From assembly GCA_018385315.1 (NCBI GenBank), contig JAHAZJ010000082.1:1-46149 (forward strand): 46,149 nucleotides of DNA. The letters run 5' to 3'. Source of the stretch: Treponema sp. (GTDB lineage Bacteria; Spirochaetota; Spirochaetia; Treponematales; Treponemataceae). The translations under genes and the position numbers were made by a program. Below, piece after piece: positions 1 through 46,149 of this stretch (position 1 is the stretch's first letter; each line of letters opens with the position of its first letter). The notes below the pieces were generated by a model that saw only the letters and a program-made list of their open reading frames with translations, made no database searches and had not been told where the DNA came from.

Positions 1-1316
1 GAAGGCATTTTATTAGTAGCCATCATTTCTGCAAATACTTCTTTTCCCTGTTTTGATGTAATTTTTCCATCTTCCAAAGCATCTGCTAAATCTGCAATGT
101 GAGCTGGAGTGATTTTTACATCATTAATTGTTTCTTTCTTTTCATTAAGAACAGCAAGAAGTTCTGCAAGAATAAGGTTTACTGCTTTTTTAGGATTTTT
201 AGAAGACTTAGCAGCAGCTTCGAAGAACATTGCCAAATCTTTTGTAGAAGTAATTGTTTCTACATCAAAATCTGTCATGCCATACTGTTTCTTATAACGC
301 TGGCGTTTTGGTTCTGGAAGCTCTCCTACTTTTTCTTTTGCAGCAGAAATTAATTCTTCACTTACAGAGAAAGGTTTAATATCTGGTTCAACAACAAAGC
401 GGTAATCCACAAAAGAATTCTTTGTACGCTGAACAACAGTTTTTCCTTCAACTTCATTCCAACCCATTGTAACTTTGAATCCAGGATTAAATTCCTGACG
501 ATCTTCCTGGAATTCTTTTAACTGACGCTGGGCTTCGTATGTACAAGCATCGCGAATTGCTTTGAAAGAGTTTAAGTTTTTAATTTCTGAAATTGGTGTG
601 TGATAAAGTTTTCCATCTTCCCAGACATTTAAGTTGATGTTAGCATCACAACGCATATTACCTTCTTCAAGGTTACCGTTTGTTACTTTTACATAACGAA
701 GAATTTCCTGTACTGTCTGCATAAATAAAGCAGCTTCTTCAGGAGATGTTATATCTGGTTTTGTTACAATTTCAATAAGTGGAGTACCACAACGGTTATA
801 ATCGATATAAGAGTGAGCCCCTTGAAGGTGTAATGACTTACCTACGTCTTCCTCAAGATGGATACGTTCTACTCTAACACGACGATATTTTGCACCATTT
901 TCTTCTACAATACAATTTTCGCCTATAAAGTTTTTATCACGACATTTTGCGCCACCAGGTTGTTCCTCTTTTGGGAAACTTCGGCATGGTAAATCTACAT
1001 AACCATTTGTACAAAGAGGAATATCATACTGTGTAATCTGATAACCTTTTGCCAAGTCTGGATAAAAATAATGTTTTCTATCAAATTTTGTGAAACGAGC
1101 TATATCACAATTTAAAGCATGACCAGCAACAGCACCAAGTTCAACATATCCTTTTGAAATACGAGGCATAGCACCTGGCAAACCAAGACATACAGGACAA
1201 ACGCGAGTATCTGGCATTCCACCATAACGGTTTTCGCAGGCACAGAATGCTTTTGTCTTAGTTAAAAGCTGAGTATGAATTTCACAACCAATTACAATTT
1301 CCCACTTATCAATCAT
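1..1316 (-). CDS. gatB: Asp-tRNA(Asn)/Glu-tRNA(Gln) amidotransferase subunit B (C-terminus beyond window start)
   Basis: Minus-strand translation from ATG at 1316: MIDKWEIVIGCEIHTQLLTKTKAFCACENRYGGMPDTRVCPVCLGLPGAMP..., characteristic of GatB; open to the window edge. Confidence 0.95.
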   Translation of the reverse strand, partial: MIDKWEIVIGCEIHTQLLTKTKAFCACENRYGGMPDTRVCPVCLGLPGAMPRISKGYVELGAVAGHALNCDIARFTKFDRKHYFYPDLAKGYQITQYDIPLCTNGYVDLPCRSFPKEEQPGGAKCRDKNFIGENCIVEENGAKYRRVRVERIHLEEDVGKSLHLQGAHSYIDYNRCGTPLIEIVTKPDITSPEEAALFMQTVQEILRYVKVTNGNLEEGNMRCDANINLNVWEDGKLYHTPISEIKNLNSFKAIRDACTYEAQRQLKEFQEDRQEFNPGFKVTMGWNEVEGKTVVQRTKNSFVDYRFVVEPDIKPFSVSEELISAAKEKVGELPEPKRQRYKKQYGMTDFDVETITSTKDLAMFFEAAAKSSKNPKKAVNLILAELLAVLNEKKETINDVKITPAHIADLADALEDGKITSKQGKEVFAEMMATNKMP

Positions 1317-1337
1317 TTATATAACTCCAAAATAGTA

Positions 1338-2312
1338 TTAGTCCAGACCCATTGTTTCTTTAAAGAAATCACCAAAATCAGTACGTTTATCTTTTGTAAA
1401 AGCAATGGCAGTTCTTGGGTGCTGATTAAACAAACCAGTCATTAAATACTGTAAGTCATAACCCCAAACAACACCATCTTTCTTTAATGGTACCATATGT
1501 TCTTCAATAAATTTAATTACAGGATAAATATTGAATTTTGGATTTTTTAAGAAACCAAGCAAAAGCTCCATAGCACAGTTTCCAGCTCCACGTCCCATTG
1601 CCATATAAGTTGCATCAAGGAAATCTACACCGTCACCAGCACATTCAATTGTGTTTGCAAAGGCAAGGCGCTGATTATCATGAGCATGAATACCAAGTTT
1701 TTTATTATATTTTGCAGCAACTTCGCCAAACATATGACAAACACGAGCCATTGCTTCTGGATAGATTGAACCATAGCTGTCTACAATATAAATTACATCA
1801 ACTGAAGATTTTCCAAGCATTTCAAGAGCAGCTTTAATATCATTTTCCTGTCCTGTTGAAAGAGCCATAATATTACAGCTTGTTTCATATCCTTTTTTAT
1901 GTGCATCTTCAATCATTTCGATTGCAGTTGGAACCTGATGCAAATAGCAGGCAACACGAACTAAATCTACAGGGCTGTTTACTTTTTCCTGAATATCATT
2001 TTTATAATCACAACGGCCTACATCTGCCATAATAGCAATTTTAAGGTCTGTATTATTTTCACCAACAACACTTCGAATATAGTCATCATCGCAAAACTTA
2101 GAAGGACCAAATTTATCTACATCAAACATTGTTTTATCAGCACGGTAACCAAATTCCATATAATCAACACCGGCTTTTAAGTTAGCTTCATATAATGATT
2201 TTGCGAAATCTTTTGGAAAGAAGAAATCGTTACAAAGTCCTCCATCTCGCAATGTAGCATCAACAACCTTAATAGAAGGTCTATAATTCATGAGTTTTGA
2301 AATATCTTTCAT
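1338..2312 (-). CDS. Aldolase catalytic domain / HMGL-like (DRE-TIM) protein, 4-hydroxy-2-oxovalerate aldolase-like
   Basis: KVVDATLRDGG motif, HAHDNQRLAFANTIECAGDGVDFLDATYMAMGRGAGN metallolyase motif. Confidence 0.8.
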   Translation of the reverse strand: MKDISKLMNYRPSIKVVDATLRDGGLCNDFFFPKDFAKSLYEANLKAGVDYMEFGYRADKTMFDVDKFGPSKFCDDDYIRSVVGENNTDLKIAIMADVGRCDYKNDIQEKVNSPVDLVRVACYLHQVPTAIEMIEDAHKKGYETSCNIMALSTGQENDIKAALEMLGKSSVDVIYIVDSYGSIYPEAMARVCHMFGEVAAKYNKKLGIHAHDNQRLAFANTIECAGDGVDFLDATYMAMGRGAGNCAMELLLGFLKNPKFNIYPVIKFIEEHMVPLKKDGVVWGYDLQYLMTGLFNQHPRTAIAFTKDKRTDFGDFFKETMGLD

Positions 2313-2381
2313 TTATATCCTCTAAAAATTGATTTTATCATAAATCATGTTTTATGCACAGTATGAAACATAATCAGGTTT

Positions 2382-3140
2382 TTATTTTTTCCAGCCATCA
2401 TACTTTTCACATTCAAGAATTTTCCGAGCATTTGCAATTCTTTCAGCACTTGGAGTTTCCACCTCCTCAAGACTATATGGAATTCCAAGTTCTTTATATT
2501 TCATTACACCAAGTCCGTGATATGGTAAAATTTCTACCCGTTCAACATTATGCAATGTACGAATAAAATCTCTTGTCTGAGTAAGATATTCATCATTATC
2601 TGTAATTCCAGGAACTAATACGTGGCGAATCCAGATTGGCTTTTTTATTTCATCAAGATATGCAAACATTTCCCGAATATTTTTTCCTGTGTGACCTGTA
2701 AGTTCCCGGTGCTGATTTTCATCAATATGTTTAATATCCATCAAAAGAATATCTGTAACTTCCATTAATTTCTGAAACTTTGTAAACCATTGGCCTTCTT
2801 TTGTAAAGGGAGCGCCAGAAGTATCTATACAAGTATTAATATTTCTTTTTTTGCATTCTGTAAAAAATTCCAGTAAAAAATCCAGCTGAGACAAAGGTTC
2901 GCCACCACTTACTGTAATGCCCCCCTTTTTCCCCCAATATCCACGACATGTTTCTGCTTCCTTTAAAATATCATCCACAGAATAAGGTGTACCATCTGTC
3001 ATTTTCCAAGTATCAGGATTGTGACAGTATTTACAACGCAATGGACAACCACTAAGAAATAAAATAAATCTACTTCCAGGACCATCTGCGCAACCAAAGC
3101 TTTCAAACTTGTGTACATATCCCTGCATATTAAACTCCAT
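2382..3140 (-). CDS. pflA: Pyruvate formate-lyase activating enzyme (radical SAM)
   Basis: FESFGCADGPGSRFILFLSGCPLRCKYCHNPDTW radical SAM CxxxCxxC and PflA-type sequence. Confidence 0.95.
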   Translation of the reverse strand: MEFNMQGYVHKFESFGCADGPGSRFILFLSGCPLRCKYCHNPDTWKMTDGTPYSVDDILKEAETCRGYWGKKGGITVSGGEPLSQLDFLLEFFTECKKRNINTCIDTSGAPFTKEGQWFTKFQKLMEVTDILLMDIKHIDENQHRELTGHTGKNIREMFAYLDEIKKPIWIRHVLVPGITDNDEYLTQTRDFIRTLHNVERVEILPYHGLGVMKYKELGIPYSLEEVETPSAERIANARKILECEKYDGWKK

Positions 3141-4091
3141 TTATCTTTGTCTTTTTTTTCCAGCCTCAATAAAATTCATATGTGATTTCTGTTTTTGAGA
3201 AAGGCGGCGCTGTTCAAGAACAATTGAATCATCTGATTTTGAGCTGTTTTTTGACTTATATTTACTATTAACTGATTCTACACTCCACAAAGTCTTTTGA
3301 GGATGTAAATCGCCTTTTAATACATATTCTTCCCATTCTTTTGGCTCAGGCATTTCAAATTTCATGTGCTGGCCTGTAAAAGGATGATTAAATTCTAAAG
3401 TTCGGGCATGAAGACACAACCGATGGAAAGGGTCGGTTTTAGAGCGATGTTCCTCATCCCCAGCCAAAGTATACCCATGAGCTGAAAGATGGGCACGAAT
3501 CTGATTCTTTTTTCCAGTATCAAGGGAAAGTTCAAATAAAATGTGAGTTGGTCCTTTTATAAGCTTTTTGTAGTGAGTTCTTGCTGGAACAGTTTTAAAT
3601 GGTTTTCCAGCTTTATCAACATCACCAGGAAGGGGAACAAAACCAACATTATGAGAATTCTGGGCTAAGGGTTCATCAATAAGTCCTTCATCATTTAAAT
3701 CACCTAAGATTCTATCTGATACTTTTCTTCTTGCTTCACCAATAGCACGATATAAACGTTCTGTAACCATTTGATGCCATGTGTTCATAATTTTTTGCTG
3801 AGCAACTTCAGTCAAAGCAAACATCATTACACCACTAGTATCTCTATCTAATCGATGAACCACATAAGGTTTATGTTTATTATTTACACTACCCTGTTTA
3901 CGAAGTATTTCTTCCAACACACTTTGTGCAGTTCTAGCTTTACTTCCAGGATAGGGAACGGATAACAAACCAGAAGGTTTATTTATAACAACAAGCCACT
4001 GGTCCTGATAAAGAATTTCTATCTTTTCATGACCATAATCAGCTTTATGTTCTCTTTTATACTCTGTTGAGGATTTTACATACATAGTCAT
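3141..4091 (-). CDS. RluA-family pseudouridine synthase
   Basis: VVINKPSGLLSVPYPG, VVHRLDRDTSGVMMFALT catalytic motif; overlaps the next upstream ORF by 35 nt, so the true start may be slightly internal. Confidence 0.9.
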   Translation of the reverse strand: MTMYVKSSTEYKREHKADYGHEKIEILYQDQWLVVINKPSGLLSVPYPGSKARTAQSVLEEILRKQGSVNNKHKPYVVHRLDRDTSGVMMFALTEVAQQKIMNTWHQMVTERLYRAIGEARRKVSDRILGDLNDEGLIDEPLAQNSHNVGFVPLPGDVDKAGKPFKTVPARTHYKKLIKGPTHILFELSLDTGKKNQIRAHLSAHGYTLAGDEEHRSKTDPFHRLCLHARTLEFNHPFTGQHMKFEMPEPKEWEEYVLKGDLHPQKTLWSVESVNSKYKSKNSSKSDDSIVLEQRRLSQKQKSHMNFIEAGKKRQR

Positions 4092-4659
4092 ATAATAAAT
4101 CTACAGTACCTTCAATTCCAAGTTTCGAAGAATTGATACAAAGATCATAATTCTTGCAATCTCCCCAAGAGCCATTTTTACAGAAATAATCATGATAACG
4201 TTTACGTTTTTTATCATGACGTTCAATTGCGGCAATAGCTTTTTTTTCGTCCATATTACGGTATTCCATAACACGCTTAATTTTTTCAGTCATATCACCA
4301 ACAATAAAAACTGAAATAAATCCTTCCTGACCACGGAATAATTCATCAGCACAGCGACCAACAACTACAAAGGAATCTCCATCAGCCCATTTTGATTTTA
4401 AGAGAGCAAACTGTAATTCCGCAACATTTTCTTCTGGAGAATTTGAATATCCGCGAACTGTACGACTAAAAAGTTTTTTTCTAGGAACTTCATCATATTT
4501 TTCTAAGTCGTTAGTATCGATATTTTTTATTTTTCCAATTTCTTCAAAAAGGTTTCTATCGTAAAAAGGAATGTCCAGTTTTTCTGCAAGTTTTCTACCA
4601 ATTTCATGACCTGCACTTCCATACTGACGCCCAATAGAAACAATAACCTGTTTTTCCAT
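4057..4659 (-). CDS. Cytidylate kinase-like family protein
   Basis: VIVSIGRQYGSAGHEIGRKLAEKLDIPFYDRNLF, typical N-terminus of cytidylate kinase-like proteins. Confidence 0.88.
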   Translation of the reverse strand: MEKQVIVSIGRQYGSAGHEIGRKLAEKLDIPFYDRNLFEEIGKIKNIDTNDLEKYDEVPRKKLFSRTVRGYSNSPEENVAELQFALLKSKWADGDSFVVVGRCADELFRGQEGFISVFIVGDMTEKIKRVMEYRNMDEKKAIAAIERHDKKRKRYHDYFCKNGSWGDCKNYDLCINSSKLGIEGTVDLLYDYVCKILNRV

Positions 4660-4668
4660 TAAATCACC

Positions 4669-6021
4669 TTATAAATATCTTACAAAAATAAATACTGTTG
4701 AAATTATCATTACAATAATTGTTGCAGGAACTGCTTTAGCACAATAAGTTCCCCATCCAACAGGATATCCAGCTTTACCAGCAACAGAAGTTCCAACAAC
4801 ATTTGCACTGGCACCAATTGGAGTTGCACTACCACCAATATCAGTACCCATAGAAAGAGCCCAGGTCATTGTTGTTAGACTAACTCCTGTTGTTGCTGCA
4901 AGGGATTGAATTACAGGAATCATTGTTGCGGCAAAAGGAATATTATCAATAAAGGCACTGGCAATTGCAGAAACCCAGATAATAATCGCTATCATTAAGT
5001 ATACATTGCCACCAGAGATTTTTCCAATAAAACCTGCAACTATTTCTAGAATACCAGTCTGTTCCAAACCACCAACAACTATAAAAAGTCCTAAAAAGAA
5101 CAAAATTGTTTTATAATCAACTTTTTTTATAATTTCTGGAATATGCTTTGGAGCTGAAAGTAAAGTAAGGATAGAAATAAATACACCAATTGTTGCAACT
5201 GTTAATCCTGTCATTGCATGAGTTACAAGAAGAATTACTGCACAACCAAAAATAAATGAACTTAAAATAAATCCTTTTTTATCAGTAATTGCTGACTCTG
5301 GAGTTGGAAATGTAGAAACATCAATAGATTCATCTCCTTTTAAATCTTTTTTGTAAGCAAAGAAGAAGAAAAGAACTGTAAAAATCATACATATACCAGC
5401 AATTGCACCAGTATTCATAATAAAGTCTGCAAAGGAATATCCAAAAGATGTACCAATAATAATGTTTGGAGGATCACCACACATGGTTGCAGAACCTCCT
5501 AAGTTAGCACAAAATATTTCTGAAAGAATCATTGGAAGGGGATTAAATTTCAGAAGCTGTGATAATTCAATTGTAACAGTTGACAGGAATAAAATAACTG
5601 TAATACTGTCAATAAACATTGCAAGTACACCAGACATAATCATAAATGTTACAAAAATTGGCAAAACTTTGTAATGAACCAGCTTCGCAAGACGCATACA
5701 AAGCCATCGGAAAAATCCTACACGAGCCATTCCTTCGACCATAATCATCATTCCTAAAATAAAGATGATTGTTGCCCAGTTAACCCCAGAGGATGATTCA
5801 TGAGACTCACCTGCTGAATACCAGAACCCTGATGTAAATATATTACGAACATTAAGAGTTTCAAGAGCAGCATCAAAACTGTGCATTCCTAAACCAAATA
5901 CTAACAATAAAGTTAATAATCCACACACAAGTGTAATATGATGACGCTCAAATATTTCGAGTATTATCATGATGAACATTACTACGAAAATAGTAACAGC
6001 TAAAATTTTTGCAACCAACAT
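4669..6021 (-). CDS. SLC13/ArsB/NhaD-type membrane permease
   Basis: Multi-span hydrophobic protein; CGDPPNIIIGTSFGYSFADF and FIDNIPFAATMIPV motifs of the ion transporter superfamily. Confidence 0.85.
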   Translation of the reverse strand: MLVAKILAVTIFVVMFIMIILEIFERHHITLVCGLLTLLLVFGLGMHSFDAALETLNVRNIFTSGFWYSAGESHESSSGVNWATIIFILGMMIMVEGMARVGFFRWLCMRLAKLVHYKVLPIFVTFMIMSGVLAMFIDSITVILFLSTVTIELSQLLKFNPLPMILSEIFCANLGGSATMCGDPPNIIIGTSFGYSFADFIMNTGAIAGICMIFTVLFFFFAYKKDLKGDESIDVSTFPTPESAITDKKGFILSSFIFGCAVILLVTHAMTGLTVATIGVFISILTLLSAPKHIPEIIKKVDYKTILFFLGLFIVVGGLEQTGILEIVAGFIGKISGGNVYLMIAIIIWVSAIASAFIDNIPFAATMIPVIQSLAATTGVSLTTMTWALSMGTDIGGSATPIGASANVVGTSVAGKAGYPVGWGTYCAKAVPATIIVMIISTVFIFVRYL

Positions 6022-6114
6022 AAATCAAATTATATCGATTGTGAAAATTATATTCAATTTCTTTATTAAAAAAATAACTTGCGAAATTTAGAATTTAAGA
6101 TATAATTTTTGTCT

Positions 6115-6702
6115 ATGCAATTTACAATTTTATTCTTCCTAAACAGCATGGGTTTTGGAATTGGCTTAGCAATGGATGCTTTTTCAGTGTCTATTGCCAG
6201 TGGTCTAAAAGAACAAAACATGAAACCACAAAGAGCTTTTTTTATAGCAGGAGTTTATGGCTTTTTTCAATTCATAATGCCAATGATTGGATGGGTTTGT
6301 GTTCACACTATCATTAATATTTTTGAAAAATTCCAACCTTTCATTCCATGGATTGCACTGGCTCTTTTACTGTACATTGGAATAAATATGATTGTCGAAG
6401 GTATTAAAAAAGGCACTGAAGAAGAAAACACAAAAGCATTAAGTATTTCTGTTCTTTTAATTCAAGGAGTTGCAACATCAATTGACGCCCTTTCCGTAGG
6501 CTTTACAATTGCAGATTACAATGGACTTATGGCTTTCATTTCATCATTAATTATTGCAATTGAAACTTTTATCATTTGTCTTGGTGGCCTTAAACTTGGT
6601 AAAAAAGCCGGTGAAAAGCTTTCAGATAAAGCCACAATTTTTGGTGGTGTTATATTAATTGCCATTGGATTGGAAATATTTATTAAAGGTATTTTCTTCT
6701 AA
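6115..6702 (+). CDS. mntP: Manganese efflux pump MntP family
   Basis: GFGIGLAMDAFSVSIASGL and VATSIDALSVGF repeats. Tracked start at 6109 is TTG; ATG at 6115 preferred. Confidence 0.9.
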   Translation: MQFTILFFLNSMGFGIGLAMDAFSVSIASGLKEQNMKPQRAFFIAGVYGFFQFIMPMIGWVCVHTIINIFEKFQPFIPWIALALLLYIGINMIVEGIKKGTEEENTKALSISVLLIQGVATSIDALSVGFTIADYNGLMAFISSLIIAIETFIICLGGLKLGKKAGEKLSDKATIFGGVILIAIGLEIFIKGIFF

Positions 6703-6745
6703 ATTAATCTCCGTATTTAGGGGTTGTACTACCCCCCCTCAATAA

Positions 6746-6788
6746 AAAAATAAGCCCGTTACAGAAAAACTGCAACGGGCTTATTTTT
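6746..6788. terminator. Bidirectional intrinsic terminator between convergent mntP and pflB
   Basis: AAAAATAAGCCCGTT / AACGGGCTTATTTTT perfect 15-bp inverted repeat, U-rich on both strands. Confidence 0.9.
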
Positions 6789-6829
6789 AGTCAATCAACT
6801 AACTAGTCGCCTAGAGTGCGGAGTGAGTC

Positions 6830-6954
6830 GCACAACTGCGTTGTGCTTACCGAGTTTGCTTCGCAAACATCGCTTGCCACTTCGCACTAAAGTGCTGGTC
6901 GCTCAGCATACGCTGAGCTTACCTGCTTTGTATACTACAAAGCAGCGTGGCAAG
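6830..6954 (-). repeat. Array of short hairpins in the 3' region of pflB
   Basis: Perfect inverted repeats: 6830-6846 GCACAAC-TGC-GTTGTGC; 6854-6868 GTTTGC-TTC-GCAAAC; 6901-6918 GCTCAGC-ATAC-GCTGAGC; 6923-6945 CTGCTTTGTA-TAC-TACAAAGCAG; plus long-range CTTGCCAC (6873-6880)/GTGGCAAG (6947-6954). Confidence 0.85.
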
Positions 6955-9274
6955 TACGAGCGATAACGTCGTCCTGCTGTTCTTTTGTAAGGTTGATGAA
7001 GCGTACAGCATAACCAGATACACGAACTGTGAAGTTAGCATATTCAGGTTTTTCTGGATGAGCCTGACAATCCTTAAGTTTTTCAACACTGAATACGTTT
7101 ACGTTCAAGTGGTGAGAGCCCTGTGAGAAGTATCCGTCAAGAATACTTACCAAGTTGTTGATCTGTTCACCTTTTTCATGTCCAAGAGCAGATGGATTGA
7201 TTGTCTGAGTATTTGAAATACCATCCAAAGCATAGTGGTATGGAAGTTTTGCAACTGAGTTCAAAGACTTAATCAAACCTTTTGTTTCTGCACCGTAAGA
7301 TGGAGAAGCACCTGGAGAGAATGGAGCACCAGCTGGACGTCCGTTAGGAAGAGCACCTGTAGCCTTACCGTATACAACGTTAGAAGTAATTGTAAGGATA
7401 GATGTTGTTGGTTCAGCGTTACGGTATGTTGGGTGTTTCTTAATCATGTTCATGAATGTCTTAAGCAACCATACAGCGATTTCATCTGCACGATCATCAT
7501 CCTGACCATAACGTGGGAAGTCACCTTCAACTTTAAAGTCTTTTACGAGAGTTACTGTATCAACTACGTTACCAGCCTTGTCTTTTACCTGGTACTGTTC
7601 CCGTTCAACGTGAACTTTTGCATATTTCATAGCTGAAAGTGAGTCAACTACATGAGAGAAACCTGCAATACCAGTTGCGAATGTACGATGTACATCTGTA
7701 TCTTCCAAAGCCAATTCTGCAGCTTCGTAGTAGTATTTATCATGCATGTAGTGGATAGCATTCAATACGTTTACGTATACATCTGCTAACCATTCCAGCA
7801 TAGCAAGGTATTTCTTTTCAACTTCTTTGTAATTAGAAGCATCAATTGTGTCATATGTGATTGGTTCATAGTTTGGACCGATCTGAAGACCTTTTTTCAG
7901 GTGTTCATCTTTACCACCGTTGAATGCGTAAAGAAGAGCTTTAGCCAAGTTAGCACGAGCTCCGAAGAACTGCATTTCTTTACCTGTCTGTGTAGCAGAT
8001 ACACAACAACAGATTGAGTAGTCATCACCCCAGATAGGACGCATTGTTTCATCGTTTTCGTACTGGATTGAAGATGTATCAATAGAAATCTTAGCACAGT
8101 ATTTACGGAAGTTATCAGCCAATCTTGGTGAGTAAAGTACTGTCATGTTTGGTTCTGGAGAAGGACCCATATTTTCCAATGTATGGAGGAAGCGGTAGTC
8201 GTTCTTTGTTACCATTGAGCGGCCATCTATACCAAGTCCACCTACTTCCAAAGTAGCCCAAATTGGGTCACCAGAGAAGAGCTGGTTGTAAGATTCGATA
8301 CGAGCAAAACGAACCATACGGAATTTCATTGTAATGTGGTCAACAAGTTCCTGAGCCTGCTGTTCTGTTAAGATACCTTTTTTCATATCACGTTCGATAT
8401 AGATATCCAGGAATGTTGAGATACGTCCTACAGACATAGCAGCACCGTTCTGAGTTTTAATAGCAGCAAGGTAACCAAAGTATAACCACTGGAAAGCTTC
8501 TTTAGCTGTTGAAGCTGGTTTTGAAATATCATAACCATATTTAGCAGCCATTGCTTTCATACCCTTGAGGGCTTTAATCTGTTCTGCAACTTCTTCCCGG
8601 AGACGAATAACATCTTCTGACATTGTTCCATCACCGATGTTTGCAAAATCTTCCTGTTTGTAAGCGATCAACTGATCAATACCGTACAAAGCAACACGAC
8701 GGTAGTCACCAACGATACGTCCACGTCCATATGTATCTGGCAAACCAGTTAGGATGTGAGCTGAACGAACAGCTCTGTGTTCTGGTGAGTATACATCGAA
8801 TACAGCGTCGTTGTGTGTTTTGTGATATGTAGTGAAAATCTTTTTAATTTCCGGATCTACTTCATAACCGTACATTTCGCATGACTGAACTGCCATGTTA
8901 ATACCACCGTAAGGCATAAATGCACGTTTCAAAGGTTTATCAGTCTGAAGACCTACAACCTGTTCAAGTTCTTTTCCTTCTGGACAAATGTAACCAGCGT
9001 CATGAGCTGTAAGACTTGTTACAATACTTGTATCCATATCAAGAACACCAGATCTTTCTTTTCCGTCTTTACCTACGGAAACTTTATTGTGTTCTGCTTT
9101 CTGCAACTTCTGAAGTTCGTCAAACAATTTGTTTGTTGCAGCTGTTGGTCCTGCTAAGAATGATTCATCTCCATCATATGGAGTATAGTTAGCCTGGATA
9201 AAGTCACGAACATTTACTTCTGATGTCCATGCGCCTTTTGGATTAAATCCTTCCCATTCTGGTCTTAAAGCCAT
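6935..9274 (-). CDS. pflB: Formate C-acetyltransferase (pyruvate formate-lyase)
   Basis: 779 aa; glycyl radical motif [13 protein letters not shown] near C-terminus; active-site cysteines in [26 protein letters not shown]. Confidence 0.97.
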
Positions 9275-9465
9275 AGAATATACCTCTTTTCCGAAGGGTA
9301 CTTACTTTCATTCCCTTCAGACAATTTATTGTGTCGATTCTTTTTTGTTACTTTCGCAGCAAGAAAAGACTGGAAAAACTTTCCTCGACGAATTAAATAA
9401 TAATGAATTCAAGTTGTTTCTTCAAGAAGAATTCACCTCAAAACCAAGTAAGTTACAATTTATTT

Positions 9466-9480
9466 TTGTAATCATTACAA
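9466..9480. promoter_or_regulatory. Candidate 7-1-7 operator palindrome (TTGTAATCATTACAA) upstream of pflB
   Basis: Perfect 7-1-7 palindrome near the predicted transcription start of pflB; resembles PerR/Zur-type boxes. Confidence 0.5.
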
Positions 9481-9484
9481 TATT

Positions 9485-9513
9485 ACAATAATTACATTTT
9501 CATAAATAGTCAA
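9485..9513 (-). promoter_or_regulatory. Candidate sigma70-type promoter of pflB
   Basis: Minus strand TTGACT - 17 nt - TATTGT. Confidence 0.5.
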
Positions 9514-9530
9514 GTAATTTTATTATTTTT

Positions 9531-10952
9531 TTACAAATCGTATTCTTTTTCTGGTTCAACAATTTCAACATTTGGGAAACCGGCTTCTGCCAGATGTTGT
9601 TTAAATCCTTCCTGCTGGTCTTTTTCACCATGAATAAGGAATATCTTTTTAAGACGACTTGTATCAATTTCATGAAGCCATTCAATCATTTCGTTGTAAT
9701 CTGCGTGAGCACTAAAACCATTACAGCGTTCAATTTTTGCCTGTACTTTGTACATATCACCAAGGATTTTTACTTCTTTTTGACCTTCAAAAATACGGCG
9801 CCCAAGAGTATTTTCAGCCATGTAACCAACAATCATAATTGTATTTTTTGGATTGCTGATTTCGTTTGCAAGATGATAAAGAACACGTCCTGCTTCACAC
9901 ATTCCATCTGCAGAAATAATAATCATTGGGCCTTCTTTTTTATTCAATTCTTTAGAATCTTCTACACTGGTTGTAAAAGTAAGGGAATTAAAACCGAATG
10001 GATTTTTATGATGTTTTAAAAATGCTTCATTTACCGATTCATCATAACATTCTGGATGCACACGGAAAACTGAAGTTGCATTACTTGCCATTGGTGAGTC
10101 CACATAAATTGGTACCACAGGAATCTTTTTCTGATCTGTAAGAAGATGTAAATAGAAAACAAGTTCCTGGGCCCGTTCAATAGCAAAAGAAGGAATGATG
10201 ATTTTTCCTTTTTTTGCACAGGCTTCACGAACAATTCTTTCCAGTTCTTTCATTGCAACATCATGATTATCATGAAGCTTGTTGCCATATGTGGATTCCA
10301 GGTAAATATAATCTGGAGCCGGCATATTTGTTGCAGGATTTCTAATAATTGGCTTACATTTACGTCCAATGTCACCTGTAAACAAAATGCGAGTCTCTTT
10401 TTCTGGCTCTGCCGGATTAGGATTTATAGTAACATTAGCAAATGCAGAACCTAAAATATGACCTGCATCAAAAAATTCCAGCTGCACATCTGGAGAAATA
10501 TACATTTTTCTATTATATGAAAGTGATACAATCTGATTTGCAGTTGCAATACAATCATTTTCATCATACAAAGGACGCCAGGTAAACTTTTCCCCTTTTT
10601 TTGCAGCTTGTTTTGCAAGGAATTCATAGTCATGGGCCTGAATACGTGCGCTATCCATCATTACCAGATTTGCAATATCACGGGTTGCAGGAGTAGCATA
10701 AATATTTCCTTTATATCCTTTCTTTGCTAAAACTGGTAAAAGCCCACAATGATCAAGATGACCGTGGGTTAATAATACTGCTTCCAGCTTATCCCCATCA
10801 AAATCAAAATTTCTGTTTTTTTCATCAGATTCTTTTCGCTTACCTTGAAAAGCACCACAATCCACCATATAAAATCTTCCGTTTACTTCAAAAACGTGTT
10901 TAGAACCTGTAACTTCCTGTGCAGCTCCAAGTGAAAATGCTTTAATACTCAT
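9531..10952 (-). CDS. MBL-fold metallohydrolase with beta-CASP/RMMBL domains (CPSF/RNase-like)
   Basis: LTHGHLDHCGLLPVL, beta-CASP region and C-terminal VQAKIERCNGFSAHADYNEMIEWL (RMMBL). Confidence 0.92.
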   Translation of the reverse strand: MSIKAFSLGAAQEVTGSKHVFEVNGRFYMVDCGAFQGKRKESDEKNRNFDFDGDKLEAVLLTHGHLDHCGLLPVLAKKGYKGNIYATPATRDIANLVMMDSARIQAHDYEFLAKQAAKKGEKFTWRPLYDENDCIATANQIVSLSYNRKMYISPDVQLEFFDAGHILGSAFANVTINPNPAEPEKETRILFTGDIGRKCKPIIRNPATNMPAPDYIYLESTYGNKLHDNHDVAMKELERIVREACAKKGKIIIPSFAIERAQELVFYLHLLTDQKKIPVVPIYVDSPMASNATSVFRVHPECYDESVNEAFLKHHKNPFGFNSLTFTTSVEDSKELNKKEGPMIIISADGMCEAGRVLYHLANEISNPKNTIMIVGYMAENTLGRRIFEGQKEVKILGDMYKVQAKIERCNGFSAHADYNEMIEWLHEIDTSRLKKIFLIHGEKDQQEGFKQHLAEAGFPNVEIVEPEKEYDL

Positions 10953-11074
10953 AGGCTCTCCTTTTACATCACAATATATAAATATTATAAATCCAAATTA
11001 TTCAGATTACAAAATAAAAATTGGATTAAATTTATATCATTGTCCATTATTTAAGGATAGGTTATAATGAAAGA

Positions 11075-12127
11075 ATGTATTCTAGAAATTTTCAGAATCC
11101 ACCTGAGGCTATTGTTCAAAAAGGCAAAGCCAATTTTGGAACTTATAATAATATTTCTCCACGAATTGATATAAAAGGGATGCGTGCTCCATATGCAGGA
11201 CTTCCACTCCCGGTTTTTATTTCTAACCTGAGAATTAAAAGTCGTCTTGATTATGTTTTTGAAACAAAAAACTTCATTGGTTTTACAGAATTTTTTGATT
11301 TTAAGATTATGGGAACTGCCAGAATAATTTTCTGGAATAAAGAAACTGGTAAAAAACATGCTTATTTTTCTTTTATGGGATTAAGAAGACGTTTTATTCC
11401 TATTTCCACTACTGCAGGAACTTGCATTTCCTTTAATAAAAAAAGATTTATAAAAGTTTTCTGGGGTAAAAATCACCAGCAAATTGCCATGCGTTTTAAT
11501 GTAAAAGGTGATTCTGTTCGTCCAGATTGCTCAGGAAGTTTCTTTTCTTCAATGTATAGCGAAAACCATAGTGACAATCTTTTTGTAAATCCTTCACCGG
11601 TTTCTTCCCGTTGTTCTGCAACATGGTTTACTACAATGCAAATGCAAGGAAAAATGGTAATCAATAACGAAGAAGCTGACAATTCAAAAGGAATTGCGGC
11701 AATGATGATAAACAGAACTTATCTTAAGCTCCATTCTATTTCTTCAATTTTTTGGGGTATTGGAACAGTAAAGGATAAAAATATTATTTTTCAACTAAAA
11801 AACAGCAATTTAGACGCTGCTGATTCAGACAGTTATAATGATAACCTTCTTACAGTAAACGGTGAACAAACTGCACTGCCTCCTGTTTACATGACCCATC
11901 CTTTTGGAATGAATAAAGACTGGATTATTCAAGATACAGAAAGTATGGTTGATTTAACTTTTACACCAGTTTCTTTAGATAGCAATTCAAGAAATTTCAT
12001 AGTATTGCGAACTGCATATACTTCAATATATGGATTATTTTCTGGAGTTCTTTTGGATCATAATGGTGAAAAAATTATACTTAAGAATTTCCCGGGAATT
12101 TTGAACAGAAATCTTGTTCGTCTATAA
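11075..12127 (+). CDS. DUF2804-like domain protein
   Basis: GLPLPVFISNLRIKSRLDYVFETKNFIGFTEFFDFKIMGTARIIFW resembles DUF2804; assignment from recollection of the family pattern. Confidence 0.65.
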   Translation: MYSRNFQNPPEAIVQKGKANFGTYNNISPRIDIKGMRAPYAGLPLPVFISNLRIKSRLDYVFETKNFIGFTEFFDFKIMGTARIIFWNKETGKKHAYFSFMGLRRRFIPISTTAGTCISFNKKRFIKVFWGKNHQQIAMRFNVKGDSVRPDCSGSFFSSMYSENHSDNLFVNPSPVSSRCSATWFTTMQMQGKMVINNEEADNSKGIAAMMINRTYLKLHSISSIFWGIGTVKDKNIIFQLKNSNLDAADSDSYNDNLLTVNGEQTALPPVYMTHPFGMNKDWIIQDTESMVDLTFTPVSLDSNSRNFIVLRTAYTSIYGLFSGVLLDHNGEKIILKNFPGILNRNLVRL

Positions 12128-12155
12128 AAGTAATTAAAAAAGGGAGAATAAAAAG

Positions 12156-14096
12156 ATGTCTGAAGATATTACAAGTAGAACTGCAGATTGGGAACCAGGA
12201 ACTCTTGATAAAACAAGAAAAAACATTGGCAACATTGATGCAACGGAAGCCGCAACAATGGCAAAAAAACTGGGAGGTCAAAATCTTTATGAAAGAACAA
12301 CCTCTGGTGGTTCATCTGGAAAATCTGGAAAAAACTCTGGACGCATTATGAGAGAAATGACTCCTTCATCACCAAAACCTGCACAAAAAGCACCTTCTAT
12401 TACTGCTAAAAAGCATATTCGTGAAGAATTACCTGCTGTTTCAAAGAAAATGAATTCAGCAATAGACAAATTGATGATGTCTTCAGAATATAAAATCAAG
12501 CCTAATTATGGTATCTTTAATTTTTTACGAACATTGCAAAAAAACGGAACTGAAAAAGTCCTCCCGGAATTCACAAATTACACCATGTCTCAGGCAATTG
12601 AACACATGGAGGCTTTTATCACTGTTACAAAAACATTGATTCAAATTGCTCCAGCCACATATAAAGCAAAAATTGTAAATGGCACTGAATCCAAATTTAA
12701 GTTTTTAAGAATGATTGCTTCCTGGGGAATGGCAGGAATAAAAACCGAATATGCCACAATAAAAACAATTCAGGAACCAATCCTTGTATGTGACTTAACA
12801 GGATTTATGAGAGCAATTTATAAACCTTTAATTTCTGTTTACTTTTATGGCACAAATAAAATTCCAAAAGTAATTAAAGAAATCTATAATGACGAGATTG
12901 CTTATCCGGATGCCCCAAAAGAAAAACTTTCTACAATGGCAAAACAAGCTATTACAGAGTGGCTTTACATTGATACAGAAATAATTAAACGTTTTTATCC
13001 TGTTTTAATGCGAATGTGCTCTGATTCTTTTGAACCATACCCTTCTTTCTTTTCAACAAAGGTAGCTGAAATTTTGAAATTTACTGGTTTACATAAATTT
13101 GATCTTTTGCTTCCAGATAAGCCAAAAGAAGAAAAGGAAGCTCCAAAACCAAAAGCTGCACCGCCACAGAAAGGTGTAAAAGATTCAACAGTTATTACAG
13201 GATTAAAATTGTTGAATCAACTTTTCCCAGAAGCAGGTTTTGACCGCTTAGATGAACATCCTGATTTATACCCATATTTTCAGCCATTATACAAATTTCC
13301 AGAAGGTTTTAATGTTCTTTCTCCTGAAAATCCTCTTCAGGTTATAATGGTTTTACACCATATTATTGAAGACTGTTTCCAAGGCTGTAGAAATATTAGA
13401 TTTGTAAACAAAGATAATGTTAAACAGGGGGCAGATACAATTCAAGATATTCTTGATGAATGGGCTGCTTACCGTGAAGAGTCTTTTGAACGTCTTTATT
13501 GTGAACCATTAAAAGACTTAACAAACTCAGTTTACTCCCAGCCAGACTTTGAAAAAACTCATATCGGAAAAAAAACACTTACTTCATTACTATGGCAAAC
13601 AACTTATCACTTTCTTCCAAACTTTAAATTTGATCAGTTGCTTCTTGAACGCCCAACTGATGAAAGTAAATACAGACCTTTATTCCACAGAACCGATTTT
13701 GCAAGAAAATATCTTACAATTGTTATTAACGATTGCGATGCTAAAGCAAAAACAAAAGGAACAGTTGGACTTATTGAAAATCCTTGGGCTCATTACAATT
13801 TTGAAATTCAGAACGAAGTTTCAAAACGTCTTGATGTTCTTTTAGGAGCACAAAATAAAACTGCAACTACAAACGCTACAAATGCAAATCTTTTAAAATA
13901 CACATTATGTTTTATTGCTGTTCTGGACTGGTGGATTAACAACCCGGGAAGTCCTGCCTACGCTACAGACCCAATGCGTATTTATAGAATTTCTGAAAGC
14001 GATGGTAAACCTTTGTTCTCTGTTGCTGAAAGAAGTGACCAGAACAAATTATTTGTTAATGCAGTAAAAGCTAATTATCAGCGTCAGGCAAAATAA
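12156..14096 (+). CDS. Conserved hypothetical protein (646 aa), co-oriented with the DUF2804-like gene
   Basis: Long ORF preceded by an AGGGAG-like SD; no family recognised. Confidence 0.8.
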   Translation: MSEDITSRTADWEPGTLDKTRKNIGNIDATEAATMAKKLGGQNLYERTTSGGSSGKSGKNSGRIMREMTPSSPKPAQKAPSITAKKHIREELPAVSKKMNSAIDKLMMSSEYKIKPNYGIFNFLRTLQKNGTEKVLPEFTNYTMSQAIEHMEAFITVTKTLIQIAPATYKAKIVNGTESKFKFLRMIASWGMAGIKTEYATIKTIQEPILVCDLTGFMRAIYKPLISVYFYGTNKIPKVIKEIYNDEIAYPDAPKEKLSTMAKQAITEWLYIDTEIIKRFYPVLMRMCSDSFEPYPSFFSTKVAEILKFTGLHKFDLLLPDKPKEEKEAPKPKAAPPQKGVKDSTVITGLKLLNQLFPEAGFDRLDEHPDLYPYFQPLYKFPEGFNVLSPENPLQVIMVLHHIIEDCFQGCRNIRFVNKDNVKQGADTIQDILDEWAAYREESFERLYCEPLKDLTNSVYSQPDFEKTHIGKKTLTSLLWQTTYHFLPNFKFDQLLLERPTDESKYRPLFHRTDFARKYLTIVINDCDAKAKTKGTVGLIENPWAHYNFEIQNEVSKRLDVLLGAQNKTATTNATNANLLKYTLCFIAVLDWWINNPGSPAYATDPMRIYRISESDGKPLFSVAERSDQNKLFVNAVKANYQRQAK

Positions 14097-14114
14097 CAAA
14101 ATATCCCATGTAAA

Positions 14115-15533
14115 CTATTCAAAATTCTCTGGACAATAGAAACACATTCTTTCTTTTGTCTGGGGATGATTAAACTCCAGCTTACAAGAATGAAGAAGCA
14201 AGCGTTCTCCGGGTCTGCAGATGCCATATAGAGTATCGCCTACAATAGGGAGACCAAAACCATGGGAATCTGCACTAACCAATCTAAGCTGATGGGTTCT
14301 GCCTGTAACAGGTTTAAATAAAACTTTAGTTACAGGATGTTTTTCCCCTTCCATTGAAGTTTTCATAGAAAAAACATCCAGCAATTCCCAATCTGTTATT
14401 CCAAGTTTTCCATATTCTTCATCATAAATTTGATGAGGACGATTTTCCAAATCAACTCTAAACTTTAATTCTATATGGCCTTTTTTTTCCCCATTTTTTG
14501 GAGCATTATCTCCTTTTGCTTTTTGAAGAACTCCATCTAAAATTGCAATATATTCTTTTTTTACATTTCCCTCTTGAAATTGAATGCTTAAATCTCTATG
14601 AGCTTCTTTTGTAAGAGCAAGAACCAATAATCCCGAAGTTTCCATATCTAATCTATGCACTGAAGGTTGTTCTATACAATTGGGAAAAAGATTTTTTAAT
14701 CTGCTGGTAACACAATCTTGTTTATCTTCTGTACGCCCAGGAATAGATAAAAGTCCAGAAGATTTATTTATTACAACAATATGTTCATCTCTATATAAAA
14801 TCTCCAGCCCAAGAATTTCAGGCAGAATATAACCACATCTTTCATGGCAAGGAGCATAAGACTTTCCGTTTTCTTTTGTTCTGGAAGAATTGCCATAATA
14901 TTTTTCATCCATGCTAACAGGCTGCAAATTGTGGTCAAAGGCGTATGATAACAGTTTAGGAGCACAGCAGTCCCCAGTTCCAGTGGGAGGAAGTTTATTC
15001 CAGTGTTTTTTTATGATTTCCTGGAGTGTAATTTTTTTTCCATTAAAAATAGAAAAAGAATATAAATCAAAAACATTTTGAAGAGATTTTGTGCACAACA
15101 AATTTCTTCTCTCTGCCAATTCCTGCAATTTTATATTATTTTCATCTGATTCACTTTCAACTGTATTTTTTATTTCATTTATTTTTGCAGTTAATTCATG
15201 AATTTCTTTATCATTTACTGATAATGCCTTTTCAATTTTTTCTGGGGATACTAAAGGCTCAACAATAATAAAATGTTCCTGATTATAAAAAAAAGAACTG
15301 CTTTTGTTAGCAGAATAAACAAGTTGCTTTGCAATTCCACTTACAGCCAGCAGTATAATTTGTTCGTTTGTATTTTTGTCATAACAAACAAGACTGCCCA
15401 ACATTATTCCTTGATTTTTTCTTTCTTCACTTTCCCGGGAAATTTGCATTAATGCAAGCTCCCCTTTTTCAATCAAAGAAATAACAAGTTCATTATAATA
15501 TTGGGCTAAATCTTGTTTAAATGGAGGAAACAT
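14115..15533 (-). CDS. RluA-family pseudouridine synthase with long N-terminal extension
   Basis: VVINKSSGLLSIPGRTE, SVHRLDMETSGLLVLALTKEAH; about 250-aa N-terminal extension with a charged coiled-coil-like stretch. Confidence 0.88.
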   Translation of the reverse strand: MFPPFKQDLAQYYNELVISLIEKGELALMQISRESEERKNQGIMLGSLVCYDKNTNEQIILLAVSGIAKQLVYSANKSSSFFYNQEHFIIVEPLVSPEKIEKALSVNDKEIHELTAKINEIKNTVESESDENNIKLQELAERRNLLCTKSLQNVFDLYSFSIFNGKKITLQEIIKKHWNKLPPTGTGDCCAPKLLSYAFDHNLQPVSMDEKYYGNSSRTKENGKSYAPCHERCGYILPEILGLEILYRDEHIVVINKSSGLLSIPGRTEDKQDCVTSRLKNLFPNCIEQPSVHRLDMETSGLLVLALTKEAHRDLSIQFQEGNVKKEYIAILDGVLQKAKGDNAPKNGEKKGHIELKFRVDLENRPHQIYDEEYGKLGITDWELLDVFSMKTSMEGEKHPVTKVLFKPVTGRTHQLRLVSADSHGFGLPIVGDTLYGICRPGERLLLHSCKLEFNHPQTKERMCFYCPENFE

Positions 15534-15536
15534 ATA

Positions 15537-16262
15537 TTAGTGCCAGTTTCTCATTTCAACTGTATCATCAGATTTTCCAACAAATACAATTGGCTTATTT
15601 TTTGAAAAAAGACCATTTTCTACAACACCAACAATGCTGTTAATTTCTTCTTCCATCTTTGCAATATCTGCAATTGGGGATTTCCATGTGCAATCTAAAA
15701 TCCAGTTTCCATTATCAGTAATAACAGGACCACATTTTTTTACACCTTCCCGCAAAACACAAGTTGCACCAAGTTTATTTAAAGCATTTGTAACAGAAAC
15801 ACGAGCTTCACTAATAATTTCTACAGGAACTGGAAATTTTGTTCCAATTGTTTCTACAGCTTTTGTTGAATCTGCAACAACAACAAACACTTTTGAATTA
15901 TATTCAACTAACTTTTCCCGAACATGGGCAGCACCGCCACCTTTAATGCAAAAACAATCTGGGGTAACTTCATCTGCACCATCAATTGCAAGATCAAGTT
16001 CACCATCAATAATTTTATCATTTAAGGAATAAACAGGAATTCCATATTCCTGGCAAGCATTTTGTGTCTGAAAACTTGTTACTACGGCCTTAATGTCTTT
16101 AAGTTTTCCGCTGTTAATATGTTCAGCAAGACGTTTTACAGCAGGCATTGCTGTAGAACCAGTTCCTAAACCGATTTTCATTCCACTAAAAATTTTACCT
16201 TTTTCAATTAAAGTATCAATGGCTGTATTGGCAACCAAAGTTTTCTGTTCTGACTGTGTCAT
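15537..16262 (-). CDS. rpiA: Ribose-5-phosphate isomerase A
   Basis: GLGTGSTAMPAVKRLAEHI, DLAIDGADEV, KGGGAAHVREKLVEY. Confidence 0.95.
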   Translation of the reverse strand: MTQSEQKTLVANTAIDTLIEKGKIFSGMKIGLGTGSTAMPAVKRLAEHINSGKLKDIKAVVTSFQTQNACQEYGIPVYSLNDKIIDGELDLAIDGADEVTPDCFCIKGGGAAHVREKLVEYNSKVFVVVADSTKAVETIGTKFPVPVEIISEARVSVTNALNKLGATCVLREGVKKCGPVITDNGNWILDCTWKSPIADIAKMEEEINSIVGVVENGLFSKNKPIVFVGKSDDTVEMRNWH

Positions 16263-16280
16263 TTTATATTTCCACCTTTT

Positions 16281-17780
16281 TTATTTTTTTTCGTAATCAT
16301 GTCCAGTAAACAATTTGAACTGTTCATAAGCCTGATATTCAAGCATTTTATAACCATTACAAACACGGCAACCTGAAACTGCAGCTCTTCGCATAAGAGG
16401 AGTTGTAGCAGGTTTATAAATAATATCAAACAACAATTCATTTCCTGTAAAATTGTAAAAAGGAATAGGATCAATAATTTCCTGAGGAGACTCTGTTGTC
16501 ATACCAATTGATGTTGTTTGAATAATAAGATTTGAATATTCAGAAAGTTGCTCTACGCAAGAAGCTCCAAGTTCGCAATATTTAAAATCATATTTTTCTG
16601 CCAGCTGCTTGGCATGAGATAAAGTTCTATTAAAAATGCAAACCTTTGCACCCATCTGTTTTAAAACATAAACAATTGCTTTAGCGGCACCACCAGCACC
16701 AATTACTGCAACCTTTTTATGTTTAATTCTTACACCACCTAAGAATTCCTCCAATGCTCTTTTAAAACCAAATGCATCTGTATTGTATCCATACCACTTG
16801 TCATTTTTTCTAACAACAGTATTACAAGCTCCAATTTGCATAACTTCTGGAGACTGTTCATTTACATAAAACAAAACAGATTCTTTGTGAGGAACTGTAA
16901 CAGACAATCCTTTCATTCCAAGTTTTTCAGCAAAATTCAAGCTTTCAGAAACCAGTGGAGATCGAACAGGAATATAAACAGCATCAAGGCCAATATTTCT
17001 ATAACCAGCATTATGAATTTCTGGGCTGGAGGTTTTTGCCAGGGGCCATCCTGTAATTCCAAATAATGAAGTCTGTTTAGTAATATTTCTAAAATTATAA
17101 AGATTATTAATTGTAAAAGGATCTATATGCCCAATTGCGGCAGTATTTTTAATAGTTTCTTCTGGAGATGTATAGGATAAAAAAGAATCTGAAAAGGCTG
17201 GCAATATTCTAGATGGGAAACCTTCTGGTCCCATTGCACAGAATATGTGATCATAATCTATTAATTGGGAACCTTCATAAAACAGGTTTGTTACATCAGA
17301 AAGACGATTAACCTTAAAAGCAATTTTAGGGATTTCATAACCAGTTTTTCGCATTGAATCGCATCTCTCTTTCAAGTTATGAATTGGTCCTTTCATGTTG
17401 TGAACACTACGAATTATTTTTACACCAAAAGCCTGGGCTGCATCTTCTATGCTTGGAATATGGAAATCTTCTTCAAAATCAACATAAGCAAAGTTTCTGG
17501 TATTATCTTGTTTTGCAAAAGAAAGGGCTCGTGCAAAGAGAGTTGTTCTGGCAAATTCTCCGCCATTAAAAAGTCCCCCATCTACGTCCCGTCGAATTGT
17601 TAAAATACAAGGGTGATAAATTAAGGATGGGAACTTTCTTGCATAAAGTTGTTCATCTTCAACAAGATGATCAACTCGCAATTCCACAATATCAACAAAC
17701 TTTTCATATTTTTTAACAAGTTTAAGATTTTCCTCAATTGTTTTACCTGTTAAGGTCATACAAATAAGTGGTTGACTCAT
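16281..17780 (-). CDS. aroDE: Bifunctional type I 3-dehydroquinate dehydratase / shikimate dehydrogenase
   Basis: N-terminal DHQase I (ELRVDHL, RSVHNMKG, IAFKVN) fused to SDH (FGITGWPLAKTSSPEIHN, SVTVPHKE, YGYNTDAFGF, GAGGAAKAI). Confidence 0.93.
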   Translation of the reverse strand: MSQPLICMTLTGKTIEENLKLVKKYEKFVDIVELRVDHLVEDEQLYARKFPSLIYHPCILTIRRDVDGGLFNGGEFARTTLFARALSFAKQDNTRNFAYVDFEEDFHIPSIEDAAQAFGVKIIRSVHNMKGPIHNLKERCDSMRKTGYEIPKIAFKVNRLSDVTNLFYEGSQLIDYDHIFCAMGPEGFPSRILPAFSDSFLSYTSPEETIKNTAAIGHIDPFTINNLYNFRNITKQTSLFGITGWPLAKTSSPEIHNAGYRNIGLDAVYIPVRSPLVSESLNFAEKLGMKGLSVTVPHKESVLFYVNEQSPEVMQIGACNTVVRKNDKWYGYNTDAFGFKRALEEFLGGVRIKHKKVAVIGAGGAAKAIVYVLKQMGAKVCIFNRTLSHAKQLAEKYDFKYCELGASCVEQLSEYSNLIIQTTSIGMTTESPQEIIDPIPFYNFTGNELLFDIIYKPATTPLMRRAAVSGCRVCNGYKMLEYQAYEQFKLFTGHDYEKK

Positions 17781-17803
17781 GGAATTGCTCCTAATATTTA
17801 TTA

Positions 17804-18823
17804 TTAACTTACAACAAATCTAGTTGCAACTTTATTATTTACTGTAAAAACCAAAGTAGTACCTTTTGCTACAGCATATGGCACTGCGATTTTTCCACCA
17901 GTATGTCTAAAGCTTGCAACTCTAGTTGTTTCGCCCTCTGTTGAAATAGCATCCAGTTCCATTTTAACAGGAAATGGGAAATCGGCTAATTCTTCTTCAA
18001 TTAAACCAAAGGCAATTTCTTCATCTTCGGTAATAAGTGGAGCTTCAGGAAATGCAAAATCAACAGCAATTCTTGAATATTCCTGAACTGAACCAGTAGA
18101 TGTATTTGTTGTAATTGTGCCCGGTACTTCCCCCCCCGCAGCAAAATGTGCAGTTACATCAAAAATTAAAGGAGTGTTCTGGGCTTTATCAAAAAAATCT
18201 TGAATTGTCATGCCATACAATGCAGGAATTTCAACATTTTTTTTTGCAGCACCTTTACTCACTACAAGTTGAACATTTGTAGTCTGAAAAACATCAAGTC
18301 CTGGAGCTGGAAACTGAGCTAAAACTGTTCCTTCTGCTGAATCATCATATTTGTAAATTGGAGAATCAAATTTTAAAACAGATTTATTATCTCCATAGGC
18401 CAGTTGTTCATCACCAATCTTAAGATCTTTTACATTTTTTCCAACATAATCTTCTACTGTTGCCTGAACAGGTCCACGGCTAACTGTTAAAGTTACTGTA
18501 CTATATCCCTTTACCATAGAACGAGCAGAAGGACTTTGTTCAAGAACAACACCCTTTTCTACACCATCATCTGTATAACGTAGTTTTATCTTTGGATACA
18601 ACTGTTTTACCTGAAGTTCAACAATTGCATCTTCCAGTTGAATTCCAACAACATTTGGAACCAAAGTCTGTTCTGCACCTTTAACTCGAATAAAGAAAAC
18701 TGCAAGAGTTGATAATGCCATAATAAATAAAGCTGCAAAAACTGTTTTTACAAGGGCAGGAATATTTTCCTGAACTTTTTCGTAGTTTTCAGCTACATTA
18801 ATTCTTTTAAATATTTTTTTCAT
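17804..18823 (-). CDS. Membrane-anchored PASTA-domain protein without a kinase domain
   Basis: Single N-terminal TM, then repeats such as LVPNVVGIQLEDAIVELQ...VVLEQSPSARSMVKGYSTVTLTVSRGP. Confidence 0.88.
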   Translation of the reverse strand: MKKIFKRINVAENYEKVQENIPALVKTVFAALFIMALSTLAVFFIRVKGAEQTLVPNVVGIQLEDAIVELQVKQLYPKIKLRYTDDGVEKGVVLEQSPSARSMVKGYSTVTLTVSRGPVQATVEDYVGKNVKDLKIGDEQLAYGDNKSVLKFDSPIYKYDDSAEGTVLAQFPAPGLDVFQTTNVQLVVSKGAAKKNVEIPALYGMTIQDFFDKAQNTPLIFDVTAHFAAGGEVPGTITTNTSTGSVQEYSRIAVDFAFPEAPLITEDEEIAFGLIEEELADFPFPVKMELDAISTEGETTRVASFRHTGGKIAVPYAVAKGTTLVFTVNNKVATRFVVS

Positions 18824-18850
18824 TTCTGTTTTCTCCTTACAGAATACTCA

Positions 18851-19801
18851 TTATTCTAAAATAGTCCCAACAAAATCACGGGCACCATTCATAAAATCTT
18901 TATATTTCATATTCTTTTTGCCTTGTCTTTGAAGTTCAAGTACAGCAAGAATACCTTTACCAGTTTGAATAAAAATTCCCTGCCCTTTATTAAATTCCAC
19001 AACAGTACCAGGTTTCTCCTTAGAATATTTGTTGTCATCAATAAAGCTGGCAGCAATTATTTTTAATGGGAGCTGATTTTCCATTGTCCAGCAGCCAGGA
19101 TTTGGATTGTAAGCTCTAATCTGAGCCTCAATTTCTGCAGCAGACAAAGTCCAGTCAATTCTGCCATCATCTTTTGTCAGAGTATTAGTATACGACGATT
19201 CTCCTGTTTGAGAAACCCCTTGCTTTAATTTACCATTTTCAGAGGCATCTTTTAACAGCTCCAAAATCAATCTGGCACCAATTTCTGCACTATTATTCAA
19301 CAAAGATTCACCAGTTTCCGTACCATCTAAATCAATAATCTGCTGTGCTACAATGTCACCTTCATCCATTTTTAAGGCTAAGGTTTGTACTGTAGCGGCA
19401 GTCTGTTTATCTCGATTTTTGATTGCAGCAGGAACTGGAGTACAACCTCTGTATTTTGGTAACAAAGAAGGATGAAGATTAATTCCCCCCATAGGAAAAA
19501 TACCAAGGAATTTTGGTCCAAAAATATGACCATAGGCAAAACTTACAAGTAAATCAGGATTCAAGGCTTGAACTTCTTCTCTTGCTACAGCATCCAAATG
19601 TTCAGGCTTTAATACTGGTAAACCTTTTTCCATTGCAAATGCAGCAACAGGAGTTGGAGTAAGCTCCTTGTGCCGTCCTTTTGCAGAATCTGGATTAGAA
19701 AGCACACCAACAATCTCAAAGCCATATTCAGCCTGATTGTTATAGAGAATTTCCAATGTAATTTTTGATGCATCCGGACTTCCGGCATAGATAATCTTCA
19801 T
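18851..19801 (-). CDS. fmt: Methionyl-tRNA formyltransferase
   Basis: MKIIYAGSPDASKITLE..., INLHPSLLPKYRGCTPVPAAI, DDGRIDWTLSAAEIEAQIRAYNPNPGCWT. Confidence 0.95.
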   Translation of the reverse strand: MKIIYAGSPDASKITLEILYNNQAEYGFEIVGVLSNPDSAKGRHKELTPTPVAAFAMEKGLPVLKPEHLDAVAREEVQALNPDLLVSFAYGHIFGPKFLGIFPMGGINLHPSLLPKYRGCTPVPAAIKNRDKQTAATVQTLALKMDEGDIVAQQIIDLDGTETGESLLNNSAEIGARLILELLKDASENGKLKQGVSQTGESSYTNTLTKDDGRIDWTLSAAEIEAQIRAYNPNPGCWTMENQLPLKIIAASFIDDNKYSKEKPGTVVEFNKGQGIFIQTGKGILAVLELQRQGKKNMKYKDFMNGARDFVGTILE

Positions 19802-19807
19802 ATATTT

Positions 19808-20386
19808 TTATTTATTTGCTTTTTTCTGTTCTTTTGCAGCAATTTTCGCTGCAATTTTTCTAGCTTTTGCTTCTCTTTCCTTTTCTTTTTTTGCAGCTCT
19901 TTCAGCTCTTTTCTTAAATTGTTCTACTGTCTTTTCTGCAAAAGCTTTATCACCACGGTCAATATACAAAATACCTTCAAGATGATCATATTCATGCTGA
20001 ATAATACGTGCCAAAAAGCCTTCTGCCTCTAGAGTAAAAGGTTTTCCCTGTTCATTTGTTGCCTGCACTGTAATTGATTTAGGACGAGAAATTGTTTCGT
20101 AAATCTGAGGAATACTTAAACAACCTTCATCATAATCACAACGTTCTTCTGATGTTTTAATAATCTGAGGATTAATAAAAACACGACGAACGTCATCATC
20201 AGCAATTAAAACAAACATTCTCAAACTTTTTCCAATCTGTGGGCAAGCAAGACCAACACCATCAGCGGCAATCATTGTTTCAAACATATCTTCTGCCAGC
20301 TGACGTATTTCATCATTTACTTCTGGAACAGGCTGTGCAACCTGACGGAGAATATCTTCACCTAATTTTGTAATATCTAAAATCAT
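19808..20386 (-). CDS. def: Peptide deformylase
   Basis: GVGLACPQIG, EGCLSIPQIYE, QHEYDHLEGILYIDR motifs. Confidence 0.96.
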   Translation of the reverse strand: MILDITKLGEDILRQVAQPVPEVNDEIRQLAEDMFETMIAADGVGLACPQIGKSLRMFVLIADDDVRRVFINPQIIKTSEERCDYDEGCLSIPQIYETISRPKSITVQATNEQGKPFTLEAEGFLARIIQHEYDHLEGILYIDRGDKAFAEKTVEQFKKRAERAAKKEKEREAKARKIAAKIAAKEQKKANK

Positions 20387-20395
20387 AATAAACCC

Positions 20396-21766
20396 TTATT
20401 TAGTTTCCAATCTTATTCTTGCTGCATTTGCGTGTCCATTAAGACCTTCAACATCACCAAGATAACCAGCAGCAACAGCACTTTTTACAGAACCATTTTT
20501 TGTATTATCAACTCGTAATGATGTAACAGTTTTTAAGAACATGCGAACACTTAAACCACCAGTAAATCTTGCAGAGCCAGAAGTTGGTAAAGTGTGATTA
20601 ATACCAGCCGCATAATCTCCAAAAACTTCTGCTGATGCGTGACCAATAAATAGGGAACCATAATTACACAAAGCATTCTGGAACTGATTTCTTAAATCAC
20701 CCTCTTCCATTGCAAGTTCAAGGTGTTCTGGAGCTTTTTTATTAGCAATTTCAACAGCCTGAGATAAATCTTCAACAACAATAATTTTTCCATAAGTATC
20801 TATACTCTGACGAGCAATTGCTTTTGTTGTTAATGTTTCCAACTGATTTTCAATCTGGTCGCTAACTTTATTTGCAAGTTCCATGCTGTCTGTAACAAGA
20901 ACACTCTGAGCAACAACATCATGTTCTGCCTGAGCAAGTAAATCTGCGGCAAGCCATTCTGGTTTTGCAGTTTTATCAGCAATAATAAGCACTTCTGTTG
21001 GACCTGCCACCATATCAATACCAACAGTACCGTAAACAGCTCTTTTTGCCGATGCAACAAATTTATTACCAGGACCTACAATAACATCCACCTTTGGAAT
21101 TGATGCAGTACCATAAGCCATAGCACCAATTGCCTGAGAACCACCAACGGCATAAAGATGATTTACTCCACAAATATATGCAGCAGCCATAATTCCTTCA
21201 TCTGCATAGGGTTTTCCACCCACAAAAGCTTTCCCAGAAATTCCACTACCAGATTTTCCTGCTTCAATTTTGTCATCTGGGTGAACTCTTGGAGGAGTAC
21301 ACATAATTACATTTTTAACTCCGGCGGCAATAGCTGGAGTAACAGTCATTATTACTGTAGAAACAAGGGGGAATCTTCCAGCTGGAACATAACAACCTGC
21401 AGTTTCAACAGGAATTGTTTTTTGTCCAGCAAAAATTCCACTTTCAATTTCTTCTTCAAAATCTGTAAATGTATTTCTCTGTAATTTAGCAAATTTAAGA
21501 GCTAAATCATGGGAATAAACAAGAGCATCATATATGTCTCTTTTCTGAATTCTAAGTTTTTCTGCAGCTGCTTTTAATTCTTCTTGTGGAACTTCAAAAG
21601 TTGCTGGAACTGCTACATCAAACTTATTTCCATAAATTCTTAATGCAGCATCACCTTTTGTACGAACTTCTTCAAGAACAGAAGTTACAACTTCATTTGA
21701 TTCTCCAAAAGTACGGCCCTGAAAAAATTCTGGTTCTATATCATTTAATTTTTGAATTTTTATCAT
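20396..21766 (-). CDS. hisD: Histidinol dehydrogenase
   Basis: VPGGR-like YVPAGRFPLVSTVIMT, DVIVGPGNKFVASAKRAVYGTVGIDMVAGPTEVLIIAD, AGINHTLPTSGSARFTGGL. Confidence 0.96.
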   Translation of the reverse strand: MIKIQKLNDIEPEFFQGRTFGESNEVVTSVLEEVRTKGDAALRIYGNKFDVAVPATFEVPQEELKAAAEKLRIQKRDIYDALVYSHDLALKFAKLQRNTFTDFEEEIESGIFAGQKTIPVETAGCYVPAGRFPLVSTVIMTVTPAIAAGVKNVIMCTPPRVHPDDKIEAGKSGSGISGKAFVGGKPYADEGIMAAAYICGVNHLYAVGGSQAIGAMAYGTASIPKVDVIVGPGNKFVASAKRAVYGTVGIDMVAGPTEVLIIADKTAKPEWLAADLLAQAEHDVVAQSVLVTDSMELANKVSDQIENQLETLTTKAIARQSIDTYGKIIVVEDLSQAVEIANKKAPEHLELAMEEGDLRNQFQNALCNYGSLFIGHASAEVFGDYAAGINHTLPTSGSARFTGGLSVRMFLKTVTSLRVDNTKNGSVKSAVAAGYLGDVEGLNGHANAARIRLETK

Positions 21767-23061
21767 TATTTCTCCTTGTGACGACGATCTAATTCGTCAA
21801 ATACATCTTTCCAAGTTACCCCTTCTTTATACATAAGAACATTCACAAAATAAAGCAAATCGGCAGCTTCCCAAATGACTTCATCTTTTCCATCTGCTTC
21901 ACAAAGTTCTTCTGCTTCTTCTTCAACCTTTTCGCGAACTCTTTTTGCATCAAGTGTTGCAGTATAGCTGCCAGGTTTTGGATTAGCAAATCTGTCTGCA
22001 ATTACATTATACAAACGGCCCATTGTAGAAGCTTCATCTGGTGCAGTTTTAAAACATGTCCATGAACCTGTATGGCAAGAAGGTCCAACAGGAATTACAG
22101 TTGCAAGAATACAATCTCTATCACAATCTGCACGAAGTCTTACAACTTCAAGGAAATTTCCACTTGTTTCACCTTTTGTCCACAGTTCCTTGCGAGAACG
22201 ACTGTAGAAAGTAAGTTTTTTACAATCGAAAGTTTTAAGTAAAGATTCTTTATTTGCATAAGCCTGCATAAGAACTTCTCCATTAACACTCTGGGCAATT
22301 ACAGGAATTAATGGTGATTTTTCAAAATCCATACAAGCAACAAAGGCATCATTAAGGGAAACTTTTCCTGTATAAAGAGCCATACCTAATTGTACATCAC
22401 AATGGATTTTTTCAAGAGCTGCAATTTCTTCTACAGACGAAACTCCACCTGCTGCAACAACACGGCAAGAAACAGCATCTCTTACCTGTTTTACATAATC
22501 CATGTTTGTACCCTGCATGCAGCCTTCTTTTTCAACACAAGTAAAAAGAAGCTCTGAACAGAATTTCTGAGCCTGTTTTGCACCTTCAACCAAAGGAATA
22601 TTAACAGTTTCTGTCCACCCCTTTACAGCAATTTTTCCATTGATTGCATCAACAGAAATAATAATTCTATCTTTACCAATTGCAGAAATAAGCTGGTTTA
22701 AGAATTCTTCATTAAGAACAGATTCCCCTTCTACAGGATTTGATTTCCAGGCAGCTGAGCCAATAATAACTTTTTCAGCACCAAGGGAAACAAGTTCTTT
22801 AGCTCGTTTTACACTTCTAATACCACCACCAGTTCGCACATTTCCATGATGGAGTAATGATTTTAATAAAGGTGTGTTAACAGTATTACCTTTTGCATCC
22901 ACATTACCTAAAGCTGCATCCAAGTCAATTACAGCAACTTCGCCATACATGTCAAACTGACGAATTAAATCTTCTGCATCATCACGCTGAAGAACTAATT
23001 CCTTACCATTTTTTAACTGAACAACATGTCCGTTTTTTAAGTCTATAGATGATATTACCAT
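21766..23061 (-). CDS. Trifunctional HisA-HisI-HisE fusion (ProFAR isomerase / PR-AMP cyclohydrolase / PR-ATP pyrophosphatase)
   Basis: N-terminal TIM barrel MVISSIDLKNGHVVQL...GGIRSV...GMALYTG; HisI SRKELWTKGETSGN...DCDRDCILATVIPVGPSCHTG; HisE VEEEAEELCEADGKDEVIWEAADLLYFVNVLM. Start moved to ATG at 23061 (tracked ORF extends to 23097). Stop overlaps the hisD start by 1 nt. Confidence 0.9.
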   Translation of the reverse strand: MVISSIDLKNGHVVQLKNGKELVLQRDDAEDLIRQFDMYGEVAVIDLDAALGNVDAKGNTVNTPLLKSLLHHGNVRTGGGIRSVKRAKELVSLGAEKVIIGSAAWKSNPVEGESVLNEEFLNQLISAIGKDRIIISVDAINGKIAVKGWTETVNIPLVEGAKQAQKFCSELLFTCVEKEGCMQGTNMDYVKQVRDAVSCRVVAAGGVSSVEEIAALEKIHCDVQLGMALYTGKVSLNDAFVACMDFEKSPLIPVIAQSVNGEVLMQAYANKESLLKTFDCKKLTFYSRSRKELWTKGETSGNFLEVVRLRADCDRDCILATVIPVGPSCHTGSWTCFKTAPDEASTMGRLYNVIADRFANPKPGSYTATLDAKRVREKVEEEAEELCEADGKDEVIWEAADLLYFVNVLMYKEGVTWKDVFDELDRRHKEK

Positions 23062-23120
23062 AACTTTTATTTTAGCAAATTTCATCACTTTATACAAATT
23101 TAAACAAATTGACTCTAGTT

Positions 23121-23163
23121 AAAAAAAAAGACTGCCGCAAAGGAGGATAAATCGGCAGTCTTT
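23121..23163 (-). terminator. Intrinsic terminator/attenuator-like hairpin upstream of the his genes
   Basis: Minus strand AAAGACTGCCG-ATTTATCCTCCTTTG-CGGCAGTCTTT followed by T-run (11-bp stem). Confidence 0.8.
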
Positions 23164-23315
23164 AAAGTAAAAACAAAATAGTAAAATAATTTTTTTTCGT
23201 ATTCCAAAAATATTCGTCGCTACAAGCACTTCACGTTATCGAATACACTAATAAAAGGACCATAGAAACAAAAGGTTACAAAAAAATTCAAAAAAAAAAT
23301 ATTTTTTTTTATGTT

Positions 23316-24620
23316 ATGAGTTATAATAAAGCTATGCAAAATTCATTTTATAGTGTTAGATGTACAGAAGATTCAAAAAAGTGGGAACAGTCAATTAAAA
23401 GAGAAATCCCAATTTATTCAAGAAACAATGATATTAGAACAGATTTTGAAAGAGACTACACCCGCATTCTTCATTGCGAGGCATATCGTCGTTTAAAACA
23501 TAAAACACAGGTTTTCTTTGCACCACACAACGATCATATTTGTACAAGAATGGAGCATGTGAATCATGTTGCTTCGGTTGCCTGTACAATTTCAAAATAC
23601 CTTGGTCTTAATGTTCAACTAGCAGAAGCAATTGCAACTGGTCATGATATTGGTCACGCACCCTTTGGACATCATGGTGAAGACTGTTTAAACAGACTGC
23701 TTGAACAAAAAGAAGGACATAATGCTCCAAAAAAAATCTGGCATGAACGAAATAGTCTTTTTTTTGCAGATTATATTGAATCATTACAAGATCCAAATGG
23801 AATATATCAGCCTTTAAATCTTACTTATGCTGTTCGTGATGGTTTAATATGTCATTGTGGAGAAATTGACCAGCAGGGAATTAAACCAAGAGATGAAGCC
23901 ATAGATTTATATTCTATGAAAAGGCCGGGCATTACACAACCTTATACTTGGGAAGGATGTGTTGTTAAAATTTCTGATAAAATAGCATATCTGGGGCGAG
24001 ATATTGAAGATGCAAGGGCATATCACATTCTAGATATGACATCCTACCGTGAATTAAGAGAAATTGTAGGCTCAACCTTGGGTTTTGAAAAAAAAGGTGC
24101 CCATGCTTTAAGAAGCGGTAAAGCGGTAAATACTACAGTTTTGATTAATGATTTGATTGTTGATTTGTGCGAGCAAAGTTCACCAGAAAAGGGATTAAGT
24201 TTTTCCGATGAATATTTTAAATTTATTCTTGAACTTAAAAAATTTAACTTTGCTCATATTTATAATCACTGGAGATTAAAAGAGTTCCAGATTTATGCTG
24301 AAAACATAATTAAAACAATTTTCAGAACATTACAAAAAACACATATGTTCGTAAAAAATGGACGAGTTGAACAGGCTTTACGATATTATCCAAATTTGTT
24401 TAATACTTTCGAAGACTGGCTCATTAAACACTCTAATTACAGACCTTACTCAGTTACAAAAATGAATTTTGAAGATAGAAAGCACATTCTTCATTATAAT
24501 ACACCTGTAATTTTTGATATAAATGATGAAGACTCTTTTACAAAATGTATTGTTGAATATATTTCTGGAATGACAGATCAGTTTGCAATTAAGATTTATG
24601 AAGAAATAATTACTTTCTAA
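23316..24620 (+). CDS. dgt: dGTP triphosphohydrolase (HD domain)
   Basis: FERDYTRILHCEAYRRLKHKTQVF, RMEHVNHVASVACTIS, GHDIGHAPFGHHGE. Start could be ATG at 23316 or 23334. Confidence 0.93.
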   Translation: MSYNKAMQNSFYSVRCTEDSKKWEQSIKREIPIYSRNNDIRTDFERDYTRILHCEAYRRLKHKTQVFFAPHNDHICTRMEHVNHVASVACTISKYLGLNVQLAEAIATGHDIGHAPFGHHGEDCLNRLLEQKEGHNAPKKIWHERNSLFFADYIESLQDPNGIYQPLNLTYAVRDGLICHCGEIDQQGIKPRDEAIDLYSMKRPGITQPYTWEGCVVKISDKIAYLGRDIEDARAYHILDMTSYRELREIVGSTLGFEKKGAHALRSGKAVNTTVLINDLIVDLCEQSSPEKGLSFSDEYFKFILELKKFNFAHIYNHWRLKEFQIYAENIIKTIFRTLQKTHMFVKNGRVEQALRYYPNLFNTFEDWLIKHSNYRPYSVTKMNFEDRKHILHYNTPVIFDINDEDSFTKCIVEYISGMTDQFAIKIYEEIITF

Positions 24621-26520
24621 GTAATTCCAGACAGGAGTCTTCACTAACAGGGCGACTATACAAGAAGCCCTGAATATAATCAACACCGGCATTTTTAACC
24701 TGCTCATCCTGGTTTTCTGTCTCAACCCCTTCAACAAGAACTTTTAATCCTGCACCTTTAAAAGTACTTACAAGATTTGCGAACAAGTCATAATTTTTTG
24801 TGGAATTTTCCATTGCAAGAACAAGAGAACGATCCATTTTTACAGTAGAAAATGGTAGTCCAACAACATTTGCAAGATTTGAATATCCGTTGCCAAAATC
24901 ATCAAGGTAAAATTTTACACCAGCCTGAGCAAGGTCTGTCATATTTTTTGCAACAAGTTCAAAATTTTCAATAAAAATACTTTCTGTTATTTCCATAATA
25001 ATATTTGATGGATCCAGCCCAAATTTTGCAATAGTATCAAGAACATGATTTACAATGCCAGGATTTGTCATCTGATAAACTGAAAAGTTAATTGAAACGG
25101 CATTAACTACACCTCTATTATCAGAAATAAATTTACATATCTTTTCAAAAGCCACATTTCCTAGCTTTTCAATCAATCCTTTTTTTTCAGCAACTACAAC
25201 AAATTCTGCAGGAGAAATATCTCCCATTTCAGTTCCTGTTAATCTGGAAAGAGCTTCCATGTACATAAAGCGGCCATCAGACACACTATAAATTGGTTGA
25301 TAGTTAATATTAAATTGATTTGAATCCAGACGCAATTCTCTTTTAAGAATTTCATATATTTTATTCTGTCTTTCCAAATCAGCAAGAACACTATCATCAC
25401 AAATCTGTAATGTTTTTTTACCTTTCACCTTAGCTTTTATTAAAAGATTGTTAATAATTGTTTTTACAGTGCTGTAATTCTTTTGACCTTTATCAAAAGC
25501 TACTGCAGCTCCATAATATTCAACTGGAACTGGTACTTTTAATTGTCCTGAAGCATATAATTCATCAAAAAATACCTTTAATGATTCATATTTTTCTTCC
25601 AATTCTTCTTCTGTATTAACAATTGCAGCAAAACTATTCACTGTATAATAGGCATAATCAAAAGTTCGCTGGAATTTTCTTCCAATTAATAACAACAAAG
25701 AGTTAAAATCTGTTGAAGAAAGATTGTTCTGATAAATTGAAATATTTTCAATAGAAAGCACAAACAAAACACCTTTTGTATTTTTTAACTGAATGTGTTT
25801 TTCTAATTTATGTTGACTCATCAATCCTGTTACTAAATCAAAATCCAGCATATCAGATTGAATTGTAAGATAACAAAGCAAAAGAGCAGCAAGTGATGAT
25901 GTTCCTGTAAGCAACACCTTTGGTAATACAAATTGTATACACAAAATACTAATACCAATTACAGGATAAAGCATCATTGTAATACACAATCTTTTTGCAA
26001 GATGTTTTCTATGAGAAATAAGAGTCACTTCAATTATAATCATGTAAAAAATAGAAAGAACATAAGTGATGTTTTTTAATGGCCCTTTCTGATATCCATT
26101 TATCTGATCAATATGGAAAATCCAACCAGTTTTTAAATTTACAAGCAACAAAATCAAGTAAAGAAGATACACTATCATTGTAATATGGTGTGCAATTGTT
26201 TTTCTGCCGGAAAAAGCTAATTCCAGAGAATACCCGGTTAAACACAAAGGAATAAAAATTAATGAAGCATAAAATAAACTTTGAATAATCAGTGATACAG
26301 TTGGATTAACAACAGAATAATATGATGTACAGAAAACTGAAACAACATCAAATGCCGCCGCACAAAAACAGCCAAAAACTGCATATAAAAACAGTCTATG
26401 CTTTCTCTCATAGGGAGAAAAAGATGTAAAAACATTGTATAAAAGTATACCGGAGAAAAGAACTGTTATCATTTCCCCAAAAATATAATAATCAAGTTTA
26501 TCAAATATCATAAAACACAA
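24610..26520 (-). CDS. Membrane-bound EAL-domain cyclic-di-GMP phosphodiesterase with degenerate GGDEF region
   Basis: N-terminal hydrophobic spans; MEALSRL, IIMEITES, YLDDFGNGYSNL, VKMDRSLV, VEGVETENQ retained. Overlaps convergent dgt by 11 nt. Confidence 0.9.
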   Translation of the reverse strand: MCFMIFDKLDYYIFGEMITVLFSGILLYNVFTSFSPYERKHRLFLYAVFGCFCAAAFDVVSVFCTSYYSVVNPTVSLIIQSLFYASLIFIPLCLTGYSLELAFSGRKTIAHHITMIVYLLYLILLLVNLKTGWIFHIDQINGYQKGPLKNITYVLSIFYMIIIEVTLISHRKHLAKRLCITMMLYPVIGISILCIQFVLPKVLLTGTSSLAALLLCYLTIQSDMLDFDLVTGLMSQHKLEKHIQLKNTKGVLFVLSIENISIYQNNLSSTDFNSLLLLIGRKFQRTFDYAYYTVNSFAAIVNTEEELEEKYESLKVFFDELYASGQLKVPVPVEYYGAAVAFDKGQKNYSTVKTIINNLLIKAKVKGKKTLQICDDSVLADLERQNKIYEILKRELRLDSNQFNINYQPIYSVSDGRFMYMEALSRLTGTEMGDISPAEFVVVAEKKGLIEKLGNVAFEKICKFISDNRGVVNAVSINFSVYQMTNPGIVNHVLDTIAKFGLDPSNIIMEITESIFIENFELVAKNMTDLAQAGVKFYLDDFGNGYSNLANVVGLPFSTVKMDRSLVLAMENSTKNYDLFANLVSTFKGAGLKVLVEGVETENQDEQVKNAGVDYIQGFLYSRPVSEDSCLELLRK

Positions 26521-26583
26521 ACTACCCTTAAGAAAACTTTTATATTATATCTTTTTTTAATATATCTATTTTACACCACAAAT

Positions 26584-29118
26584 CTAATTAAGTAAAACAT
26601 AAGTTTTACCTGCACCACCATCTTCTGCAGGTGCAAAATTAAATTCCTTTACAACAGGACAATTTGAAAGATAATCTTTTACTGCCTGCTGCAGAACTCC
26701 ATCTCCCTTTCCATGAATTACACTAAATTGAAGAAAATTATTTAAAACACAAAGATCTATTTGTCTTTCCAGTGCCTTTATTGCTTCATCGGCATGCATT
26801 CCAAGAAGGCGCAATTCAAAAACTGGTCTAAGAGTATCTTTTTCTATAATAAAATCAGTTCCTGCATCATATCCAGCCAATTCATAAGAAACAGAAGGAG
26901 ACAGGTTTTCTGATTTTCTGATAAGCTTTAAGTCTTTTTGCTTCATAGACATTTTTAAACTACCAAACTGAACTTGCCAGACACCTTTTCTTTCTTCTTT
27001 TACAAGCACACCCTGGTTCTGATTATTTCCGGCAATAACAAAAGCTCCTTCTTTAAAAACAAGAGGTTCAACATTATTATCACTCCCTCTTTCACCCACT
27101 TGTCCCTGAAAATTAGAGGTAGCAGTTTTTAAGGCCTCTGCATTGCTCATTTTCTTCTTTGTCTTTTTATTTGAAGAAGGAACTGTTTTTTGTTTTGCAA
27201 TTTCCTTTGCAAATTCCTCTTCTGCTTTTACAAGTTTAACTTCTTCTTCTTCAAATTTCTGCTCAAATCGTTTTGTATCAGCTTCCAATTCAGAAATAAA
27301 TTGTTTTACTGCCAAAGTCTTTTCTCTTGTAACTTCCCCTTCTTTTAATGTACGCACAAGATTTTCCAGTTGCCGGCGGCTATGAATTAAAAAGTCATTT
27401 AATTCCTGTTGTTTTCCTTCCTTTAAGTTATGCTCTTTTTTTCTCAATTCCAGTTCTTTTTCTTTAAGACGGAAAGATTTTTCCAATACCTGTTTTTTTT
27501 CACTTTCTGCGGCTTTCTGAACTTTATTCAACTCAATATGCTTACGATTCAATCCACGAATTAAAGCAGAAACATCTGCCTGTTCTGTGGCAATATAATT
27601 ACGGGCTGCTTTTACAATTGCAGTTGGCAATCCATTTTTTTGAGCAATATCAAGGGCATGACTTTCTCCTGGAACACCCATTAAAAGATGATATGATGGA
27701 GAAAGGGTATTTGTATCAAATTCAACACTGGCATTAATACATGCAGGATTTGTGTACCCATAATTTTTTAAAATTCCCTGATGTGTAGTTACAAGAACAA
27801 ATGCTTTTTCTTCTATTAATTTATCAAGAACAGCCATAGAAATTGCAGTCCCTTCCTGAGGATCAGTTCCGCTTCCTAATTCATCAAGTAAAACAAGGGT
27901 TGTGGAATTTGCTTTATTAACTGCCTGGGCAATATTTTTCATATGTCCGCTAAAGGTGGAAAGACTTTGATCCAAAGACTGGTCATCTCCAATATCTGCA
28001 TAGATATCTGTAAAAACAGGTAACCGGGAACCTTCTCCAGCTGGAATAGGAAATCCTGTTTGATTAAGCATGGCAAAAAGAGCAAAGGTCTTTAAAGAAA
28101 CAGTTTTACCACCTGTATTAGGACCGGTAATTATTAAAATATTTTTACCGGTCATAAAACGAATATCAATTGGAACGGCTTTATCCCCAAGTAGCGGATG
28201 ACGTGCTTGAGAAAGCAAGGGAGGTTCACCAGCACAGGGCAGAGCATACACACAATTGTGCTCATTTCCCCATCGGGCAGCAGCAAGAGTCTGATCTAAT
28301 AATTCCATTATTGGCAAAGCTGTTTTAAAATCTGGAATGCTTGGCTGAAGACTCAAAGTAAGTTCTGTTAAAATCCGTTTTATAACCTGCTGTAATTCAT
28401 GTTCTTTTTGAACCAGATCATTACTACAACGCACTGCCGCTTCTGGTTCAATATAAACAGTTTGGGCAGACTGACTTACTTCGTGAATAATGCCAGGAAT
28501 TCTATTCTGCTGATTTGATTTTACTGCCAGCACCTGTCTTCCGTTTCTTAAAACAGGAACATTAGATTCCAGCACAGTAGAAAGTTTCTGATCCGAAGTA
28601 AATCCCTGCATGATTGTTTTGATTTTTGCATTAAGACTGGCAATTGCTTTTCTTATGGCAGAAATTTCAGGTAAATCCCGAAGCTCTCCATCTGGAGTAA
28701 TAATTCTAAAAATCTTTTTTTCAGTTTCTTCCATATCAGGAAGTTTTTCTGTTTCTTCTGGGAGCAGTTTTAATTTTAAATCTACTTTGTGAAATTCAAT
28801 ACCTTCCTTTACTTTTTTAACACTTAAAACAAACTGTCCTAAAAAATGCACTTGTTCTAAAGTAAGAGCCGCCCCCTTTGTTTTAATAATTGCATACAGG
28901 GAATGAATTGGCTCCCATCCAGACAAAGGACTTGAATGAGTTGTATGCAGATATTCAACCCATTCCCGACTCATATTTTTTAAATGTTCAATTTCTTTGT
29001 GATTAGTTAAAGGTTCTTTCTTTAATAGAATTTCCTTTGCTTCTTCAGAAACACAATAACCTGCAACTTCATCACGAATTCTAAAATAATCAATTTCGTT
29101 TAAAGCTTTTGTATTCAT
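26584..29118 (-). CDS. mutS2: MutS2-family ATPase with C-terminal Smr domain
   Basis: ITGPNTGGKTVSLKTFALFAMLNQTGFPIPA; LLDELGSGTDPQEG; C-terminal FSVIHGKGDGVLQQAVKDYL. Confidence 0.95.
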   Translation of the reverse strand: MNTKALNEIDYFRIRDEVAGYCVSEEAKEILLKKEPLTNHKEIEHLKNMSREWVEYLHTTHSSPLSGWEPIHSLYAIIKTKGAALTLEQVHFLGQFVLSVKKVKEGIEFHKVDLKLKLLPEETEKLPDMEETEKKIFRIITPDGELRDLPEISAIRKAIASLNAKIKTIMQGFTSDQKLSTVLESNVPVLRNGRQVLAVKSNQQNRIPGIIHEVSQSAQTVYIEPEAAVRCSNDLVQKEHELQQVIKRILTELTLSLQPSIPDFKTALPIMELLDQTLAAARWGNEHNCVYALPCAGEPPLLSQARHPLLGDKAVPIDIRFMTGKNILIITGPNTGGKTVSLKTFALFAMLNQTGFPIPAGEGSRLPVFTDIYADIGDDQSLDQSLSTFSGHMKNIAQAVNKANSTTLVLLDELGSGTDPQEGTAISMAVLDKLIEEKAFVLVTTHQGILKNYGYTNPACINASVEFDTNTLSPSYHLLMGVPGESHALDIAQKNGLPTAIVKAARNYIATEQADVSALIRGLNRKHIELNKVQKAAESEKKQVLEKSFRLKEKELELRKKEHNLKEGKQQELNDFLIHSRRQLENLVRTLKEGEVTREKTLAVKQFISELEADTKRFEQKFEEEEVKLVKAEEEFAKEIAKQKTVPSSNKKTKKKMSNAEALKTATSNFQGQVGERGSDNNVEPLVFKEGAFVIAGNNQNQGVLVKEERKGVWQVQFGSLKMSMKQKDLKLIRKSENLSPSVSYELAGYDAGTDFIIEKDTLRPVFELRLLGMHADEAIKALERQIDLCVLNNFLQFSVIHGKGDGVLQQAVKDYLSNCPVVKEFNFAPAEDGGAGKTYVLLN

Positions 29119-29155
29119 AATTTTAATATTGGGGTTTATACCCTACATTTGACTA

Positions 29156-30145
29156 TTAATCTTCCCAGGAACCTGTTCTAATTTCGTTGCTAATTCTTGA
29201 CCAGCTGTCGTATCTTTCTTCTGTAATTTTTCCTTCTTCAACGGCCTGGCGAACAGCACATTCAGGTTCTGTAAGATGTTTACAATTGAGACCAAATTTG
29301 CATTTTCCCACAAATGGCTCAAACTCTCTAAAGTAAAGGGCTAAATCATCTGCTTCAATATCATCAAGAACAAAACGTCTGATTCCTGGTGTATCAATAA
29401 TGTTTGCTTTTCTGCCTTGTACACCTTCTGTTAAAGTTTCATTCAAAGTAAGATGAATTAACGTTCCTTTTGTTGTAGTGTGACTTCCTCTTCCATATTT
29501 TTTAGAAAGACTTCCCGTTCGTAATACACAGGAATTATCCATTACATTAATTAAACTGGATTTTCCAACCCCTGACTGTCCCACAAAAGCCGAAAGATGA
29601 TTCTCCAGCAATTCTGCAAATTCGGTCATTCCTTCACCTGTTTTTGCAGAAAGCCTAAGCACTTTATATCCTAAATCTTCCCAAATAGTTAAACGCTTTT
29701 CTATTTCTTCGTATTCTTCCTGTCGGCCATCTTCCTGCATTTTTTCTGCAAGATCCCATTTGTTACAAATAACAATAGGAGTAATTCCCTGGTGCTCAGC
29801 TTGAGCAAGAGCCCTGTCTGTAAAGCGAGGACGGAAAGGAGGTTCATCTGGAGTTGTAACAAGAATTAAATAATCAAGGTTACTTGCTAAAAGCTGAGGA
29901 CATCTCCCCTTTACATTCCAGCGCAAAAAAGTATTTTTTCTTGGTTCCAATGAAAGAATCTGTCCTTTTGCATCATTAAGAGGATCAACTTCAATTTCTA
30001 CAATATCACCTGGAGCTAAAGGATTATAAAACTGTTTATCAGATTTTAAAACCTTCCCCTTAATTGTACAGTTTCGAGTAACTTCATCATCACATTCAAC
30101 AGTAAACAGATTATTAGTTCCTGCAATAATTAATCCTTTCATCAT
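29156..30145 (-). CDS. rsgA: Ribosome small-subunit-dependent GTPase A
   Basis: FVGQSGVGKSSLINV, GRGSHTTTKGTLIHL, IIDTPGIRRF; C-terminal Cys/His zinc cluster. Confidence 0.95.
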   Translation of the reverse strand: MMKGLIIAGTNNLFTVECDDEVTRNCTIKGKVLKSDKQFYNPLAPGDIVEIEVDPLNDAKGQILSLEPRKNTFLRWNVKGRCPQLLASNLDYLILVTTPDEPPFRPRFTDRALAQAEHQGITPIVICNKWDLAEKMQEDGRQEEYEEIEKRLTIWEDLGYKVLRLSAKTGEGMTEFAELLENHLSAFVGQSGVGKSSLINVMDNSCVLRTGSLSKKYGRGSHTTTKGTLIHLTLNETLTEGVQGRKANIIDTPGIRRFVLDDIEADDLALYFREFEPFVGKCKFGLNCKHLTEPECAVRQAVEEGKITEERYDSWSRISNEIRTGSWED

Positions 30146-30191
30146 ACCTCGTTATCTAATCCTGATTCCTACTTCCCAATTCCTAATTTTT

Positions 30192-31541
30192 TTAAGCCCA
30201 TAACAGCCATAAAACTAATGCGGCAACGCCTGTTGTTAAAACAGTAAATGGCACTGCTACTTTTAGCCAGCCACTAAACTTCATAGGGTAGCCTTCTTTT
30301 TTTACGATTCCCATGCTTACAACATTGGCAGAAGCTCCAAATGGAGTAAGATTTCCACCAAGACAGCTTCCAATAAGTAAAGCAAACATAAGTAATTCTT
30401 TATTAATTCCCATTGTAACAGCCATACTGCCTGCAACTGGAAGCATGGCAATAATATATGGAACATTATCAACAAATCCACTAATAATTACAGAAACGGC
30501 AAGAATAACAATATAAGCCAGTAACTCAGACCCACCGCACATTTTTGCAAGAAGGAGGGCAAAATCTTCCAAAAGACCAATTTCCTGAATTGCACCAACT
30601 ACAACAAAAATGCCAAGAAGGAAGAAAATTGTTTCCCAGTCCAAACCTTTTACCAGTTCCCAAACATCTTTCATAGTTTTTTTCTGGCTGAAATGGAACC
30701 AGAGCAAACTGATGATTCCCAAAGCAAGCACAAGTAATCCGCTTAAATATGGAAGTTCAACAGGAATAAAAGAAACAGTGGCAAGCCCAAAAATCATTGC
30801 AAGAAGAATTACAAATGGAACCCAGGAAATTACATTTGTTTTTTCCACCTGAATCTTTTCTTTTCCAATTTTTGCAAAAAAACAGTAAAAATAAACACAT
30901 CCAACCAATAAGCCTGCCTGGATAATAAAGAAAATAGAAAGCTTTCCTGCGTGAACAAAGAAGTCATTAAAATTATAACCAGCATAAGCTGCAAAAATCA
31001 TGCTTGGAGGATCACCTACCAAAGTAGCAGTTCCTTCCAAATTAGACATTACCGCCAGACCAATCATAAAATAAGTTGGATTCATCTTAAGTTTTTTACA
31101 CAAAGCAAGGGCAATTGGAGCCATAACTAAAACAGTTGCAACATTTTCTACAAAAATAGAAATAATACCAGTCATAGCTAGAATCAATACAATAGCAAAT
31201 CCAGTATTTTTGCTTGAATTAATAATTGAATCCGCAATGCGAGCTGGCACATTTGAATACAAGAACAGTGCCGCAATAGTCATGCTTCCAAGATAAATCA
31301 AAATTACATTCCAGTTAATGATTTCGCCAATAGAATGAGTAAGAGCATAGGAACGCAAATACAATGCAGAACCATTTGCCATACCTTCAATAGGGAAAAT
31401 CTGACCTGGTAAAATAATACCAAGTAAAATTACAGCAGCAGCCGCAATTGAAGTAAACCATACTTTCTTTTCCTGAAAAGCAATTACAAGAACATACATT
31501 AAAACAGCAATACCAAGAATTATGTATTTTAAGTTTTCCAT
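30192..31541 (-). CDS. SLC13/ArsB/NhaD-type membrane permease (second in window)
   Basis: ATLVGDPPSMIFAAYAGYNFNDFF, GFVDNVPYIIAMLPV. Confidence 0.85.
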   Translation of the reverse strand: MENLKYIILGIAVLMYVLVIAFQEKKVWFTSIAAAAVILLGIILPGQIFPIEGMANGSALYLRSYALTHSIGEIINWNVILIYLGSMTIAALFLYSNVPARIADSIINSSKNTGFAIVLILAMTGIISIFVENVATVLVMAPIALALCKKLKMNPTYFMIGLAVMSNLEGTATLVGDPPSMIFAAYAGYNFNDFFVHAGKLSIFFIIQAGLLVGCVYFYCFFAKIGKEKIQVEKTNVISWVPFVILLAMIFGLATVSFIPVELPYLSGLLVLALGIISLLWFHFSQKKTMKDVWELVKGLDWETIFFLLGIFVVVGAIQEIGLLEDFALLLAKMCGGSELLAYIVILAVSVIISGFVDNVPYIIAMLPVAGSMAVTMGINKELLMFALLIGSCLGGNLTPFGASANVVSMGIVKKEGYPMKFSGWLKVAVPFTVLTTGVAALVLWLLWA

Positions 31542-31601
31542 TGTAAAAATTTAAACTCCTTTTTCCATTTCATCACTGAAAGCTTCATACAATGCAAATA
31601 A

Positions 31602-33425
31602 CTACATTTTTTCCAGATAAGGTACTAAAACAAGGTTCATTGCATTTTTAATAACCTGTAATGTACACTCAGCAAGATACAAACGAGCTCCTGCCAGTTT
31701 ATCATTACCTGCATTTACAATAGAACAAGTCTGATAGAATTTACTGAAAGCTTTTGCAGTATCATAAACATAAGCAGCAACAACACTTGGATCAAGATTT
31801 TCAGCACCCTTTTCAACAACAACTGGATAATCACCAAGAAGCTTAATTAAAGCCCATTCCTCTTCGCTGGAAAGCATTGCAACGGCTTCTGCACTGCTGT
31901 CTGTTTTAATTCCAGAAGCTTTAGCTTTACCAAGGATAGAATTAATACGAGCACCCATATACTGTAAATAAGGACCAGTATTTCCATTAAAACTTAAACT
32001 TTCTGCAGGATTAAAGAGCATATCTTTAATTGGAGTAGCCTGAAGCATGTAATAATGAAGAGCACCAAGCGCAACTTTTTCTGCTACATCATCTACATCT
32101 CCTACTTCTTCATCACGACCCCTTTCTTTAATAGCAGCCAATGCATCTGCATGTAAAGAATCAATCAAATCATCAGCATCAACTACAGTTCCTTCCCGGC
32201 TCTTCATACGACCAGAAGGAAGATTTACAAGACCGTAACTAAGGTGATAAAGTTTTTCAGCCCAATCAAAGCCAAGCTTCTTAAGAATGTGGAACAAAAT
32301 CTTAAAATGATAGTTCTGTTCAGAAGCAACAACATAAACCAGCTGATTAAAAGACCAGTCTGAGTGACGGCTGATTGCAGTACCAATATCCTGAGTTATA
32401 TAAACAGAAGTTCCATCTTTACGCAAAAGAACTTTTTCATGATTATCTTCGTCTTTTCCTTTACCAACAACATCAGTAACATCAATACGAACAGAACCGT
32501 CTTCTGCCTTAAAGAAAACTCCTTTTTCAAGACCTTTTAATATTTCATCCTTACCTTTAAGATAAGTTTCACTTTCAAAATAATATTTATCAAAACTGAT
32601 TCCAGTGCGGGCATAAGTTTCTTTCACACCATCAAAAGTCCACTTGTTCATTTTTTCCCAAAGAGCACGAACTTCCCGGTCCCCTGCTTCCCATTTAATA
32701 AGCATATCTTCTGCCATCTGGTTTGCTTCAGGATGAGCAGTTTCTGGCTTGTCTTTTTCACCTTTAAGATATTTATCAAATTCTACATAACACTGACCAA
32801 CAAAATGATCTCCTTTCATTCCAAGACTTTCTGGAGTATCACCTTTTGCTTCATGGAACATTTTATAAGCCAGCATAGATTTACAGATGTGAACACCCCG
32901 GTTATTAATTAAGTCAACCTTGTAAACATCTGCACCGGCAGCTTTAAGAATGCGGCTAACAGATTCACCAAGAGCATCATTACGAACATGACCAAGATGA
33001 AGTGGTTTATTTGTATTTGGAGAAGAGAATTCTATCATTACTTTGCGGCCTTCCAATGGCTTTTTACCAGACTGATTGAAAGAACCATAATTTTCGCCCT
33101 GTTTTGCAATGGCTTCCAAAATAGGAGCAGCAGCACCAGCTTTATCAAGTTTAATGTTTACATAAGGACCAACTGCAAGAATTTTTCCAAGTGAACATTC
33201 ACCAGCAAGTTCTGCCACACCTGCAGCAATCTGAGGAGGAGCCATTCGGAAAGATTTTGCAAATGCGAACATTGGAGCCCCCAGGTCTCCCATTTCAGGA
33301 TTTGGAGCAGCCTGAACTACAATAGCTTCAGCCTTTACTTCTTCCCCTTCAATCCCCTTAGCTTTAATAAATTCATTTACTGCCTTTGCAATAATTTCTT
33401 TAAATTCTGATTTAGAATCTGCCAT
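31602..33425 (-). CDS. argS: Arginyl-tRNA synthetase
   Basis: IEFSSPNTNKPLHLGHVRNDALGES signature; MKSREGTVVDADDLID. Confidence 0.96.
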   Translation of the reverse strand: MADSKSEFKEIIAKAVNEFIKAKGIEGEEVKAEAIVVQAAPNPEMGDLGAPMFAFAKSFRMAPPQIAAGVAELAGECSLGKILAVGPYVNIKLDKAGAAAPILEAIAKQGENYGSFNQSGKKPLEGRKVMIEFSSPNTNKPLHLGHVRNDALGESVSRILKAAGADVYKVDLINNRGVHICKSMLAYKMFHEAKGDTPESLGMKGDHFVGQCYVEFDKYLKGEKDKPETAHPEANQMAEDMLIKWEAGDREVRALWEKMNKWTFDGVKETYARTGISFDKYYFESETYLKGKDEILKGLEKGVFFKAEDGSVRIDVTDVVGKGKDEDNHEKVLLRKDGTSVYITQDIGTAISRHSDWSFNQLVYVVASEQNYHFKILFHILKKLGFDWAEKLYHLSYGLVNLPSGRMKSREGTVVDADDLIDSLHADALAAIKERGRDEEVGDVDDVAEKVALGALHYYMLQATPIKDMLFNPAESLSFNGNTGPYLQYMGARINSILGKAKASGIKTDSSAEAVAMLSSEEEWALIKLLGDYPVVVEKGAENLDPSVVAAYVYDTAKAFSKFYQTCSIVNAGNDKLAGARLYLAECTLQVIKNAMNLVLVPYLEKM

Positions 33426-33494
33426 GAATGGACTCCTAGTATGTAAAATAAGCCTTTTTATTATATATTTTTCTAGAAATATTTACAATGTAGG

Positions 33495-33705
33495 TTTAAA
33501 TTAAAGAAAAATAACAATCTTCACACAGCGTCTTAGAGTAAAAGTACTACCGCTACAACGTGCCTACAAAGTTGCTCGCTGAAGCTGTTTGGAAGTTATC
33601 CATCTCGCTGCGCTCGTCAGCTTCAGAGGCACTTCGTAGTCCCGTTTTCGCTCTCGTACTTTTACTCTAAGACTTCCTTGGTATTTTGATTTTTCTTTAA
33701 TTTAA
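33495..33705. repeat. Composite inverted-repeat element, copy 1 (complete)
   Basis: Outer 17-bp perfect IR TTAAATTAAAGAAAAAT (33496-33512)/ATTTTTCTTTAATTTAA (33689-33705); 18-bp perfect IR GTCTTAGAGTAAAAGTAC (33530-33547)/GTACTTTTACTCTAAGAC (33656-33673); inner CTGAAGCTG/CAGCTTCAG and GTGCCT/AGGCAC. Confidence 0.92.
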
Positions 33706-34311
33706 GCCCACACTTTCTTCTATTTTATTCAGGATATTTTCTAACTTTACTGCATAATTTGGGTCTGTTGCCCAGGTACCAGAAAGTCCTTCTATGGTTT
33801 CTATGTACTTTGTTTTATGGACCCAGGAATAACGAGGGTCAATAAGTTGATTTCTTAACTGTTGATCTTCTGTTGTTCCGTATGCTTGTAGATGCTGTAT
33901 ATGGGCTCTTACACCAAGTTGCATTGTAGCAAAGCTTTCCCCTGGATGTTCTGCATCCATGGCTCCTAATCCACAATAATTATGCATTTCTGGTGTAACA
34001 AGATTTCCAAATTTTAAATAACCAGTTTCCAGACACATTTGTGCAAAGGCTACTGAATAATTTACACCTTCTGCCATTCCCTCATAAACATAATAAGTTG
34101 CAATTTCGTAAACTTCTTTTTTATTTGCAGCAGGATTTTGTGAAAGAAAAAAATCTGCTAAATCTGTTGCCGTAAGAAAACCTGGTCCCATTATATTTCT
34201 TGATAGTGATATTTTATATGTGTCTTTTGAAAATAAAGAACTTATAGAAACGCAGGATGTGGCACATAGAATAGAAAATAAAATAGATAAATGAATAATT
34301 AACTTTTTCAA
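33697..34311 (-). CDS. Glucosaminidase-domain lipoprotein
   Basis: Lipobox-like signal MKKLIIHLSILFSILCATSC; SVAFAQMCLETGYLKFGN, NYCGLGAMD, GVRAHIQHLQAYG typical of glucosaminidase family. Confidence 0.85.
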   Translation of the reverse strand: MKKLIIHLSILFSILCATSCVSISSLFSKDTYKISLSRNIMGPGFLTATDLADFFLSQNPAANKKEVYEIATYYVYEGMAEGVNYSVAFAQMCLETGYLKFGNLVTPEMHNYCGLGAMDAEHPGESFATMQLGVRAHIQHLQAYGTTEDQQLRNQLIDPRYSWVHKTKYIETIEGLSGTWATDPNYAVKLENILNKIEESVGLN

Positions 34312-34394
34312 AAAAATCCTCTTTTTTTTTTAACATTATCATTTTTTTTCAAAAAAAACTTCAGAATTTTATATTTTATTGAAATATTATATAT

Positions 34395-35057
34395 GTGTGT
34401 AAAGAAAATAACAAACCAAAAATTAGGGAACTGGTTTTAGAGCGAGGACTAGATTTTCCTATTGATGAAGAATTAATTATGTTGATTTTGGGCACTGGTT
34501 CAAAAAATATGCCCATAGACATAATGGCAAAGAAAATTGTGGAAGCATTGGATTCCTCGAATAGGGATGATATTGTGGAAACTCTCTTAAAAGTTAATGG
34601 AATTGGTACGGGCAAAGCATTGGCAGTAGCAGCGGCATTAGAACTGGGGAAGCGACGTTATTGTCATCTTGGGGCTCATATATCTCATCCAGATGATATT
34701 ATTCCTTATCTAAAGAATTATGCTATTTGCCAGAAAGAACATTTTGTTGCTGTTACCTTAAATGGTGGCCATGATATTATTCAAATACATGTGGTATCTG
34801 TGGGAACTGTTAATAGAACTTTAATACATCCAAGGGAAGTGTTTGGAGAGGCGATTCGAGAAAATGCTGCGGCACTTATTTTGTGTCATAATCATCCGTC
34901 GGGAAGAATTCAACCTTCAGAAGAAGATGTAGAAACAACAAAGCTTTTATTGGAAGCATCTCAAATAATTGGGATTCCAATTCTCGATCATATAATAATT
35001 GACAAAAATGGGTATTTTAGTTTTTTAGAGCACAATCTTTTATTTGAGACTGAATAG
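34395..35057 (+). CDS. radC: RadC-like JAB/MPN domain protein
   Basis: C-terminal ALILCHNHPSGRIQPSEEDVETTKLL; N-terminal HhH-like VNGIGTGKALAVAAALELGKR. Confidence 0.93.
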   Translation: MCKENNKPKIRELVLERGLDFPIDEELIMLILGTGSKNMPIDIMAKKIVEALDSSNRDDIVETLLKVNGIGTGKALAVAAALELGKRRYCHLGAHISHPDDIIPYLKNYAICQKEHFVAVTLNGGHDIIQIHVVSVGTVNRTLIHPREVFGEAIRENAAALILCHNHPSGRIQPSEEDVETTKLLLEASQIIGIPILDHIIIDKNGYFSFLEHNLLFETE

Positions 35058-35139
35058 AAGTAATAAATTTTTGTAATTGATAATTCAATTTTTAATTTAT
35101 TATTGTCATATTCAGATTGATTTATTACATTATTATATT

Positions 35140-36378
35140 ATGAGATTATATTCACGTAGTTTTACAGTAAAATTAGTTGTTATTTGTTGTTTATTTACAG
35201 TGGCACTTACTACAGTTGTTGTTAAGACTTTAGATAGAAAATCACAAAATGCTGGTTCAGATACCGAAAACATTTCTGATTTTGTTCAGACTGAAGCTCA
35301 AATTGGTTCTAGCGATTCTGGTAATGAACTTTCTTTGGAGCTTAATCCTTCTACCGTAATTCCTGTTAGTAATTCTTCATTATATACACAGGATGAATTG
35401 CAGAATATTAATGTTTATCAGCTTTGTAATGAAGCCGTTGTAAACATTAATACAAAGGTTGTGGCATATGACTGGTTTCTTGATCCATATGTTCAGGATG
35501 GTGGTAGTGGAAGTGGGTCTATTATTGATAAAAGAGGATATGTACTTACAAATGTTCACGTAATTCAGGATGCATCTAAAATTTATGTTTCTTTGTTTGA
35601 TGGAACTCAATATGAAGCAGAAGTTATAGGGCAGGATTTGGATAGCGATCTTGCAATCATAAAATTTTCACCACCTTCAGGAATTGAACTTAAAACAATA
35701 TCTTTTGGAGAATCAAAAAATCTTGTAGTGGGTCAAAAAGTAATTGCAATTGGAAATCCATTTGGTATGGAAAGAACGATGACAACAGGTATTGTTTCCG
35801 GTTTAGGTCGTCCAATTCAGAATTCCAATAAAAGAATTATTCGAGATATGATTCAAACTGATACTGCAATTAATCCTGGAAATTCCGGTGGCCCTTTGCT
35901 TAATACCCAGGGACAGATGATAGGAATTAATACTATGATTATGTCTAATTCCGGAAGTTCCTCTGGAGTTGGTTTTGCGGTTCCATCGGAAACGGCAAAA
36001 AGGGTTGTGGCTGATTTGATAAAATATGGAAAAGTTCAACGTGGTACTATTGATGCTTCCATAGTACAATTGAATTCAAGAATTGCTCAGTATGCAGGTC
36101 TTGATATTTCATCTGGTATTCTGATTTCTGAAGTTACAAAAGGTGGAAATGCAGAAAAGGCTGGATTAAGAGGTGGAACTAAAGCTGTTTATTATGGAAA
36201 TAGAAGCAGCATCATATACATTGGTGGAGATGTTATTACAAAGATTGATGATATAACTATTTCATCCTTGGCTGATTATTATTCTGCTTTAGAAAGTAAA
36301 AAGCCGGGAGAGGTGGTTTCTGTTGTAGTAAGAAGAAATAAACAGAATTATTCCTTGAATATTAAATTAAGTGAGTAG
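35140..36378 (+). CDS. HtrA/Deg-like trypsin-type serine protease with PDZ domain
   Basis: VLTNVHVIQDA (His), DSDLAIIKF (Asp), INPGNSGGPLLN (Ser), C-terminal PDZ. Start moved to ATG at 35140 (MRLYSRSFTVK). Confidence 0.93.
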   Translation: MRLYSRSFTVKLVVICCLFTVALTTVVVKTLDRKSQNAGSDTENISDFVQTEAQIGSSDSGNELSLELNPSTVIPVSNSSLYTQDELQNINVYQLCNEAVVNINTKVVAYDWFLDPYVQDGGSGSGSIIDKRGYVLTNVHVIQDASKIYVSLFDGTQYEAEVIGQDLDSDLAIIKFSPPSGIELKTISFGESKNLVVGQKVIAIGNPFGMERTMTTGIVSGLGRPIQNSNKRIIRDMIQTDTAINPGNSGGPLLNTQGQMIGINTMIMSNSGSSSGVGFAVPSETAKRVVADLIKYGKVQRGTIDASIVQLNSRIAQYAGLDISSGILISEVTKGGNAEKAGLRGGTKAVYYGNRSSIIYIGGDVITKIDDITISSLADYYSALESKKPGEVVSVVVRRNKQNYSLNIKLSE

Positions 36379-36384
36379 AAGCAG

Positions 36385-38382
36385 GTGAGAAAATTCGAAG
36401 TAGTTGCTCCTTATGAACCAAGTGGAGATCAAGAACAGGCAATTGAAAAGCTATCCCAAGGTTTTTTGAATGGTGATAAATTCCAGACTTTAAAAGGTGT
36501 TACTGGTTCTGGAAAAACTTTTACAATGGCAAAAATTATTGAAAAAGTTCAGAGACCAACCTTAATTATCAGTCATAATAAAACTCTTTCTGCTCAATTA
36601 TATAGAGAGTTTAAATCGTTTTTTCCAAACAATGCAGTTGAATATTTTGTATCTTACTATGATTACTATCAGCCTGAAGCATATGTAGCGGCACGAGATC
36701 TTTATATTGAAAAAGATTGCGATATAAATAAGGAAATTGACCAGCTTCGTCTTGCAGCAACCTACAGCTTAATGGAAAGACGAGATGTAATTGTTGTTGC
36801 AACGGTTTCTTGTATTTATGGTCTTGGTATGCCAGATTTATATAAGGAAATGCGCATACATCTTGAAAAAGGTCAGAATCTTAATCCAAAAAAATTTGCA
36901 GATCAATTGATTCAGCTGCAATATTCGCGAAATGATGCAGTTTTGGAAAGGGGAAATTTTAGAATACATGGAGATGTTATTGAAGTTTTTCCTCCATACA
37001 TGGAAACAGATGAAGCATATCGAATTGAACTGGAATGGGATGAAATTGTCAGAATAAGACGTTTTAATGTTTTGAATATGAGCACAACAGGTGAAATAGA
37101 TGAAACTGTATTTTATCCTGCAAAACACTTTGTTGTTTCAAAGGATTTACTTCTGGAGGCTACAGAACGTATTCAAAAAGAAATGGAAGAACAGTATGAG
37201 GCTTTTCAGAAAGCAGGAAAGATTCTTGAAGCAGAACGGATAAAAACTCGTACAACATATGACCTGGAAATGCTTAAGGAAATGGGAACTTGTCCGGGAA
37301 TAGAAAATTATTCAGGACCAATAAGTGGCAGAAAAAAAGGTGATCCTCCTGCTACACTTTTACATTATTTTCCAGATGATTTTTTGTGTCTTATTGATGA
37401 AGCTCATGTAACTGTACCTCAAATTGGTGCTATGTATGAAGGTGACAGAAGTCGTAAACAGAGTTTAATTGATTTTGGTTTCCGTTTACCATCTGCATTA
37501 GATAATCGTCCATTAAAGCGTGAAGAATTTGATAAGAAAATGAATCAGATTATTTACGTAACCGCCACTCCTCGTAAAGAAGAAGTGGAAGTAAGTTCTC
37601 AGGTTGTTGAACAGTTAATTCGTCCAACAGGATTACTTGATCCTATTGTAGAAGTTAGACCTAGCGAAGGTCAGATGGAAGACATTTACAAGGAAATAAA
37701 AGAACGTATTGAACGGAAAGAAAGAAGTCTTGTTTTAACTTTGACAAAAAAAATGGCTGAAGATTTAACTGATTATCTGACAGAATTAAATCTTAAAGTA
37801 AAGTACATTCATTCCGAAATTGATACTTTTGAACGTGTTGAAATATTAAAATCTCTGAGAACTGGTGAAATTGATGTTTTAATTGGTATTAATCTTTTAC
37901 GAGAAGGTATTGATTTACCAGAAGTTTCATTTATTGCTATTCTTGATGCAGATAAAATCGGGTTCTTGCGTTCTACAACTTCATTAATTCAGATTATTGG
38001 TCGTGCCGCCAGAAACGCAGAAGGTAAGGTTGTAATGTATGCAGACCACATGAGCCCTGCAATGAAAGAAGCTATTGAGGAAACAAAGCACCGTCGTGAA
38101 ATTCAGGAAGCTTATAATAAAGAGCACGGAATTACACCCCAAACAGTTTCTAAAGCCGTTCAGGATATTCTGGTACATGAAAAGAAAGATGCCGAGGAAA
38201 ATGCCGAAGTACAGCTTGAAGTATTAAAGAGTTCTGCAAATCTTATGAATGCTTCAGAACGTAAAAAACTTATTAAGGCCCTTACAAAAGAAATGTCTGA
38301 TTGTGCAGATAGAATGGAATATGAACAAGCTGCTGTGATACGTGATCAGATTCGAGAAATTGAAGCAACATATGGTAAATAG
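36385..38382 (+). CDS. uvrB: Excinuclease ABC subunit B
   Basis: GVTGSGKTFTMAK, YYDYYQPEAYVAARD, TATPRKEE, GRAARNAEGKVVMYAD, C-terminal UVR motif; GTG start. Confidence 0.97.
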   Translation: MRKFEVVAPYEPSGDQEQAIEKLSQGFLNGDKFQTLKGVTGSGKTFTMAKIIEKVQRPTLIISHNKTLSAQLYREFKSFFPNNAVEYFVSYYDYYQPEAYVAARDLYIEKDCDINKEIDQLRLAATYSLMERRDVIVVATVSCIYGLGMPDLYKEMRIHLEKGQNLNPKKFADQLIQLQYSRNDAVLERGNFRIHGDVIEVFPPYMETDEAYRIELEWDEIVRIRRFNVLNMSTTGEIDETVFYPAKHFVVSKDLLLEATERIQKEMEEQYEAFQKAGKILEAERIKTRTTYDLEMLKEMGTCPGIENYSGPISGRKKGDPPATLLHYFPDDFLCLIDEAHVTVPQIGAMYEGDRSRKQSLIDFGFRLPSALDNRPLKREEFDKKMNQIIYVTATPRKEEVEVSSQVVEQLIRPTGLLDPIVEVRPSEGQMEDIYKEIKERIERKERSLVLTLTKKMAEDLTDYLTELNLKVKYIHSEIDTFERVEILKSLRTGEIDVLIGINLLREGIDLPEVSFIAILDADKIGFLRSTTSLIQIIGRAARNAEGKVVMYADHMSPAMKEAIEETKHRREIQEAYNKEHGITPQTVSKAVQDILVHEKKDAEENAEVQLEVLKSSANLMNASERKKLIKALTKEMSDCADRMEYEQAAVIRDQIREIEATYGK

Positions 38383-38400
38383 AAAATGGTTGTTTGGCAA

Positions 38401-38429
38401 TTGACTTTTTTTTAAAATTTGTTTAATAT
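38401..38429 (+). promoter_or_regulatory. Candidate sigma70-type promoter of rpmB
   Basis: TTGACT - 17 nt - TAATAT. Confidence 0.65.
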
Positions 38430-38486
38430 TTTCAAACTATCGTTAATTGTGTGGGAAATTGTTTTATATAAGGAAGGATAAAGAAA

Positions 38487-38711
38487 ATGTCTAGAATGTG
38501 TGATGTTTGTGGAAAAGGCGTGATGTCAGGAAATAAAGTAAGTAAATCTTACAATCATACTCGCAGAACATGGAGACCTAATCTTCACAGCGTTAAGGCT
38601 TCTCTTCCTAATGGAGAAGTAAGAACACTTAAAATCTGTTCAAACTGCCTTAGCCGTGGATTTATCGAAAAGAAAGTTAGAGTTCCAAAGACAGAAGCTG
38701 CACAGAACTAG
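38487..38711 (+). CDS. rpmB: 50S ribosomal protein L28
   Basis: MSRMCDVCGKGVMSGNKVSKSYNHTRRTWRPNLHSVK. Confidence 0.97.
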   Translation: MSRMCDVCGKGVMSGNKVSKSYNHTRRTWRPNLHSVKASLPNGEVRTLKICSNCLSRGFIEKKVRVPKTEAAQN

Positions 38712-38733
38712 TTTTTAGTCTAGAACTATTAAA

Positions 38734-38768
38734 AACCCGTGATTTTAAGGTCACGGGTTATTTTTTTT
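38734..38768 (+). terminator. Intrinsic terminator after rpmB
   Basis: AACCCGTGA-TTTTAAGG-TCACGGGTT, then TATTTTTTTT. Confidence 0.9.
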
Positions 38769-38794
38769 AAACTTGCTATGTTAATAACGTTCTA

Positions 38795-39676
38795 TTAGAT
38801 TTTTAATTCAAGACCATCAAAGGCTGGAAGAACGCTTTTTGCAGATTTAAGGGCTGGAAATTGGTTTATATGTTCTTTGATGTATTTTTTTACCTGGTTA
38901 TGAGAACTTTTATGAGTCATATGGGTAAACCAAACTTGTTCTGCACAACCAATAATGTTTGCAGCTTCCATTGCTTCTAAAAAACTGAAATGTGTTGAAT
39001 GTTTATCAATTCTTAATCCGTCAATTACTAAATGTTTAAGCTTCCCGCTGTTATTTTTTATTAAATCGAAGGATTCTTGTGGAATATAATTGCAGTCAGT
39101 TAAATAAGCAATAGATTCCTTGTTTTTATGATTTTTATCCCACTTAGAAAAAAGCCAGCCTGTAGTTTCCAGATGTCCATGCATTAATGGAATTGGTGTA
39201 ATTGTTGTGTCACCAATATTGAATGAGGTTTCTGCTGGAAAAAGCTGAATATTTGCATGACCACCTCCCTCTTTTACTGGCATGAACAGATAGGGAAAGC
39301 GAAATTCCAAATGTTCCATGCATTTTCTATTTGTGTAAATTGTAATTGGTGGTTTTGATTCATTTTTAGCAGATTCATCTATTGTATCTGGAGACTGAAT
39401 ACTGGAAAAAATCCGTAAATCATCAATTCCATGAAGATGATCTGCGTGGCTGTGGGTTAAAAAAACTGCATCTACATGAGAAACCTTATATTTTATGCAT
39501 TGTAATCGGAATTCTGGGGAAGTATCGACCACAAAATGTTTATTATCATCTGTAACAATGTAAACAGAACTTCTGTTACGTTTATTTTTTTTATTATGGG
39601 ATTTGCAAACCTTGCAATTACAGGCAATTACTGGAACACCATGACTGGTTCCTGTTCCTAAAAATCTTAAAAGCAT
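38795..39676 (-). CDS. MBL-fold metallohydrolase (PhnP/RNase Z-like)
   Basis: LRFLGTGTSHGVPVIACNCKVC, AVFLTHSHADHLHGIDDLR, WFTHMTHKSSH. Confidence 0.88.
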   Translation of the reverse strand: MLLRFLGTGTSHGVPVIACNCKVCKSHNKKNKRNRSSVYIVTDDNKHFVVDTSPEFRLQCIKYKVSHVDAVFLTHSHADHLHGIDDLRIFSSIQSPDTIDESAKNESKPPITIYTNRKCMEHLEFRFPYLFMPVKEGGGHANIQLFPAETSFNIGDTTITPIPLMHGHLETTGWLFSKWDKNHKNKESIAYLTDCNYIPQESFDLIKNNSGKLKHLVIDGLRIDKHSTHFSFLEAMEAANIIGCAEQVWFTHMTHKSSHNQVKKYIKEHINQFPALKSAKSVLPAFDGLELKI

Positions 39677-39765
39677 AAAAAAAATATACCATTCGTAAGA
39701 TATGAAGTCTAGATTATTCGTAAAAAGTGGAATTTTTTTACGATAAGCATTATATTATAGAAAGA

Positions 39766-46149: not shown

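Follow-up and report, generated by a model that had tools for sequence, protein, structure and literature searches.

Introduction

Bacterial MITEs of the Correia or NEMIS type are TIR elements with a TA target, and ERIC elements are imperfect palindromes of more than 100 bp that occur between genes in multiple copies. Integron attC sites have the consensus ends RYYYAAC/GTTRRRY. REP sequences are units of 20–40 bp tagged with GTAG/CGTC (PMC3733652). Template switching homogenises the arms of inverted repeats and inverts the spacer between them (PMC8604942), and it makes double changes without wobble steps (PMC8794818).

Here we describe an inverted-repeat element in a Treponema sp. contig (JAHAZJ010000082.1, assembly GCA_018385315.1); the window is the whole 46,149-nt stretch that was analysed. 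We consider it likely that this locus holds a shortened version of a non-autonomous MITE-like element, bounded by TIRs, flanked by TA and devoid of an ORF, which carries a genus-wide DNA-hairpin module. The element is probably mobile.

Results

Structure of the element

The element occupies 216 bp of the window (33493–33708), slightly more than the 33495–33705 originally proposed. It starts with GG at 33493, preceded by TA at 33491–33492, and finishes with GCC at 33708. One neighbour is argS (31602–33425, minus strand) and the other encodes a glucosaminidase with a lipoprotein-like signal peptide (33697–34311, minus strand), the TAA stop of which (33697–33699) lies within the right TIR. The original prediction of three nested levels of dyad symmetry was confirmed at exactly the positions given: an outer dyad (TTAAATTAAAGAAAAAT at 33496, complement at 33689), a middle dyad (GTCTTAGAGTAAAAGTAC at 33530, complement at 33656) and an inner dyad (CTGAAGCTG at 33579, complement at 33618), with asymmetric linkers between the outer and middle arms, as had been stated. 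Since the window contains eight perfect 15-bp inverted repeats within 250 bp, seven of them in the element, compared with a mean of 0.05 in a window-sized Markov control, chance is excluded as the source of the dyads. When folded with RNA parameters, the element is 8.5–9 SD better than shuffled sequences on either strand; it is without a gene-like ORF. Its architecture consists of TIRs (GGTTTAAATTAAAG..., TA-flanked), 18-bp inner arms and a hairpin core of about 108 nt that contains the motifs TACCGC, GTCCCGTTTTCGCTC and, at the apex (33604–33616), CTCGCTGCGCTCG. The features of this copy and of a second one at the end of the window are as follows.

33491–33492, no strand: TA dinucleotide beside the left TIR, a putative target site or the first bases of the TIR; TA precedes GGTTTAAATT at 43 of 59 distinct TIR ends in the host genome
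33493–33529, plus strand: left TIR region GGTTTAAATTAAAGAAAAATAACAATCTTCACACAGC, common to other copies and to the copy at the window end
33530–33547, plus strand: left 18-bp arm GTCTTAGAGTAAAAGTAC
33548–33655, plus strand: class II hairpin core (hairpin A); covariance model R2 matches 33540–33664 with 145.9 bits
33656–33673, minus strand: right 18-bp arm, the exact complement of the left arm
33674–33688, plus strand: linker TTCCTTGGTATTTTG, the start of the spacer of full-length copies, also found after hairpin A in C116, C206 and C214 with few changes
33689–33708, minus strand: right TIR, complement of GGCTTAAATTAAAGAAAAAT; supplies the TAA stop (33697–33699) of the minus-strand glucosaminidase gene
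45975–46011, plus strand: left TIR of the second copy, which gives the TAA stop (45979–45981) of a GGDEF gene
46012–46149, plus strand: class I hairpin (hairpin B) of the second copy, incomplete because the contig ends here; covariance model R1 matches 46024–46149 with 113.5 bits

The element had been said to share its left end with 45977–46149. The shared end is real, but beyond ...CACAGCG the second copy continues into the other hairpin (class I), and the contig stops before the copy is complete.

Copies in the host genome

Many further copies were found in the host genome, bearing out the proposal of a repeat family. This genome is a fragmented MAG (2.57 Mb, 223 contigs, 95% complete) that is broken at most copies; searches gave about 32 copies of hairpin A (class II) and about 30 of hairpin B (class I), many of them located at contig ends. 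The fuller copies have the arrangement TIR-CACAGCG-A-spacer-B (inverted)-CGCTGTG-TIR over about 590 bp, A and B each turning the same end toward the nearer TIR, and no ORF was seen in the full copies. The full copy is C116:4444–5044, less complete ones are present in C38, C81, C166, C206 and C214, and element size ranges from 216 to 600 bp across copies. In at least one copy (C31), a third hairpin replaces A. In C222 the core is inverted between its arms; template switching is expected to invert a spacer in this way (PMC8604942).

The window copy corresponds to a single-A version; on its right side, the TIR-like TTTTTCTTTA of the spacer is joined to the terminal TIR. This is the junction that a deletion would produce, suggesting that the copy is a shortened version of the TIR-A-spacer-B-TIR element; the deletion would have occurred between the internal TIR-like TTTTTCTTTATTCAAACC and the terminal TIR TTTTTCTTTAATTTAAACC.

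Target-site duplication can be checked at the few copies with both ends. TA is found on both sides in C116, C184 and L005, and the two-sided flanks differ from TA/TA in C222 (CA/TA), C127 (AA/TC) and the window copy (TA/CA); instead of being a duplicated target, TA could belong to the TIR itself. The number of copies, their TA-flanked TIRs and the lack of an ORF support the MITE-like reading that had been offered for the locus.

Some host loci depart from the common form. The apical loop of hairpin B is swapped for a hairpin-like insert (..TTAGGAAGTAAAGCTAAAAAATTGCTGTTCGC..GGTGTTTAA..) in L004 (C53), L047 (C122), L077 (C130) and L082 (C204), and inverted repeats of ACATACCAAA/TTTGGTATGT fill about 400 bp after an A hairpin in L010 (G000:C79, about 5865–6300). 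By eye, L013 (G000:C96) looks foreign to the Treponema bin and may be MAG contamination, its sequence resembling an archaeal ribosomal-protein gene that adjoins an IS-like ORF.

A genus-wide hairpin family

When relatives were searched by BLAST, matches were restricted to the hairpin cores. Covariance models were used for class I (R1, B-like) and class II (R2, A-like). R1 matches 60 of the 118 species genomes of the genus and R2 35, giving a union of 72/118, with copy numbers per genome that are lower bounds and reach at least 29. The folding is kept in these relatives, and in most species the hairpins occur without the GGTTTAAATT TIR. In a scan of the phylum (296 Spirochaetota genomes), both classes were present in one of 138 genera and in none of the 137 others. 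Named records with hairpins are gut, rumen and faecal Treponema MAGs, and L159, a sequence from G007 in the same genus, has an identical counterpart in a contig of Candidatus Treponema scatequi. The element is multi-copy, carries TIRs and has two related hairpin designs spread across the genus. No match to it was detected in plasmid, phage and viral collections, the exact TIR pattern was not found across the genome-contig collection, and no description of such an element in Treponema was found in the literature.

Hairpins of both classes are 108–150 nt long and follow a common plan: copy-specific arms, a pyrimidine-rich internal loop (CTCCC / CTCCTTCGC), a variable stem, an A-rich motif with a side hairpin (class I), a further variable stem, a GAAACTAT-like motif and a small apical hairpin. 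Sister species have a third design (GGCGGGACGCAG..AAAAAAGCC....GGCTTTTTTTCTGCGTCCCGCC and variants) in comparable intergenic positions: L348 (G145:C21), L349 (G146:C250) and L268 (about 590–760).

Covariation of the stems

Class I is 94% paired, with 834 double-changed cells compared with 241 in shuffled alignments and a covariation score of 0.634 compared with about 0.1 when slid. Class II is similar (267 double-changed cells versus 78 shuffled). This covariation is almost purely Watson-Crick. Among 3095 class I cells, 25 are G-T (0.8%) and 64 are A-C (2.1%), while in 27 Treponema tRNAs 49 of 585 pairs are G-T (8.4%) and none is A-C. Class II has 56 G-T cells, 36 of them at two positions, both with G-U as the most frequent pair. 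That G-T is no commoner than A-C is predicted by pairing at the DNA level or by arm-to-arm copying, and the near-absence of G-T amid strong covariation suggests that pairing is maintained at the DNA level and not as RNA. Since A-C exceeds G-T in class I, some weak selection at the RNA level, acting on the opposite strand, is strictly speaking still conceivable.

The arms are probably homogenised by template switching. Stems diverge between copies and match within a copy, as they would if one arm were copied onto the other by template switching during replication. L171 contains a small perfect hairpin in which a foot of the element is paired with its own complement.

A possible folded single-stranded site and candidate mobilising enzymes

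These data also raise the possibility that the hairpin is a folded single-stranded DNA site for recombination or transposition, attC-like or IS200/REP-like, with an enzyme that reads the unpaired motifs and moves the hairpin and with TIRs that are secondary. The structure is retained although the stem sequence varies freely, nearly all pairs are Watson-Crick, the unpaired columns of class I are more conserved than the paired ones (0.79 versus 0.69), and most species have the hairpin without the GGTTTAAATT TIR. However, the unpaired columns of class II show no excess conservation, and the enzymes that would be expected do not accompany the hairpins: Y1_Tnp (PF01797) occurs in 28/118 genomes and an integron integrase above cut-off in 34/118, with no association with hairpins in either case (Fisher p 0.5–1.0 and 0.3–0.8, respectively). 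Nor does any neighbouring gene recur around class I copies, where only small groups of related proteins were found. We regard a single-stranded site of this type as possible but doubtful. A variant, in which a new genus-specific class of mobile DNA hairpin is recognised in folded single-stranded form by some enzyme, colonises different TIR elements and has its arms re-matched by template switching, is advanced here tentatively, and we would put it a little lower still.

Two specific candidates were rejected: a Y1/RAYT link, for which there was no co-occurrence with hairpins, and an integron attC/IntI link, for which co-occurrence was likewise lacking and the attC end motifs were missing. The integron integrases above the curated cut-off (L409, L410 and 32 other genomes of the genus) are not hairpin-linked, and the host genome has none above cut-off. 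DDE_3, the IS630 transposase, is absent from the host genome, a fragmented, 95%-complete MAG broken at the copies, and in the same fragmented assembly no parent transposon with the same TIRs, which the original prediction had suggested looking for, was found among the TIR matches.

Genomic context and flanking arms

The hairpins lie between genes in all gene orientations and are frequent at gene 3' ends. Of 77 class I copies, 66 have a gene on either side and overlap no ORF (the gene pairs being 33 tandem, 18 divergent and 15 convergent). Nine are flagged inside ORFs, probably reflecting spurious ORFs across the hairpins. An orientation bias of class I copies is modest and not clearly significant (22 opposite, 11 same).

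In the host genome, 20 of 55 TIR ends coincide with the stop of an open frame of 100 codons or more, the stop falling either on the TA/G junction or in the initial 12 bases of the TIR. The share expected from random tolerated TA sites in the window is 8–16% (p about 1e-4 to 1e-9), under a null model that takes no account of selection against other sites. In L032, L034, L060 and L078 and at 33697 and 45981 of the window, the stop codon is provided by the TIR, either as TA/G or as ..GLN-stop with TAA. In C184, judging by its left and right flanks, the insertion appears to have cost a gene its last few residues.

The flanks of 79 class I copies have a mean of 12.2 matched bp, compared with 4.8 for flanks of different copies. 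In G069, G096 and G079 the hairpin lies inside species-specific TIR units, the ends of which match within a copy and differ between copies; nested dyads like those of the window copy are therefore typical. Orthologous sites in sister species carry other hairpins or other orientations, or lack both arms. Intergenic regions diverge quickly between species, and no clean empty site was seen at strain level.

One explanation for the locus-specific arms is that hairpins mark pre-existing bidirectional terminators, the element having entered the terminator loop and the arms being the old stem. Many arms do resemble A-tract..GC / GC..T-tract sequences, with long, GC-rich examples in L306 and L252. Against this, sister species lack both arms at L262 site 2, 18 of the 66 copies lie between divergent genes, and the same arms can be shared by copies with different outer flanks (L213/L228), so that we consider a terminator origin unlikely. 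Alternatively, the left flank could be copied during insertion itself to give the inverted arm, as an inverted target duplication. This would account for C167 and C204, where the left arm runs directly into sequence that elsewhere follows the right arm; yet a deletion at a 3-bp ACT repeat can give the same junction, such deletions are found in other copies, and the L262 sites of sister species are occupied by other hairpins or lack both arms, making this explanation rather improbable. A large structured RNA (a 3'-UTR element, sRNA or riboswitch-like), the other reading originally offered, would fit the very stable predicted fold, the strong covariation and the frequent position directly after genes, but is very improbable given that G-U wobble is almost absent among covarying pairs (0.8%, against 8.4% in tRNAs), that no Rfam family matches and that hairpins are also present in divergent intergenic regions, and in either orientation.

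Discussion

Under the reading that we favour, a shortened copy of a MITE-like element with a hairpin module, the TIR unit would be moved in trans by a transposase encoded elsewhere. The hairpin that it carries may act, or at least persist, as folded DNA, in which the unpaired motifs would be kept: the CTCCC/CTCCTTCGC feet, AACCGC with the side hairpin and TCGCTAC, GAAACTAT and CTCGCTTCGCTCG.

Strong covariation is usually taken as proof of a functional RNA; here it is nearly without wobble and fits arm copying at the DNA level. With tens of copies per genome in 72/118 species genomes, the family constitutes a natural data set on how long bacterial palindromes arise, persist and invert. The elements also shape the genomes of gut Treponema, in that they coincide with many assembly breaks of the host MAG and their TIRs supply gene stop codons.

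Comparison with known systems

Like MITEs of the Correia/NEMIS type, the element is short, lacks an ORF, is TIR-bounded and TA-flanked, occurs in multiple intergenic copies and can form hairpins. Unlike them, its interior consists of one or two modular hairpins that are also present across the genus without this TIR, and no parent transposase was found in the fragmented host assembly. It shares with the REP/REPIN sequences and their RAYTs (PMC3116915, PMC3733652) the form of dispersed extragenic DNA palindromes with several related families per genome, and possibly single-strand recognition; however, the hairpin is 110–150 nt long, the unit is not a short GTAG/CGTC-tagged stem, and the Y1 transposase does not co-occur. 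As in integron attC sites (PMC2727003), the folded DNA combines free stem sequence with conserved unpaired features, but the hairpin ends are, by inspection, CTCCC../..CTTCGC, without the R'/R'' core GTTRRRY/RYYYAAC, and the element is dispersed singly, with neither cassette arrays nor a link to IntI.

With ERIC, going by its general description, the element has in common an imperfect palindrome of more than 100 bp in multiple intergenic copies, and differs in its detection in a single genus and its nested TIRs. Finally, the double Watson-Crick changes, arm homogenisation and spacer inversion are those of inverted repeats subject to template switching (PMC8604942, PMC8794818). Those studies treat template switching as a mutational process, whereas in the present case it would operate on a family of dispersed repeats.
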